Under the pieces are notes generated by a model, which was given only the letters and a program-made list of their open reading frames with translations, searched no databases and was not told the origin of the DNA. Below are positions 1 to 64,000 of a stretch of 64,000 bases of DNA, one piece after another. Source of the DNA: Geothrix paludis (GTDB lineage: Bacteria; Acidobacteriota; Holophagae; Holophagales; Holophagaceae); assembly GCF_022808815.1 (NCBI RefSeq), contig NZ_JAKZLC010000004.1, forward strand, positions 248,001 through 312,000, written 5' to 3'. The number at the start of each line of letters is the position of its first letter. The first letter of the stretch is position 1. Made by a program: the position numbers and the translations under genes.

Positions 1-1
1 G

Positions 2-1900
2 TTCGCCAACCTCTTCGTGGACGTGCATTACTCCCACCACCAGGAGGACAACAAGGTCACCGGCCTCTACACGGATGCCGGACCGCAGAACACCATCGTC
101 TCCCTCTCTGCGCTCACGCCCGACCAGGCGCAGCAGGGCAACAGCTCCGCGATGGACCTGCGCGTCTACAAGAAGGATCTCCTCCGCGCGGACCTGACCT
201 GGCTCTTCAGCGCCCTGGGCAACCACACCGTCAAGTTCGGCGGCCAGAGCGGCGAAGACTCCCTCACCCGCACCTCCGGCATCAGCCAGGGCGCAGCCTA
301 TGAGAGCTTCGACCTCGGCACCTATACCTGGGGGGCCCTGCCCGGCGGCCAGGTGAGGTCGCAGCGTGCCCGTGTCCTGGGCGCCATCAACAACACGCCC
401 TCCCTCAAGGCCGCGGCCATCGCCGCCGGCTACACGCCGACCGGTACCGGCGGCGTGTTCCAGTCCTCGGACTTCAACAGCTACACGTTCAACGAAGCGA
501 ATCCCATCGGCGGCTACTACGGCTACCGGAATAATTTCGTGTCCTCGGCCAGCTCCACGCCCAAGCAGCTCACCCAGGGGTTTTACATCCAGGATCAGTG
601 GCAGGTCGGCCGGTTCACGCTGAGCCCCGGTTTCCGGTTCGACAAGTACGAGTACAAGGCGGACAACGGCCAGTCCCTCTTCAAAACGGACTACAACTTC
701 GCCCCCCGCATTGGCGCGACCTACGATGTGAAGGGTGACGGCCATTCCAAGATCTACGCCTATTGGGGCCGCTACATCGATCCCATCCGCCTGGACATGG
801 TGCGGTTCACCGGCAGCCTCCAGGCTTCGGCCACCACCGAAGACGTGCGGATGTTCAACACCTGGATCACCGCCATCAACCGCGGCACCAAGGGCTCTGT
901 GGACGCGGTCTTCGTCGACAAGTTCAAGCTCCCCAAGACCGATGAGTTCCGCCTCGGCTACGCCACCGATTTCGCCAGGATCTACTCCTTTGAAGTCGTC
1001 GGAACCCTGCGCCGCGACTTCGACATCGTGGAGGACTGGGACATCGGGCTCTACACCAGCGCCGACAACCTCGAAGGCGAGGCCCGGGCGTTGTGGGGCA
1101 TGGGCAGCGCCGCCACGGCGCCGTACGCCTCCCTTACCGCCCAGCAGAAACGCGTGGTGGACTACTTCCGAGGACTCGCCATGCCGGTTGAATATTTCGC
1201 CGGTGGTGGGTTCACCGGGGCCCAGAACCTGGCTCGTGCCAACGCGGGCCAGCTCAACTTCGCCCTGGCCAACCTGCCGGGCGGCGTCCGCAAGTACAAG
1301 ACCCTCGATGTCACCGTCAGCCGGCGGGAATCCAATAACTGGGGCGGCTTCGCTTCGGTCAGCCTGGTGGATGGACAGGGCAACAGCTTCAGCCTCGGCA
1401 ACGCCGACTACCAGGGCGATCTGGCGCAGTATGACCCCCGCCTGCCTTACATGAACGGCAAGCTGGATGGCTCCGTGGACTGGATGGCGAAGTTCAACGC
1501 CTTCTACCACTGGGACATGGGCTTGCAGGTGGCCATGAACTTCAATGCGAACTCCGGCTACCACTACAGCGCCAGCGACAAGGTCGGCACCCGCGTGCTG
1601 AACAGCGCTCCCAAGGACATCAACGATGTGTTCACCGAGCAGGCCGGGAAGTTCCGGACCCCCAATTTCTGGCAGAGTGACATCCGCGTTCAGTACGCCT
1701 GGAAGTGGAACCAGAAGCTCCGCTCCGAGGTCTATCTGGACATCATCAATCTGACGAACCGCCAGGAGGTCACCGGGGTTTCCGAAGGCCTGAATGTCCG
1801 CTCCGGAACGACGACGATCTACAATGCGGCCGTAGCAGGCCAGCCTTACGCCTTCCAGGCGCCACGGCGCTACCAGATGGGCTTCCGCCTGAAGTTCTAG
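2..1900 (+). CDS. TonB-dependent receptor, Oar-like, C-terminal part (5' truncated by window)
   Basis: The frame is open from base 2, so the gene begins upstream of the window; about 632 residues are visible. They read as an outer-membrane beta-barrel: alternating aromatic strands, the block YIQDQWQVGRFTLSPGFRFD near residue 195, and then a stretch matching the 'fAPRiGatYDv.GDG.skiyayWGrY' pattern of Oar-type receptors. The protein ends in a terminal Phe, as expected for insertion by the BAM machinery. The plug and any carboxypeptidase-like N-terminal domain would lie outside the window. The family imports large substrates across the outer membrane using TonB energy; the substrate cannot be told from this fragment. 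A strong terminator follows directly. Family certain; ligand unknown. Confidence 0.9.
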   Translation, partial: FANLFVDVHYSHHQEDNKVTGLYTDAGPQNTIVSLSALTPDQAQQGNSSAMDLRVYKKDLLRADLTWLFSALGNHTVKFGGQSGEDSLTRTSGISQGAAYESFDLGTYTWGALPGGQVRSQRARVLGAINNTPSLKAAAIAAGYTPTGTGGVFQSSDFNSYTFNEANPIGGYYGYRNNFVSSASSTPKQLTQGFYIQDQWQVGRFTLSPGFRFDKYEYKADNGQSLFKTDYNFAPRIGATYDVKGDGHSKIYAYWGRYIDPIRLDMVRFTGSLQASATTEDVRMFNTWITAINRGTKGSVDAVFVDKFKLPKTDEFRLGYATDFARIYSFEVVGTLRRDFDIVEDWDIGLYTSADNLEGEARALWGMGSAATAPYASLTAQQKRVVDYFRGLAMPVEYFAGGGFTGAQNLARANAGQLNFALANLPGGVRKYKTLDVTVSRRESNNWGGFASVSLVDGQGNSFSLGNADYQGDLAQYDPRLPYMNGKLDGSVDWMAKFNAFYHWDMGLQVAMNFNANSGYHYSASDKVGTRVLNSAPKDINDVFTEQAGKFRTPNFWQSDIRVQYAWKWNQKLRSEVYLDIINLTNRQEVTGVSEGLNVRSGTTTIYNAAVAGQPYAFQAPRRYQMGFRLKF

Positions 1901-1918
1901 CGGAACCACATGCACCAT

Positions 1919-1952
1919 GGAGAAGGGGGCCATCCGGCCCCCTTCTCCTTTG
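1919..1952 (+). terminator. intrinsic terminator after TonB receptor
   Basis: A perfect 13-bp stem GGAGAAGGGGGCC / GGCCCCCTTCTCC with a 4-nt loop (ATCC) is followed by TTT. It starts 18 nt after the receptor stop codon. Confidence 0.85.
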
Positions 1953-2037
1953 CCACGGGCGCTGATGCCGTGGGGCGCCCACCCCGCGCTCCTCGAGCGG
2001 TGACGCGAGATTTCGTCAGGCGCGCTTCGACATCACA

Positions 2038-2595
2038 TCAGTCCTTGGGCACCCACTGGATATCGGCCACGCCGGCAGTGGCGTTCTCGGCGCGGGCGAG
2101 GGCGAAGAGCCAGTCGCTGAGGCGGTTCAGGTAGGCCAGGACGGCGGGGTTCAGCGGCTCCTCGTGGGTGAGGGCCACCACCTCGCGCTCGGCCCGGCGG
2201 CAGACCGTGCGAGCCAGGTGGGCGTGAGCCGAGGCGGACGTGCCCCCGGGCAGCACGAAGGCCGTCATGGGCGGCGCCAGGGCCGTCAGGCGGTCGATGT
2301 CCGCCTCCATGTCCGCCAGGGTCCAGGTGGGGGCGCTCATGCGAGCGCCCAGCAGCTCCTGGCGATTGGCCGGCGTGGCGAGGATGGCCCCTAGCACGAA
2401 GAGGTCATGCTGGACGCGCTGCAGGGCCTCCTGTGTGGCGCAGGGAGCCGTGGCGTGGAGCAGCAGCAGGCCCATGACGCTGTTCAGCTCGTCCAGAGTG
2501 CCATAGGCCACCAGGCGCAGGTGGGACTTGCTGACCCGCTCCCCCCCGAAAAGCCCCGAGGAGCCGTCATCGCCGGTGCGCGTATAGAGCTTCAT
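2038..2595 (-). CDS. cob(I)yrinic acid a,c-diamide adenosyltransferase, PduO type
   Basis: 185 residues, normal length for PduO/MMAB-type ATP:cob(I)alamin adenosyltransferases, which attach the adenosyl group to make coenzyme B12. The N-terminal ATP-binding motif TRTGDDGSSGLFGG lies at residues 5-18, followed by the family-typical YGTLDELNS. A second conserved motif, CRRAERE, is in the C-terminal half. The start has GAGG a short distance upstream. It is separated from the upstream pyrE by the repeat element at 2616-2739, so co-transcription with cysK-pyrE is possible but not certain. A B12-binding radical SAM protein elsewhere in the window (52003-50486) is a possible cobalamin user; that link is only inference. 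Confidence 0.93.
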   Translation of the reverse strand: MKLYTRTGDDGSSGLFGGERVSKSHLRLVAYGTLDELNSVMGLLLLHATAPCATQEALQRVQHDLFVLGAILATPANRQELLGARMSAPTWTLADMEADIDRLTALAPPMTAFVLPGGTSASAHAHLARTVCRRAEREVVALTHEEPLNPAVLAYLNRLSDWLFALARAENATAGVADIQWVPKD

Positions 2596-2615
2596 GACTG
2601 GACCTCAAAAAAACA

Positions 2616-2739
2616 GGACAGGATGAACAGGATTCTGAAGGATGAACAGGATTCAAAAACAAAAGACAAAAGCGAAACGAGAACTCTTTATTCTTCTTTA
2701 ATCCCGTTAATCCATCTTTTCATCCTGTTAATCCTGTCC
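2616..2739. repeat. opposed-arm short-period repeat element A (unit ACAGGAT)
   Basis: The left arm has GGACAGGATGAACAGGATT at 2616-2634 and a second copy AGGATGAACAGGATT at 2639-2653. The right arm (2700-2739) reads as the reverse complement of the same units, ending AATCCTGTCC. Units recur every 9-10 nt. The centre is AT-rich, unlike the surrounding DNA. It fills the pyrE-adenosyltransferase gap and holds no gene. Elements B (22563-22687) and C (49927-49993) have the same design with other units. Confidence 0.85.
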
Positions 2740-2766
2740 AAGCCTTTCGCCGGGATGGGTCGACGC

Positions 2767-3408
2767 CTACGCCCCGCCGCGGGCGCGGCTCCAGGCCACG
2801 GTATCGGTACGCCAGTCCGCCAGGGCGGCCAGGCCGGCGGCATCCAGGATGCCGCGGTGCTCGGCCTCCTCGGAGAGCACCTGGAAGGAGCCGAGCACCT
2901 CGAATGGAATGTGCGCCGAGGCGAAGGCCTGCTCCGCCTGGGGCAGGCCGTAGCTGAAGAGGGCCAGCACCGCCGGCACCTCGGCGCCCTCGGCCCGGAG
3001 GGCGTCCGCGCACTTGAGGCTGGACATCCCCGTGGAGATCAGGTCCTCGATGAGCACGGCGCGGTGCCCCTTGGCCAGGGGGCCCTCCACCTGGCGGCCC
3101 ATGCCGTGGTTCTTGGGCGTGGGGCGCACGTAGGCCATGGGCAGGCCCAGGCGGTCCGCCACCATGGCCGCCCAGGGCACGCCCGCCGTGGCGGCGCCGG
3201 CCACGAGCGTGGGGGCGAAGCTGGCGGCCCGCTCCGCCAGGGCCGCCACGATCTGGCCGCGGGCCTCGGGGAAGCCCAGGAGCTGGCGGTTGTCGCAGTA
3301 GATGGGCGCCTTCAGGCCGCTGGCCCAGGTGAAGGGGTCCAGGGGCTGGAGGCGCACGGCGCCGGCATCCAGGAGGCAGGCGACGAGGTCCCGGGGCGAG
3401 AGCGGCAT
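2767..3408 (-). CDS. pyrE: orotate phosphoribosyltransferase
   Basis: 213 residues, the usual size. It joins orotate to PRPP to give OMP in de novo pyrimidine synthesis, in the cytoplasm. The PRPP loop is VLIEDLISTGMSS at residues 118-130, with Glu-Asp in place of the more common Asp-Asp. The substrate-binding segment around YCDNRQLLGFPEARG is at 37-51, and the catalytic-loop region KNHGMGRQVEGPL at 99-111. Its ATG overlaps the cysK stop codon by one base (TGATG), so the two are translationally coupled. Product call is secure. Confidence 0.95.
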   Translation of the reverse strand: MPLSPRDLVACLLDAGAVRLQPLDPFTWASGLKAPIYCDNRQLLGFPEARGQIVAALAERAASFAPTLVAGAATAGVPWAAMVADRLGLPMAYVRPTPKNHGMGRQVEGPLAKGHRAVLIEDLISTGMSSLKCADALRAEGAEVPAVLALFSYGLPQAEQAFASAHIPFEVLGSFQVLSEEAEHRGILDAAGLAALADWRTDTVAWSRARGGA

Positions 3409-4355
3409 CAGAGCTCCAGGTCGGCCACGGGCTGCTTGGACATGTAGCGCTCGGCCCCGTCGGGGAAGAGCGTCACCACCCGGGAACCGGCGGGCAGGGT
3501 CTTCGCGAACTCGCGAGCGGCCCAGGCATTGGCCCCCGCGGAGGCGCCCACCAGGCAGCCCTCGGTGGCGATGAGCTCCCGGGCCGTAGCCAGGCTGTCA
3601 GCGTCCGCCACGTCGATGATGCGATCCGCCAGGGAGAGGTCGAGGCTGGCGGGGATGAAGCCGTTGCCCACGCCCTCCACCACCCACTCGCCCACGGGGG
3701 CGCCGCAGTAGACGGAGCCCACGGGCTGCACCACCACGGCCTTGAGGGCGGGGTTCTTCTCCTTGAGGTAGCGGGCGATGCCCGTGAAGGTGCCGCCGCT
3801 GCCGGCGCCCAGCACCACGGCGTCCACGCGGCCCTCCATCTGCTGCCAGATCTCGGGGCCCGTGGTGGCGTAGTGGCTGTCGGGGTTGCTCGGGTTGTCG
3901 AACTGCTGGGGCACGAAGGCGTGGGGGATGCTCGCCGCCAGCTCCTGGCACTTGGCGATGGCGCCCTTCATGCCCTGCTCCTTGGGGATGAGCACCAGCT
4001 CGGCCCCCAGGGCCTTCATGAGCATCATCTTCTCCCGGCTGTACTTCGTCGGCACGCAGAGGATGCAGCGGTAGCCCAGGGCCTTGGCGGCGATGGCGAG
4101 GCCCACGCCCGTGTTGCCGGCCGTGGGCTCGATGATGGTGCTCACGCCGGGCTTGATCTGGCCGAGCGCCTCCGCAGCCTTGATCATTCCCACGCCGATG
4201 CGGTCCTTCACGCTGCCGCCGGGGTTCAGGTACTCGAGCTTGGAGAAGAGCTGGAGGCCCGGCGCGAAACGGGTGAGGCGCAGCAGGGGAGTATTCCCCA
4301 CCAGGTCCAGGACGGTATCGACGACGGAAGGGAGTGATTTCAAGGCGACAGGCAT
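3408..4355 (-). CDS. cysK: cysteine synthase (O-acetylserine sulfhydrylase)
   Basis: 315 residues, a fold-type II PLP enzyme that makes cysteine from O-acetylserine and sulfide. The PLP lysine is K50 in NPGGSVKDR. PTAGNTG (about 93-99) is the phosphate/substrate loop, and the glycine-rich GAGSGGTFTG is near residue 177. The C-terminal half lacks a CBS domain, so it is not a cystathionine beta-synthase of the long type. The start has GGAGAT upstream. First gene of the cysK-pyrE pair. A cystathionine beta-synthase-like activity cannot be excluded from sequence alone, but CysK is the best reading. Confidence 0.92.
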   Translation of the reverse strand: MPVALKSLPSVVDTVLDLVGNTPLLRLTRFAPGLQLFSKLEYLNPGGSVKDRIGVGMIKAAEALGQIKPGVSTIIEPTAGNTGVGLAIAAKALGYRCILCVPTKYSREKMMLMKALGAELVLIPKEQGMKGAIAKCQELAASIPHAFVPQQFDNPSNPDSHYATTGPEIWQQMEGRVDAVVLGAGSGGTFTGIARYLKEKNPALKAVVVQPVGSVYCGAPVGEWVVEGVGNGFIPASLDLSLADRIIDVADADSLATARELIATEGCLVGASAGANAWAAREFAKTLPAGSRVVTLFPDGAERYMSKQPVADLEL

Positions 4356-4447
4356 GGGATCTCCGAACCCATGATTCTACTGTCCCGGGTCCATCTCTCC
4401 CACCCGGAGGCACGTTCTCCGGTGGAACGCGGTCCTTCCGGGGATAC

Positions 4448-6607
4448 CTACTCTCCGAATGGCGCGGTCCAGCGGAGGATCGCGTAGCCATCCGTGATGA
4501 TCAGGTCACCTTCGGGCGTCACCACCAGGTCGGTCGGGTCGGTGAAACTGACCTGGGACGACCCCAGCCGCACCCCCGACCGAACCGGGGAACCTCCCAG
4601 GGTCGCCAGCGAACCGTCGCTGGCCAGGGTCCGGATGGCCCGGTTTCCGCGGTCGCAGATCAGGATCCGGCCCGAGGGATGGGGTGCGATGGCGCGCGGT
4701 TCGCGCATCCGCCCCAGCCCGAAGGGGCCATCGGTGGATCCCGGGGATAGGTCCACTCCGGCCAACCGGGTGGAAGCTCCCGTCGGAGAAAGGCTCCAGA
4801 CGACTTGTGACAAGGGATCGGCCGCAAAAAGCCTGCCCGAGGCGTCGACCGTCAGCCCCGCGATGGAACGAACGCCCGCCGACACATCCGCCACGATGGA
4901 CAACTGACCGGTGGGAGTCAGTTTGCGGACTCGGGCCTGGGCGACCATCCCGGTCCCCTCGCCGAAGAAGATGTTGCCGCTGGCATCCTTGCAGAGGCCC
5001 GTGATTCCTCCGGTGCCGCCGGTCAGGAAGCTCGAGAGATCCCCCGTCTGGGTCACGGCGCCGATGGCATTCCCGCTGGAATAGAGCACCCGGCCATCGG
5101 CAAGCGGCAGCAGATGGGTATCGTCTCCCGATCCACTCAAGTAACCCCAGCCGACCTGCTTGCGGAGGGTGGATACGATTCCATCCGGCATCACCTTTCG
5201 GATCACGCCCGCAAACGCGCCACTGGCATCCTGGTCGGCGACGTAGATCTCCCCCTGGCTTCCCAGAGCGAGGCTCCGGGGACGGGCAAAGCGGGCGGCG
5301 GCCCCCGGGCCATCCTCCTGGAAGACCCCTCCGGCGCTCCAGCCCGCCAGGGATGCCGGCCGGCCACCGGGGAGCAGGGTGGCGATCTCTCCTCCGTAAT
5401 TCGCCACACCCAGGGCGAGGCGGTCTCCCATCCAGGCGAGCCCGAAGGGGAACCCGCCTCCGAGGAACCGGCCCTCCTTCCATCCGGTCACCGTGTGGAC
5501 CAGACCAGCGGCATCCCGGTACAGGAGCCCGAACCGAGACGTCGACAGGTAGATTCCGCCACTGGGGTCCGACGCCACCGCCTGGATGCTCGAGATGTAC
5601 CCGCTCTGGACGTCCGCCAGATCAAAGGTCAAGGGGACAGAGGATCTTGCGCCATTGGCATCCACGGACCAGAGCGTGCCGTCAAACGTCTCGATGACCA
5701 GCAATGAGCCGTTGGGAAGGACGGTCAGACCCCCAGGATAGGTGAACCCGGTCGAGAACTGGGTGGCCACGCCGGAAGGCGTGATGCGCTGGATCTCTCC
5801 CTTGAAATAGGCAGACACATACAGGTTTCCAGAAGCGTCCAGCGCTGGGTTGTATTGGAAGGCGCCGGAACCTCCCTGCGCGAAGCTCACGAACGTGCTT
5901 ACGGTTCCATCGGGGGCGATCTTCCGGATCTTCTGGTTCCCGAAATCAATGACGAGAATGGTTCCATCCGGAGCCACCGTCAGGCCGGCGATCTGGCCGA
6001 ACCTGGCGGAACCTGCGGGTCCGTCCACGTACCCAGCCTCGGCCGGGTTCCCAGCCAGGGTGGTGACCACCCCTGCGGGCGTCACCCGGCGCACGCTGTA
6101 CCAGAAGTTGGGATCAGCGACGATCAGGTTTCCCTGCGGGTCAGAGGCCATCAGCCAGGGCCAGGAAAACCGGGCCTCCCGGCCGATGCCGTCCAGGCAG
6201 CCGCTCCCACCCAGGTCTCCGGCGACGAGGTCCAGCCCCTGCGCCGCGACCTTGACCACCCGGGTTTCCGTGCGCTTGCCGTCCGTGGCCACCAGAGTGT
6301 AGGACTGCCTGAATCTGGGCGCGACGGTCGTGCTCCCCGACGTCCCGGACAGGGCCTGGCCGTCGAGCGAGACGGCGGTTACGGAAGCGTCCAGAGTCCA
6401 GGTGAGGGCCGTGGACGAACCCATGGGCACCACCGCCTGGGCAGCCGTGAAGGTCGAGATCAGGGGCGACGCGGGAGGCGGAGGTGGAGGCGGAGGAGGC
6501 GGGGTGGGCTGGGTGCCCCCTCCACCCCCACCACAGGCAACCAAGAACCCCAGGACGCATAGAGCCATCGGGAAGATGTGGCGACGCAAGGAGGGCGCGG
6601 GATTCAT
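4448..6607 (-). CDS. NHL-repeat beta-propeller lipoprotein
   Basis: 719 residues. The signal peptide ends in a lipobox with Cys25 (FLVAC), then a poly-Gly and poly-Pro linker (about 26-46). An Ig-like domain covers about 48-125. The remainder is made of NHL/SMP-30-like blades, seen as recurring phrases such as 'GxxxxPxGLTVxPDGxxLVxDxxNxxIRKI'. Such proteins are exported, lipid-anchored and often bind carbohydrate, protein or surface ligands; there are no catalytic residues to call. Start chosen for GAGG upstream. It lies 28 nt downstream of nothing on its own strand except leuS, which ends leftward of leuS's start and begins after this gene's promoter region. Function unknown beyond a surface or periplasmic propeller. 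Confidence 0.85.
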   Translation of the reverse strand: MNPAPSLRRHIFPMALCVLGFLVACGGGGGGTQPTPPPPPPPPPPASPLISTFTAAQAVVPMGSSTALTWTLDASVTAVSLDGQALSGTSGSTTVAPRFRQSYTLVATDGKRTETRVVKVAAQGLDLVAGDLGGSGCLDGIGREARFSWPWLMASDPQGNLIVADPNFWYSVRRVTPAGVVTTLAGNPAEAGYVDGPAGSARFGQIAGLTVAPDGTILVIDFGNQKIRKIAPDGTVSTFVSFAQGGSGAFQYNPALDASGNLYVSAYFKGEIQRITPSGVATQFSTGFTYPGGLTVLPNGSLLVIETFDGTLWSVDANGARSSVPLTFDLADVQSGYISSIQAVASDPSGGIYLSTSRFGLLYRDAAGLVHTVTGWKEGRFLGGGFPFGLAWMGDRLALGVANYGGEIATLLPGGRPASLAGWSAGGVFQEDGPGAAARFARPRSLALGSQGEIYVADQDASGAFAGVIRKVMPDGIVSTLRKQVGWGYLSGSGDDTHLLPLADGRVLYSSGNAIGAVTQTGDLSSFLTGGTGGITGLCKDASGNIFFGEGTGMVAQARVRKLTPTGQLSIVADVSAGVRSIAGLTVDASGRLFAADPLSQVVWSLSPTGASTRLAGVDLSPGSTDGPFGLGRMREPRAIAPHPSGRILICDRGNRAIRTLASDGSLATLGGSPVRSGVRLGSSQVSFTDPTDLVVTPEGDLIITDGYAILRWTAPFGE

Positions 6608-6635
6608 TGATGACCTCAGGGCAGAAAAAAAGAGT

Positions 6636-9083
6636 CTACCCTCTCACCACGATGCTCACGAGCTTGCCGCCCGGAGGAAGGACCACTTTCACGATCTCCT
6701 TGCCCGCCAGGTGGGGCTGGGCTTCGGCGCAGGCCAGGGCGGCCTCGCGGCGCTGCGCCTCGCCGGCGTGGGCCGGCACGGTGATGCGGCCGCGCACCTT
6801 GCCGTTCACCTGCACCACCACCAGCACCTCGTCGGCCTCCAGATACTGCGCGTCCGCCTCGGGCCAGGCGGCCTGCATGCAGAGGCCGGCCTTGCCGAGC
6901 TGGCTCCAAAGCTGCTCGGCCAGGTGGGGCGCCACGGGCGACATCATGCGCACGAAGGCGTCGAGCGCGTGCTGCATCGCGGCCCCGCGGTGCGGCGCGT
7001 CCGCGGGCAGGTCGGAGAGCGCGTTGGACAGCTCCATGAGGCCCGAGACCACGGTGTTGAACTGGTAGCGGCGCTCCAGGTCGTCCGTGAGCCGGGCGAT
7101 GGTCTGGTTGAGCTTGATGAGGAGGGTCTTCTCCGCGGCGGCGAGCTGGTCCTTGGTCGGCAGGGCGTCGCCCGTCACCGCGTGGTCCTCCACCATACGG
7201 GTGACGCGCTTGAGGAAGCGGCTGGCGCCCTCGATGCCCTCGAAACCGGTCCAGTCGATCTCCTTCTCGATGGGGGCGGCGAAGATCATGAAGAGCCGCA
7301 GGGCGTCCGCCCCGTACTTCGAAATCACCTCGTCGGGATCGACGATGTTGCCCTTGGACTTGCTCATCTTCGAGCCGTCCTTCAGCACCATGCCCTGGCA
7401 GATGAGCTTCTGGAAGGGCTCGGGGCCCGAAGCCAGGCCGAGATCGCGCAGCACCTTGTAGAAGAACCGCGCGTAGATGAGGTGCATGGTGGCGTGCTCG
7501 ATGCCACCCACGTAGAGATCCACGGGCATCCAGGCATCGCTCTCGGCCTTGGCAAAGGGCAGCTCCGTGTTCTTCGGGTCCAGGTAGCGCAGCCAGTACC
7601 AGCTCGAGTCCACGAAGGTGTCCATGGTGTCGGTCTCGCGCTTGGCCGGCTTGCCACAGCTTGGACACATCGTGTCCAAGAAGGAGGAAGACGTCGTCAG
7701 CGGCGAGGGGCCGTGGCCGGTGAAGGCCACATCCTCGGGCAGGCGCACGGGCAGGTTCTCGGGCTTCTCGGGGACGACGCCGCAGGCATCACAATGCACC
7801 GTCGGGATGGGCGTGCCCCAGTAGCGCTGGCGGCTGAGGCCCCAGTCCTTGAGCTTGTAGGTGGTCGTCTTCTCGGCGCGGGCGCCGAGCTTGGCGATCA
7901 TGGCCGTGACGGCATCCTCGCTCTTCATCCCCGTGAAGTCGCCGCTGTTGACCAGGGTGCCGAGGTCCCATTCGCTTTCCGATTCGATGACCTTTGGAAT
8001 GGGCAGGCCGTACTTCTTCGCGAATTCGTGGTCGCGCTCGTCATGGGCGGGCACGCCCATGACGGCCCCGGTGCCGTAGTCCATGAGCACGTAGTTGGCA
8101 GCGAAGACCGGCACCTTCTCGCCCGTGAAGGGGTGGATCACGGAGAGGGCCGTGCGGTGGCCCAGCTTCACGTCGCTGGTGAGTCGCTCCTCGCGGCTCA
8201 CGGCAGCCACCTGGTCGCAGAAGGCCTTCAGCGCGGGATCGGTCTCGGCGGCCTTCTCGATGGCGGGATGCTCGGTGCTGAGGGCCATGAACGTGACGCC
8301 GAAGAGCGTGTCCAGGCGCGTGGTGAACACCTCCACCTGGCGGATGCCCGCTAGGATCCGGCTGTCGCCTTCCAGGTCGAAGGCCAGACGCGCGCCCTCG
8401 GAGCGGCCGATCCAGTTGCGCTGCATGGTCTTCACGTTCTCGGGCCAGTCGAGGCCATCCAGGCACTCGAGCAGCTCGTCCGCGTACTTCGTCGTCTTGA
8501 AGAAGTACTGCTCCAGGGGCTTCTGCACGACGGGGAAGCCCGTGCGCTCGTCCTTGCCGTCCACCACCTGCTCGTTGGCCAGCACGGTTCCCAGCGCCTC
8601 GCACCAGTTCACGGTGCGCATGGCGCGGAACACGTCCCCCGCCTCCCACATCTTCAGGAAGAGCCACTGGTTCCAACGGTAGTAGTCGTCCTGGAAGCTG
8701 GCGATCTCGCGGTCCCAGTCGTAGCTGATGCCCATCTTCTGGATCTGGCCCTTCATCTCCTCGATGTTCTTGCGGGTCCAGATGGCGGGGTGGATGCCGT
8801 GCTTGATGGCGGCGTTCTCTGCCGGGAGGCCGAAGCTGTCCCAGCCGAGGGGGTGCATGACTTCGTAGCCCCGCATCCGGCGGAAGCGGGCCGTGACATC
8901 GCCCAGGGTGTAGTTCCGCACGTGGCCCATGTGGATGCGCCCGCTGGGGTAGGGCAGCATCACCAACATGTAGAAGGTCTTGGAATCCGGCAGCAGCTCC
9001 CCCGACCGCTTGGCGCGGAAAGCGCCGGACTCGAGCCAGCGGCGCTGGATCTCGGGTTCCTGGGTCAGGGGCTGGAAGGGCAT
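6636..9083 (-). CDS. leuS: leucyl-tRNA synthetase
   Basis: 815 residues, a class I aminoacyl-tRNA synthetase that charges tRNA-Leu. The HIGH motif is HMGH at residues 51-54 in PYPSGRIHMGHVRNYT. KMSKS is at 572-576. The CP1 editing domain is present, with TTRLDT and MGVPAHDERDHEFA blocks. Two zinc-knuckle cysteine pairs occur (CDACG and CPSCG). The anticodon-binding and C-terminal domains follow. GGAG lies upstream of the chosen ATG. Complete and apparently intact. Confidence 0.97.
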   Translation of the reverse strand: MPFQPLTQEPEIQRRWLESGAFRAKRSGELLPDSKTFYMLVMLPYPSGRIHMGHVRNYTLGDVTARFRRMRGYEVMHPLGWDSFGLPAENAAIKHGIHPAIWTRKNIEEMKGQIQKMGISYDWDREIASFQDDYYRWNQWLFLKMWEAGDVFRAMRTVNWCEALGTVLANEQVVDGKDERTGFPVVQKPLEQYFFKTTKYADELLECLDGLDWPENVKTMQRNWIGRSEGARLAFDLEGDSRILAGIRQVEVFTTRLDTLFGVTFMALSTEHPAIEKAAETDPALKAFCDQVAAVSREERLTSDVKLGHRTALSVIHPFTGEKVPVFAANYVLMDYGTGAVMGVPAHDERDHEFAKKYGLPIPKVIESESEWDLGTLVNSGDFTGMKSEDAVTAMIAKLGARAEKTTTYKLKDWGLSRQRYWGTPIPTVHCDACGVVPEKPENLPVRLPEDVAFTGHGPSPLTTSSSFLDTMCPSCGKPAKRETDTMDTFVDSSWYWLRYLDPKNTELPFAKAESDAWMPVDLYVGGIEHATMHLIYARFFYKVLRDLGLASGPEPFQKLICQGMVLKDGSKMSKSKGNIVDPDEVISKYGADALRLFMIFAAPIEKEIDWTGFEGIEGASRFLKRVTRMVEDHAVTGDALPTKDQLAAAEKTLLIKLNQTIARLTDDLERRYQFNTVVSGLMELSNALSDLPADAPHRGAAMQHALDAFVRMMSPVAPHLAEQLWSQLGKAGLCMQAAWPEADAQYLEADEVLVVVQVNGKVRGRITVPAHAGEAQRREAALACAEAQPHLAGKEIVKVVLPPGGKLVSIVVRG

Positions 9084-9226
9084 GGCGAAACTCCGGTAGA
9101 ACCCTTGATTCTACAAGGAAATCCCTCCGCCATCAGCCTGGGTCGCCCCCGGGGGACCCGGCGCGACCCCTGGAATTCCCCACCCGGGCCTGGAATCGGA
9201 GCAAGATATCTGCCCACGGAGGGCAT

Positions 9227-10501
9227 ATGGACCCGCTGGCCAAGCTGCTCGATCCCCACCTGGACGCGCTCCTGCCGGAGCTGGAGACGATCTACCAGGA
9301 CCTCCACCGCCACCCGGAGCTGTCCATGCAGGAGGTGCGCACCGCGAAGCTGGCGGCCGAGCACCTGGCCAAGCACGGCTTCGAGGTGACCGCCGGGGTG
9401 GGTGGCACAGGGGTGGTGGGACTCCTGCGCAACGGGCCTGGGCCTACGGTGATGCTGCGGGCGGACATGGACGCCCTGCCCGTCACGGAGGCCACGGGCC
9501 TGCCCTACGCGAGCGCGGTCCGGGCCACGAACGACGAGGGCGCGGACGTGGGCGTGTCCCACGCCTGCGGCCACGACCTGCACGTGACCTGGCTCATGGG
9601 CGCGGCCCAGGCGCTCAGCCAGCACCGGGATCTGTGGAAGGGAACCCTCCTGGCCGTGTTCCAGCCGGGCGAAGAGGTCGCCCGAGGCGCCCGGGCCATG
9701 GTGGATGACGGCATGACCACGCGCTTCCCTCGCCCCGACGTCATCCTGGGCCAGCACGTCATGGTGGGAGCAGCCGGCACCGTGGGCACGCGCAGCGGCA
9801 CCATCCTCTCCGCCGGCGACAGCCTCAAAGTCCGGCTCTTCGGGCGGGGCTCCCACGGCTCCCAGCCCCAGACCTCCATCGACCCGGTGGTGATGGCGGC
9901 CTCCACGGTCCTGCGCCTCCAGACCATCGTATCCCGCGAGGTGGGGCCGCTGGACAGCGCGGTGCTGACCATCGGCTCGCTCCAGGCCGGCACCAAGGAG
10001 AACATCATCCCCGAGGACGCCACCCTCAAGCTGAACATCCGCACCTACGACGAGGGCGTCCGCGACCATGTCCTTTCCGCGGTGAAGCGGATCTGCTGCG
10101 CGGAGTGCGCGGCCTCGAACGCCCCGAGAGACCCCGAGTTCACCCCCCTGAACAGCTATCCCATGACGGTGAACGACGCCATCGCCACGGCCCGGGTGAC
10201 GAAGGCCTTCCAGGCCCAGTTCGGCGAGCGGGCCTACGAGACGGCGCCCGCCGCGGCCAGCGAGGACTTCAGCCTCTTCGGCCGGGCCTGGAAGACGCCC
10301 TACGTGTTCTGGATTGTGGGCGGCACCGATCCTGAGGTCTACGCCAAGGCGAAAGCCGAGGGGCAGATCAACCGCATCCCCAGCAACCACTCGTCGCGGT
10401 ACGCGCCCGTGCTGCATCCCACCCTGAAAACGGGCCTCCAGGCCATGCTGGCGGCGGCCGGGGCCTGGCTCTGCGATGGGGAGTCCACCCCCCATGCCTG
10501 A
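9227..10501 (+). CDS. M20 family amidohydrolase (IAA-amino acid / hippurate hydrolase type)
   Basis: 424 residues, cytoplasmic dinuclear metal hydrolase of amide bonds in N-acyl amino acids. Visible metal ligands are HACGHD at 112-117 (Cys114 bridging type), Glu149-Glu150 in QPGEE, and a C-terminal SEDFS block. The DLHRHPELS motif at 25-33 is typical of the hippurate/IAA-hydrolase subgroup. CGGAGGG lies just before the ATG. It overlaps the next gene (ATGCCTGA), suggesting coupling. Substrate not predictable from sequence. It is divergent from leuS, with a 143-nt shared upstream region. Confidence 0.9.
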   Translation: MDPLAKLLDPHLDALLPELETIYQDLHRHPELSMQEVRTAKLAAEHLAKHGFEVTAGVGGTGVVGLLRNGPGPTVMLRADMDALPVTEATGLPYASAVRATNDEGADVGVSHACGHDLHVTWLMGAAQALSQHRDLWKGTLLAVFQPGEEVARGARAMVDDGMTTRFPRPDVILGQHVMVGAAGTVGTRSGTILSAGDSLKVRLFGRGSHGSQPQTSIDPVVMAASTVLRLQTIVSREVGPLDSAVLTIGSLQAGTKENIIPEDATLKLNIRTYDEGVRDHVLSAVKRICCAECAASNAPRDPEFTPLNSYPMTVNDAIATARVTKAFQAQFGERAYETAPAAASEDFSLFGRAWKTPYVFWIVGGTDPEVYAKAKAEGQINRIPSNHSSRYAPVLHPTLKTGLQAMLAAAGAWLCDGESTPHA

Positions 10502-11117
10502 GCGCGCGATCTTCGAGTTCCTCGACCTGGCGGGCATCTTCGTCTTCGCCATCAGCGGCGCCGCGGCGGCCCGGCAGCGGGACCTGGACCTGTTCGGCAT
10601 CGTGGCCCTGGCCTTCGTCACGGCCTGCGGCGGCGGCATCGTGCGCGACCTCTGCCTGGGCGCCCTGCCCCCTGTGGGCCTGGCGGACTGGCGCTACCTG
10701 GCCTGCGCCACCCTGGGCGCCCTGGCCACCATCGGCGCCTACGGCTGGGTGCGGCGCCTGCGCTACCCGGTGCTCCTCTTCGACGCGCTGGGCATGGCCA
10801 TGTTCGCCGTGGCCGGCACCCAGAAGGCGCTGGGGATGGGTCGCAATGCCGAGACCGCTGTCCTCCTGGGGATGATGACCGCCGTGGGCGGTGGCATCCT
10901 CCGCGACATGCTGCTCAGCCGGGTGGCGGTGGTGCTGGAGCGGGAAATCTACGCCTCCGCCGCCCTGCTGGGGTCGCTGCTGGTGGTGCTGGCGCACCAC
11001 TTCCACGCGAGTCCGGCCTGGGCCACCTGGCCCGGCCTCCTGGCCTGCTTCGGATTGCGCTACCTGTCGCTGCGCTTCGGCTGGAACATGCCCCGCTTCG
11101 GGCGGCGAACTGCCTGA
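10494..11117 (+). CDS. TRIC-type cation channel family protein (UPF0126/YicG)
   Basis: About 207 residues, an integral membrane protein of six to seven segments built from two homologous halves. Each half has a conserved Gly-rich kinked motif: ACGGGIVRDLCLG (first) and AVGGGILRDMLL (second). Prokaryotic members form trimeric K+-permeable channels. I chose ATG 10494 rather than 10476 because GGGGAG at 10478-10483 is well spaced from it and it overlaps the upstream stop codon. The gene runs to within 7 nt of the convergent aconitase stop. Confidence 0.88.
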   Translation: MPERAIFEFLDLAGIFVFAISGAAAARQRDLDLFGIVALAFVTACGGGIVRDLCLGALPPVGLADWRYLACATLGALATIGAYGWVRRLRYPVLLFDALGMAMFAVAGTQKALGMGRNAETAVLLGMMTAVGGGILRDMLLSRVAVVLEREIYASAALLGSLLVVLAHHFHASPAWATWPGLLACFGLRYLSLRFGWNMPRFGRRTA

Positions 11118-11123
11118 ACGGGG

Positions 11124-13376
11124 CTACCCCCGGGCCCTGCCCATGAGGTTCAGGGCCGAGCCGGCCTTAAACCAGGCGATCTGGCCTTCGTTGAAGGTGT
11201 GGTTCAGCATGATCCGGTCCTCGCGGCCATCCGCATGCGTGGCCACCAGGGTGAGGGGCTTGCCGGGCGCGAAGGTGGTCAGCCCTTGGATGGAGAGGCG
11301 GTCGTCCTCCAGGAGCTTGTCGTAGTCCTTGCTGTCCGCAAAGGTCAGTGGAAGCATGCCCTGCTTCTTGAGGTTCGTCTCGTGGATGCGGGCGAAGCTC
11401 TTCACGATGATGGCGCGGCCGCCCAGGTGCCGGGGCTCCATGGCCGCATGCTCGCGGCTGGAGCCTTCGCCGTAGTTCTCGTCGCCGATGACCACCCAGC
11501 CGATGCCGGCGGCCTTGTAGGCCCGGGCCACCTTGGGCACTTCGTCCGTGGCGCCGGTGAGCTGGTTCTTCACCCGGTTGACGGAGCCGCTGAAGGCGTT
11601 GGTGGCGCCGATGAGGAGGTTGTTGCTGATGTTGTCCAGGTGCCCCCGGAACCGCAGCCAGGGCCCGGCGGCAGAGATGTGGTCGGTAGTGCACTTGCCC
11701 TGGGCCTTGATGAGGATGCGCAGGTCCGCCAGGTCCTTCCCTTCCCAGGCCTGGAAGGGCTCCAGCTTCTGGAGGCGCTGGCTGGCGGGATCGATCTTCA
11801 CCTCGATGCGGTGCCGGTCCGAGGGCGGCGCCTGGTACGTGGCCTGGCCGGGGTTGTAGCCCTTCTTCGGGAGGCTGTCGCCGCTGGGCGGCTGGAGCTT
11901 GAAGGGCTTGCCGTCCGCTCCGGTGAGGGTGTCCGTCTCGGGGTTGAAGGTGAGGCGGCCCGCCAGGGCGAAGGCGGTGACGATCTCCGGCGAGGCCACG
12001 AAGGCGCAAGTCTCGGGGTTGGCGTCGTTCCGAGCCGCGAAGTTGCGGTTGAAGCTCGTGATGATGGAATTCCGTTCGCCCTTCTGGATGTCGTGGCGCT
12101 TCCACTGGCCGATGCAGGGCCCGCAGGCGTTGGCCAGCACCGTGCCGCCCACCTGCGTGAAGATCGCCATCTGCCCATCGCGCGCGATGGTGGCGCGGAT
12201 CTGCTCGCTGCCCGGCGTGATGGTGAAGGTGGACTTGGCCTTCACGCCGTGGTCCAGGGCCTGCTTCGCCACATTGGCGGCCCGCTCCATGTCCTCGTAG
12301 CTGGAGTTGGTGCAGCTGCCGATGAGGCCCACCTTCAGCTCTTCCGGATAACCCTTCTCCTTCACGGCGGCGGCGAACTTCGACAGGGGCCAGGCCAGGT
12401 CCGGCGTGAAGGGGCCGTTGATGTGAGGTTCCAGCGTGCTGAGGTCGATCTCCACCACCTGGTCGTAGGCGCAGCCTTCGTCGGCTTTCAGATGGTCTGC
12501 GAAGCCCTCGGCCAGCGCCGCGATCTCGCCACGGCCCGTGGCCCGAAGGTAGTCCGCCATGCGGTGGTTGAAGGGGAAGAGGCTGGTGGTGGCGCCGATC
12601 TCGGCACCCATGTTGCAGATGGTGCCCATGCCCGTGCAGGAGATGGCGTCCACGCCGGGGCCGAAGTACTCCACGATGGCGCCGGTGCCGCCCTTCACCG
12701 TGAGGATGCCCGCCAGCTTGAGGATGACGTCCTTGGGGGAGGTCCAGCCGCGGAAAGCGCCCGTGAGCTTCACGCCGACGAGCTTGGGGGCCTTCAGCTC
12801 CCAGGGCAGGCCCGCCATGACATCCACGGCGTCCGCCCCGCCCACGCCGATGGCCACCATGCCCAATCCGCCCGCGTTGGGCGTGTGCGAGTCCGTGCCG
12901 ATCATGAGGCCGCCGGGGAAGGCGTAGTTCTCCAGCACGACCTGGTGGATGATGCCGCTGCCCGGGCGCCAGAAGCCCAGGCCGTACTTGTCGCACACCG
13001 ACGAGAGGAAGTCATAGACCTCCTGGTTCTCCGTGTTGGCCCGGGCCAAGTCCGGCCCGGAGCCCACCTCGGCCTGGATGAGGTGGTCGCAGTGGACCGT
13101 GGAGGGCACGGCCACCTCGGGCAGCCCCGAGGTCATGAACTGGAGGAGGGCCATCTGGGCGGTGGCGTCCTGCATGGCCACGCGGTCCGGGCGCAGCTCC
13201 AGGTAGCTCTTCCCCCGGATGATCTCGGCCGCCTCCGGAGCATCGAGGTGGCCATAGACGATCTTCTCGGCCAGGGAGAGGGGCCGGTTCAGACGCTGGC
13301 GCACCGCCTTCAGGTTGGCGGCCATGCGGTCGTAGACGGCCTTCACGAACGCGGGAGTGGATTCGATCTGCGCCAT
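11124..13376 (-). CDS. aconitate hydratase, mitochondrial-like subfamily
   Basis: 750 residues. It interconverts citrate and isocitrate in the TCA cycle. The three [4Fe-4S] ligands are visible: Cys355 in GSCTNSS, and Cys418 and Cys421 in [10 protein letters not shown]. Length and motifs (for example [23 protein letters not shown]) fit the mitochondrial/eukaryote-like branch rather than AcnA (about 890) or AcnB. A longer start would run 36 codons into the symporter gene. ATG 13376 has GGAGG at good spacing and is the better choice. Last gene of a leftward group after the symporter. Confidence 0.95.
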
Positions 13377-13422
13377 GGCGGAATCCTCCAGGGCCAGTAG
13401 TGTAGTCCTTCCACCGATGAGG

Positions 13423-15135
13423 TCACGCGGTTTCGAGCGGGCCTCCCGGTGCCTCGGCCGATGGCTGAAGGAAGCTGAACGCATACGCGAGTCCCACCAC
13501 CGCCACGCAGCCGACCACGTTGTACCAGAGGAAGGAGATGGAGGTGAACGCGAAGCAGAGCAGGACGGCGGCCTCGGCCGCCAGGGCCGCGTAGAACGCC
13601 GTGCCGCCGTGGGCCCGCTTCACGTAGAAGGCCGTGATGAAGATGCCGAGGATGGTGCCGTAGAACAGCGACCCGAGGATGTTCACCGCCTCGATGAGGG
13701 AGCCCAGGCGGGCGGCGTACTCGGCGAAGGCCATGCCGAAGCAGCCCCAGCCGAAGGTGGCGGCGCGGCCCACCCAAACCTCGCGCGTGCCGCGGCTACC
13801 GCCGATGAGGCGGCGCCAGAAGTCCACCACCGTGGTCGCGCCCAGAGCGCTGATCTCGCCGGACATGGAGGACATGGAACCGGAGAACACAGCGGCGAGC
13901 ACCAGACCCACCAGCCCGGCGGGCAGGCTGCTCAGCACGTAGGCGAGGAAGATGTAGTTGACGTCGCTGGGATGGGTGCCCGGATTGGCCTTCTCGATGA
14001 GGGCCAGCCCCTTCTGCCGCACCGACTCGCTGCCCGCCTGCGCCTGCTGGAGCTGCCGCTTGGCGTCAGCGATCGTCCCCGCGTCCCCGGCGTGCCGGGC
14101 GGCCACGAAAGCCTCGGCCCGCTGGCGCTGGATGTCGCGGGCGCGGGCGTAGTCCGCCTCCAGGGCGCGGTAGGCCGGGGCGTCCGGACCCGCCAGGACC
14201 TGCTTCACGGGGCCCGGGTTGAAGAAGAGCGGCGGCGCGTGGAACTGGTAGAACGCGAAGACCATCACGCCCAGCAGCAGGATGAGGAACTGCAGCGGCA
14301 CCTTGACCATGCCGTTCAGCAGGAGGCCGAGGCGCCCCTGGGTGAGCGAGCTGCCCGCGAGGTAGCGCTGCACCTGGGACTGGTCCGTACCGAAGTAGGA
14401 GAGCATGAGGAAGAAGCCCCCGATGAGGCCCGACCACAGGTTGTAGCGGTTGTTCAGGTCGAAGCGCAGGTCGACGGCGTTCAGCCGCCCGAGCCCTCCC
14501 GCCACATGCAGGGCATCGCCGAGACTCACGTGGGCGGGCAGGCGGTGGACGGTCATCACGCCCGCCAGGATCATCCCGAAGGCGATGATCACCATCTGCG
14601 AGCTGTGCGCCCAGGCCACGGCCCGGGTGCCGCCCACCACCGTGTAGGTCATGACCAGCACGCCCACCAGCAGGATATTGGCGTGGATGCTCCAGCCCAG
14701 CAGCACCGAGAGGACCAGGGCCGGCGCGAAGATCGTGATGCCCACCGAGAGGCTGCGCTGGATCAGGAAGAGGCCGGCGGCGAGGAGCCGGGTCTTCAGG
14801 TCGAAGCGGGCCTCCAGGATCTCGTAGGCGGTGGAGACCTTCAGGCGGTGGTAGAGGGGAAGGGCCGTCATCGAGAGCACGATGGCGGCCAGCGGCAGGC
14901 CGAAGTAGAACTGCACGAAGCGCATGCCGTCCACGTAGGCCAAGCCCGGCGTGGAGAGGAAGGTGATGGCGCTCATCTGCGTCGCGATGATGGAGAGGCC
15001 GATGAGCCACCAGCGATGGTCGCGCCCGCCGCCGATGTAGGCTTCGCCCGAGGTGGCGCCGCGGCCCTTGTAGAGGCCCCAGCACACGACAGCCAGCAGG
15101 GCGCCGCCGAGAACGAGCCAGTCGAGCCGGCTCAT
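13423..15135 (-). CDS. sodium:solute symporter (SSS family)
   Basis: 570 residues with about 13 predicted transmembrane segments. It shows the SSS-type early block [21 protein letters not shown] hydrophilic, coiled-coil-prone insert lies in the middle (about 305-380; [20 protein letters not shown] and following). The family couples Na+ entry to uptake of sugars, amino acids, nucleosides or vitamins. Its ATG overlaps the stop codon of the small membrane ORF upstream (ATGA), which in turn overlaps the PIG-L deacetylase. A product released by the deacetylase is therefore a reasonable but untested substrate guess. Confidence 0.9.
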
Positions 15136-15245
15136 GAGAAGGCCCAGGCGAGGAGGCGAAGGCCCAGGATGCAGAGCAGCAGCTCGCCGAGAACCATCAG
15201 GTAGAGGCGCTTCCAGGTGCCCAGGAGGGGCGGGGCGTCAGTCAT
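15132..15245 (-). CDS. 37-residue single-span membrane protein, candidate symporter accessory subunit
   Basis: Reading leftward from ATG 15245 gives 37 residues, starting MTDAPPLLGTWKRLYLMV and ending RLLAWAFS. A basic-aromatic N-terminus is followed by one hydrophobic span of about 20 residues. Its start overlaps the PIG-L stop (ATGACTGA) and its stop overlaps the symporter start (ATGA), so it is coupled on both sides. Small one- or two-span partners encoded beside SSS symporters are known; assignment to such a role is inference. It would be missed by most gene finders because of length. Confidence 0.7.
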   Translation of the reverse strand: MTDAPPLLGTWKRLYLMVLGELLLCILGLRLLAWAFS

Positions 15246-17820
15246 GGGCGTGCCCCAGGGCCAGCAGGTTGGCGAAGAGTCGGGTGGCGCCAGGCACCCC
15301 GTCCGGCAGCTGGCGGAAGAAGGAGAGCCCCGTGTACACGTAGTGCCCCTTCCCGTGCCGCGCCACGATCAGGGCCCCGGCGTCCTCGGTCTCGCCGGGA
15401 TCCGCCATGCCCAGCAGGGGCATGTAGCGGGCATCCCAGCCTTCGGCATGGTAGAGGCTGCGCTCCTGCACCCAGCCGTCGAAGTCCGCCGCCGTGATCT
15501 CATTGGGCCAGTGGAACACAGGATGGTCGGGCTTCAGGAGGTGGACCGGCACCGTCTCCACGGTGACGCGCTTCCGGCCCACCTTGAAGGGATAGGGACC
15601 GATGGCCTCCGTGACCATGGCGGCGTTGATCCCCGGGATGCCCGTGTTCACGGTGTAGAGCACCAGCTCGGTGCCACCCGCGGCCACATAGGCGTGGAGC
15701 CGCTCCTTGAGGGTCTGGAGGGCCGGGCGGGTGTTGAACGCGCGGACGCCCAGCACGAGGGCGTCGAAGCGCCCGAGGTCCTCCCGGGCCAGGGCCTCGT
15801 CCGTGAGGAGCTCCACCTCGTAGCCGATGCGCCGCAGGGCGCGGGGGATCTCGTCCCCCGCGCCCATCACGTAGCCGATGCGGCGGCCGTCGTGCTTCAG
15901 GTCGAAGCGCTCCAGGCGCACGCGCGCCTCGGGGAGCAGGGTCTGCAGGGGGATGTGCGGGTGGTCCACCACCACGAGGCTGCGGGCGCCCGTGAAGCCA
16001 GCGCCCAGGTCCACCTCGGCGCGGAGCTCGCCGGACGCGGCCGAGGCCGGCGGCGTGACGTGGAAGCTCAGCTCCTTCTTCTCGCCGGCCTGGGCCAGGG
16101 CGAAGGCCTGCTCAGACGGATCCACCGCCCAGCCCGCGGGCACCCGGAGGCGCACGCGTCCGGAGGCGGCCGCACCGCCGGCCAGCACCTGGAGGCGCAC
16201 CTCCTTCGCAGCCGGCGTCTCAAAGGCCAGGACGGAGTCGGCGAAGCTCACGAGCGCGGCCGGCACCACCGCCAGCGGCTGGTACCGCTCGCCCAGGACC
16301 GGATCCCTGAACCGGTACTGCACGGGCACCGTGACCTCGAAGGGGCCGTCGGAAGTCTTCAGTCGGGCCCGGAGGCGGAAGGGCGCCGGGGATTCCGGCA
16401 GGCCCGCCCAGGCCTCCGCGCCCGGCCCTCCCAGCCAGTGCGGCTGGCTAAGGGGCGTATCCGCCGGCACGGTGAAAGAGAAGGCGACCTTCCGGGGCGC
16501 ATTGTCGAGCAGGACCGCTCCCTCCTTCCGGGAGTCCAGGACGCGGCTTCCCTCCGGCCGGACCGATTCCAGCGCGAGGGCGTCGAGGGTCAGGGAAGCG
16601 CCGCCGCGCGCCAGCAGGGCGGCATGCACCGTGAGCCGGTCGCCGGGCGCCAGACGTTGGCGGTCGGCGATGGCTTCCACCCAGAGCCCGGCCGCCGCGC
16701 GGATCGCGTCCTCCAGCTCCGCGGCCTTGGCCTGAATCAGGGGCTCAGACAAAGTCTCGGCCGGCAACGCGCGAAGGGCCTGCCGGGCGCGGATCAGCGG
16801 CGGCAGGACGCTGGCGGGGTGCTCCGGCCGGAAGCCCTCGCGGGCCTCGCGCAGGAGGGCGGCGACGTCGCGGGTCCCCCGGAAGCGGGACCAGGTGAGG
16901 TCGATTCCCTCGAAGAGGTCCGCCGTCGCGGGTCGGCCCTCCAGCCGCTCGAAGGTTTCCAGCCGCCGGCCCCGCTGGGCCAGCACGCCGAAGCCCTGGC
17001 TGCGGTGCTGGCTGCGGCTCTCGGCGGCCAGTTCGCCGTACGATCGCCCCAGCAGGGGATCGTAGGCGCCGACATCCAGGGTCAGGCCTCCGAGCGGCGG
17101 CGCAGGGGCCTCATCGGTGAAGAGGTAGTGGTTCCACAGCAGCCGCGTGGCCTGCCAGGGGCGGAGGCCGGCCGCGATCTGTTCCGGGAAGCGGGCCGGC
17201 TCCGCCGCAGCCTTGAAGGCCTCGATGGCCAGCAGGGCCGAGGCGGCGTGGTGGCCGTGCCCTGCCCGCGCATCGGGCGGAAACCGCGTGAGGATGACAT
17301 CCGGCCGGAAAGCGCGGACGGTCCGCACCACCTCGGCGAGGACCCGCTCGTGGCCCCACATCCGCATGCTCTCCTCCGCCGTCTTGGAGAACCCGAAGTC
17401 CACCGCCGAGGTGAAGTACTGCTCGGCCCCGTCGATGCGCCGCGCGGCCAGCAGCTCCTGGGTGCGGATGGCCGCGAGGCCGTCGCCCAGTTCCGGGCCG
17501 ATGAGGTTCTGTCCGCCCCCGCCCCGGGTGATGGCCAGGTAGGCCGTGCGGAGGTTGCGCCCCTTGGACAGGGTGGCCAGCACGGCGGTGTTCTCGTCAT
17601 CCGGGTGGGCTGCGATGTAGAGGACGCTGCCCACGGTCTGGAGGCGATCCAGCTGCTTCCGGAGGTCCGCGGCATCGCGGACAGGCACTTGGGCCCGGAG
17701 TCCGGCCCCCAGCACCAGGCCCAGCGCCAGGAGGAGGATGCGGCCCAGGGCCGAGGGCGCGTTCCGCCATGCGGCGCCGGAGACAGGAGGGGTCGGGCGC
17801 AGGGCGGCAGGAAGCGGCAT
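15238..17820 (-). CDS. exported PIG-L (LmbE-like) family deacetylase with large C-terminal region
   Basis: 860 residues. A hydrophobic N-terminal segment (about 27-44) suggests export. The PIG-L catalytic domain follows: AHPDDE at 71-76 (His72, Asp74, Asp75) and HGHH at 188-191, the expected Zn2+ ligands. The family removes N-acetyl groups from GlcNAc-type sugars. The rest (about 300-860) is a beta-rich region plus a ThuA/GATase-like part near 640-800 (for example RFDALVLGVRAFNTRPALQ). This two-part layout matches long PIG-L proteins of Bacteroidota and Acidobacteriota. Start has GGAG upstream. First gene of the deacetylase - small ORF - symporter group. Confidence 0.85.
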   Translation of the reverse strand: MPLPAALRPTPPVSGAAWRNAPSALGRILLLALGLVLGAGLRAQVPVRDAADLRKQLDRLQTVGSVLYIAAHPDDENTAVLATLSKGRNLRTAYLAITRGGGGQNLIGPELGDGLAAIRTQELLAARRIDGAEQYFTSAVDFGFSKTAEESMRMWGHERVLAEVVRTVRAFRPDVILTRFPPDARAGHGHHAASALLAIEAFKAAAEPARFPEQIAAGLRPWQATRLLWNHYLFTDEAPAPPLGGLTLDVGAYDPLLGRSYGELAAESRSQHRSQGFGVLAQRGRRLETFERLEGRPATADLFEGIDLTWSRFRGTRDVAALLREAREGFRPEHPASVLPPLIRARQALRALPAETLSEPLIQAKAAELEDAIRAAAGLWVEAIADRQRLAPGDRLTVHAALLARGGASLTLDALALESVRPEGSRVLDSRKEGAVLLDNAPRKVAFSFTVPADTPLSQPHWLGGPGAEAWAGLPESPAPFRLRARLKTSDGPFEVTVPVQYRFRDPVLGERYQPLAVVPAALVSFADSVLAFETPAAKEVRLQVLAGGAAASGRVRLRVPAGWAVDPSEQAFALAQAGEKKELSFHVTPPASAASGELRAEVDLGAGFTGARSLVVVDHPHIPLQTLLPEARVRLERFDLKHDGRRIGYVMGAGDEIPRALRRIGYEVELLTDEALAREDLGRFDALVLGVRAFNTRPALQTLKERLHAYVAAGGTELVLYTVNTGIPGINAAMVTEAIGPYPFKVGRKRVTVETVPVHLLKPDHPVFHWPNEITAADFDGWVQERSLYHAEGWDARYMPLLGMADPGETEDAGALIVARHGKGHYVYTGLSFFRQLPDGVPGATRLFANLLALGHAHD

Positions 17821-17919
17821 GGGGCTCCTCGATCGGGACGGCCAGCATACCGCCGGGCCCCGGATGGGCGAGGGCCCAGGAAATGGAGAGACGGTTTTTC
17901 AGCCGGGGACTAAACCAAG

Positions 17920-17957
17920 TACGACAATCTTCGTTGACTACTACGAAACTTGTCGTA
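17920..17957. promoter_or_regulatory. 38-bp palindromic operator, probable BlaI-type site
   Basis: An imperfect palindrome with arms TACGACAAnnTTCGT and ACGAAnnTTGTCGTA. The outer 8 bp are perfect, as are the inner 5 bp. BlaI/MecI regulators bind dyads built from TACA/TGTA-like arms; TACGACA/TGTCGTA fits the style. It covers the probable promoter of the regulator gene and lies between the divergent deacetylase and blaI-like genes. Confidence 0.75.
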
Positions 17958-17961
17958 TCTT
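17934..17961 (+). promoter_or_regulatory. sigma70-like promoter of the BlaI/BlaR1-type operon
   Basis: TTGACT (17934-17939), 16-nt spacer, TATCTT (17956-17961). The -35 box and the spacer lie inside the 38-bp palindrome and the -10 box overlaps its right end. Repressor binding would block polymerase, as expected for autoregulation. Confidence 0.6.
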
Positions 17962-17991
17962 TTCCGCATCCCCCTTCCGGAGCCCCTTCCC

Positions 17992-18375
17992 ATGACCTCT
18001 GCCCCCAGGCCCACCGACGCCGAGCTCGCCATCCTCCGGGTGCTCTGGGAGCGGGGGCCCAGCACGGTGCGGCAGGTCTTCGAGGTGCTGTCCTCGGAGC
18101 GGGAGCTGGGCTACACCACCGTGCTGAAGATGCTCCAGATCATGGATGAGAAGGGCCTGGTGGCGCGGGACGTCACGGACCGGACCCATGTCTTCTCCGC
18201 CCGCGAGACCCAGGTCCAGACCCAGCGGCACCTGCTGGACGACCTGCTAGACAAGGCCTTCGGGGGCTCCTCCTTGAGCCTCGTCATGCAGGCCCTGGCC
18301 ACCCGCCGGGCCAGCCGCGAGGAGCTGGCGGAGATCCGGAAACTGCTCGACCAGGCCGAAGGAGGGAAGCGATGA
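17992..18375 (+). CDS. BlaI/MecI/CopY-family transcriptional repressor
   Basis: 127 residues with an N-terminal winged helix (PTDAELAILRVLWERGPSTV, then LGYTTVLKMLQIMDEKGLV) and a C-terminal dimerisation region, as in BlaI. I place the start at ATG 17992, with GGAG at 17979-17982. An upstream in-frame ATG at 17950 falls inside the operator and has no ribosome site. Its stop overlaps the M56 protease start (ATGA). In known systems a BlaR1-type protease inactivates this repressor on signal. Here the signal is unknown, since the partner has no penicillin-binding domain. Confidence 0.92.
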   Translation: MTSAPRPTDAELAILRVLWERGPSTVRQVFEVLSSERELGYTTVLKMLQIMDEKGLVARDVTDRTHVFSARETQVQTQRHLLDDLLDKAFGGSSLSLVMQALATRRASREELAEIRKLLDQAEGGKR

Positions 18376-20384
18376 ATCCCCTGCTCTCTGTCGTCCGCGA
18401 GCCCTGGGCCCAGGCCCTGGGCTGGAGCCTGCTCCATTTCCTGTGGCAGGGCGTCGCCCTGGGCCTGCTGGCCTGGTTGGCCCTGGCCCTGCTGCGGGGC
18501 GCCAGCGCCCGGGCCCGCTATGGCGTGGCCTGCGCCGCCCTCCTCCTCATGGCCGCGGCGCCGGTGGCCACCTTCCTGTTCCTCCAGCGCCAGGCCGCCC
18601 TGGCGGAGCCCTTGCGCCTGGGAGCCGAAGCCTCCGGGATCCTGATCCCGGACGCGCCGCTGCCCCTGCGGCTGAAGATGGCCCTGGATCCCGCCCTGCC
18701 CTGGCTGCTGGGCGCCTGGGCCCTGGGCGTGGTCCTGCTCTCCGCCCGCTTCCTCGGTGGCTGGGCCCGCGTGCAGCGCTTGCGCCAGCAGGGGACCACC
18801 CCGGCCCCCGCGGAGTGGCACCTGGTGCTGTCCCGGCTCTGCCGGGAGCTGAAGCTCTCCCGAACCGTGCGCCTGCTCCGGTCCGCCGCGGTGGAGGTGC
18901 CCACGGCCCTGGGCTGGCTGCGCCCCGTCATCCTGCTGCCCGCCTGCGCTCTGGCAGGTCTCGCGCCCCAGCAGCTGGAGGCCATCCTCGCCCACGAGCT
19001 GGCCCACATCCGCCGGGGCGACTTCCTGGTGAACCTGCTCCAGTCCCTGGTGGAGGTCGCCCTCTTCTACCACCCCGCCGTGTGGTGGCTGTCGGCCCGC
19101 ATCCGGCACGAGCGCGAGCTCTGCTGCGACGACGTGGCCGCCGCCCTCTGCGGTGATCCCCTGCTCCTGGCCCGCGCCCTCACCGATCTGGAGGCCCTGC
19201 GCGAGGCCGCGTCCCCTGCCCCCCACCTGGCCCTGGCCGCCAACGGAGGTTCCCTCATGCACCGCGTCCGCCACTTGCTCCAGCCCTCTCTGCCCGCCTC
19301 CAACGCCGCCCGGGCCGCGGCCCTGACCCTCCTGGCCGCCTCCCTCCTGGGCGCCGGTGTGGTCCTCCAGAACCAGGGAAAGGAATCCACCCCCAAGGCC
19401 GAGCCGGCCACCCGCATGAAGGTCATCGACGGCGACCGCAAGCTGGACCTCCAGATGAAGGGCGACGTGCAGCTCGATGCCGCCGCCAAGGAGCCCGTGA
19501 CCGTCCCCGGCGACGGCAGCTTCCGCGTGGAGGAGAAGAAGGCCGGGAAGACCCGCGCCTACAGCGCCTCCAAGGGTCAGCGCACCTACACAGTGGACGG
19601 AAAGGCGCAGCCCCTGGACGCCGAAGGCGAGGCCTGGCTGCGCGAGGCCGTGAAGGACGCCGCCAAGGCCCAGAAGGCCGGCGACAAGGCCCGCCGCATC
19701 GAGATCCGCACCCGGCACCTGGATACCCAGACCCGCGAACTCGATACCCATCTGAAGAACCTCGACGCGCACCTGAAGGACCTGGATCGCCTCCCGGAGC
19801 TGAGCCCCGAAGAGCGCGCCAAGGTCCGCGCCGACATCGACAAGGCGCGAGCTGACATCGAGAAGGCCCGGGCCGAGCGCCGGAAGGTGCGGATGGAGGT
19901 GATCCGGAAGAAGGGCGAAGCCGGGAAGGATGTGGAGATCCTCACCGAGGACGTGGGCCCCGGCACCGTCGTGATCCGCAAGCGGGTGGACGGCAAGGAG
20001 GTCATCGAGAAGCGCGTGAAGGTGCGTGGCGCGAAGAAGGGCGAGGGTGGTACCTGGACCTTCGTGGGCCCCGATGAGGAGGACATGCTCGTGGAGGTCC
20101 CCGGGGACATCGACATCCCGCCCATCCACATCCCCGAGATCCACATCGACCACCCGGGCGTCGAAGCCGATCCCCAGGCGGAGATCCGCGCCCTCCAGTC
20201 CGCCATGACGTCCATGCAGAAGCGCCTGGACCAGCTCCAGAAGCAGGTGGCCACCCCGCCGAAGCCACCCAAGGCCCCCAGGGCCCCGAAGCCCCCCGAG
20301 CCTGCACCCCTTCCCCCGCCGCCGCCCCCAGTGCCGGACGCGCCTCCGGCGCCGCCCGCGCCACCCGCGGAACTCGGGAACTGA
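18372..20384 (+). CDS. BlaR1-like M56 metallopeptidase with coiled-coil and proline-rich tail
   Basis: 670 residues. The N-terminal half has several membrane spans and the gluzincin motif HELAH (about 207-211), with a downstream HERELCCDD block (about 246). This is the M56 protease core of BlaR1/MecR1. A last span near 315-335 is followed by an outside region with no penicillin-binding domain. Instead there are heptad-like repeats (THLKNLDAHLKDLDR, about 460-475), a charged helix rich in Ala/Arg/Glu, a His/Ile/Pro stretch (IPPIHIPEIHIDHP) and a Pro-rich tail. Translationally coupled to the repressor. Likely a membrane sensor-protease that cleaves or releases the repressor; ligand unknown. Confidence 0.88.
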   Translation: MNPLLSVVREPWAQALGWSLLHFLWQGVALGLLAWLALALLRGASARARYGVACAALLLMAAAPVATFLFLQRQAALAEPLRLGAEASGILIPDAPLPLRLKMALDPALPWLLGAWALGVVLLSARFLGGWARVQRLRQQGTTPAPAEWHLVLSRLCRELKLSRTVRLLRSAAVEVPTALGWLRPVILLPACALAGLAPQQLEAILAHELAHIRRGDFLVNLLQSLVEVALFYHPAVWWLSARIRHERELCCDDVAAALCGDPLLLARALTDLEALREAASPAPHLALAANGGSLMHRVRHLLQPSLPASNAARAAALTLLAASLLGAGVVLQNQGKESTPKAEPATRMKVIDGDRKLDLQMKGDVQLDAAAKEPVTVPGDGSFRVEEKKAGKTRAYSASKGQRTYTVDGKAQPLDAEGEAWLREAVKDAAKAQKAGDKARRIEIRTRHLDTQTRELDTHLKNLDAHLKDLDRLPELSPEERAKVRADIDKARADIEKARAERRKVRMEVIRKKGEAGKDVEILTEDVGPGTVVIRKRVDGKEVIEKRVKVRGAKKGEGGTWTFVGPDEEDMLVEVPGDIDIPPIHIPEIHIDHPGVEADPQAEIRALQSAMTSMQKRLDQLQKQVATPPKPPKAPRAPKPPEPAPLPPPPPPVPDAPPAPPAPPAELGN

Positions 20385-20401
20385 ACAAGTCTGTCTCTAC
20401 C

Positions 20402-20435
20402 TGTGAATCGGGCCCGAATGTGGGCCCGATTCACA
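20402..20435. terminator. bidirectional hairpin between convergent genes
   Basis: A perfect 14-bp inverted repeat TGTGAATCGGGCCC / GGGCCCGATTCACA with a 6-nt loop. Its right arm contains the helicase stop codon. There is no long T-run on either side, so termination efficiency is uncertain. Confidence 0.6.
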
Positions 20436-22479
20436 GCAGGCGCAGGAAGGCCTCCACCCGCTCCCAGTCCCGGGTCACCGGGAAGGGCGGCAGGGCCGCG
20501 CGGACCTGGGCGGCGTAGCGCTTCCCCAGGCGGTCCTCGCTGGGCAGCATGAGGCGCGGATCCAGTACGGCCACCACGCCGCGGTCGCCGCGGGTGCGGA
20601 TGAGGCGGCCGATGCCCTGCTTGAGCTTCAGCGTCATCTGGGGCACCTGGATGCCGATGAAGCCGAGACCGTCGCGCTGGGCATCCGCCTCGCGGATGCG
20701 CGCCTGGAGCACGGGATCGTCCGGGGGCGCGAAGGGCAGCGCGGACACCACCACGAGGCTGAGCGCATCGCCCGGCAGGTCCACGCCCTGCCAGAAGCTG
20801 GCGAGGCCCAGCAGCACGGCCGACGGCGTGGCGCGGAAACGGTCCAGGAGTTGGGTGCGGGAGAGGCCGTCGCCCTGCACGAAGAAGGTGAACTCCGGCA
20901 GCGCGTCCTCCAGCCGCGGGCGGAAGGCCGCCAGCATCTTGCGGCTGGTGAAGAGCAGCAGCGCTCGGCCCCGGCTGGCCCGCAGCATGCGCTCCATGGC
21001 GGAGAGCGAAGCCTCGATCCAGGCGGGATCGCCCACGCCGCCCCCGGAGGCCCGGCGTTCCGGCAGGTCCGGCGGGACGAAGAGCAGGCCCTGGGCCTCG
21101 AAGTCGAAGGGACTCTCCACGTGCTCGGCGGCCTCCACCTCGGGCCGGGTGAGGCCCAGGCGCAGGCCCAGGCCGTTGAAGCCCCGGCCGTCCCGCAGGG
21201 TGGCGCTGGTCAGCACCACACTCTCGAAGCCGCGACGCACGTGCTGGTGGAAGAAGGGACGCACGTCCACGGGATTGGACTTGAAGTGGACGAGGTGCGA
21301 ACCCTCCCGGTTCACCGTGGACACCCAGCCCTCGGGCTGGGCGAAGATCTGCTCCATGCGCGAGAACGCCGTGCCCACGCGCTCCGCCAGGCGCATCCAC
21401 AGCGGGTTCTCGGGATCGGCCCCCGCCAGGCGCCGCGCCTCCATCCACAGCGGATGGCCCGCCTCCACCCAGGCGCCCACGGCATCCGCCAGGGCCTTCA
21501 TCTCCGGGCCCGGCGACAGGAGCGGCAGCACGCCGCTCTCCAGGGGCACCCAGGTGAGGATGTCCGCCCAGGCGCGCTCCCAGGGCTCCAGCAGGGCCAG
21601 AAGGCCCGCGCCCGAACCCTTGGCCGCGTCGCGCAGGTCCGTGAAGAGCAGCTGCATGGCGCGGCTGGACCAGGCCTCGGCGCAGCTCTCCGTGAGCTGC
21701 TCCTCCAGGTCGTGGGCCTCATCGAGGATGAGCACCGGCGCGTCCGGCAGGACCTGACCGAAGGCGGATTCCCGCAGCACCCGGTCCGCCAGCAGCAGCG
21801 CATGGTTGACGATGATGAGGTCCGCCTCGGCCACCTCCGCCCGCAGTTTCGTGAGGTAGCAGTCCTCGAAGCGGGGGCACTGGCGGCCCGTGCAGCGCTC
21901 GGCCCGGGCGTTGATCTTGTCCCACAGGGGCGACTCGCCCTCCCCGAAGCGGCCCAGGCCCTCCCGGTCGCCGTCCTGGGTCTCGCGGGTCCAGCGCTGG
22001 AGGGCCAGCCAGAGCTGCTGGTCGGCGCGGGTGAACTCCAGGTGCGGATCCGTGGAGACGGCTTCCCAGGCCGTGCGGCAGAGGTAGTTGGCGCGACCCT
22101 TGGCCAGCACGGCCTTGATGGGCCGGCCCAGGATGCCCGCGGCACGGGGCACGTCCTCCTCCAGCAGCTGCCGCTGGAGCTGCTTGGTGCGGGTGGCCAC
22201 CAGGATGGGATGGCGCCCCGCGGCCAGGGCCGGCACCAGGTAACCCAGGCTCTTGCCCGTGCCCGTGCCGGCCTCCACCGCCTGGATGACGGCCTCGGGC
22301 CGGTCCTCGGACTCCCCGCCCCGGTCCCGCCAGGCCTGGAAGCGGGCACCGCCCTCCACCACCGCGTTGTGGACCAGCTCCGCCATGCGCCGCTGGCCGG
22401 GCCGGTCCTCCGCGCCGGGGAAGCACGCGAAGATCCGTCCCTCCGGCGGGGCGAAGTAGCGGTCCATGGGATGCGCCAT
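20431..22479 (-). CDS. DinG/XPD-like ATP-dependent DNA helicase
   Basis: 682 residues, a superfamily 2 helicase. Walker A is GTGTGKS at 71-77 and the DEAH box is at 253-256. Four cysteines in the position of the XPD-type iron-sulfur cluster are visible: Cys134, Cys196, Cys201 and Cys207. C-terminal motifs include LLFTSRKMLAAF and a QGIGRLIRTRGDRG motif VI. The family unwinds DNA with 5'-3' polarity in repair or R-loop removal. I chose ATG 22479 (MAHPMDRYF); an upstream in-frame ATG at 22542 would add 21 residues with no clear support. Whether it is DinG or YoaA cannot be settled here. Confidence 0.9.
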   Translation of the reverse strand: MAHPMDRYFAPPEGRIFACFPGAEDRPGQRRMAELVHNAVVEGGARFQAWRDRGGESEDRPEAVIQAVEAGTGTGKSLGYLVPALAAGRHPILVATRTKQLQRQLLEEDVPRAAGILGRPIKAVLAKGRANYLCRTAWEAVSTDPHLEFTRADQQLWLALQRWTRETQDGDREGLGRFGEGESPLWDKINARAERCTGRQCPRFEDCYLTKLRAEVAEADLIIVNHALLLADRVLRESAFGQVLPDAPVLILDEAHDLEEQLTESCAEAWSSRAMQLLFTDLRDAAKGSGAGLLALLEPWERAWADILTWVPLESGVLPLLSPGPEMKALADAVGAWVEAGHPLWMEARRLAGADPENPLWMRLAERVGTAFSRMEQIFAQPEGWVSTVNREGSHLVHFKSNPVDVRPFFHQHVRRGFESVVLTSATLRDGRGFNGLGLRLGLTRPEVEAAEHVESPFDFEAQGLLFVPPDLPERRASGGGVGDPAWIEASLSAMERMLRASRGRALLLFTSRKMLAAFRPRLEDALPEFTFFVQGDGLSRTQLLDRFRATPSAVLLGLASFWQGVDLPGDALSLVVVSALPFAPPDDPVLQARIREADAQRDGLGFIGIQVPQMTLKLKQGIGRLIRTRGDRGVVAVLDPRLMLPSEDRLGKRYAAQVRAALPPFPVTRDWERVEAFLRLL

Positions 22480-22562
22480 CGGACCAGTGTCCCTCAAAGG
22501 CGGAAAAAGGGCGAATGTCGACAAGGGAAGACCCACCGTCAAGGATGCCGAGAAAAGCGCTG

Positions 22563-22687
22563 GTCACGGAAGCCACGGAAGAAAGCCGGAAGGCATGGGC
22601 TCCATCCTGGGGCGGGCCCATGCGACGACAGCCACGGCCCATTCCGTGTTTTCCGTGGAATTCCGTGTCTTCCGTGTCTTCCGTGAC
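22563..22687. repeat. opposed-arm short-period repeat element B (unit CACGGAA)
   Basis: Left arm GTCACGGAAGCCACGGAAGA at 22563-22582, then a weaker unit. The right arm has five TTCCGTG units at 22642, 22651, 22661, 22670 and 22679 (spacing 9-10 nt) ending GTGAC. The arms are reverse complements. A separate 8-bp pair GCATGGGC / GCCCATGC (22593-22600, 22616-22623) lies between them. It fills the gap between rlmH and the helicase; no gene here. Confidence 0.85.
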
Positions 22688-22720
22688 AAGCAACAGCCTT
22701 TGAAGGCATGGTGGTTCAGT

Positions 22721-23179
22721 TCACTTGTGATAATCCTTGCCCCGCAGGATCGTGAACGCCCGGTAGAGCTGCTCCAGGAGCATCACCCGGCTCAGCTCGT
22801 GGGGGAAGGTCAGGGGCGAGAGGCTGAGCTGCTCCTTCACCTCGGCCTTGAACCCAGGGTCGAAGCCGTGGCTGCTGCCGATCACGAAGGCCAGGCTCTC
22901 ACCCCGGTCCATGCGCTCACCCAGCCACTTGGCCAGGCCCTCGCTGTCCCGGAGTTTTCCTTCCGGCGTGAGCAGGACCGGGCAGGCCACCGCCTTCAGC
23001 TTCGGCCGCAGGCGCTCCGCCTCCTCCCGGAGCTGCCGCGCCGGATCGCCCTTCCCTTCGGCCAGCTCCGTCAGCTCCAGCCGGGCGTAGGGGCGCAGCA
23101 TGTCCAGGTAGTGCCGCTCCAGCCCCCGGCAGGGTTCCAGGCGCAGGCGGCCGAAGGCAATGACTCCAACGGGATACAT
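22721..23179 (-). CDS. rlmH: 23S rRNA (pseudouridine-1915 N3)-methyltransferase
   Basis: 152 residues, the normal size for this SPOUT methyltransferase, which methylates pseudouridine 1915 in helix 69 of 23S rRNA using SAM. The SAM-binding knot is seen in AFVIGSSHGFDP (about 97-108). The hallmark C-terminal block is LTFPHELSRVMLLEQLYRAF followed by the conserved end GKDYHK. Start at ATG 23179, upstream of which no other in-frame start is convincing. Product call is secure. Confidence 0.95.
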   Translation of the reverse strand: MYPVGVIAFGRLRLEPCRGLERHYLDMLRPYARLELTELAEGKGDPARQLREEAERLRPKLKAVACPVLLTPEGKLRDSEGLAKWLGERMDRGESLAFVIGSSHGFDPGFKAEVKEQLSLSPLTFPHELSRVMLLEQLYRAFTILRGKDYHK

Positions 23180-23269
23180 GATCCCATTGTGATGAATTTC
23201 CCTTGGCAGCGTAGTGGGAAGACTGCATCCTCACAATCATCCAGACCAACCCGTCCCGGAGGCCTATCG

Positions 23270-23893
23270 ATGCGACGTACCCTGATGCTGCCCCTTGCCA
23301 GCCTGCTCCTCGTGCCTGCGTTCATAAGCTGCGGCGGCGACGAGATCCCCACCACGCCCCCGCCCGCCGCCACCGAGCCCGCCGACATCCTCTACCACCT
23401 GCAGTACCTGGCCGTGCGGAAGGACTACAAGCACGTGACGCTGATCGCGCCCATCACGCCGGACGTGGTGTTCCCCTCCGCGCGGCAGATGCACATGGAC
23501 GCCAAGGCCCTGGGCCTCACCCTGACCCCCGAGGAGCTGAAGGGCCTGGGCATCGACGAGAAGCTGGCCGCCAAGCTCGATGCCCTGCCCGGCGGCCCCG
23601 ATGCCGTCAACTTCCCCGACTACACCGTCAAGGAAGCCCGCCTGGCCTACAACGCCGGCATCTACCGCCTGACCAAGGGCCTCACCGCCAAGTCCTGGGG
23701 CAAGATGCGGCACATGGGCATCGTGGACAACACGGCCGCCCGCCAGTTCGGTGCCCAGACCATCGTGAAGGACATGTCCCTGGGCTTCGACGGCAACAAG
23801 ATCCTCTCCGTCAGCTGCCTCAAGAAGCCCGATGGCACCTACGGCGTCTCCTTCATGCGCTACCTGGTCTCCCTCCAGGGCCTGAAGCAGTAG
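23270..23893 (+). CDS. putative lipoprotein of unknown function
   Basis: 207 residues. A signal peptide ends in a lipobox-like FISC, followed by a short Pro/Thr-rich linker. The mature part is a compact alpha/beta domain with no motif I recognise. Its end, DGTYGVSFMRYLVSLQGLKQ, reads like a wound beta strand. GGAGG at 23258-23262 is 7 nt before ATG 23270, which fixes the start. Divergent from rlmH and followed by a hairpin, so probably a single-gene transcript. No function assigned. Confidence 0.75.
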   Translation: MRRTLMLPLASLLLVPAFISCGGDEIPTTPPPAATEPADILYHLQYLAVRKDYKHVTLIAPITPDVVFPSARQMHMDAKALGLTLTPEELKGLGIDEKLAAKLDALPGGPDAVNFPDYTVKEARLAYNAGIYRLTKGLTAKSWGKMRHMGIVDNTAARQFGAQTIVKDMSLGFDGNKILSVSCLKKPDGTYGVSFMRYLVSLQGLKQ

Positions 23894-23913
23894 CGGCGTT
23901 CTTTCCCCCGACG

Positions 23914-23935
23914 CGGCCCCGGGCGACCGGGGCCG
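23914..23935 (+). terminator. GC-rich hairpin after the lipoprotein gene
   Basis: A perfect 9-bp stem CGGCCCCGG / CCGGGGCCG with loop GCGA, 20 nt after the stop codon. No T-run follows, so it may be a weak or factor-assisted terminator. Confidence 0.5.
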
Positions 23936-23973
23936 TGCTATGCGCGCTATGCTAGGCGCCGATGGGGGTTCCC

Positions 23974-25221
23974 ATGACCGGAGCCATGAACCTCTTCGAG
24001 AACGTGAACCGGCAGTTTGACGAGGCCGCGGACATCCTCCAGCTCTCCCAGGAGCTGCGGGAGCTGCTCAAGACGCCCTACCGCGAGATCACGGTGGCCA
24101 TGCCCATCCGCATGGAGGACGGGACGCTGCGCGTGTTCAAGGGCTACCGCGTGCAGCACAACGGCGTGCGCGGCCCCCAGAAGGGCGGCATCCGCTTCCA
24201 CCCGGATCTGGCCCTGGACGATGTGCGGGCCCTGGCCAGCCTCAACACCTGGAAGACCGCGGTGGTGAACATCCCCTTCGGCGGCGCCAAGGGGGGCATC
24301 CAGTGCGATCCCTCGAGGCTGTCCCTGCACGAGCTGGAGATGCTCACGCGCCGCTACATCTCCAAGATCTCCATGGTGCTGGGCCCCACCCGGGACATCA
24401 TCTCCCCCGACCTGAACACCAACGCCCAGATCATGGCCTGGGTCATGGACGAATACGGCCGGAAGAACGGTCACCAACCCGCCTGCGTGACCGGCAAGCC
24501 CCTGGAGCTGGGCGGCAGCCAGGGCCGCGAAGCCGCCACCGGCCGGGGAGTGGCCATCTGCGCGCGGGAGGCCTGGACCCGCGTGCTGGGCCGCGACCTG
24601 AAGGGCGCCCGGGTGATCCTCCAGGGCTTCGGCAACGTGGGCGGCCACAGCGCCCGGTTCCTCGCCGATATGGGCGCCCGCGTGGTGGCCGTGGCCGATC
24701 TGGGCGGCGCGGTCCGGCGCCAGGAGGGCCTGGACGTGACGGCCCTCCTGGCCCACGCGCGCCAGAATCGGGGCACCGTGGCCGGCTTCCCGGGCGGCGA
24801 GCCTTTCGATCGCGCTGAAATCTGGGCCCAGGAGGGCGACATCCTCATCCCCGCGGCCCTCGGGGGCGTGCTCACCGAAGCCACCGCTCCGACCGTGAAG
24901 GTCAGCCTCATCGTCGAGGGCGCCAACGCCCCCACCACCCCCGAGGCCGACCGGATCTTCCGGGAACGGGGCATCCTGGTGATGCCCGACATCCTGGCCA
25001 ACGCCGGGGGCGTCACCGTGTCCTACTTCGAGTGGGTGCAGAACCTCCAGCACCTCTTCTGGGAGGAGGCCGAGATCTTCGAGAAGGAGGAGAAGGTCCT
25101 GCTCCAGGCCTTCCGCGACGTCGAGGAGCAGGTGCACCGGCACCACTGCACCTGGCGCACCGGGGCCCTGGTCCTGGCCCTGGACCGCGTGCGGAAGGCC
25201 AACGAACTGAGGGGTTGGTAG
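23974..25221 (+). CDS. glutamate dehydrogenase (Glu/Leu/Phe/Val dehydrogenase family)
   Basis: About 415 residues. It oxidatively deaminates glutamate (or the reverse). GPQKGGIRFHP (near 69-79) carries the substrate lysine and NIPFGGAKGGI the catalytic-lysine region. The Rossmann domain has the fingerprint QGFGNVGGHSA. Three in-frame ATGs exist (23962, 23974, 23986); GGGGG at 23964-23968 best supports 23974. Its length and motifs fit the 415-residue NAD-type/clostridial-archaeal branch, distinct from the second copy at 38729. The two likely serve catabolic and anabolic roles respectively, by inference. Confidence 0.92.
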   Translation: MTGAMNLFENVNRQFDEAADILQLSQELRELLKTPYREITVAMPIRMEDGTLRVFKGYRVQHNGVRGPQKGGIRFHPDLALDDVRALASLNTWKTAVVNIPFGGAKGGIQCDPSRLSLHELEMLTRRYISKISMVLGPTRDIISPDLNTNAQIMAWVMDEYGRKNGHQPACVTGKPLELGGSQGREAATGRGVAICAREAWTRVLGRDLKGARVILQGFGNVGGHSARFLADMGARVVAVADLGGAVRRQEGLDVTALLAHARQNRGTVAGFPGGEPFDRAEIWAQEGDILIPAALGGVLTEATAPTVKVSLIVEGANAPTTPEADRIFRERGILVMPDILANAGGVTVSYFEWVQNLQHLFWEEAEIFEKEEKVLLQAFRDVEEQVHRHHCTWRTGALVLALDRVRKANELRGW

Positions 25222-25339
25222 GGGCCCCCCGTCACAAGGGGTCCGCATCCGCCGTTTGCGGGTGGCTTTTCCTCCGGCCGCCTGGGAAAATCCTCAGTTG
25301 GGCCGGGGGGCGTCCCGAAAATCCGGCCAGGGAGGACCC

Positions 25340-26395
25340 ATGTCCAAGAAGAACATCGTGCACGTGGTCGGCACGGGCACCATCGGCGAGCCGCTGATCG
25401 GCCTGCTGACCGAGTACAAGAAGGAACTGGGCATCGATGACGTGACGTTCCACAAGAACAGCGTCAGCGACCGTCCCAAGGTGAAGGCCCTGCTGCGTCG
25501 CGGCGCGAAGCTGGTGGTGGACGCCGACAATGTGGAGGGCTTCAAGTCCTGGGGCATCGAGCCCGCCATGCTCCACGACCAGGCCCTGAACGAGGCCACG
25601 GTCGTCATCGACTGCAGCCCCAAGGGCCTGGACATGAAGGAGAAGCTCTACACGCACTACGAGCACAACACCAAGGGCTTCATCGCCCAGGGCAGCGAGT
25701 TCGGCTTCGGCACCATGTACGCCCGCGGCATCAACGACGACGTGCTCAAGAAGAGCGGCCAGTACGTGCAGGTCGTGAGCTGCAACACCCACAACCTCTC
25801 CTGCATCATCGACACCCTGGCCCTGGCCGAGGGCGACGACAACCTGCTGGAAGGCAGCTTCGTCTGCATGCGCCGCGCCAACGACATCAGCCAGGTGAAG
25901 GACTTCTGCCCCGCGCCCCAGGTGGGCACCCACAAGGACGGCAAGTTCGGCACCCACCACGCCCGCGACGCCTACCACCTGTTCCAGACCAAGGGCCTGG
26001 AGCTGAACCTGTTCAGCAGCGCCATCAAGCTCTCCACCCAGTACATGCACAGCCTCTGGTTCGACCTGCGCCTCAAGCGCCCCACCACGCTGGAGAGCCT
26101 CAAGGCCCGCATCAAGGCCAACGACCGCATCGCCATCACCGAGAAGAAGGACGCCAACACCGTGTTCTCCTTCGGCCGCGACCAGGGCCACTACGGCCGC
26201 ATCCTCAACCAGACCGTGATCCCCCTCAGCACCCTCACCATGCCCAGCGAGACCCGCGTGGTGGGCTTCTGCTTCACGCCCCAGGATGGCAACAGCCTGC
26301 TCTCCAGCGTGGCCGCCGCCCTGCACTTCATCCACCCGGACGACTTCGAGGAGCGCATCCAGGTGCTGAAGCCCTACTTCTTCGATGAAGTGTGA
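25340..26395 (+). CDS. type II (archaeal-class) glyceraldehyde-3-phosphate dehydrogenase
   Basis: 351 residues. The N-terminal nucleotide fingerprint is VVGTGTIGEPL (about 9-19), compared with GYGTIG in archaeal enzymes. The catalytic cysteine is Cys148 in VVSCNT, followed by MRRAND and THHARD (His206-His207). These blocks match archaeal phosphorylating GAPDH, not the common bacterial GapA. It would convert glyceraldehyde-3-phosphate to 1,3-bisphosphoglycerate with NAD(P)+. Start set by GGAGG before ATG 25340; an upstream in-frame ATG at 25256 lacks a ribosome site. A strong terminator follows, so it is the last gene of its transcript. Confidence 0.82.
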   Translation: MSKKNIVHVVGTGTIGEPLIGLLTEYKKELGIDDVTFHKNSVSDRPKVKALLRRGAKLVVDADNVEGFKSWGIEPAMLHDQALNEATVVIDCSPKGLDMKEKLYTHYEHNTKGFIAQGSEFGFGTMYARGINDDVLKKSGQYVQVVSCNTHNLSCIIDTLALAEGDDNLLEGSFVCMRRANDISQVKDFCPAPQVGTHKDGKFGTHHARDAYHLFQTKGLELNLFSSAIKLSTQYMHSLWFDLRLKRPTTLESLKARIKANDRIAITEKKDANTVFSFGRDQGHYGRILNQTVIPLSTLTMPSETRVVGFCFTPQDGNSLLSSVAAALHFIHPDDFEERIQVLKPYFFDEV

Positions 26396-26426
26396 GGCAG
26401 GCTCTGATCGCTCCACGAACAGAGAT

Positions 26427-26454
26427 AAACGGGCCCGCGCTGCGGGCCCGTTTT
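26427..26454 (+). terminator. intrinsic terminator after GAPDH
   Basis: A perfect 12-bp stem AAACGGGCCCGC / GCGGGCCCGTTT with a 3-nt loop, ending in TTTT. Confidence 0.92.
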
Positions 26455-26513
26455 GATGGAATGCTTTTCTTCTACTCGGGCCCCAGGCGCGGCCCGAGCC
26501 TTCCGGAACGCCC

Positions 26514-26993
26514 ATGCAGATCCTCGCCACCTACACCCTGACGCCCGATGAGGCCCTCCGGGGCACCCGCGCCTTCAAGCGCCTCTGGTACGCCCTCTCG
26601 GTCCTGTGCGGCGCCCTGCTGCTGATGGGGGGGCTCGGCCGAGCAGGGCTTACGCCCGGGCAGCCGGGTCCGGGCCTCTTCCTGGCCTTCAACGGCCTGC
26701 TCCTGATGGTCCTCCCCGAGGCGGTGCTGCGCTGGGGACGCCGGCGCCGTGGCGGCCAGGTCTACCCGCCCATGGAGGTGCGCCTGGACGACGAGGGCCT
26801 CTCCCTGAGCACGGAGGCCACCGAGGGCGGCCTGCCCTGGAGCGCCTTCACCCGGGTCGTCCGCCGCAGCGGGTTCTGGATCTTCCGCGTCGGCCCCTCG
26901 CAGGCGGTGCTCGTGCCCGAGCGCGCCCTCGAAGGCCCCGCCGCCGCCGAGCTGGAGGCCTTCCTCCGGGCCCGGAAGCTGCTGCGGCCATGA
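26514..26993 (+). CDS. YcxB-like two-span membrane protein
   Basis: 159 residues. Two hydrophobic spans (about 26-45 and 52-70) are followed by a basic RRRRGG loop. The cytoplasmic C-terminal domain has the pattern 'D.eGls......g...WsaFtrvvr...fwiF' typical of YcxB-like proteins (PF14317 style). Function of the family is unknown. Its stop overlaps the glycosylase start (ATGA), so the two are translated together. Confidence 0.72.
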   Translation: MQILATYTLTPDEALRGTRAFKRLWYALSVLCGALLLMGGLGRAGLTPGQPGPGLFLAFNGLLLMVLPEAVLRWGRRRRGGQVYPPMEVRLDDEGLSLSTEATEGGLPWSAFTRVVRRSGFWIFRVGPSQAVLVPERALEGPAAAELEAFLRARKLLRP

Positions 26994-27568
26994 CCCTCGA
27001 AGGGCCCGTGGACCGCGCCGCCCGTCTCCTGCTGGGCATGCGGCTGGTGCGTGAGAACGTCACCCTCCGCATCACGGAGGTGGAAGCCTACGGTGGCCCC
27101 GAGGACAGCGCCAGCCACGCCCGCCACGGGCGCACGGCCCGTAACGCGCCCATGTGGGGCCCGCCGGGCCGGGCCTACCTCTATTTCTGCTACGGCGTGC
27201 ACTGGATGCTGAACGTGGTGACCGGGCCCGAGGGCGAGGCCTCCGCCGTGCTCATCCGCGGGGCGGAGGTGGTCTCCGGGCTCGAGACCGTCCTGGCGCG
27301 ACGCGGTGCGGCCAAGGCCACGCCCCAGCTCTGCGCGGGCCCGGGCAAGGTGGCCCAGGCCCTGGGCCTCGACCGGGCCTTCGACGGCCACGACCTGCTG
27401 GCCCCCGGCGGACTGGAGCTGCGGCCCGGCGCGGCCCCGACGGTGATCCTCGCGGGCCCGCGCCTGGGCATCGCCTTCGCCACCGCGGCCGACCAGGCCC
27501 GGCCCTGGCGCTTCGCCGACGGGGACAGCCGGGCCGTGCTGCGGCGGGCCGCCCTCCTCCCCCGCTGA
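26990..27568 (+). CDS. DNA-3-methyladenine glycosylase, AAG/MPG family
   Basis: 192 residues, normal for bacterial Mpg. It excises 3-methyladenine and related alkylated bases to start base-excision repair. The catalytic segment ITEVEAYGG (about 23-31), SHARHGRT and RNAPMWGPPGRAYLYFCYG match the family closely, as does the C-terminal GPRLGI block. ATG 26990 overlaps the preceding stop by 4 nt. A longer in-frame extension upstream would lie over the YcxB-like gene and is rejected. Confidence 0.93.
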   Translation: MTLEGPVDRAARLLLGMRLVRENVTLRITEVEAYGGPEDSASHARHGRTARNAPMWGPPGRAYLYFCYGVHWMLNVVTGPEGEASAVLIRGAEVVSGLETVLARRGAAKATPQLCAGPGKVAQALGLDRAFDGHDLLAPGGLELRPGAAPTVILAGPRLGIAFATAADQARPWRFADGDSRAVLRRAALLPR

Positions 27569-27601
27569 GGCGCTTATCTTGGAAACGTCCAGGAGGCCGC
27601 C

Positions 27602-27805
27602 ATGCCCTACGTGAACATCCGCATCACCCGCGAAGGCGCCACCGCCGAGCAGAAGGCCCGGCTCATCCAGGGCGCCACCCAGCTCCTCGTGGACGTGCTG
27701 GGCAAGAACCCCCAGACCACCGTTGTCGTCATCGACGAGGTGGAGACGGACAACTGGGGCATTGGCGGCGAGACCGTGACCGCCCGGCGGAAGCAGGGGC
27801 ACTGA
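27602..27805 (+). CDS. 4-oxalocrotonate tautomerase family protein
   Basis: 67 residues. Removal of Met1 exposes the catalytic Pro of MPYVNIRITREG. The family-wide EQKARLIQGATQLLVDVLGK helix and the VVIDEV strand follow. Such 60-70-residue proteins form hexamers or dimers and isomerise unsaturated ketoacids or act on related enols. GGAGG lies before the start. No aromatic-degradation genes are adjacent, so its true substrate is open. Confidence 0.88.
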   Translation: MPYVNIRITREGATAEQKARLIQGATQLLVDVLGKNPQTTVVVIDEVETDNWGIGGETVTARRKQGH

Positions 27806-27935
27806 ACGCGCTCTTGTGCATCCGCCATCCCGCACCCATACTCAGGATCCGCTCGATTCGCGCCCTTGAGGGGGCCGGACGGACGGCGCCGGATGCGGGA
27901 GCAATCGCACACCCTATCTGGTGATCACCACACAC

Positions 27936-28326
27936 GGGGGTGACCGGTTTCGACAGGTCGTGATCCGGGTGCCTGGTGCAGGCGGGGGTTGGACGGCTGG
28001 CCCCCTTATCAAGCCGCCCAAATCAAACTGCCAACGATAACTTCGAACTGGCTCTCGCTGCCTAGGGCAACCTAGGTTCCGAGCGAGTCCCCGGGATCTC
28101 TGGGTACCGGGCTCGTTAAACCTCTGAAAGGGTGGCTTCGGCCTGCCGGACGGAGGCACCAGATAGGCCGCCGCGACGCCCCCTGACAGCGGCCGAGATA
28201 AGGGGGCACACGTCCCGAGCGGCTCGTCCGTTCCCCGCCGGGAGGTTTCAAGAGCGGACCAAGCCTGTGGAAGAGCCGCCATCCGGCATGTCTTGGACGT
28301 GGGTTCAACTCCCACCACCTCCACCA
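27936..28326 (+). ncRNA. ssrA: transfer-messenger RNA
   Basis: The 5' end GGGGGTG and 3' end CACCTCC-A-CCA form a 7-bp acceptor stem (one G-U). GGTTTCGACAGG and a T-arm GGGTTCAACTCCC are diagnostic of one-piece tmRNA. The internal tag frame encodes ANDNFELALAA. Pseudoknot-capable GC segments fill the 3' half. The molecule is 391 nt with encoded CCA. It rescues stalled ribosomes together with SmpB. An intrinsic terminator begins at the CCA end. Confidence 0.97.
28030..28065 (+). other. tmRNA proteolysis-tag reading frame
   Basis: GCC AAC GAT AAC TTC GAA CTG GCT CTC GCT GCC TAG encodes A-NDNFELALAA. The ALAA end is the usual ClpXP-type degradation signal. Confidence 0.93.
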
Positions 28327-28362
28327 AGCAAAAACCCCCGCTTTGCGGGGGTTTTTGCTTGG
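28324..28362 (+). terminator. intrinsic terminator of tmRNA
   Basis: A perfect 18-bp inverted repeat around a TTT loop: CCAAGCAAAAACCCCCGC (28324-28341) and its complement at 28345-28362. It starts within the CCA end of the tmRNA and contains a TTTTT tract. Confidence 0.9.
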
Positions 28363-28393
28363 TGGAAACGATAAGGCGGGAGTTGAAGTCGCT

Positions 28394-28503
28394 GAAAGGC
28401 TGGCAGGTAGCCGTAGCCTTCGGCAGTCCGGGGGACTGCCGAAGGCGTAAAGCGGCGTGCCAGCCTTTCGCGCGGCCGGAGCGTCACCCCGCAGGGGTGA
28501 TGC
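28394..28503. repeat. nested multi-hairpin block downstream of tmRNA
   Basis: Outer 12-bp stem GAAAGGCTGGCA (28394-28405) / TGCCAGCCTTTC (28458-28469). Inside it is a 14-bp stem GCCTTCGGCAGTCC (28416-28429) / GGACTGCCGAAGGC (28433-28446) with a GGG loop. Next to it is a 10-bp stem around TCACCCC / GGGGTGA (28481-28503). It lies between the convergent tmRNA and AraC genes. No gene is seen from 28363 to 28588. Confidence 0.75.
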
Positions 28504-28588
28504 GGAGGGAGTCCCACCACCGGGGATGCGGCCGGGCCTCCTGCGCAGGGTTTCTTGGGTCCAGCCTCTCGACCAGACCCTCAGCTAT

Positions 28589-29545
28589 TCACTCCCCCAC
28601 CCCCTCCGCCTGTTCCCGCAGCCGCGCCACATCCTTGGTCGGCGCGCTGCCAAAGTAGCGGCCGTACTCCCGGGCGAACTGGGAGGGGCTCTGGTAGCCC
28701 ACGCGGCGGCCGGCGGTGCCGGCGTCCAGGCGGGTGAGCAGCATGAGGCGCCGCGCCTCCTGAAGGCGGATGGCCTTCTGGTACTGCAGGGGACTCATGG
28801 CGGTGACGGCCTTGAAGTGCTGGTGGAAGGAGGAGGCGCTCATGTGCACCAGCGTGGCCAGGCGCTCCACGTCCAGGGGCTGGTCGAAGTGGGTGCGGAC
28901 CCAGGCCACGGCCTTGGCGACGCGGTGGAGCTGGCTCTCCTCCTGGCCGATCAGCGCCACCCGCGGGCCCAGCTGGCTCCGCAGGAGCCGGATGAGGATC
29001 TCGTCGAGAACGAGGGGGGCCAGAAGCTCCGCCTCGTCGGGCCGGGAGGCCAGTTCCATCAGCCGCACCACCGCGTTGATCACCGGGACGTCCAGCTGGT
29101 CCACGCAGATGGCGCGGCCCTCGCCCCGGCGGGGCAGGCCCAGGGGGTAGACCTTGGCCGTCAGGTCGGCAATCCGCGCCGGATCCAGGTCGATCCGAAG
29201 GCCGAGGTAGGGCGCATCCAGACTGGCCTGGGTGACCTGGGCGGACACGGGGACATCCACGGAATAGACCAGCACCCGCGAGGCATCGTACTCGTAGAGC
29301 TCCTGCCCCAGCATCACCCGCTTCGCGCCCTGGGCCACCAGGCAGAGCGCCGGCCGCTGCACGGCGTGGTGGAAGTCCGCGTGGGCCCGGGAGGCCCGGG
29401 AGACATGCACCCCCGGAAGCCGCAGCTCGAAGGTGCCGTCGTAGGGGGCGAGCGCCTTCAGCAGGTCCGCGAGCCGGGCCACGTCCGGCCGGGAGGGCTC
29501 CGGTTCGAGGCTGTCGGAGGAGGGTGGCTTGGGGAGGCGGGCCAT
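28589..29545 (-). CDS. AraC-family transcriptional regulator (AraC_N type, YqhC-like)
   Basis: 318 residues. An N-terminal AraC_N-type sensing domain (about 10-190) is followed by two helix-turn-helix motifs ([21 protein letters not shown], about 233-253, then [20 protein letters not shown]). This matches the subgroup that includes YqhC, which activates an aldehyde reductase and an aldo/keto reductase in E. coli. ATG 29545 is preferred over 29593 because the latter would overlap the upstream gene. It is the last gene of a four-gene leftward set of oxidoreductases, which it probably controls. Confidence 0.87.
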
Positions 29546-29561
29546 GGACCATTGTCTCCTT

Positions 29562-30326
29562 TCAGGCCAGTCCGGAGGCAGGCAGGACCTCATTCAGGGT
29601 CTGCAGGGCATTGAGGGTCCTCGGGTAGCCGAGGTAGGGCAGAAGCTGCGTGACGACACTCAGCAGCGTGGCCCGGTCGTTGCCGACCTGGAGGTTGCCC
29701 CGGACGTGCCCCTTCACCTGGGCTTCGCAGCCCCGCAGCGAGAGCAGCATCGAGAAGGTGAGCAGCTCCCGCAGGCGCAGGTCCAGCCCCGTCCGGGTGT
29801 AGTGGTCCCCGAAGCAGTTGGCGGACAGGTGGTCCTGGATGTGGCGCTGGTCGGCCGGCGCAGCCTCGCGCATCTGGTCGATCGCCTCGCCGAAGATCGC
29901 CTTCTGGAGCGCCAGCCCCCGCGCCATCCGCGTCTCGCGCGTGGTCGTGGACTGGCCTTCCAGCGGCAGCTTCACCCCGGCGCCCGCCAGGATCTCGTTG
30001 GTGGCGTGGAGGAAGTCGAAGACCACGGCGATGCCGCAGTACGGCACCGCCTGGTAGACGATCTCCTTCACCTCGACCGGCGTCACCCCCGCGGTCAGGG
30101 CGGCCCGGAGCATGACCTGGTATTCCCCGAGCGCCTGCCCCGCGATCAAGGCCGCGAGGATGACCATCAGGCGGGTCCGGTCGTCCAGGTGGACCTGGGC
30201 ATCCACCTCGCCGAAGGCGAAGGTGTCGAACAGCTCGATGAACTCCGGGTCGGTGACCTTCAGGGTGGACGTGTGGCCCGGAAACCAGCGCTCATGGTTC
30301 CGCTCGGCGGTTTCTGAAAAGGTCAT
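29562..30326 (-). CDS. carboxymuconolactone decarboxylase (AhpD-like) family protein
   Basis: 254 residues with two alpha-helical CMD repeats: one near 45-115 and a second near 150-235. The CxxC pair of peroxidase-type AhpD is absent, so disulfide peroxidase activity is unlikely. The YQAVPYCGI segment and a distal [14 protein letters not shown] remain as conserved landmarks. Start is fixed by GGAGG before ATG 30326. It sits between the aldo/keto reductase and the AraC gene with short gaps, so it is probably co-transcribed. A role in carbonyl or lactone metabolism is likely but not specific. Confidence 0.82.
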
Positions 30327-30366
30327 CACATCCTCCTTGCCTGCATGGGTGCCGGTCGTGGGCCGG

Positions 30367-32447
<2,081 letters not shown>

Positions 32448-32772
32448 GCATTCCTCCATGTCAGGGGCGAGGGTCGTCCACCCTGCCCGCGGACTTTCTT
32501 ATGCGGGGCCGCTTGGTTCACGGAGCGGCATGGGGAAGTGTAGGAAGCAGGCGGCCGGTCGGCTTGCCTGATGCTCCGAACTTCTAGCCCAATCCTCCAG
32601 AAGGAGTTCCGGGGTGGCCTGGCGCCCTCCAAATGTCGAACCCGAGGCTCAACCCTTCCCCCCGACGGACGATCGAATCCTGCGTCATCCACCTGCCGCG
32701 CTCCCGGGAGCGCGGCAGATCTTTCATAACCCGTGGCCGCCCTTCGGCGGCCCGATCCATCAAGGAGGTCCT
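32448..32772. other. 325-bp intergenic region between divergent genes
   Basis: It holds the upstream regions of the alcohol dehydrogenase (leftward) and of the periplasmic protein (rightward), plus the 24-bp palindrome at 32694-32717. I see no credible reading frame longer than about a dozen codons with a ribosome site, and no RNA gene. Confidence 0.6.
32694..32717. promoter_or_regulatory. perfect 24-bp palindrome upstream of the periplasmic protein gene
   Basis: TGCCGCGCTCCC followed at once by GGGAGCGCGGCA. It lies 55 nt before the start of the next gene. It could be an operator for a dimeric regulator or a leader-RNA hairpin; the few T residues after it make termination possible too. Confidence 0.55.
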
Positions 32773-33294
32773 ATGCGTCGCTCGTCATCTGCGCTTGGAG
32801 CCCTGGCCCTCGGCTTCGTCTGCCTCGGGCTGGCCGCCTCCGAGTTCTCCCCCCTCGCCACGGTGGCCAAGAGCACCTGGGCGGACAAACATCATGTGGG
32901 CGTCATCTGCGACGCCGCATCGGACAAGAAGGAGATCCTCGCGCTGAGCGAGGCCATGGGGACCGGCACCACGATCACCGTGGTGGACACCCGGGACGTG
33001 GCCGAGGTCAGCGAGGCGGTCGCCACCCTCCGCGCGAAGCATGTGGACTACGTCGTCCTCATGCCGGCGGATCCCGTCTTCCATGACGGCGGGTTCGGCA
33101 GCACCTTCCTGATCCGGGACCTTTCCGGACTGGGGATCCCGAGCGTGGGGACCACGGCCAGGGCCGTGCGCCAGGGCGCGGCGTTCGCCATCGGGGAAGC
33201 CACGGGCGGGCAACTGCTGGTGTCCGACAAGCTCATCGGCCACATCTCCGTCCTCCTCCCGGACCGCGGTACCTACCTCGGTGGCTCGAAATGA
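32773..33294 (+). CDS. exported single-lobe periplasmic-binding-protein-like protein
   Basis: 173 residues with a signal peptide (about 1-23). The mature part resembles one lobe of ABC_sub_bind (TrpX-like) substrate-binding proteins: ...VDYVVLMPADP..., then IPSVGTTARAVRQGAAFAIGEATGGQLL, close to the 'iPvfg....v..Ga....g....G..aa' pattern of that family. A full binding protein would be about 300 residues, so this is half-size. No transporter genes are adjacent. AAGGAGG is 5 nt before ATG 32773. Function unknown; the fold suggestion is inference. Confidence 0.68.
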   Translation: MRRSSSALGALALGFVCLGLAASEFSPLATVAKSTWADKHHVGVICDAASDKKEILALSEAMGTGTTITVVDTRDVAEVSEAVATLRAKHVDYVVLMPADPVFHDGGFGSTFLIRDLSGLGIPSVGTTARAVRQGAAFAIGEATGGQLLVSDKLIGHISVLLPDRGTYLGGSK

Positions 33295-33322
33295 CGGAGG
33301 CTGCCGACGCCTCGAGGGAGCT

Positions 33323-33355
33323 GGGGGCCAGGCGCGCACCCTGCGCCTGACCCCC
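33323..33355. terminator. hairpin between convergent genes
   Basis: GGGGG-C-CAGGCGC (33323-33335) pairs with GCGCCTG-A-CCCCC (33343-33355), with one C/A mismatch and a 7-nt loop. It separates the rightward periplasmic protein from the leftward iron-sulfur protein. Confidence 0.6.
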
Positions 33356-33356
33356 C

Positions 33357-34640
33357 TTAGCGTTCCGCCATCAGGCGGTCCAGGTAGCGGGACTTCACCT
33401 GCTTGGAGGCGAGGACCCGCTGGAGGGGCGGGAGCTTGAGCACGGCGCCGAGGATGGCGGCCACGGCACGGTGCCCGTGGCTGGACTGCCCGTCCACCAG
33501 GAGCTCCGCCAGCTGGCCGCGCTCGAGGGCCATCACCACGGTGCGATGGGCCGTGTTGGCGGGGGTCAGCACCCTCGCCGGGCGGGACTTGAGCCGGATG
33601 GCCCTCGGAGCGCAGGTCCGCACGCACACGCCGCAGCCCAGGCAGCGGTCCTCGTCCAGCCTCGCCCGCCGCGCGGCGGGACGGCGGGGATCGTGGGCCG
33701 AGACGAGGGCGAGCGCCTCCACGGGGCAGGCCCCGACGCACTTCCCGCAGCCGGTGCACCGCCCGTCATCCAGCTCCGGGAGGAAGTTCGTGGTGTGGAC
33801 GGGCTTCATGAACGCGAAGCGGCGTGCCGCGACCATGGCCTCGCAGCAGCAGCCGCAGCAGTTGCAGATGAAGCTCACCTGGTCGCGCACGTTCTCCCCG
33901 AACTGCACCAGGCCCCGCTCGCGGGCCTGATCGAGCAGGTCGAGGCACTCCGCGGCCTCCACGCGCCGCGCCACCTGATGGCGTGTCAGGGAATCCGCGC
34001 AGGTGCCGAAGGTCATGCAGATCTCCATGGGCGCGTCGCAGGCCTTCCCCAGATGGGCCATCTTGTGGCGGCAGTAGCAGGTGCCGACCCCGATGGCCCC
34101 CGCGGTTCGGACCACCTCGCTGGCCCGCTCGTGGTCGAGCACCACGAGGCTGTCCTCCCGGGGCAGCGCCGTCTCGTCCACGAAGACCCGGCCCAGCTGC
34201 GTCTCCCCGCCCGTGAACAGGGCGCGGAGAAAGTCCTCCTCCACGTTGAGGTACTGGTGGAAGAGTTCCGCCAGGGCCTTCTGATCCACATCGCCCCGCA
34301 CCCGCATCATCGAGAACTCGAAAAAGCCCGCCATGGGCGGCGGCATCACGTAGCGCGTCTCGCCGTCCCGGACCATGTCCAGCAGCATGGCGCGCCCGGC
34401 AAGGGCCTCCAGGATCCGGCGCGCCCTCGCCTCCGGGACCTTCCAGATCGCCGCGGCGCGACGGGCCGTGAAGGGGCGGATGGGAACCTGCGCCAGCAGA
34501 CCGGCCTCCTCCTCGCTCACCAGGAGCCGGAGGATCTGGAACAGGCGCTCCGAAGGCGGCGCGCCCTGGGGGAACCGGTTCAGGCGAGCCACCAGGCGCT
34601 CGTAGGTGCCGTGGCCGGAAGGAAGGAGGGCGTGGGCCAT
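33357..34640 (-). CDS. 4Fe-4S dicluster protein with helical N-terminal region and extra Cys-rich block
   Basis: 427 residues. The C-terminal third holds two ferredoxin-type clusters: CTGCGKCVGACP (Cys295, 298, 301, 305) and CLGCGVCVRTCAP (Cys333, 336, 339, 343). Ahead of these is a dense CNCCGCCCEAM block (six cysteines within 259-266), and further cysteines at 188, 190, 201, 208 and 214. The N-terminal 150 residues look like a winged-helix-type region (TARRAAAIWKVPEARARRILEALAGRAML) with no cysteines. Probably an electron-transfer or redox-sensing protein in the cytoplasm. Its role is not known; the neighbouring Mo enzyme is a conceivable partner. Confidence 0.75.
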   Translation of the reverse strand: MAHALLPSGHGTYERLVARLNRFPQGAPPSERLFQILRLLVSEEEAGLLAQVPIRPFTARRAAAIWKVPEARARRILEALAGRAMLLDMVRDGETRYVMPPPMAGFFEFSMMRVRGDVDQKALAELFHQYLNVEEDFLRALFTGGETQLGRVFVDETALPREDSLVVLDHERASEVVRTAGAIGVGTCYCRHKMAHLGKACDAPMEICMTFGTCADSLTRHQVARRVEAAECLDLLDQARERGLVQFGENVRDQVSFICNCCGCCCEAMVAARRFAFMKPVHTTNFLPELDDGRCTGCGKCVGACPVEALALVSAHDPRRPAARRARLDEDRCLGCGVCVRTCAPRAIRLKSRPARVLTPANTAHRTVVMALERGQLAELLVDGQSSHGHRAVAAILGAVLKLPPLQRVLASKQVKSRYLDRLMAER

Positions 34641-34697
34641 GGGGATATCCCGGCGCCAGGATACCTCCTTCCCCCCAGCCGCACCTTCGGTTCGGGG

Positions 34698-35333
34698 TCA
34701 CTTCGGGCGGTGGCCCCGGGCCCGCTGATTGGACTCGTAGATGGTGCCGCGGGCCGGTGCCGGGGCCTCGCCTTGGACGGTCGCCACCCAGGTGCGGGTG
34801 TCCGTGACGGCGGCGAAGCGGGACTGGAGGACGACGCAGAAGGTCCGGTGGATCGTCTCGGCGCTGGCCCGTCCCGCGGCGTTCTCGTAGGGCACCGAGC
34901 CCGAGGCGTCGGCCAGGAACTCCACCGCCAGCCCGGCGTGCATGGCGTGCTTGATGGTGGAGTCCACGCAGTTGTGCGTCATGTAGCCCACGACGGCGAG
35001 GGTGTCGATGCCCCGGGCCCCCAGCCACTCGGCGAGATCCGTCTCGGGGAAGGCGCTGGGAAGGGATTTCTCCAGGTAGTGGTCGTGCGGGCGCGAGCGC
35101 ACCACCTCGTGGAGCTCCCAGGCGGGACCGCCCTTGACGAAGAGGGGCGCCCCGGCGGGCCCGTGGTTCTGGACGACGATCACCGGGATGCCCGCCTCCC
35201 GGGCGGCGTCCATGGCCGCGCCGATGTTGGCCAGGGACTCGGCGATGGGCGGGAACTCGATGGGGAGGTCGCCGGTGACGTACTCCTCCTGGACATCGAT
35301 GACGATGAGGGCGCGGCGGGGGGAGGCGGGCAT
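34698..35333 (-). CDS. isochorismatase-family cysteine hydrolase
   Basis: 211 residues. The Asp-Lys-Cys catalytic triad is seen at Asp13 (LIVIDVQ), Lys89 (LEKSLPSAF) and Cys122 (THNCVDST). The family cleaves amides, ureas or isochorismate; nicotinamidase is one relative. Two ATGs lie close together. GGAG abuts the first (35339) with no spacing but is 6 nt from the second (35333), so the second is chosen. Divergent from the GlxA-type regulator, with an inverted repeat between them. Known DJ-1/AraC regulators often control an adjacent hydrolase, so a regulatory link is likely. Confidence 0.88.
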   Translation of the reverse strand: MPASPRRALIVIDVQEEYVTGDLPIEFPPIAESLANIGAAMDAAREAGIPVIVVQNHGPAGAPLFVKGGPAWELHEVVRSRPHDHYLEKSLPSAFPETDLAEWLGARGIDTLAVVGYMTHNCVDSTIKHAMHAGLAVEFLADASGSVPYENAAGRASAETIHRTFCVVLQSRFAAVTDTRTWVATVQGEAPAPARGTIYESNQRARGHRPK

Positions 35334-35404
35334 GGGCATCTCCTTGAAGGGGCCGGTGGAACCGGGCTGCGCTCATGCTGGGCCCCGCGACGGGAATGGG
35401 AAAG

Positions 35405-35439
35405 TGGCCTGAATGACAATGTTCGATAAGATCAGGCCA
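35405..35439. promoter_or_regulatory. inverted repeat between hydrolase and GlxA-type regulator
   Basis: TGGCCTGA (35405-35412) and TCAGGCCA (35432-35439) are perfect reverse complements around a 19-nt AT-rich centre. The right arm reaches the regulator's first base. Candidate autoregulatory operator. Confidence 0.5.
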
Positions 35440-36419
35440 TGGCGTCTCTCCCGCTGGACCCCTTCACCCTGGCCGTGGTGGTCTTCGACCGGATCAGTCC
35501 GTTCCACCTCTCGGTGCCCTGCTTGGTCTTCGAGGACCGGCCGGACCTCGGCGTCCCGTCCTACCGCATCCGGATCTGCGGGGTGGAGGCGGGCCCCCTC
35601 CGCACCTCGGCCGGCTTCACCCTCCAGGCCCCCCATGGCCTGCGGGGGCTGGGCGGCGCGGGCACGATCATCGTCCCCAGCTGGCGGGATCCCCAGGAGC
35701 GCCCGCCCGAAGCCCTCCTCGCCGCCCTCCGGAAGGCCCATGCCCGGGGCGCGCGGGTAGTGGGCCTCTGTCTGGGCGCCTTCGTCCTGGCCGAGGCGGG
35801 CCTCCTGGATGGGCGCCAGGCCACCACCCACTGGAACTGGGCCGAAAGGTTCGCCCGGCAATTCCCGGAGGTCCGGCTGAACCCAGGCGTGCTCTACGTC
35901 GACGAGGGGGATGTGGTGACCTCGGCGGGCACGGCCGCGGGTCTCGATTGCTGCCTCCACCTCCTCCGATCCCAGTGCGGGGCCGAGGTCGCCAATGCGG
36001 TAGCCCGGCGCATGGTCGTGCAGCCCCACCGCCACGGAGGCCAGTCGCAGTTCATCGAGCAGCCTGTCGCGCTCGGGTCGGGACGGGACTCCTTCACGGA
36101 GGCCCTGGCCTGGGCGGAGGGGCACCTGGACCACCCGCTCACCGTGGACACCCTCGCGACACGCGCGCGGATGAGCCGGCGCACCTTCACCCGGCACTTC
36201 CGGCGGAAGACCGGCACCACCGTCTGGGCCTGGCTGCTCCAGCGCCGCCTCACCTTCGCGCAGCGGCTCCTCGAGACCACCGGGCACCCGGTGGAGCATG
36301 TGGCCGCCCTGGCCGGCTTCGGCTCGGCGGTCTCCCTCCGCCTGCACTTCCGCCAGCTCCTGAAGACCTCGCCCACGGCCTACCGCCGGGCCTTCCAGGG
36401 CGACTTCCAGAGCGACTAG
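35439..36419 (+). CDS. GlxA-family transcriptional regulator (DJ-1/PfpI domain + AraC HTH)
   Basis: 326 residues. An N-terminal DJ-1/PfpI-type amidase-like domain (about 10-180) includes a nucleophile-elbow-like VGLCLGAFVLAEAG. The C-terminal AraC-type DNA-binding domain has two helix-turn-helix motifs (LTVDTLATRARMSRRTFTRHF and VEHVAALAGFGSAVSLRLHF). This layout defines GlxA/FtrA-type regulators of nitrogen, quaternary-amine or oxidative-stress genes. It probably controls the divergent isochorismatase-type hydrolase. The ATG at 35439 overlaps the inverted repeat. Confidence 0.9.
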   Translation: MASLPLDPFTLAVVVFDRISPFHLSVPCLVFEDRPDLGVPSYRIRICGVEAGPLRTSAGFTLQAPHGLRGLGGAGTIIVPSWRDPQERPPEALLAALRKAHARGARVVGLCLGAFVLAEAGLLDGRQATTHWNWAERFARQFPEVRLNPGVLYVDEGDVVTSAGTAAGLDCCLHLLRSQCGAEVANAVARRMVVQPHRHGGQSQFIEQPVALGSGRDSFTEALAWAEGHLDHPLTVDTLATRARMSRRTFTRHFRRKTGTTVWAWLLQRRLTFAQRLLETTGHPVEHVAALAGFGSAVSLRLHFRQLLKTSPTAYRRAFQGDFQSD

Positions 36420-36467
36420 GAAGGAGCCGCGCCTGCGGCCATGATGGAACCCCCCGGGAGGTGTCCC

Positions 36468-38486
36468 ATGCCCCGCACCAGCCACCGCTCCGTCTGCCCC
36501 TATGATTGCCCCGACGCCTGCGGCCTCGTGGTCGAGGTGGAGGACGGCCGCGCCGTGGCGGTGGCGGGCGATCCGGAACATCCGTTCACCCGGGGCGCCC
36601 TCTGCCCCAAGATGAACCGCTACCAGGACACGGTGCACCACCCGGAGCGCCTGACGACGCCCCTGCGCCGCACCGGCGCGAAGGGGGACGGCGCCTTCGC
36701 GCCCGTCTCCTGGGACGAGGCCATCGGGGAGATCACCGACCGCTGGCGGCGGATCATCACCGCCCACGGCGCCGAAGCCATCCTGCCCTACTCGTACGCG
36801 GGCACCATGGGCCTGGTCCAGCGCAATGCCGGGCATGCCTTCTTCCACCGGATGGGGGCCTCGAAGCTGGACCGCACCATCTGCTCGCCGGCCAAGAACG
36901 AGGGCTGGGCCCTGGTGATGGGCGGCACGCCCGCGCCGCACCCGGACGCCTGCGCCGCCAGCGACCTCATCCTGCTCTGGGGCATCAACGCCGCGGCCAC
37001 CAACGTCCACGGCCTCCATGCCGTGCGCGAGGCCAAGCGGAAGGGCGCGCAGGTCTGGCTCATCGACACCTACGCCCACGCCACCGCGCCCCTCTGCGAC
37101 CGCGTGGTGCTGGTGCGCCCGGGCACGGACGGCGCCTTGGCCCTGGGGATCCTCCACCTCCTGGACCGGATGAAGCTCTGCGACGAGGCCTTCCTCGCCG
37201 CCCACGTGCAGGGCGCGACCGAGCTGCGGGCGCGCATCCTGCCGGACTATCCGCCGGAGCGCGTGGAGGCGATCACCGGCGTGCCCGCGGCCACGGTCCG
37301 CGAGCTGGCGGAGGCCTACGGCCGCGCCCGCGATCCGCACTTGCGCCCGGGCAACGGGATCTCCCGCTACGGCAACGGCGCCCTGACCCTGCGCACGCTG
37401 GCCTGCCTGCCCGCCTTCGTGGGGGCCTATGCCAAGCCCGGCGGCGGCGCCTTCGCCTCAACCAGCACCGGGGGCATATTCCCCATGCGCCTCATCGAGC
37501 GCGAAGACCTGCTGCCCCGCCCCGTCCGCACCCTCAACATGAACCAGCTGGGCCGCGCCCTGAACGAGCTGCAGGACCCGCCGGTGGCCTCGCTCTATGT
37601 CTACCACTCGAACCCCGCCGTGGTGGCGCCGGACCAGAACGCCGTGCTGAAGGGCCTCGGCCGCGAGGACCTCTTCACCGTGGTGCACGAGCGATTCATG
37701 ACGGACACGGCCCTGTTCGCCGACCTCGTCCTGCCCGCCACCACCTCCCTGGAACACAGCGACCTCTACCGCGCCTTCGGACACTACGCCATCCAGCGGG
37801 CGCGGCCCGTGGTGCCGCCCGTGGGGGAGAGCCGCTCGAACCTCGAGGTGTTCCAGGCCCTGGCGCACGCCATGGGCTTCACGGAGGAAGTGTTCTCGCA
37901 ATCTGCGGACGACCTCATCGACGCCCTCCTGGCCGAGCCCCATCCCTGGAAGGCGGGCGTGGACGAAGGCCGGCTCGCTGAGGGCTTCGCCGTGGAGCTG
38001 GACCCTCACCAGCAGACGCTCCAGTTCGGCACGCCCAGCGGCAAGGTGGAAGTCCTCAACCCCCGCGACCCGGAACCCCTGCCCCGCTTCCTGCCGGCGC
38101 ACAGCGCCGAGGACCCGCACCCGCTCCAGCTCGTCACGGCTCCGGCCGTGCAGGGGCTCAACTCCACCTTCCACGAGCGGGAGGACCTGCGGCGGCGCAT
38201 GGGCCGGATGGCCCTGCGCCTGAACCCCGCCGAGGCCGCGGCCCGTGGCCTGGCGGACGGTGATTCGGTGACTGCGTTCAACGGCCTGGGCGAGGTGGCC
38301 TTCACCCTGGAGGTGACGGACAAGGTGCCCGTGGGCGTGGCGGTGGCGGAAGGGGTGTGGTGGCGCCGCCACGCTCCCGGCGACCGCACCGTGAACGCCC
38401 TGACCTCCCAGCGCCTCACGGACCGCGGCGGCGGCAGCACCTTCTACGACAACCGGGTGGACCTGCGGGCGGGTTGGCCCTTTTGA
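36468..38486 (+). CDS. molybdopterin-dependent oxidoreductase with N-terminal 4Fe-4S cluster
   Basis: 672 residues of the DMSO-reductase/formate-dehydrogenase superfamily. [4Fe-4S] ligands Cys10, Cys14, Cys18 and Cys46 are in VCPYDCPDACG and ALCPKMN. The bis-MGD domains follow, with a C-terminal molydopterin-dinucleotide-binding region (about 560-670). In LDRTICSPAKNEGW, Cys139 or Ser140 is the likely Mo ligand. No twin-arginine signal is seen, so it is cytoplasmic. ATG 36468 is preceded by GGGAGG; a more distal ATG at 36441 is less likely. No partner subunits adjoin it. Substrate cannot be assigned. Confidence 0.88.
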   Translation: MPRTSHRSVCPYDCPDACGLVVEVEDGRAVAVAGDPEHPFTRGALCPKMNRYQDTVHHPERLTTPLRRTGAKGDGAFAPVSWDEAIGEITDRWRRIITAHGAEAILPYSYAGTMGLVQRNAGHAFFHRMGASKLDRTICSPAKNEGWALVMGGTPAPHPDACAASDLILLWGINAAATNVHGLHAVREAKRKGAQVWLIDTYAHATAPLCDRVVLVRPGTDGALALGILHLLDRMKLCDEAFLAAHVQGATELRARILPDYPPERVEAITGVPAATVRELAEAYGRARDPHLRPGNGISRYGNGALTLRTLACLPAFVGAYAKPGGGAFASTSTGGIFPMRLIEREDLLPRPVRTLNMNQLGRALNELQDPPVASLYVYHSNPAVVAPDQNAVLKGLGREDLFTVVHERFMTDTALFADLVLPATTSLEHSDLYRAFGHYAIQRARPVVPPVGESRSNLEVFQALAHAMGFTEEVFSQSADDLIDALLAEPHPWKAGVDEGRLAEGFAVELDPHQQTLQFGTPSGKVEVLNPRDPEPLPRFLPAHSAEDPHPLQLVTAPAVQGLNSTFHEREDLRRRMGRMALRLNPAEAAARGLADGDSVTAFNGLGEVAFTLEVTDKVPVGVAVAEGVWWRRHAPGDRTVNALTSQRLTDRGGGSTFYDNRVDLRAGWPF

Positions 38487-38728
38487 CGGATCGTCAACAA
38501 AATGCCCGATGCCCCCCGCACATAGCCCTCTTTTAGTGCTTCGCATCACCTCTTGATACTCCGCCCTCCCTCGAGGCAGCCCGTGCGGCTAGAGTCATGT
38601 CGTCCTGTTTTTGCCACCGCATCGCGCCGCGGACGCCTCGGGACGGCCCCGCGGGATCTCAGCACGAATGCTTTTCCCGGCCGGAGCCCCGCTTCCGCCT
38701 CCACACCCCCTTCCTTCCCGGAGGAACC

Positions 38729-40078
<1,350 letters not shown>

Positions 40079-40099
40079 CCGCTTTCTGCTTTGCAACAA

Positions 40100-40141
40100 G
40101 GCACAAAAAGGGGGGCCGCCCGCGGCCCCCCTTTTTGTGCC
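40100..40141 (+). terminator. intrinsic terminator after gdhA
   Basis: A perfect 20-bp inverted repeat: GGCACAAAAAGGGGGGCCGC (40100-40119) and its complement at 40122-40141, the latter containing TTTTT. Both strands carry a T-tract after a GC stem. Confidence 0.92.
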
Positions 40142-40177
40142 CAGGCCAGTAAACTGCGGTGGAACCGAGGCCCCCGC

Positions 40178-43100
40178 ATGATCAGCCGCGACTTCAACGA
40201 GATCTTCCACAAGTACGCGACGGACAAGGAGATCTTCCACGAGCTCATGCCCCTGCGCACCCGGGAGATCCTCCTGGTGGCCCCGGCCTTCGACGCCTTC
40301 ACGCTGGAGCAGGACGGCCTGCTGACCGAGATCCTCTTCGACGGCTACTACCAGCTCAACATGAGCAACCCGCCCCGGGTGACCAACGTGTCCACGGTGG
40401 ACGAGGCCCTGGATCGCTGCGCCAGCCGCCACTTCGACATCATCATCGTCATGAGCCGCCTGGGCCAGGGCGGGCACGTGGAGCTGTCGCGGGCCCTGCG
40501 GAAGGCCGCGCCGCGGATCCCCATCTACCTGCTGCTCAACGACAACGTGGAAGTGGGCGTCATGGACCGCCGGCGCCAGGAGCTGCTGCGGCACTACGAC
40601 CAGATCTTCGTGTGGAACGGGAACCCCGAGATCTTCATGGCCATGGTGAAGTTCATGGAGGACCGGGCCAACGTCCTCAACGACACCAAGGTGGGCCTCA
40701 CCCGCGTGATCCTCCTGGTGGAGGACAGCATCCGCTACTACTCGCGGTACCTGCCCATCCTCTACAGCGAGATCCTCAAGCAGACCACGCGCCTGGCCAA
40801 GGAACAGAACATGGACCGCATGACGCGCACGCTGTCCATGCGCGTCCGCCCCAAGGTGATCCTGGCCACCTCGTACGAGGAGGCCATGGCCTTCTGCGAC
40901 CAGTTCCAGGACTGCCTGCTCTGCGTCATCTCGGACCGCAAGTTCCCCAAGGACGGCACCCTCGACCGCGAGGCCGGCATCAAGCTCATCCGCGCCCTGA
41001 AGGAGCGAATCCCGGACCTGCCGACCCTGCTCCAGTCCTCGGATCCGCTGAAGGAATCCTGGGCCACGGCCCTGGGCAGCGGCTTCCTCAACAAGAACTC
41101 GTTCACCCTGGGCGCGGAGCTTTCGAGCTTCTTCTACGAACGCCTGGGTTTCGGCGACTTCATCTTCCGGAACCAGGCCGGCGAGGAGATCGCCCGGGCC
41201 ACGGACATGGAGGACCTGCGGGAGAAGCTGCGCACCGTGCCCGCCGAGTCCCTGGTCTACCACGCCCTGCGCAACCACTTCTCCTCCTGGATCATGGCCC
41301 GCGGCGAGGTCCAGGTCGCCAAGGTCCTGGCCCGCTTCCGCATCTCGGACTACCGCGACCCCGAGGATATGCGCACCTTCCTCATCGACGTGGGCGACTA
41401 CGTGCAGCGCATGCGGACCCTGGGCAAGGTGATCCCCCTCACGGAATCGACGCCCAGAGACGAGCCCAACATCCTCCGCCTGGGCTCCGGCTCCATGGGA
41501 GGCAAGGCGCGGGGCGTGGCCTTCACCCACTCCCTGCTCTCCCGGCTGGACCTGGAGAGCCTGATCCCCGGCGCGAACATCCGGATTCCGCGCTCCGCCA
41601 TCATCGGCACGGAGGAGTTCACCGGTTTCATCCACCGGAACGGCCTGAGGCAGATGGTCCAGAGCGACGCCGACGACGACGCCATCAAGCGGCGCTTCCT
41701 CATGGGCTCCCTGTCGCCGGAGCTGATCGCCAAGCTGCGGCTCTTCCTCACCAAGCACGCCAAGGTGCCCCTGGCCGTGCGTTCCTCGGGCCTGCTGGAG
41801 GACAGCCTCTCCCATCCCTTCGCGGGCCTCTACAGCACCTTCTTCCTACCCAACAACGACGCCGATCCCGCCGTGCGCGAAGTCCAGCTCATGGAGGCCA
41901 TCAAGCTGGTCTACGCCTCGGTCTACTCGAAGGCCTCCCGCGCCTACTTCCAGGCCATCGACTACAAGATCGAAGAAGAGCAGATGGCCATCCTCATCCA
42001 GGAGGTCTCGGGACGCCGCTTCGGCAGCCGCTTCTACCCCCACATCTCCGGCGTGGCCCAGTCCTTCAACTACTACCCCGTGGCCTACACGCTGCCGCAG
42101 GACGGCATCGCCAGCATCGCCGTGGGGCTGGGCAAGTACGTGGTGGAGGGCGAGAAGGCCTACTGCTTCGCGCCGCCCTACCCCGAGATGGACATGCTGC
42201 CCCCCAGGGAGCAGCTGCGCACCACCCAGAAGCGCTTCTACGCCCTGGACATGAGCCGAACCTCCGTGGACCTCTACGCCGGGGAGGACGCCACCCTGCT
42301 CAGCCTCGACATCCAGGAGGCGGAGGCGGATGGGGCCCTGCAGCACTGCGCCTCCGTCTGGGACTGGAACGACGACCGCATCCAGGACGGCCTCGACCGC
42401 CCGGGGCCCCGCATCGTGAACTTCCGCAACATCCTCAAGTACGACCAGTTCCCCCTGGCCCCGATCCTCCAGCGGCTGCTGGAGCTGATCCGCGGGGCCA
42501 TGGAGACGCCCGTGGAGCTCGAGTTCGCCGTGAACCTCGACCCCGATCCCCACAACGGCAAGCCCACCTTCACCCTCCTCCAGATTAAGCACCAGCTCAT
42601 GGAGACGGGGGACGTGAACCTGTCCCCGGCGGACCTCGACCCGGCGGACCTCTTCCTCTTCTCCGAGAAGTGTGTGGGGAACGGCATCGTGGAGGGCCTG
42701 CGGGACGTCGTGTGGGTGGACCCCGAGGGCTTCGACAAGTTCGAGACGCCCGCCCTGGCGGCGGAGATCGAGAAGCTCAACGACCGCTTCCGCGCCGAGG
42801 GCGGGAAGTACGTCCTGCTGGGGCCCGGGCGCTGGGGCAGCAACGACCGCCACCTGGGCATCCCCATCGTGTGGTCCATGATCTCCTGCGCCCAAGTGAT
42901 CGTGGAGTACGCCATGGAGAACTTCCAGGCGGACGCCTCGTTGGGCTCGCACTTCTTCCACAACGTGACGTCCCTGAACATCGGCTACTTCACGGTGCCC
43001 TACCCCCGGGGCACGAGCCTCCTGGACTGGGACTGGCTGCGCCGGCAGCCGGAGGTCTGGCGCTCGGGCTGCCTGGTGCACACGCGGCTGGACGAGCCCG

Positions 43101-43192
43101 TCCACATCGTCATGGACGGCCGGCGCAGCGCCTCGGCCATCTTCAAGCGCGCGCCGGAGCCCGTGCCCGAGGAGCCGGAGGAGTTCCAGTAG
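40178..43192 (+). CDS. receiver-like / PEP-synthase N-terminal (PPDK_N) domain fusion protein
   Basis: 1004 residues. The first 350 contain two receiver-like alpha/beta regions; the second begins ILLVEDSIRYYSRYLP and has LLCVISDRKFP. From about 430 it matches the ATP-grasp nucleotide domain of PEP synthase/PPDK: SMGGKARG (about 437-444), and VRSSGLLEDSLSHPFAGLYS (from about 533). A later block GPGRWGSNDRHLG is near 885. The swivelling phosphohistidine domain and the PEP/pyruvate barrel are absent, so it cannot be a normal PEP synthase. Possibly a signalling or protein-phosphorylating ATP-grasp enzyme. ATG 40178 is chosen over an upstream start inside the terminator. Confidence 0.75.
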   Translation: MISRDFNEIFHKYATDKEIFHELMPLRTREILLVAPAFDAFTLEQDGLLTEILFDGYYQLNMSNPPRVTNVSTVDEALDRCASRHFDIIIVMSRLGQGGHVELSRALRKAAPRIPIYLLLNDNVEVGVMDRRRQELLRHYDQIFVWNGNPEIFMAMVKFMEDRANVLNDTKVGLTRVILLVEDSIRYYSRYLPILYSEILKQTTRLAKEQNMDRMTRTLSMRVRPKVILATSYEEAMAFCDQFQDCLLCVISDRKFPKDGTLDREAGIKLIRALKERIPDLPTLLQSSDPLKESWATALGSGFLNKNSFTLGAELSSFFYERLGFGDFIFRNQAGEEIARATDMEDLREKLRTVPAESLVYHALRNHFSSWIMARGEVQVAKVLARFRISDYRDPEDMRTFLIDVGDYVQRMRTLGKVIPLTESTPRDEPNILRLGSGSMGGKARGVAFTHSLLSRLDLESLIPGANIRIPRSAIIGTEEFTGFIHRNGLRQMVQSDADDDAIKRRFLMGSLSPELIAKLRLFLTKHAKVPLAVRSSGLLEDSLSHPFAGLYSTFFLPNNDADPAVREVQLMEAIKLVYASVYSKASRAYFQAIDYKIEEEQMAILIQEVSGRRFGSRFYPHISGVAQSFNYYPVAYTLPQDGIASIAVGLGKYVVEGEKAYCFAPPYPEMDMLPPREQLRTTQKRFYALDMSRTSVDLYAGEDATLLSLDIQEAEADGALQHCASVWDWNDDRIQDGLDRPGPRIVNFRNILKYDQFPLAPILQRLLELIRGAMETPVELEFAVNLDPDPHNGKPTFTLLQIKHQLMETGDVNLSPADLDPADLFLFSEKCVGNGIVEGLRDVVWVDPEGFDKFETPALAAEIEKLNDRFRAEGGKYVLLGPGRWGSNDRHLGIPIVWSMISCAQVIVEYAMENFQADASLGSHFFHNVTSLNIGYFTVPYPRGTSLLDWDWLRRQPEVWRSGCLVHTRLDEPVHIVMDGRRSASAIFKRAPEPVPEEPEEFQ

Positions 43193-43213
43193 CAACGTCG
43201 AGGAGCGTCGCGC

Positions 43214-43747
43214 CTACTTCGCCCGGGTGTATTCCATCTCCATGAGCTTCACGAAGGCGCCGTCCTTGCCCTTCACGAACATCGACGCGAAGCGGTGGTC
43301 GTGGTCCGGCTGGGTGTGGACCTCCTTGAAGGAGAGGGGCTTCCCCGCCTCGTCGTGGCCCTCGAAGAAGAGGGTCATCTCCCGGCAGTCGTTCGTGCAG
43401 GTCCCCTTGGACACCGCCATCCAGGTGCCGCCGTTGTCCACCCAGGCGCCCACGTGGGCCTTCTGGAGGGTGTCGTAGCCGAAGAGGCCATGCCCCTCGA
43501 AGGCCTGGCCCATCATCTCGGCGCGCATCTCGGACCTCAGCCACAGCCCACCCGACACAAGCGTGTTGGTCTCCGTCCCCTTGGACACCACGGGCGGCTT
43601 GGACGGGTCCATGTACATCTTCGCCACGGCGATCCAGGTGCCGGCCTGCTCCTTCATGGCCAGGTGATGGGCCGTGGGCTTGGGAAGGGGGCTCTCCTGG
43701 GCGGACAGGGCCAGGACACAGCCGAGGGAGAGGATCAGGGCGCGCAT
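43214..43747 (-). CDS. DUF1579-family exported protein
   Basis: 177 residues with a short signal peptide (about 1-16, ending LSAQE). The mature part follows the DUF1579 pattern: 'GtW.a..k......p...kGtet', then LRSEMRAEMMGQAFEGHGLFGYDTLQKAHVG and a C-terminal beta-rich region. The fold is expected to be a small beta barrel; function of the family is unknown. GGAGG lies before the start. Convergent with the PPDK_N fusion gene and divergent from gmk. Confidence 0.72.
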   Translation of the reverse strand: MRALILSLGCVLALSAQESPLPKPTAHHLAMKEQAGTWIAVAKMYMDPSKPPVVSKGTETNTLVSGGLWLRSEMRAEMMGQAFEGHGLFGYDTLQKAHVGAWVDNGGTWMAVSKGTCTNDCREMTLFFEGHDEAGKPLSFKEVHTQPDHDHRFASMFVKGKDGAFVKLMEMEYTRAK

Positions 43748-43828
43748 GGGACCTCCAGACGCCCATGCTACCCCCGCCGGAACCCGGCGCCAGCCCGGCT
43801 TCCGCTAAAGTGGGGGGAGGAGGGGCCC

Positions 43829-44443
43829 TTGACCCAGCATCCCGGCAACGTGTTCGTGGTCTCCGCGCCGTCGGGCGCGGGCAAGTCCACGCTGACCCAG
43901 CGGCTGGTGCAGAGCGTCCCGGACCTGATCTTCTCCATCTCCTTCACCACCCGGAAGCCCCGCCCCGGCGAGGTGGACGGGCGGGACTACTTCTTCATCG
44001 ACGACGCCCGGTTCGACGCCATGGTGGCGGAAGGTGGCTTCGTGGAGTGGGTGCAGGTCTACGGCCACCGGTACGGCACGGGCCGCGCCTGGCTGGAGGA
44101 CGTCCTGGGCACGGGGCGCGACGTGCTGCTCGACATCGAGACCACCGGCGCCCTGAACGTGCGCCAGGCCATGCCCGAGGCCCGGATGATCTTCATCCTG
44201 CCCCCCTCCGCCGCCTCCCTGGAGCAGCGGCTGCGCAGCCGGGGCAAGGACTCGGACGAGCAGATCCGCATCCGCCTGGAGCACGCCCGCCATGAGCTGG
44301 AACTGTACCCAGCCTACGACTACCTGATCCTCAATGACGACCTTGAACTCGCCTACCGGCAGTTCGAGGGCATCGTCCACGCCACCCGGGCCAGCCGGGA
44401 GCGAATGGCCCCCACGGCCCGGCGGATCCTCGAGGGGTTCTGA
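43829..44443 (+). CDS. gmk: guanylate kinase (TTG start)
   Basis: 204 residues. It phosphorylates GMP to GDP. P-loop SAPSGAGKST is at about 12-21, and the GMP-binding block is FSISFTTRKPRPGEVDGRDYFF. There is no suitable ATG. TTG 43829 is in frame and has GGAGGAGGGG at 43816-43825, an ideal distance, so I take it as the start (N-terminus MTQHPGNVFVVSA). Usual partners such as rpoZ are not next to it. Product call secure; start is likely. Confidence 0.93.
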   Translation: MTQHPGNVFVVSAPSGAGKSTLTQRLVQSVPDLIFSISFTTRKPRPGEVDGRDYFFIDDARFDAMVAEGGFVEWVQVYGHRYGTGRAWLEDVLGTGRDVLLDIETTGALNVRQAMPEARMIFILPPSAASLEQRLRSRGKDSDEQIRIRLEHARHELELYPAYDYLILNDDLELAYRQFEGIVHATRASRERMAPTARRILEGF

Positions 44444-44508
44444 TAAAACCGCGCTTCGCCCACCCTGCGGGCGGGGCGTATCCTGGAGGGACACTCCCCG
44501 GGAGCCTC

Positions 44509-46089
44509 ATGGCCCGTTTCATCACGCGCAATTGGATGTGGATGGTGGTGGCCGCCACGGTCGCCGTGGCGGGACCCCTGCTGGCCCGGTCCGGCGCCGA
44601 AGGCGCCCGCCAGCGGGGCCTGGACACCCTCACCGAGGTCATGGACCTGGTGCAGAAGCAGAGCCCCGAGCCGCCCACCCCCCGCCAGATCACCCACGCC
44701 ACCATCCAGGGCATGCTCCACACCCTGGACCCCCACTCGAACTACATGGACGAGAGCGAGTTCCGCCTGCTCCGCGAGGAACAGAAGGGCTCCTTCTTCG
44801 GCATCGGCGCCATCATCCAGCAGCACGACCAGGGCATCGCCATCATCAGCCCCATGAAGGGCGGCCCGGCCGAGCGCCTGGGCGTCCGGTCCGGCGACAT
44901 CATCAAGGAGATCGACGGCACGAGCACCGAGGGCATGACCTCCAACGCCGCCCTCCAGAAGCTGCGCGGCGAGAAGGGCACCCTGGTGGAGATCGCCGTG
45001 CAGCGCTCGGGCATCGCCGACCTGCTGCGCTTCTCCATCCCCCGCGCCGAGGTCCCCACCAACAGCGTCTACTACAGCTTCATGCTGAATCCCACGACGG
45101 GCTTCATCCTCATCAAGGACTTCGGCGAAACCACCTCGGACGAGTTCGAGAAGGCCGTGGCCACCCTCAAGAAGCAGGGCATGAAGCAGCTCATCCTCGA
45201 CCTCCGCGGCAATGGCGGCGGCGTCCTGGATTCGGCCATCGGGATCTGCCGCCAGCTCCTGGGCCCCGACCAGCTCATCGTGAGCCAGAAGGGCCGGGAC
45301 GGCCGGGACGAGAACCAGACCCGCACCAGCAAGGGCGCCCAGCTCGACCCCTTCCCCCTGGTGGTCCTCATCAACCGCGGCTCGGCCAGCGCCAGCGAGA
45401 TCGTCACCGGGGCCGTCCAGGACCACGACCGCGGGGTCGTCGTCGGCCAGACCAGCTGGGGCAAGGGCCTCGTCCAGAGCGTGCTGCCCATCAACCGCTC
45501 CCGGGGCCTGGCCCTGACCACCGCCCGCTACTACACCCCCTCGGGCCGCAGCATCCAGCGGGACTACACCCACGGCCTGGACGACTACTACAACCCCGAG
45601 GACGAGAAGGACCCCAAGCCCCAGGGTCCGGCCTTCAAGACCGACCTGGGCCGCACGGTCTACGGCGGGGGCGGTATCAATCCGGACTATCCCATGCCCC
45701 TCGTCCGCCTCGATGAGTTCATGATCAACCTCCGCTTCCGCTACTCCGCCTTCTTCCGGTATGCGGTGCAGGAGAAGGAGCGCTTCGGCATCCGGCCCGG
45801 CGAGCGCGCCGATGATGCCGTGATGGCGCGGTTCCGCGCCTGGGCCCAGGAGCAGAAGCTCACCATCAGCGACAAGGACTGGGAGACCCACCTGGAAGCC
45901 ATGCGGGAGCAGCTCTCCATCGAGATGCAGAACGTCGCCTTCGGCGTGGAGGCCGGCTTCAAGCTCCAGTGCGAGAAGGATCCGGTGATCCTCAAGGGCC
46001 TGGAGGTGATGCCAGAGGCCGAGACCCTGCTCCGAAAGAAGCAGCTCCTGAGCCGCGCCCCCGCTCCCAGCACAGCCACCCTCCGCTGA
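44509..46089 (+). CDS. S41 C-terminal processing peptidase (CtpA-like)
   Basis: 526 residues. A signal anchor (about 8-26) is followed by a PDZ domain (about 90-170) and the S41 protease domain. Catalytic Ser294 (GSASASEIV) and Lys319 (TSWGKG) are 25 residues apart, as in Prc/CtpA. It would degrade or trim periplasmic proteins. A C-terminal extension of about 150 residues (from FMINLRFRYSAFF) is longer than a minimal CtpA. GGGAG precedes the ATG. Lies 65 nt after gmk and 12 nt before the acyl-CoA dehydrogenase, so all three may be co-transcribed. Confidence 0.92.
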   Translation: MARFITRNWMWMVVAATVAVAGPLLARSGAEGARQRGLDTLTEVMDLVQKQSPEPPTPRQITHATIQGMLHTLDPHSNYMDESEFRLLREEQKGSFFGIGAIIQQHDQGIAIISPMKGGPAERLGVRSGDIIKEIDGTSTEGMTSNAALQKLRGEKGTLVEIAVQRSGIADLLRFSIPRAEVPTNSVYYSFMLNPTTGFILIKDFGETTSDEFEKAVATLKKQGMKQLILDLRGNGGGVLDSAIGICRQLLGPDQLIVSQKGRDGRDENQTRTSKGAQLDPFPLVVLINRGSASASEIVTGAVQDHDRGVVVGQTSWGKGLVQSVLPINRSRGLALTTARYYTPSGRSIQRDYTHGLDDYYNPEDEKDPKPQGPAFKTDLGRTVYGGGGINPDYPMPLVRLDEFMINLRFRYSAFFRYAVQEKERFGIRPGERADDAVMARFRAWAQEQKLTISDKDWETHLEAMREQLSIEMQNVAFGVEAGFKLQCEKDPVILKGLEVMPEAETLLRKKQLLSRAPAPSTATLR

Positions 46090-46101
46090 ATCGAGGCCCC
46101 C

Positions 46102-47259
46102 ATGGATGTCACGCTCCCCGAGCACGTCGAAGCCCTGCGCCAGGAAGTACGCCGGTTCGCCGAAAAGGAGATCCGCCCGCACGTCATGGCCTGGGACGAG
46201 ACCAAGACCTTCCCCATGGGCGTGGTGAAGCAGCTGGGCGAGATGGGCATGATGGGTGTCATCTTCCCCGAGGAGTACGGCGGCGCCGGCATGGGCTACC
46301 AGGAATACGCGGTGGTGGTGGAGGAGCTCTCCCGGGTGGACGGCTCCGTGGGCATCACCGTGGCCGCCCACAACAGCCTCTGCAGCAACCACATCTACGC
46401 CATGGGCGACGAGCGCCAGAAGCAGGCCTACCTGAAGCCCCTGGCCAGCGGCAAGGCCATCGGCGCCTGGGGCCTCACGGAGCCGGGGTCGGGCAGCGAC
46501 GCGGGCTCCCTGCGCACCTCCGCGAAGAAGGAGGGCTCGCACTACGTCCTGAACGGCACCAAGACCTTCATCACCCACGGCACCGTGGGCGACATCTTCG
46601 TGGTCATGGCCCGCACCCGGCCCTCCCTTCCGGGCCGCAGCAGCGCCGACGGCATCAGCGCCTTCGTGCTCGAGAAGGGCATGAACGGCTTCCGGGCCGG
46701 CAAGCAGGAGAACAAGCTGGGCCTCCGGGCCAGCGACACCTCCGAGCTCATCCTGGAGGACGTGAAGGTGCCCGAGGCCAACCTCCTGGGCGAGGAGGGC
46801 GTGGGCTTCAAGCAGGCCATGAAGACCCTCGACGGCGGCCGCATCAGCATCGGGGCCCTGGGCCTCGGCATGGCCCAGGGCGCCTTCGAGGAGGCTCTCC
46901 GCTACAGCAAGATCCGCCACACCTTCGGCCGGCCCCTGGCGGACCACCAGGGCATCCAGTTCAAGCTGGCGGACATGGGCACGGAGATCGAGGCCTCCCG
47001 CCTGCTCATCTACCGCGCCGCGGGCCTGAAGGACCAGGGCCTTCCCTACGCCAAGGCCGCCAGCATGGCCAAGCTCTACAGCTCGGAGGTGGCCTGCCGC
47101 GTGGCGGACCAGGCTGTGCAGATCCTCGGCGGCTACGGCTACATCAAGGACTACCCGGTGGAGAAGTACTACCGGGACGTGAAGCTCTGCACCATCGGCG
47201 AAGGTACCAGCGAGATCCAGCGCACCGTCATCGCCCGCCACCTGCTCTCTGAGTACTGA
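46102..47259 (+). CDS. acyl-CoA dehydrogenase
   Basis: 385 residues, an FAD enzyme that oxidises acyl-CoA to enoyl-CoA. The domains are N-terminal helical, middle beta ([17 protein letters not shown]) and C-terminal helical. The catalytic glutamate is Glu367 in [10 protein letters not shown]. Length fits short/branched-chain types; the chain-length preference cannot be read off. GAGG precedes the start. No other beta-oxidation gene is adjacent. Confidence 0.95.
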
Positions 47260-47370
47260 CATGAACAAGGGGAGACCGCCCGGCCGCTTCGCGCCCTCTG
47301 CGTCCCCCTCGTGCACCCCCACGCGGTGTCCTGACGAAGCCCGGCCACCACGTCTAATCCCGGAGTCCCC

Positions 47371-49398
47371 ATGAAGGCTCAGATCATCCTCCTCGCCGCA
47401 GGCCTGCCCCTGCTGGCCGCCCGCCCCCTCCAGGTGGACGACCTCTTCAAGGTCAAGCGCGTCACCGATCCCCAGCTCTCCGCCACGGGCGCCCTGGCCT
47501 ACCAGGTGGGCACGGCGGATGTCGCCGCCAACAAGACCACCACCCACGTCTGGTACAAGCCCGCCGGCGGCGAGGCGAAGGCCCTGGACCTGGGCGCCGG
47601 CAGCCAGACCCGCCCCCGCTTCAGCCCCGACGGCAAGAAGCTGGCCTACCAGTCCAGCGGCCAGATCTGGATCGTGGACCTCGGCACCCACGAGAAGCGC
47701 CAGCTCACGAAGTTGAGCGGCGGCGCCGAAGGCCAGGTGTGGAGCCCGGACGGCAAGTGGCTGGCCTTCCTCTCCACCACCGTGCCTTCGGGGAGCGAGG
47801 CCGAGAACGTGGCCTTCCTGAAGCGCCAGGAGGAGAGCAAGGTCAAGGCCCGCGTCATCACCCACCTCATGTACCGCCACTGGAACGAGTGGAAGGACGA
47901 CCAGCAGGTGAGCCACCTCTTCGTGGTGCCCGCCGACGGCAGCGCCGCGCCCCGGGACCTCACGGCCGGCCTCGCCACGGACGTGCCCAACTTCGCCGAC
48001 GTGGCGGCCGGGGACGGCTTCGACTGGGCCCCCGACAGCAAGGCCCTGGCCTTCGAGACCCACCCCGAGCAGACCAAGGCCACCAGCACCAACGGCGAGA
48101 TCTACGAGGTGGCCCTCTCCGGCGGCCCCGCCAAGAAGCTCTCCGACAACCCGGCCATGGACACCACGCCCCGCTACTCGCCGGACGGCAAGGCCCTCGC
48201 CTGGCGCGCCCAGCGCCGGCCGGGCTTCGAATCCGACAAGTTCGAGCTGTGGGTGTTCGATCGCACGGCCGGAAAGGTCGTGCGCACCACCCAGGCCTTC
48301 GACCAGAGCTTCGGCGACTTCCAGTGGCAGGGCCAGGACCTGGTGGCCGTCAGCGACCAGCAGGGCCACGCGGACCTCTTCCGCTGGAACGACCAGGGCC
48401 TCCAGCGCCTCAGCAAGGGCCTGCACGTCGAGGGCTTCGCGCTGCCCCCGAGCGGCTCCGCCGTGGCGAAAGATCACGCCGTGCTGGTCTCCACCAGCCT
48501 CAGCACACCCCAGGACCTCTACACCCTGGACCTGAAGACCGGCAAGGTGGCTCGCGCCACGCACCACAATGAGGCCCTGGCCAAAGAGCTGGGCCTCAAC
48601 CCCGGCGAGGACCTCTGGGTGGACACTGTGCCCGTGCAGGGTAAACCCACCAAGGCCCACGCCTTCGTCGTGAAGCCCGTGGGCTACGACCCGGCCAAGA
48701 CCTACCCCGTCGCCTTCGTCATCCACGGCGGCCCCCAGGGTGCCTGGGCCGACAGCTGGCACCCCCGCTGGAACGCCCAGGCCTGGGCCGGCCGCGGCTT
48801 CATCACCGTGCTGCCCAACCCCCGCGGGTCGACGGGCTTTGGCCAGGCCTACACGGACGCCATCAGCGGCGACTGGAACGGCGCCGTCATGACCGACCTC
48901 ATGAATACCCTGGACGCCGTGCTCAAGCAGTTCCCCAACGCCGATCCCAAGCGCGTGGTGGCCTGCGGCGGCAGCTACGGCGGCTACGCCACCAACTGGC
49001 TGGCCGGGCACCAGGCGGACCGCTTCGCCGCCTTCGTGACCCACGCCGGCATCTTCAACACCGAGAGCATGCAGGTGGGAAGCGAGGAACTGTGGTTCCC
49101 CCGCTGGGAGTTCAAGGGCTGGCCCTGGGAGAGCCCCGAGACCAAGGCCCGTTGGCAGTCCCAGAGCCCCAGCAGCGCCGCCGCCGCCTTCAAGAAGCCC
49201 ATGCTCGTCGTCCACGGCGAGCTGGACTACCGTGTGCCCGTGGGCGAGGCCTTCCAGCTCTTCAACACCCTCCAGCTGCGCGGCGTCCCCAGCGAGCTGC
49301 TCTACTTCCCCGACGAGTTCCACTTCGTCCTCAAGCCCCAGAACAGCAAGCTCTGGTACGACACCGTCCTCGGCTGGTGCGAGCGCTGGACGAAGTAG
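47371..49398 (+). CDS. S9-family prolyl oligopeptidase-like peptidase
   Basis: 675 residues. A probable signal peptide (about 1-17) is followed by a beta-propeller (about 40-400) and an alpha/beta hydrolase domain. The serine-protease triad is Ser535 (GGSYGGY), Asp619 (HGELDYRVP) and His651 (EFHFVLKP). It resembles acylaminoacyl-peptidase/DPP-type S9 enzymes, likely exported, for peptide degradation. GGAG lies before the ATG. The 111-bp gap before it contains a degenerate periodic motif (see findings). A terminator follows. Confidence 0.92.
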   Translation: MKAQIILLAAGLPLLAARPLQVDDLFKVKRVTDPQLSATGALAYQVGTADVAANKTTTHVWYKPAGGEAKALDLGAGSQTRPRFSPDGKKLAYQSSGQIWIVDLGTHEKRQLTKLSGGAEGQVWSPDGKWLAFLSTTVPSGSEAENVAFLKRQEESKVKARVITHLMYRHWNEWKDDQQVSHLFVVPADGSAAPRDLTAGLATDVPNFADVAAGDGFDWAPDSKALAFETHPEQTKATSTNGEIYEVALSGGPAKKLSDNPAMDTTPRYSPDGKALAWRAQRRPGFESDKFELWVFDRTAGKVVRTTQAFDQSFGDFQWQGQDLVAVSDQQGHADLFRWNDQGLQRLSKGLHVEGFALPPSGSAVAKDHAVLVSTSLSTPQDLYTLDLKTGKVARATHHNEALAKELGLNPGEDLWVDTVPVQGKPTKAHAFVVKPVGYDPAKTYPVAFVIHGGPQGAWADSWHPRWNAQAWAGRGFITVLPNPRGSTGFGQAYTDAISGDWNGAVMTDLMNTLDAVLKQFPNADPKRVVACGGSYGGYATNWLAGHQADRFAAFVTHAGIFNTESMQVGSEELWFPRWEFKGWPWESPETKARWQSQSPSSAAAAFKKPMLVVHGELDYRVPVGEAFQLFNTLQLRGVPSELLYFPDEFHFVLKPQNSKLWYDTVLGWCERWTK

Positions 49399-49412
49399 GC
49401 TGCCTCGATCCT

Positions 49413-49447
49413 CTGAAAAAGCCCCCGCACTCCGGGGGTTTTTTCAG
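49413..49447. terminator. bidirectional intrinsic terminator
   Basis: CTGAAAAAGCCCCCG (49413-49427) pairs with CGGGGGTTTTTTCAG (49433-49447), with one G-T pair and a TTTTTT tract rightward. It lies between the convergent S9 peptidase and folK genes, and its right arm includes the folK stop codon. Confidence 0.9.
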
Positions 49448-49920
49448 GCGCGGCCCTGAGGAATCACGCCGCCGCACGCCCCCGGGTCGGACAGCGCCCG
49501 CCAGGGCTCGAGGACGAAGGGGCGGCTGAAGGCGCGGGGGTGGGGCAGCTCCAGGGTCAGCTCGGGCCCGAGGAGGCGCAGGTCCTCCGGCGCCTCCCAG
49601 GCCCAGCGTCCCGGCGGGCCGTCCGTGGTGATGAGGTCTAGGTCCAAGGTGCGGGGCGCGTTCTTCCCTGCGCTGCGGTCGCGCCCGTTCGCCAGCTCCA
49701 GGCGCAGCAGCGACTCCAGCAGGCGCCGGGGGTCGGCCTCGTCCGTCACCAGGATCGCCACGGTGTTGAGGTAGGCGGGCCCCCGGCCCGACTCGTCCGG
49801 CGTCTCCATCACCAGGGGTGACGGAACCACGGTTCCCAGCGTCTTCAGCGCCGCCAGCCCGGCCGCCAGGTGCGCCCGGCGGTCGCCAAGGTTCGAGCCG
49901 AGGGCGATGACGGCCTTCAT
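49444..49920 (-). CDS. folK: 2-amino-4-hydroxy-6-hydroxymethyldihydropteridine diphosphokinase
   Basis: 158 residues, standard for HPPK. It transfers pyrophosphate to the pterin in folate synthesis. Landmarks are VIALGSNLGDRRAHL (about 4-18), GPAYLNTVAIL and the hallmark GKNAPRTLDLDLITTDG with the metal-binding Asp pair. ATG 49920 is the family-length start. A longer in-frame extension would cross the repeat element and is rejected. Confidence 0.95.
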   Translation of the reverse strand: MKAVIALGSNLGDRRAHLAAGLAALKTLGTVVPSPLVMETPDESGRGPAYLNTVAILVTDEADPRRLLESLLRLELANGRDRSAGKNAPRTLDLDLITTDGPPGRWAWEAPEDLRLLGPELTLELPHPRAFSRPFVLEPWRALSDPGACGGVIPQGRA

Positions 49921-49926
49921 GGGAAT

Positions 49927-49993
49927 CGCGAAATCACGCGAAAAGGCGCGAAAGCAAGACACACCCTTTTCGCACCATTTCGCGTCTTTCGCG
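49927..49993. repeat. opposed-arm short-period repeat element C (unit CGCGAAA)
   Basis: The left arm has CGCGAAA/CGCGAAA/CGCGAAA at 49927, 49937 and 49947 (spacing 10 nt). The right arm has TTTCGC at 49968, 49978 and 49987. Arms are reverse complements around a short centre. It lies between folK and queF with no gene. Confidence 0.85.
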
Positions 49994-49996
49994 GTT

Positions 49997-50410
49997 TCAT
50001 TGCTTCTTCCCGTGCTCCGCCACCACCAGGGTGCGGATGCCGCCGCGGATGAGGAAGTCGCCCTCCACACGCATCCACTGGGGCTTCGTGGCCTTCACCA
50101 GGTCGTCCAGGATCTGGTTGGTGACGGCCTCGTGGAAGGCGCCCCGGTCGCGGAAGCTCCAGAGGTAGAGCTTGAGCGACTTCGACTCCACGCAGAGCTG
50201 GTCTGGCTGGTAGAGGATCCGCAGCTTGGCGAAGTCTGGCTGGCCCGTCAGCGGACAGAGGCAGGTGAACTCCTCCGTCTCGAAGGTGATGGTGAACGGC
50301 CGCCCCGGCCGCGGGCTGGCGAAGGTGTCCAGCTCCCCCGTGGGGCGCGTGACGACGAATTGGGGCAGCGGATCGGGGAGTGACGCCTGGGGGGTTTTAC
50401 GAGTGGCCAT
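49997..50410 (-). CDS. queF: NADPH-dependent 7-cyano-7-deazaguanine reductase, type I
   Basis: 137 residues, type I QueF size. It reduces preQ0 to preQ1 in queuosine synthesis. The active-site segment [14 protein letters not shown] holds the thioimide cysteine (Cys52, in the CPLTGQPD motif) and Asp59. The QueF signature is [20 protein letters not shown]. Together with queC at 52769 it marks queuosine biosynthesis; the intervening gene is a B12/radical SAM protein. queD and queE are not in the window. Confidence 0.96.
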
Positions 50411-50485
50411 GGTCCATCCAGCAGAAGAAGGGTGAGGCAGATGCCGAAGCCACCCATTGTCCCAAAAAACCCTGCCAACCCTCTC

Positions 50486-52003
50486 TCAAGAAGACATGCC
50501 ATGGCCAAGGGGCACGGGCACCAGCCCCACCGGCTGGCGGGGGTGCCGGTCATAGGTCTTCGCGCCGCCGGACGCCTTGGACGTGAAGTAGCGCTTGGCG
50601 GCCCACACCCTTGGCAGGTGGCGGAGCAGATGCCAGAGACTCCACCGGTGTTCCCAGATCCGGCGGCCGAACCGGCGCTGGTAGGCCTTGCTCTTGTAGA
50701 ACCGCTCGATGTGGGCGTTGTACAGGGTGTCCATCTGCTCCCGGGAATCGAAGCCTTTCGGCAGGAACACCGGATTGACGCAGTTCAGCAGCCGCCAGTC
50801 CTCGATGAACTCGCCCTCGGTGCCCGCCACGCATTCGGCCCAGAGGGGCGCGCCGTGGAGGGGGCTGAACTTGGTGAGGTTCATGTCGTCCAGGTCCAGC
50901 GACAGGATGAAATTGCTGGTGCGCTGGAAGGTCTCCGGCGTCTCCCCGGGGAGGCCGAAGATGAACAGCCCCTTGGCCCTGAGGCCCGCGCCGTGGACCT
51001 TCTCCACCGTGGCGCGCACGGCCTCCAGCGTCACGCCCGCCTTGTGCCGCGCCATCAGGCCGGGATCCGCGCTCTCCACGCCGAAGCTCACCATGACACA
51101 GCCGGCCCGCTTCAGCAGGCGGAGCAGGTCGTCCGAGGTATGCCCGGTCCGGATGATGCAGTTGAACTCCATCCCGAGGGGTTCATCGATGAGGCGCCGG
51201 CACAGCTCGGCGATGCGGCCCTGGTGGGCGGTGAAGAGGTCATCGTAGAAATTGACGTGATGGACGCCGAAATGGTCCCGCAGGTGCTTCATGTGGGCAT
51301 AGATGTAGGCCGGGCTGTTGTATCGGTACTGGTGCTCGAAGACCGTCCGGTCGCAGAAGGAGCAGGTGTAGGGGCAGCCCCGCGAGGTGATCATCGAGGC
51401 GCCATGCCGCTGCCGGTAGCTGAAGAGGGGCAGGTGGTAGCCCTTGGGGAATCCGGCCAGCTTCTCGTAGGCGGGGAACGGAAGGTCATCCAGATCCATG
51501 AGCCGCGGGCGGCGCGGATTGGAGACGATGCGGGTTCCGTCGCGCCACACCAGATTGGGGATGGCGGCAGGGACCTTACCCTCCGCCAGGTCCAGGAGCG
51601 GGCCTTCGCCCTCGCCCACGCACAGGAAATCCAGCTCGGGAAAGCATTCCAGCAGCGGCGCCCCCAGGCTCGAGGCGAGCACATTGCCCACCACGATGCG
51701 GAGCTCGGGCCGGGCCGCCTTCAGCCGGGCTGCCAGGTCCACCGCATCCATGAATCCTGAGGTGGTGGCGGAGAACCCCACGAGGTCCGGCTCCGTGCCC
51801 AGGATCTCAGCCACCCGGGCCTCCAGGGAGGCTGGGGCCAGGGGGCCGAGACAATCGTAGACCGCCGTGGCGTGCCCATGTCGTTCCAGCCAGGCGGCCA
51901 GCGACAGGATGCCGAGCGGCGCCATCCGGTTGGCCAGCACCGAGAAGTCCGGCTGTCCGGGAATGAAGTTGAACCCCGAAGGGTGGACCAGGGTAACTCG
52001 CAT
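50486..52003 (-). CDS. B12-binding-domain radical SAM protein
   Basis: 505 residues. The N-terminal 140 residues form a cobalamin-binding Rossmann domain (for example VGFSATTSGFMDAVDLAARLK, then GEGEGPLLDLAEG). The radical SAM core follows with CPYTCSFCD (CxxxCxxC) near residue 200 and GLPGETPETF downstream. A C-terminal helical region is rich in Arg/Trp. Members of this large class do methylations, ring contractions or other radical chemistry. It lies between queC and queF on the same strand, so a link to 7-deazapurine metabolism is possible. ATG 52003 is chosen; the ribosome site is weak, so the start is uncertain. Confidence 0.88.
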   Translation of the reverse strand: MRVTLVHPSGFNFIPGQPDFSVLANRMAPLGILSLAAWLERHGHATAVYDCLGPLAPASLEARVAEILGTEPDLVGFSATTSGFMDAVDLAARLKAARPELRIVVGNVLASSLGAPLLECFPELDFLCVGEGEGPLLDLAEGKVPAAIPNLVWRDGTRIVSNPRRPRLMDLDDLPFPAYEKLAGFPKGYHLPLFSYRQRHGASMITSRGCPYTCSFCDRTVFEHQYRYNSPAYIYAHMKHLRDHFGVHHVNFYDDLFTAHQGRIAELCRRLIDEPLGMEFNCIIRTGHTSDDLLRLLKRAGCVMVSFGVESADPGLMARHKAGVTLEAVRATVEKVHGAGLRAKGLFIFGLPGETPETFQRTSNFILSLDLDDMNLTKFSPLHGAPLWAECVAGTEGEFIEDWRLLNCVNPVFLPKGFDSREQMDTLYNAHIERFYKSKAYQRRFGRRIWEHRWSLWHLLRHLPRVWAAKRYFTSKASGGAKTYDRHPRQPVGLVPVPLGHGMSS

Positions 52004-52058
52004 GGACCGCCTGGAAGGAGGGGCGCTCCCGTGTCCTATATCACGGCTGGGCGTCGTT

Positions 52059-52769
52059 CTAGACGATACCACCGGGCCTCAGCCCTTCCGGGATGAAGGC
52101 GTACGGAATGGGATCCGCCAGCCCCGCCTCCTTGAACCCTCGCAGCCGCAGGTGGCAGGAGTCGCAGTGGCCGCAGGCCTCCGCCTCGCCCTGGTAGCAG
52201 GACCAGCTGAGGTGCAGCGGCGCGCCCAGCTCGCGGCCCTTCCGCACGATCTCCGATTTCCGGAGGTGGATGAGGGGGGCGTGGAAGGTGAGCTGGGTCT
52301 CGGGCTTGGTGCCCAGGTTGGCGGTCTGCTCGAAGCTCTTCAGGAAGGCCTCGCGGCAATCGGGGTAGCCACTGCTGTCCTCCTCCACGAAGCCCACGAA
52401 GATGGCGCTGGCGCGAAGCACCTCCGCCCAGCTCACGCAGGTGGCCAGCAGGTGGGCGTTGCGGAAGGGCACGTAGCTGACGGGCACGCCGGGCCGGTCC
52501 AGGTCGCCCTCGGGCAGGGCGATGGAGGCATCTGTGAGCGCCGAGCCGCCGATGGCCTTGAGGGTATCGAATCCGATGATGAGGCGCCGTGATTCGGGCA
52601 CGCCGTAGAAATCAGCGATGTCTCGGAAGGCCCGCTTCTCGCGCGCCTGGGTGCGCTGGCCGTAGTCCGCGTGGAGCAGGGCCAGCTCGAAGCCTTGGGC
52701 CTTCGCGATGGCGGCGGTGACACAGGAATCCATGCCACCGGAGAGGGAGACGACGGCGAGCTCAGCCAC
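52059..52769 (-). CDS. queC: 7-cyano-7-deazaguanine synthase (GTG start)
   Basis: 236 residues. The ATP pyrophosphatase loop SLSGGMDS is at 8-15. Zinc ligands Cys191, Cys199, Cys202 and Cys205 are in the CYQGEAEACGHCDSC region. It converts CDG to preQ0. GTG 52769 gives a normal QueC N-terminus (MAELAVVSLSGG); the upstream ATG at 52838 adds 23 non-conserved residues inside the next gene. It overlaps the acyltransferase by 8 nt. Confidence 0.94.
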   Translation of the reverse strand: MAELAVVSLSGGMDSCVTAAIAKAQGFELALLHADYGQRTQAREKRAFRDIADFYGVPESRRLIIGFDTLKAIGGSALTDASIALPEGDLDRPGVPVSYVPFRNAHLLATCVSWAEVLRASAIFVGFVEEDSSGYPDCREAFLKSFEQTANLGTKPETQLTFHAPLIHLRKSEIVRKGRELGAPLHLSWSCYQGEAEACGHCDSCHLRLRGFKEAGLADPIPYAFIPEGLRPGGIV

Positions 52770-53481
52770 GGGAGAAGTCCTCTGCCCACGTCTCCAGCTC
52801 ATCCATTTCGCGCTGGAGCCGCACGGCTTCAGCGCCATCGTCCGCCTTCGGCGGAACCTGGTAGGGAGCCCCGTACTTGACCACGCAAGTGGCGAACGGA
52901 AAGGGGATCACCATGCGGTCCCAGGTCTTCAGCTGGAAGCTGTGGTCGTAGCTGAGGCTCACGGGGATGATCCAGGCGCCCGTCTTGCGGGCCAGGGCGA
53001 CCGTGCCGGGCTTCAACTGCATGAGGGGTCCGCGGGGGCCGTCGGGGGTGATGCCAAAGTCCCAGCCCTGCTTCACGGCCTGGATCATGCGCACCAGGGC
53101 CTTGGCGCCGTCTTCGCTGGCGGTGCCACGCACGGCGTGGATGCCGAACCAGCGCCAGGTGGCCGCGCTGCGCTCGCCGTCCTTGCTGTCGCTGGAGAGG
53201 ATGGCCACGCCCCGCGTCTCGCCCTGGGCGTTCCGCCGATGAAAGGGGTACGAGAGGGGCATCATGAAGAGGCGACGATGCCAGAAGGCCAGGATGATGC
53301 GCTGGTCCCGGTCCACGAGATCCTCGACGGCACCGAAGCCCTCCCGGCGCACCCGCAGGGTGTAGGACCAGAGCTTGGTGAGGCCGGCCACCAGGAAGGG
53401 CACCACGCGGAAATTCAGCCATACGGACAGGGGCGAGCCCAGGGGGCGCCCCCGCTCGGCGATGGCCACGCGGGTCTTCAT
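52762..53481 (-). CDS. lysophospholipid/lipid A acyltransferase-like protein (DUF374 type)
   Basis: 239 residues. A membrane-proximal N-terminus (about 20-42) precedes the AFWHRRLFMMP block, which carries the acyltransferase-like His. ITPDGPRGPLMQLKPGTVALARKTGAWIIPVS is the hallmark of the DUF374 / LpxL-like group that acylates LPS or phospholipid precursors. It starts 4 nt inside the hsp33 stop (ATGA) and ends overlapping queC by 8 nt, so the three are tightly coupled. Confidence 0.87.
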   Translation of the reverse strand: MKTRVAIAERGRPLGSPLSVWLNFRVVPFLVAGLTKLWSYTLRVRREGFGAVEDLVDRDQRIILAFWHRRLFMMPLSYPFHRRNAQGETRGVAILSSDSKDGERSAATWRWFGIHAVRGTASEDGAKALVRMIQAVKQGWDFGITPDGPRGPLMQLKPGTVALARKTGAWIIPVSLSYDHSFQLKTWDRMVIPFPFATCVVKYGAPYQVPPKADDGAEAVRLQREMDELETWAEDFSRG

Positions 53482-54302
53482 GGCAGCAGGTCCTCGCGGG
53501 TGATGGGGTACGTGGTCCCGCAGTAGTCGCAGCGGACCTCCAGGGCCCCCGGCTCCTTGAAGAGGTCCTCCTTCTGGTCCTCGGGGAAGCGGCGCAGGGT
53601 CTCCAGCAGGGCCTCGCGGGTGCAGCGGCAGCGGTAGAAGAGGTCCGTGGCGGCCAGCTCGTCGGCGCCTTCGCCCTGGGACACCCAGGCGGCCAGGAAG
53701 TCCGGCGTGCGCTCCCAGAAGGGCACCACCTCCAGGCCTTCGATGGCCTGGACGAGCCGCGCGAGGCGCTCCGGCGGGCAGTCCGGCAGGGGTTCCACCA
53801 GCAGGCCCCCGGCCTCGCCCGTGCCCGCGTCGCACCAGAGGGTGAGGCTGGCCTGGATCTGTTCCGACTGCTGGAGGTAGTGCTCCACCTGCACCTGGAT
53901 GCCGCCCTCCACCACGGGGAGGTGGCCCACGTAGGGCTGGCCCGTGGCGTTGGAGCGCATCACCTGGAAGACGCCGGGGCCCTGGATCCACGCCGCGACG
54001 TCCTCGGGCCCGGGGTCGAGCACGCCCCGGATGGTGCCGTCGGGCCAACTGTCCGAGACCACGGCCTTGGCCCGACCGGATCCCTTCACGAGCAGTTGCA
54101 GTCGCTCGGCGAAGAACGTGCGGCTCTGGAGCAGGGCGGTGGAGGTGAGCAGCTCCGTGAGGCAGCCGCAGGCCGCGGGCTCCAGGTGCGGGTGCCCCCG
54201 CCGGACGCCGTCCCACAGGGGGCTGGCGTCCACCGAGGACAGGCGGATGTGGCGGTCCCGGGTGAGGGACTTGACCACGCGGGCCTTGGGGACGTCGGCC
54301 AT
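53478..54302 (-). CDS. hslO: Hsp33 redox-regulated chaperone
   Basis: 274 residues. The N-terminal chaperone domain is followed by the redox-switch zinc site: Cys225 and Cys227 (YRCRC) and Cys258 and Cys261 (CDYCG), i.e. CxC...CxxC. Oxidation releases zinc and activates the holdase. It lies 2 nt after the M2 peptidase gene and overlaps the acyltransferase start. Confidence 0.95.
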   Translation of the reverse strand: MADVPKARVVKSLTRDRHIRLSSVDASPLWDGVRRGHPHLEPAACGCLTELLTSTALLQSRTFFAERLQLLVKGSGRAKAVVSDSWPDGTIRGVLDPGPEDVAAWIQGPGVFQVMRSNATGQPYVGHLPVVEGGIQVQVEHYLQQSEQIQASLTLWCDAGTGEAGGLLVEPLPDCPPERLARLVQAIEGLEVVPFWERTPDFLAAWVSQGEGADELAATDLFYRCRCTREALLETLRRFPEDQKEDLFKEPGALEVRCDYCGTTYPITREDLLP

Positions 54303-54304
54303 CG

Positions 54305-56092
54305 CTACTCCCAGCCGATCTGCCGGCCCTTGTTCTGCTGCTCCAGCCAGGCCATCAGGGGCTTGAAGTAGTCCATCATGGCGCGGGTGGAGAGGTCCTC
54401 GCCCGTGGCCTCCTTCAGCACCTTCCGCCAATCCTCGGTGGCGCCCTTCTCGAGGATCTTCTTCAGGAAGGCGCCCACCTCCTTGTTCCCGGCGTAGTTG
54501 CAGCTGCGGGGATCCTGGTGGAGGATCTTCCGCGCGATGTGGTCGTGCATCTGGAACTTGAAGACGGTGGCCCAGCCGTAGCTGTAGTAGTAGGCGGGGT
54601 TGTCGTTGATGTGGGTCTTGGTGGCGGCGTCGCAGAACTGCTCGCCGCGGGGGCTGGGCGGCTCCACGCCCTGCTCGTCGCGCACGAGCTTCCACCAGCG
54701 GGCGTTCATCTGGTCGGCGGGCATCTTCTTGCCGTAGAACTCCGCCTCCCACTCGGGCATGGTGCCGCAGGCCCAGTACATGAAGGGGATGGCCACCTCC
54801 AGGGCGTCGTTCAGCAGCACCTGCATCTGGTCGGCCTTGTAGTCCGCCGGAAGCACGCCCGCGGTCTTGAGGTAGGGGATCTGCCGGGTGGCCATGGCGA
54901 TGAGCTCGCCCACGCCCTCGTGGAAGCTGGGGTTGGCGCCATCCCGCAGGAGGGGCGGCACGTCGGGCCGGGTGTAGCTCATGAAGTAGTAGCCGTGGCC
55001 CAGCTCGTGATGCACCGTCTCGAACCACTCGGCGTTCGGCTCCACGCTCATCAGCGACCGGATGTCGTGGTCCAGGTCCAGGTGCCAGCAGGAGGCGTGG
55101 GCGTTCTTCTTGCGGGGGTCGCCGGCCTTCACGGGGTAGAGGTCGGACTTGGCCCAGAAGCTGGCGGGCAGCGGATCGAAGCCCAGGCCCACGTAGAAGG
55201 CCTCGGCGGTCTTCACGATGCGCTCGGGCTGCCAGCCCTTGAAGTAGGGATCGAAGTCCACGGCGCTGACGAAGCCCGTCCAGTTCTGGCTCCAGCGGTT
55301 GTTGATCCAGTGGGCGGGGATCGCCTTGGGCACGGGCTGGCCGTACTTCTTCGCCATCTCGTACTTCACCCAGGTGTGCAGCTGGAGGTAGAGGGGCTTC
55401 AGCTCGGCCAGGAACTTCCGGTTGAAGGCCATCATCTCGTCCGTGGTGAGGCCGTAGCGGGCCACCTGGAGGGCGAAGTAGTCGGGGTAGCCCAGCTCCT
55501 GCGCCACGCCGTTGCGGAGGTCCCGCAGGCGCACCAGGCCGTCCTTCAGGGGAACGCCGATCTCCTTGCTGGCCTCCCACCACTGCCGGCGCTCGGCCAG
55601 GTCGCGGCTCGAGGCCAGCTTGTTGTCGATGTCGTTGGCGCTGACGGGCCGGCCGCCCACCTTGAACTGGTAGCCGTTCATGATGGAGACCTGCTTCGTC
55701 TCCGCCTCGATGCGGGCGGCCACGAGCTCCGGCTTGGTCATGGGCCCCTCGGCGCCGTAGGGCATGAGCAGCACCCGCTCCAGCTGGCGCACGGTCTTCT
55801 CGTCGAGCTGGGCCCGGGATTTGAGCAGCTCCTTGGCCTCGGTGATGACCAGCGGATTCCCGTTGAAGGCGGCGAAGGCCTTGCCCGCCCACTCGGCGGC
55901 GGCGTCGTGCTCGGGCTTCACGTCCGTGGAGGCGGCCCAGGTGGCCTGCTGGCTCACGTAGTAGAGGGACTGGTAGCCGGCGTTCACCAGCTTGAGGAAG
56001 CGGTCGGCCCGTTCCTGGACGGGCGAGAGGGCCTGGGCCATGAGGGGGGCACCAAGAACAAGGGCGGGGAGAAGGGACGGGAGGAGGCGCAT
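54305..56092 (-). CDS. M2-family peptidyl-dipeptidase (ACE-like)
   Basis: 595 residues with a signal peptide (about 1-19). The gluzincin site HHELGH is at 361-366 (His362, Glu363, His366). The third ligand is expected in the NPSFHEGVGEL block. The C-terminal ACE-family motif NPAYYYSYGWATVFKFQMHD is present. It removes C-terminal dipeptides from peptides in the periplasm. CGGAG precedes the ATG. First gene of the run leading to folK. Confidence 0.95.
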   Translation of the reverse strand: MRLLPSLLPALVLGAPLMAQALSPVQERADRFLKLVNAGYQSLYYVSQQATWAASTDVKPEHDAAAEWAGKAFAAFNGNPLVITEAKELLKSRAQLDEKTVRQLERVLLMPYGAEGPMTKPELVAARIEAETKQVSIMNGYQFKVGGRPVSANDIDNKLASSRDLAERRQWWEASKEIGVPLKDGLVRLRDLRNGVAQELGYPDYFALQVARYGLTTDEMMAFNRKFLAELKPLYLQLHTWVKYEMAKKYGQPVPKAIPAHWINNRWSQNWTGFVSAVDFDPYFKGWQPERIVKTAEAFYVGLGFDPLPASFWAKSDLYPVKAGDPRKKNAHASCWHLDLDHDIRSLMSVEPNAEWFETVHHELGHGYYFMSYTRPDVPPLLRDGANPSFHEGVGELIAMATRQIPYLKTAGVLPADYKADQMQVLLNDALEVAIPFMYWACGTMPEWEAEFYGKKMPADQMNARWWKLVRDEQGVEPPSPRGEQFCDAATKTHINDNPAYYYSYGWATVFKFQMHDHIARKILHQDPRSCNYAGNKEVGAFLKKILEKGATEDWRKVLKEATGEDLSTRAMMDYFKPLMAWLEQQNKGRQIGWE

Positions 56093-56139
56093 GCGGGGCT
56101 CCGGGGAACCCTCTATTGTGCCTTCGGGACGGGTGGCCG

Positions 56140-57288
56140 TCAGCAGGGGAGGAGGATGCTGAAGCTGGAGCCGAAGCCCACCTGGCTCTGGGCCCGGATC
56201 TGGCCTTTGTGGGCCGCCACCAGGCGCTGGACGATGGCCAGGCCCAGCCCCACCCCCTTGCTGGCGTCGCTGCGCTCGGACTGGCGGAAGGGGTCGAAGA
56301 TGTAGGGGAGGTCTCCCGCCGGGATGCCGCGCCCGGTGTCGATGACCGACAGGCGGAGGAAACGCAGGCCGGACTCCACGCCGGAGCCGAACTCGACCCC
56401 CGCCTCCATCCGCACGGCCCCGCCCCGGGGGGTGAACTTGAAGGCGTTGTCCACCAGGTTCACGAGGACGCGATCCAGCTTGGACACGTCCCCGCGGATC
56501 GTCGGCAGGCCTTCGGGGACCGCCACCTGGAATTCGAGGCCGGCCGAGGCGGCCCGCAGCGGGTACGGGGACATCAGGGCCCGCAGCCAGGGCCCCGGGT
56601 CGATCTCTCCGAACTCCATGGGGAGCTGCCCGCTTTCGCTGCGGTAGATCTCCAGCATCTCGTCGAGCAGGGTCTTGATCCGCCCGACGGAGGCCTCGGC
56701 CTTGTCCAGCGCCCCGTCTCCCGCCGAGCCCTCCCGCAGCCGCTCCAGGACGAGCCCCAGCACGGTCAGGGGCGAACGGAGGTCGTGGACCAGCATGGTG
56801 GTGAAGTTGGTCTTGAGGGTGTTCACCTCCTTGAGCTTGAAGTTGGCATCCAGCAGGTTCTGGTTCTGGATCTCCAGCTCGCGCTGGAGCCGGCCCAGGC
56901 TGACCTGGTGCTCCACCCGCACCAGCACCTCCTCCGCACTGAAGGGCTTGGTCACGTAGTCACGTCCGCCCACCCGGAAGGCCCGCACCTTGTCCAGCGG
57001 GTCGTCCAGGGCGCTGATGAAGATGATGGGGATGCGGGCCAGCACCGGATCCTGCTTGAAGGCCTCGCAGGTCTCGTAGCCGTCCATGCCGGGCATGTTC
57101 ACGTCGAGCATCACCAGCTCGGGCGGGTGGCGGCGGGCGGCCGCCAGGGCCATGGCGCCGGAGGGCACGGCCCGAACCCGGTACTGGCGCTCCCGCAGCA
57201 CCGCGCCCAGCAGGTCGAGGTTGGCCGCGTTGTCGTCCACGATGAGGATGTCGCCCTGGGGCACCAACATGTCGGTCTCCTGATTCAT
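56140..57288 (-). CDS. receiver - histidine kinase fusion (response regulator/kinase)
   Basis: 382 residues. The receiver domain (about 12-125) has Asp62 as phosphoacceptor (MLDVNMPGMDG) and VTKPF near 114. A coiled linker leads to a HisKA/HATPase kinase with His168 in VHDLRSPLTVL. There is no membrane span or DNA-binding domain. Its ATG overlaps the stop of the upstream hybrid kinase (ATGA), so the two are made together. Likely receives phosphate from that kinase, or senses its state, and passes it on to an unseen regulator. Confidence 0.9.
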   Translation of the reverse strand: MNQETDMLVPQGDILIVDDNAANLDLLGAVLRERQYRVRAVPSGAMALAAARRHPPELVMLDVNMPGMDGYETCEAFKQDPVLARIPIIFISALDDPLDKVRAFRVGGRDYVTKPFSAEEVLVRVEHQVSLGRLQRELEIQNQNLLDANFKLKEVNTLKTNFTTMLVHDLRSPLTVLGLVLERLREGSAGDGALDKAEASVGRIKTLLDEMLEIYRSESGQLPMEFGEIDPGPWLRALMSPYPLRAASAGLEFQVAVPEGLPTIRGDVSKLDRVLVNLVDNAFKFTPRGGAVRMEAGVEFGSGVESGLRFLRLSVIDTGRGIPAGDLPYIFDPFRQSERSDASKGVGLGLAIVQRLVAAHKGQIRAQSQVGFGSSFSILLPC

Positions 57289-59879
57289 CGGTTCAGCGCG
57301 TCAAGCAGTGCCTCGAGCTTGTAAGCCTTGAGCAGCCGCCGCAAGTCCTCCGCCAGCGCGCCGTGGCCCAATCCGTCCACCAGGCCCAGGGCCGCCTCGG
57401 TGTCGCCCGTGACGACCGCCTCCTTCAGCGAGGCCCGCCAGGACTCCGGCTGGAGCTGGAGGCCGGACAGGTCGCCCGGCGCTGACGGGGCCTCGGGTTC
57501 CCGGGTGAGGAAGCGCAGGCCGAGCAGGCGGCCGGCCACCTCGAAGAGCTGCGCCTCGCGGAAGGGCTTGCCCAGGAAGTCGTCGAAGCCCGCCTTGCGG
57601 AGGGTCTCCCGGTCCAGGTCGATGACGCTGGCGGAGATGGCCACGACGAAGGTGTGCGGAAGCCCCTGCTCCAGCTCCTTCCCGCGGAGGACCTGAAGGG
57701 CCTCGAAACCGCTCATGCGCGGCATCCGGAGGTCCATCCAGATGAGATCCGGATGGTGGCGCTCCCAGAGCTCCAAGGCCTCGACGCCATCGGCCGCCGT
57801 GCGCACCTGGAAGCCGACGGAGGCCAGGAGCTGGGCCAGCAGGTCGCGGTTCTCCGGCCGGTCGTCCACCACGAGTACCGCGGGACGCCGCTGACCGGGC
57901 GCCAGGCCCACCACCTGGCCGCCTCCCGCCAGTTCCAGGGGCGGTTCCGCCTCCTCCATGGACAGCTCGAAGCTGAAGCGGCTGCCTTCGCCCAGCCGGC
58001 TCTGGAGCCGCAGCTCGCCGCCCATGAGGTGGACCAGGGAGCGGCTGATGTGGAGGCCCAGGCCCGTGCCCTCGGCCGCCAGCGGCTGGGTGGAGGCCTG
58101 GAAGAAGGCCTGGAAGAGCTGCCGCTGGTCCTCCTCGGAGATCCCCGGGCCCGTGTCCTCCACGGCGAAGGTCGCCCGCCCCGCGACGTAGCCCGCCCGG
58201 AGGGTCACCGACCCCTGCCGGGTGAACTTCACGGCGTTCCCCAGCAGGTTCACCAGCACCTGCCGGAGCTTGGGCGCGTCCCCCTCCAGGTGGGGCGGCA
58301 GGGTGGGATCCACCTCCAGCCGCAGCGCCAGCCCCTTCGCTTCGGCCCGGATCCGCTGCATGTCCACCACGCCCTCCAGGAGGGCGGCGGTGCCGAAGGG
58401 CTCCGGACGCAGCTCGAGGCCGCCGGATTCGATCTTGCTGAGGGACAGCACGTCGTTGATGAGGGACAGCAGGTGCTCGCCGGCGGCCAGGATGCGGCCC
58501 AGCTGCTCGTGATCCTCCGGGCTGCGGCCGGATCGCCGCGCCATCAGCTGGGCGTAGCCGAGGATGGCGTTCAGCGGCGTGCGGAGCTCGTGGCTCATGT
58601 TGGAGAGGAAGGCGCTCTTCGCGCGGTTGGCGGCCTGGGCCTTCGCCTCGCTGGCCCGCAGACCGGCCTCCAGGGCCTTCCGCTCCGACAGATCCGAGGC
58701 GACGCTCAGGTAGCCCATCGGCTCCCCCTCGGCGCCCGTCACCTGGGAGAGGGCCACCAGCATGGGGATGCGCCGCCCGTCCCTGGCCCGGAAGGTCCAT
58801 TCCCGCTGGTCGGGCCCCGCCTCCGTGAGCAGGCGGATGAGCTCAAGGTCGGTGGCCACCGGCCGGCCCGCCCGCCGGGCCAGCTCCCCGGCCCGGGCCG
58901 CCACTTCCTCCGGATCGAGCCAGATCGCGGACGGCTGGCCCAGGACCTCGCCAGCCCGGTAGCCCAGCAGGGTCTCCGCATAGGGATTGAACCGGCGCAC
59001 CAGGCCGTCCCGGTCGCGGACGATGACGGCCACCTGGGCGTTCTGCAGCACCGCGCGCTCGCCGGCCTCCTGTTCGGCCAGGGCCTGGATGGTCTCCCGC
59101 AGCCGGGCGACCATGCGGTTCAGCTCGTGCCCCAGGTCCGCGAGCTCGTCCCGCCCCTGGACCTCCACCCGGGCCGTCAGGTCGCCCTCGGCGGCGCGGC
59201 GCACCTGCGTCAGCATTCCCCGGATGCTGCCGGAGAGGTCGCGGGCGATCAGGTAGCCCAGCCCCAGGGCCGTGACCAGCCCGGCGAAGATCATGGCGTA
59301 GGACAGCACCCGGGTCCGGCGGGCCCGCGCCGCCATGGCGTCCAGACTCTGCTGGGCCCCGTCCTCCTGGGCCTGCACCAGTCCGGCCAGCAGGTTGGTC
59401 AGGGGCAGGATCTCCGGCAGCAGGTCGTCGTCCACGAAGCGCCCGAGCTCCGGCAGGCGGCCCTCGGCCAGGAGCCCCTCCAGCCGGTCGAGGTCCGTGG
59501 CCAGGTAGAGCGAGAGGTGGTCCACGCGGACCAGCGCGTCCGCATCCGTCTGGGCCGGCGCGGACGCCTTGAACTCCGCCCAGTGGCGGCCCGCCTCCCG
59601 CCGGGCGGAGCGCACCTGCGCGAGCCCTTCGGCGGGTTCCAGGGTGCCCCCCCGCACCTGGCGGGCGGCGAACAGGATGCGGATGCCGTAGGCGTCCGAC
59701 ACCACCTTCAGGTGCCGCACGGGCACCATGCGGTTCTCGAAGACCCGGATGGCCTGCTGTTCCTCCTGGTGGAGCAGCCCGAGCTGGATCAGCGCCAGCC
59801 CCGCCAGGATCGCCGCCACGGCGCTGTATCCCAGCCAGAGCTTGGTGGCGATGCGAAACCGGCTGAGGAACACGGTCAT
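57285..59879 (-). CDS. membrane hybrid sensor histidine kinase
   Basis: 864 residues. TM1 (about 12-33), a periplasmic four-helix sensor-like region (to about 185), TM2 (about 190-212), HAMP, then a PAS domain. HisKA has His430 in SNMSHELRTPL, followed by HATPase, then a C-terminal receiver with Asp716 (WMDLRMP). A short tail after the receiver has no clear HPt histidine. ATG 59879 has a purine-rich site upstream. Divergent from modA; whether it senses molybdate or something else is unknown. Confidence 0.92.
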   Translation of the reverse strand: MTVFLSRFRIATKLWLGYSAVAAILAGLALIQLGLLHQEEQQAIRVFENRMVPVRHLKVVSDAYGIRILFAARQVRGGTLEPAEGLAQVRSARREAGRHWAEFKASAPAQTDADALVRVDHLSLYLATDLDRLEGLLAEGRLPELGRFVDDDLLPEILPLTNLLAGLVQAQEDGAQQSLDAMAARARRTRVLSYAMIFAGLVTALGLGYLIARDLSGSIRGMLTQVRRAAEGDLTARVEVQGRDELADLGHELNRMVARLRETIQALAEQEAGERAVLQNAQVAVIVRDRDGLVRRFNPYAETLLGYRAGEVLGQPSAIWLDPEEVAARAGELARRAGRPVATDLELIRLLTEAGPDQREWTFRARDGRRIPMLVALSQVTGAEGEPMGYLSVASDLSERKALEAGLRASEAKAQAANRAKSAFLSNMSHELRTPLNAILGYAQLMARRSGRSPEDHEQLGRILAAGEHLLSLINDVLSLSKIESGGLELRPEPFGTAALLEGVVDMQRIRAEAKGLALRLEVDPTLPPHLEGDAPKLRQVLVNLLGNAVKFTRQGSVTLRAGYVAGRATFAVEDTGPGISEEDQRQLFQAFFQASTQPLAAEGTGLGLHISRSLVHLMGGELRLQSRLGEGSRFSFELSMEEAEPPLELAGGGQVVGLAPGQRRPAVLVVDDRPENRDLLAQLLASVGFQVRTAADGVEALELWERHHPDLIWMDLRMPRMSGFEALQVLRGKELEQGLPHTFVVAISASVIDLDRETLRKAGFDDFLGKPFREAQLFEVAGRLLGLRFLTREPEAPSAPGDLSGLQLQPESWRASLKEAVVTGDTEAALGLVDGLGHGALAEDLRRLLKAYKLEALLDALNR

Positions 59880-60065
59880 GCGGCCTTCCCTCGGGGTCCG
59901 ATGGCTGGATCGGCCCAGGATGGGAACCCCTGGGGTCCGGCCAGTGGTGTGGCGGTGGTTCCGTGGAATGATGACGGGACGCCCCGCTGGCGGCAATGCT
60001 TCCAGCCCCGCCGGCTTAGAATCGAACCAGCGCCCTGGCCTCCGCCGCCCAGCCCGGAACCCACC

Positions 60066-60860
60066 ATGCCCACCCTCCGCTTCCGCCTGCGCTCCGTCTT
60101 CGTGGCCCTCGGCGTCCTGGGCTTCGGCGGCGCGGCACCCGCCGCAGCTCCGCCCTCGCCTCTTGCCATCGCCGCGGCGGCGGACCTGCAGTTCGCCCTG
60201 GCCGAGGTGAGGACGGCTTTCATGGCCGCCCATCCGGGCCAGGAGGTGGCCATCACCTACGGCTCCTCCGGCAACTTCTACACCCAGCTCACCAACAAGG
60301 CGCCCTTCGACCTCTTCCTGTCCGCGGACCTGGCCTACCCGAAGAAGCTGGTGGAGGCGGGCCTGGCGGACGGGAGCACGGAATTCCGCTACAGCCGGGG
60401 CCGCCTGGTGCTGTGGGTGCCGAAGGGCTCACCCATCCCGGTGGAGCAGGGGATGCAGGCGCTCCTGCATCCCGCCGCCCGCAAGGTGGCCATCGCCAAC
60501 CCGCGCCACGCGCCCTATGGCCGCGCCGCCGAGGCCGCCCTGGCGAAGCTCGGCCTACTGGAGGCCGTGAAGCCCCGCCTGGTCTTCGGGGAGAACATCG
60601 CCCAGACCGCCCAGTTCGTGCAGACCGGCGCCGCGGATATCGGCATCCTCGCCCTGTCCCTGGCCAAGGCCCCGGCCATGACGGCCACGGGCCGCCTGTG
60701 GGAGCTGCCCCTGGAGGCCTACCCCGCCCTGGACCAGGGTGGCGTGATCCCCAACCACGCCCGGAACCGCCCCGCCGCCCTGGCCTTCCGGGAGTTCATG
60801 CGGTCCACGGAGGGAAAGACCATCCTGCGGAAGTACGGCTTCACCACGGACGCCCCCTGA
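60066..60860 (+). CDS. modA: molybdate ABC transporter, substrate-binding protein
   Basis: 264 residues. A signal peptide (about 1-28) is followed by a type II periplasmic-binding fold with AAAADLQFALAEVRTAF, YGSSGNFYTQLTNKAPFDLF and the family-typical FGENIAQTAQFVQTGAADIG. It binds molybdate (possibly tungstate). Its stop overlaps the modB start (TGATG). First gene of modABC. I see no ModE box of the usual type or Moco-type RNA motif upstream. Confidence 0.94.
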   Translation: MPTLRFRLRSVFVALGVLGFGGAAPAAAPPSPLAIAAAADLQFALAEVRTAFMAAHPGQEVAITYGSSGNFYTQLTNKAPFDLFLSADLAYPKKLVEAGLADGSTEFRYSRGRLVLWVPKGSPIPVEQGMQALLHPAARKVAIANPRHAPYGRAAEAALAKLGLLEAVKPRLVFGENIAQTAQFVQTGAADIGILALSLAKAPAMTATGRLWELPLEAYPALDQGGVIPNHARNRPAALAFREFMRSTEGKTILRKYGFTTDAP

Positions 60861-61534
60861 TGGACTGGCAGGCCATCCGCCTGAGCCTCTGGCTCGCCTC
60901 GCTCACCACGGCGGCGCTGCTGGTCCTGGGCCTGCCCCTGGCCTACTGGCTGGCCTTCTCGCGGCGGCGCTGGAAGTTCCTGGTGGAGGCGGTGGTGGCC
61001 ATGCCCCTGGTGCTGCCGCCCACGGTGCTGGGCTTCTACCTGCTCCTGGCCATGGGCCCCCGCAGCCCCCTGGGCCGCGCCTGGGAGAGCCTCTTCGGCA
61101 GCACTCTGCCCTTCTCCTTCGAAGGCCTGCTCATCGCCTCCGTGCTTTACAGCCTGCCCTTCATGATCCAGCCGCTGGCGGCGGCCTTTGCCTCCGTGGA
61201 CCGGGGGCTGATCGAGGCCTCCTGGTGCCTGGGCGAATCGCGGGGACGCACCTTCCTCCGGGTGATCGCGCCCCTCTCCTGGGCCGGCATCCTCACGGGC
61301 CTGGTGCTCACATTCGCCCACACCCTGGGCGAGTTCGGCGTGGTGCTCATGGTGGGCGGCAACCTGCCGGGCCGCACCCGCACCGTGAGCATCGCCATCT
61401 ACGACCAGGTGCAGGCCATGGACTACGCGCCGGCGGGACGCACGGCCGCCCTGCTGCTGGGCGTGTCCTTCCTCGTCCTGGCCTTCACCTACGCCCTGCA
61501 GCGCCGCCAGAGGAAGCCGTGGACACTCACCTGA
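60860..61534 (+). CDS. modB: molybdate ABC transporter, permease
   Basis: 224 residues, about five to six membrane spans. The cytoplasmic EAA loop is seen as IEASWCLGESRGRTFLRVIAP, with GEFGVVLMVGGNLPG after it, the usual ModB hallmark. Overlaps modA by one base and modC by 16 nt. Confidence 0.94.
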   Translation: MDWQAIRLSLWLASLTTAALLVLGLPLAYWLAFSRRRWKFLVEAVVAMPLVLPPTVLGFYLLLAMGPRSPLGRAWESLFGSTLPFSFEGLLIASVLYSLPFMIQPLAAAFASVDRGLIEASWCLGESRGRTFLRVIAPLSWAGILTGLVLTFAHTLGEFGVVLMVGGNLPGRTRTVSIAIYDQVQAMDYAPAGRTAALLLGVSFLVLAFTYALQRRQRKPWTLT

Positions 61535-62625
61535 ACTCCGGCGGCCCCTACCTCCAGGCGGAGGCCGAGCGCCACTTCCCGGGCGGGCCCACCGTCGAGG
61601 CGCGCTTCGAGATCCCGGGCCCCGGCTTCTCCATCACCGTGCTCTTCGGCCCGTCGGGATCGGGCAAGACCACCGCCCTGCGCCTGCTCGCGGGCCTGGA
61701 GCCCGCGGACCGCGGCGCCATCCGCGTGGGAGGCGAGACGTGGTCCGACGCCGCGGCCCGGATCCACCGCGCACCCCAGGCCCGCCACCTGGGCTTCCTC
61801 TCCCAGGCCTACGACCTGTTCCCCCACCTCACGGTGGCCGCGAACCTCGGCTACGGCCTGGCGGCGCCGGAGCGGGCCGCCCGCGTGGCGGAACTTCTCC
61901 CCCTGCTCGGTCTGGAGGGACTTGGCGATCGCCTCCCCGGAGAGCTCTCTGGAGGCCAGCAGCAACGCGTCGCCCTGGGCCGTGCCCTGGCCCGGAAGCC
62001 CCGCCTGCTGCTGCTGGACGAGCCGCTGTCGGCGCTGGACCAGCCCTCGCAGCAGCGTCTCCGCAAGGAGCTGCGTGAGCTGCTGCGGACGCTCGACATT
62101 CCCACGGTCCTCGTCACCCACGATCGTGCCGAGGCGCTCCAGCTGGGCGACCGCCTGGTGGTGATGGACCAGGGCCGCGTCTGCCAGAGCGGAGGCATCC
62201 AGCAGGTCTTCGACCGGCCCACGGATCCTGCCGTGGCACGCATCCTGGGCGTGGAGACCGTGGTGCTGGGCCGCATCGAATCCATCGCCGACGGCATGGC
62301 CACCATCGCCGTGGGCACGGCGCAGATCCACGCGGCCGATCCAGGCAGCCTCGGCTGGCAGGTCTTCGTCTGCATCCGCGGGGAGGACGTGGCCGTGGAG
62401 CGCGGCTGCGGCCCCGGACCCGGGTCCACCGTCCGCAACCGCCTGCCCGCCCGCATCACGGCCCTGCAGCGGGAAGGCTCCCTGGTGCGGGTCGCCCTCG
62501 ATGCCGGCTTCCCGCTGGAGGGCCTCGTCACGCGCCAGGCCTGCGCGGACCTCCGCCTGGCCGAAGGCGACCAGGTCTGCGCCGTCCTCAAGGCCGCCGC
62601 CGTGCACCTCATTCCGCACGATTGA
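61519..62625 (+). CDS. modC: molybdate ABC transporter, ATPase (GTG start)
   Basis: 368 residues. Walker A is GPSGSGKTT, the signature is LSGGQQQRVALGRAL and Walker B is LLLLDEPLSALD. A C-terminal TOBE/Mop-type domain (about 300-365) may bind molybdate and regulate transport. GTG 61519 has AGAGGA upstream and is inside modB. Last gene of the operon; it meets the convergent S41 gene with no gap. Confidence 0.94.
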   Translation: MDTHLNSGGPYLQAEAERHFPGGPTVEARFEIPGPGFSITVLFGPSGSGKTTALRLLAGLEPADRGAIRVGGETWSDAAARIHRAPQARHLGFLSQAYDLFPHLTVAANLGYGLAAPERAARVAELLPLLGLEGLGDRLPGELSGGQQQRVALGRALARKPRLLLLDEPLSALDQPSQQRLRKELRELLRTLDIPTVLVTHDRAEALQLGDRLVVMDQGRVCQSGGIQQVFDRPTDPAVARILGVETVVLGRIESIADGMATIAVGTAQIHAADPGSLGWQVFVCIRGEDVAVERGCGPGPGSTVRNRLPARITALQREGSLVRVALDAGFPLEGLVTRQACADLRLAEGDQVCAVLKAAAVHLIPHD

Positions 62626-63681
62626 TCAAGGCCTGGCCGCGCCCCGCTCGAGGTCTGCAAGGGTCCGCTCCAGGTCGCGCCGCCCGGCGGGATCCGACGC
62701 CTGGGCCAGCAGCGACCGGAGGATGGCCGTGTGGGCCGTCCGAAGCGCCTCGGCCGCCGGGACGGCCACGTCCGGCTTCACACCCACTCGCTCCCAGTTG
62801 GTGTTCGTCACGGGGTTGATGGCTCGACCGGTAGGGATGAATGCGTGGAAACCGTGGCCCAGGAGCACGGCACCGCCGGGGTTGGCGCCACCACCCGTCG
62901 TCTCGCCCACCAGCGTGGCCCGCTTCTGGGCCTGGAGATCGTAGGCGCACTCTTCGCCACCAGAGAAGGTCCGCTTCGAGGTGAGGACGTAGATGGGCTT
63001 CAGGTAGCGGGGGGAGGCGGTGGCCGTGGTCCAGTACTGGCGCGTGGCGTTCCGGGGCCGGTTGTAGATGGAGTTGAGGTGGCGCGCATCGCCCTCCTCG
63101 AAGAAGTGGCTCACCAGGTAGGCCACGCTCTCGGGATCGCCGCCCCCGTTCTGGCGCAGGTCGAGGATGAGGGCCTCGGTGCCCGACAGGAGGGAGAGGG
63201 CCGCGGAGAACGCCGGACCCACGGCCTCCGTGAGCCCGAAGCCCCGGATATCCAGGTAGCCCACGTTCCCCGGCAGCTGCTCCACCCGGGCGACACCGAA
63301 AGCGACGCGCTGGGCGAACCGCTTCATTTCGGCCAGCTCCTCCCGCGTCGGCGGCTTGTCCTCGTCATCGCTCATGGGCTTGAAGGCCGGGTCGTAGCGC
63401 ACGCGGAAGTGGCCGTCCTGGCCCAGATCCCGGAGGTCCCGGGTGAGCGCCTCGGCGAAGATCCCGGCCGTGGCTGCGCCGTCATAAGCACCTCCGGCCG
63501 CCCTGGCCTTCAGGGCGGTCCCGACCTTCTCGGCCACCTCGGGGAAGACATAGCGGGCCTTCAGCTCTCGGGCGAGGGTCTCCACCACGGCCTTGCGCTG
63601 GTCGGGCCGGACGGGGGCAGGCTCCTGCGCGGGAAGGGCGAGGATCAGGCCGGGCAGCAGGATGGGAAGGAACGGATGCAT
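62626..63681 (-). CDS. S41-family peptidase, IRBP/tricorn-like type without PDZ
   Basis: 351 residues with a short signal peptide (about 1-17, ending ALPAQE). The S41 core shows VGYLDIRGFG, LILDLRQNGGGDPESVAYL and catalytic Ser240 in SKRTFSGGEECAYDL, followed by VGETTGGGANPGG. Unlike CtpA (44509) it has no PDZ domain and a helical N-terminus instead. AGGAGG before ATG 63681 fixes the start over the longer frame from 63768. Substrate unknown. Confidence 0.9.
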   Translation of the reverse strand: MHPFLPILLPGLILALPAQEPAPVRPDQRKAVVETLARELKARYVFPEVAEKVGTALKARAAGGAYDGAATAGIFAEALTRDLRDLGQDGHFRVRYDPAFKPMSDDEDKPPTREELAEMKRFAQRVAFGVARVEQLPGNVGYLDIRGFGLTEAVGPAFSAALSLLSGTEALILDLRQNGGGDPESVAYLVSHFFEEGDARHLNSIYNRPRNATRQYWTTATASPRYLKPIYVLTSKRTFSGGEECAYDLQAQKRATLVGETTGGGANPGGAVLLGHGFHAFIPTGRAINPVTNTNWERVGVKPDVAVPAAEALRTAHTAILRSLLAQASDPAGRRDLERTLADLERGAARP

Positions 63682-63773
63682 GGGGCCTCCTGGATGACTC
63701 AGGTTTCGCGCGGACCCGCATCCCGGTCTAGCCGGCAGGATGCCGAAAGACCGGCAGGGTGCCATCATGCCGC

Positions 63774-64000
63774 ATGCCCAAGCCCGACCTGGACGACCTG
63801 GACCGCCGCCTCCTCGCGGAACTGGGCGCCGACGCGCGGCTGACCCAGGTGGCCCTGGCGGCGCGGGTGGGCCTGTCCCGCTCCGCCGTGCAGGAGCGCC
63901 TCAAGCGCCTGGAACGGGATGGCGTCATCCTCGGCTACACCCTGCGCCTGGGCCAAGACTCCCGGCCCGGGGTTCGGGCCTACCTGCTGGTGCGCGGCAG
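63774..64000 (+). CDS. Lrp/AsnC-family transcriptional regulator, N-terminal part (3' truncated by window)
   Basis: 75 residues are visible. They form the AsnC-type winged helix: DDLDRRLLAELGADARL, TQVALAARVGLSRSAVQERLKRLERDGVILGY, then the start of the RAM/ligand domain. The rest lies beyond the window. Divergent from the S41 gene. Target unknown. Confidence 0.88.
   Translation, partial: MPKPDLDDLDRRLLAELGADARLTQVALAARVGLSRSAVQERLKRLERDGVILGYTLRLGQDSRPGVRAYLLVRG

Follow-up and report, generated by a model that had tools for sequence, protein, structure and literature searches.

The 64,000-nucleotide stretch of Geothrix paludis DNA analyzed here (the window) encodes a 1004-aa protein in which receiver domains are fused to an ATP-grasp domain and a new C-terminal domain. 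The protein belongs to an undescribed family that probably helps to switch glutamate dehydrogenase (GDH), an enzyme of nitrogen metabolism. Its domains occur in the order degenerate receiver, complete receiver, small helical domain, PPDK_N ATP-grasp and C-terminal domain (Table 1). The AlphaFold2 model has a mean pLDDT of 87.5, and a Foldseek search with it against the PDB returned PleD, which has two receivers, as the top match, followed by PPDK (1kbl). The initial annotation of this DNA had proposed a PPDK_N ATP-grasp domain fused to receivers, and Pfam, a PDB profile search and Foldseek together recover that architecture. Literature searches on PPDK_N with receivers, on DUF5752, and on GDH with a dikinase or ATP-grasp protein returned no description of the family.

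The feature is real and widespread. Relatives of the 1004-aa protein occur in 35 of the 37 genomes of the genus searched (its own counted), mostly as nearly full-length copies with 80–100% identity alongside a few shorter pieces; one further genome contains only a 63-residue piece. Homologues that are 35–56% identical and align end to end come from many phyla, and the genome_contigs search yielded at least 594 encoded relatives. A search for viral relatives found none, and no second member of the family was detected in the G. paludis genome.

Table 1. Features of the gdhA and REC-REC-ATP-grasp locus (coordinates refer to the window)
Feature	Position	Strand	Basis
gdhA, NADP-type hexameric GDH	38729..40078	+	Pfam ELFV; NCBIfam NF006929, 715.9 bits (cut-off 536); adjacency
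Inverted repeat, perfect over 19 bp, in the gap from gdhA to the REC-REC-ATP-grasp gene	40100..40141		Fold z-score -3.7
REC-REC-ATP-grasp-C-terminal-domain protein, 1004 aa	40178..43192	+	Uninterrupted ORF, ATG at 40178
Receiver-like domain 1, residues ~29-165, degenerate	40262..40672	+	Pfam Response_reg 61-119; model secondary structure; conservation; Foldseek PleD
Receiver domain 2, residues ~175-325, complete	40700..41152	+	Conservation in 88 homologues; model; Pfam Response_reg in homologues
Small helical domain, residues ~335-415, YHA..NHFS.W motif	41180..41422	+	Weak DUF5752 match; model
PPDK_N ATP-grasp, residues ~430-812; K443, R535, E601, E780/E782, Q802, K804	41465..42613	+	Pfam E 2e-31; conservation
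Conserved C-terminal domain, residues ~820-990; GPGRWG 882-887, D890, E910, GSHFFHN 923-929	42635..43147	+	Model pLDDT 91; conservation

The ATP-grasp assignment is secure by Pfam, which places PPDK_N (PF01326) at residues 440–805 with 109.8 bits against a cut-off of 27. The motifs initially read as a retained nucleotide-binding block, SMGGKARG and VRSSGLLEDS, both fall within this domain and prove to be strongly conserved, with K443, R535, S536 and S537 invariant in 88 homologues. Moreover, K443, R535, E601, E782 and Q802 are conserved in both the receiver-bearing family and a receiver-less sister family described below. Assignment to catalytic positions was by motif (GGK, VRS, E-x-EFA and LQ-x-K/R) and is therefore tentative; the hhalign alignment to the organism's own PPDK was too weak for this purpose. 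By this mapping, K443, R535, E782 and Q802 presumably correspond to K22, R92, E323 and Q335 of PPDK, and E780 and K804 stand in place of residues we take to be its Asp321 and Arg337, both conservative changes. With its catalytic residues conserved and the replacements conservative, the ATP site looks active.

This domain and its catalytic residues are what the family has in common with PEP synthase and PPDK (PF01326). It differs from them in having neither the swivel domain nor the TIM barrel, in carrying receivers N-terminal to the ATP-grasp and a new domain C-terminal to it, and in its link to GDH. Pfam detected no phosphohistidine domain (PF00391) at E<=1 in the 1004-aa protein or in ten relatives, and no PEP/pyruvate-binding barrel (PF02896) in the protein. 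These absences had been noted from the sequence, along with the consequence that the protein cannot carry out PEP synthesis, and we concur: with two of the three catalytic domains absent, PEP synthesis was rejected as its function. We also considered a His domain hidden in the C-terminus, where LGIPV resembles the motif that follows the PPDK catalytic His, but Foldseek with the domain model gave no swivel-domain match and thus no support for it. The earlier statement that the protein lacks the rest of PEP synthase thus holds for the His and PEP/pyruvate domains, but not in the sense of an empty C-terminus, which is occupied by a conserved new domain.

This C-terminal domain is modeled as an alpha/beta domain of ~170 residues, not a TIM barrel. 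Its near-invariant motifs follow the pattern GPGRWG...D...GIP...E...SxGxHFFxN, and the receiver-bearing and receiver-less subfamilies both retain R885, D890, G894, E910, G923, H925 and F926; H925 is the sole His among its residues listed as conserved in both. The domain has no Pfam family, no convincing sequence relative in the PDB and, by Foldseek at E<=0.001, no PDB fold match to its model. It occurs in one copy in the G. paludis genome and represents a new structural target.

At the N-terminus, the Pfam Response_reg match in the 1004-aa protein itself is weak and falls in receiver 1 (E 4e-4). A PDB profile search matched response regulators, and Pfam Response_reg covers the receiver 2 region in two homologues (L055 and L104). 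Together with the Foldseek match to PleD, these results confirm the two receiver-like regions described from the sequence. Receiver 1 lacks the acidic pair and a phosphorylatable Asp at the expected strand ends and has an invariant Trp (Trp146) at the usual Lys position. Receiver 2 retains E182 (88/88 homologues), D183 (76/88), D253 (86/88), S287 (88/88) and K306 (86/88), and is the one receiver in which the response-regulator set of acidic pair, Asp, Ser/Thr and Lys is complete; conservation and the structural model place the Asp and Lys (D253 and K306) in receiver 2 and neither in receiver 1. The protein thus apparently combines one working receiver with one pseudo-receiver, and receiver 2 may be phosphorylated. 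Retention of the receiver 2 residues in almost every homologue makes the signal control suggested by the initial annotation plausible. A clustering of ORFs from 101 loci brought out no histidine kinase as a conserved neighbor; an unlinked kinase is possible. The small helical domain that follows matches DUF5752 weakly in this protein and above the Pfam cut-off in homologue L104.

Receiver input followed by enzymatic output is also the plan of PleD (REC-REC-GGDEF) and PorX (REC-PglZ), both of which appeared in the fold search. PleD is similar, too, in pairing one working with one degenerate receiver; in the family protein, the degenerate one is receiver 1. The output of the family differs from that of either protein, consisting of an ATP-grasp domain and an undescribed domain.

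The family gene begins 99 bases after the end of gdhA, and each of the 25 Geothrix-genus loci has GDH as its immediate upstream neighbor. Across the 101 clustered loci, GDH is the one dominant neighbor. Among 53 fully flanked homologous loci from the genome_contigs search, 29 encode GDH within 5 kb, compared with ~0.3 expected; because the loci are related to one another, the binomial figure for this linkage is too small. Loci with GDH within 5 kb, fully flanked or not, derive from 11 named phyla, with the caveat that one such locus is from a Thermoplasmatota MAG in which a binning error is possible. Four arrangements of GDH and the family gene (FAM) were found: GDH>FAM>, FAM>GDH>, <GDH FAM> and FAM> <GDH. 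Since it spans many phyla and all four arrangements, the link was re-made or kept through rearrangement, and descent from a single ancestral locus would not by itself easily account for such a spread.

The association is not universal, as about half of the homologous loci have no GDH nearby. In an evenly drawn sample of Bacteroidales, 103 of 119 genomes carry the family, and 100 of these 103 encode a family-I GDH. GDH lies within 6 kb of the family gene in at least 41 of the 103, a lower bound also because of contig ends. Another 13 of the 119 genomes have GDH and lack the family at the threshold used, so the family is not strictly required for GDH. From these genomic comparisons we regard the GDH link as well supported and infer the chemistry. 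The phosphotransferase initially proposed had an unknown acceptor; the gene-neighborhood survey now provides GDH as a strong candidate partner.

Paralogues extend this association. Many Bacteroidales have two adjacent copies of the family gene, each beside its own GDH clade: GDHs that accompany the second copy group together in a single clade, and GDHs encoded divergently from the first copy branch at other positions in the tree. Tree distances of linked family–GDH pairs correlate (r 0.54; 0/2000 permutations), a correlation that partly reflects shared ancestry. The receiver-less sister family is ~27–32% identical to the receiver-bearing family, and a search of 149 Acidobacteriota genomes for such paralogues found 30 loci, 19 of which encode GDH within 1.5-kb flanks (16 archaeal-type and 3 family-I type). 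Across homologues, N-termini vary on a constant ATP-grasp/C-terminal core, as is typical of a regulator. Both receiver-bearing and receiver-less versions retain the link, and they do so with two GDH types, suggesting that the core works on or together with GDH; the strongest argument for this reading is that GDH remains in company with the core despite variation in both input region and GDH type. In one receiver-less locus (L041:2392-9301), the paralogue shares a strand with three different Glu/Leu/Phe/Val dehydrogenase genes that flank it. Another receiver-less paralogue (L045:4252-7512) has a C-terminal nucleotidyltransferase (NTP_transf_2) domain, which is suggestive of a second nucleotide-transfer activity.

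The ORF clustering found no conserved neighbors other than GDH and korAB, which encodes a 2-oxoacid:ferredoxin oxidoreductase for which 2-oxoglutarate would fit as substrate. In some Bacteroidales loci, L064, L086 and L079 among them, korA, korB, the first copy, the second copy and gdh lie in that order on one strand. Immediately upstream of the family gene, and in the same orientation, the korA-korB pair was observed in L064, L065, L068, L076, L078, L079, L083, L086, L089, L092, L099 and L116, all from Bacteroidota and Chlorobiota.

We put at about even the chance that the family is a dedicated, signal-controlled, ATP-dependent regulator, whether modifier or activator, of the GDH encoded by the adjacent gene. 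D253 would be phosphorylated by an unlinked histidine kinase, and the resulting change in the REC-REC pair would switch the ATP-grasp domain. The ATP-grasp domain would then consume ATP to modify or remodel GDH, a step in which H925 of the C-terminal domain possibly takes part, and in this way control how fast or in which direction ammonia is assimilated at the 2-oxoglutarate/glutamate node. Receiver-less paralogues would act on GDH in the same way with other N-terminal input regions. Domains, residues and linkage are the basis from which we infer D253 phosphorylation, ATP turnover, GDH as the target and any role of H925. Counting against this reading are the loci with no GDH nearby, the Bacteroidales genomes that have GDH but lack the family, the absence of a kinase among the conserved neighbors and the terminator-like hairpin between the two genes in Geothrix; the GDH of E. 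coli, moreover, works without such a partner. A more specific possibility, which we consider unlikely, is that the receiver-controlled ATP-grasp domain would be a protein kinase or pyrophosphotransferase in which the phosphohistidine domain has given way to the new C-terminal domain, which would hand phosphate on to GDH, perhaps by using His925 as its carrier.

The protein might instead be a receiver-regulated ATP-grasp kinase or ligase that belongs to the same pathway as GDH but does not act on it, its substrate being a small molecule (glutamate or 2-oxoglutarate, for example) that GDH and the 2-oxoacid oxidoreductase make or use. This is doubtful but possible. An intact ATP-grasp domain is joined to a second conserved domain that could supply a substrate site through its invariant G, R, W, D, E and H residues, korAB is the second neighbor, and other PPDK_N enzymes use small molecules. 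The latter include, among the ncbifam matches, PEP synthase and, ranked after it, rifampin phosphotransferase and the prodigiosin ligases PigC and RedH, which have PPDK_N in common with the family. Rifampin phosphotransferase and PigC/RedH retain the His domain and have drugs or pyrroles as substrates, and the 1004-aa protein scores far under the corresponding cut-offs (12.2 bits against 999 for rifamycin phosphotransferase; 41.9 against 1300 for PigC). However, the lack of conserved neighbors besides GDH and korAB indicates no wider pathway, no known product suggests itself, and a link maintained across two GDH types and both versions of the protein better suits a GDH-specific partner.

The linkage evidence would also fit a catalytically weak or dead ATP-grasp scaffold that activates or inhibits GDH allosterically and non-covalently, according to ATP binding and receiver state. 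The normal phosphoacceptor domain has been lost, and receivers commonly act through dimerization; conservation of K443, R535, E601, E782 and Q802 in both subfamilies nonetheless argues for retained catalysis, and we think a scaffold quite improbable. A split PEP synthase, in which phosphoryl transfer proceeds to a stand-alone phosphohistidine protein encoded elsewhere, would account for the fact that PPDK_N-family ATP-grasp domains normally need a His domain. In the G. paludis genome (96.7% complete), however, the only PF00391 domain found by Pfam lies inside PPDK. With no separate His-domain protein detected there, we rejected this candidate as very improbable.

Hexameric GDH occupies a central place in nitrogen and carbon metabolism, and to our knowledge the switching of its activity is poorly understood in many anaerobes, gut Bacteroidales included. 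If the GDH-regulator reading is correct, the family would constitute a general GDH control system in at least 11 phyla, with interchangeable inputs on a constant ATP-using core and a role comparable to adenylylation of glutamine synthetase. Under the kinase or pyrophosphotransferase reading, it would amount to a general and hitherto undescribed means of switching ammonia assimilation post-translationally, conserved in more than 10 phyla. By its title, a 1996 report of Baggio and Morrison (cited in PMC4539542) attributes dependence of Bacteroides thetaiotaomicron GDH activity to trans-acting gene(s) downstream of gdhA. These gene(s), as that title describes them, resemble the family in lying near gdhA and affecting GDH activity, and belong to the order in which most sampled genomes carry the family. 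The family may offer a directly testable candidate for the trans-acting gene, a match we treat as a lead only.

In Geothrix, the gap between gdhA and the family gene contains a hairpin whose 19-bp repeat is flanked by runs of A and T and resembles an intrinsic terminator on both strands. In 22 of 25 Geothrix-genus loci, the gap holds a repeat of 12 bp or more whose stem varies in sequence but still pairs. A promoter and terminator consensus scan of the gap found nothing, though the hairpin is plain in the sequence. Given this terminator-like element, the two genes do not form a simple operon in Geothrix and may be transcribed separately or joined by read-through. The G. paludis genome also encodes a second Glu/Leu/Phe/Val dehydrogenase (419 aa; window 23962-25221), ~15 kb upstream, and a third on another contig, each without its own family copy alongside.
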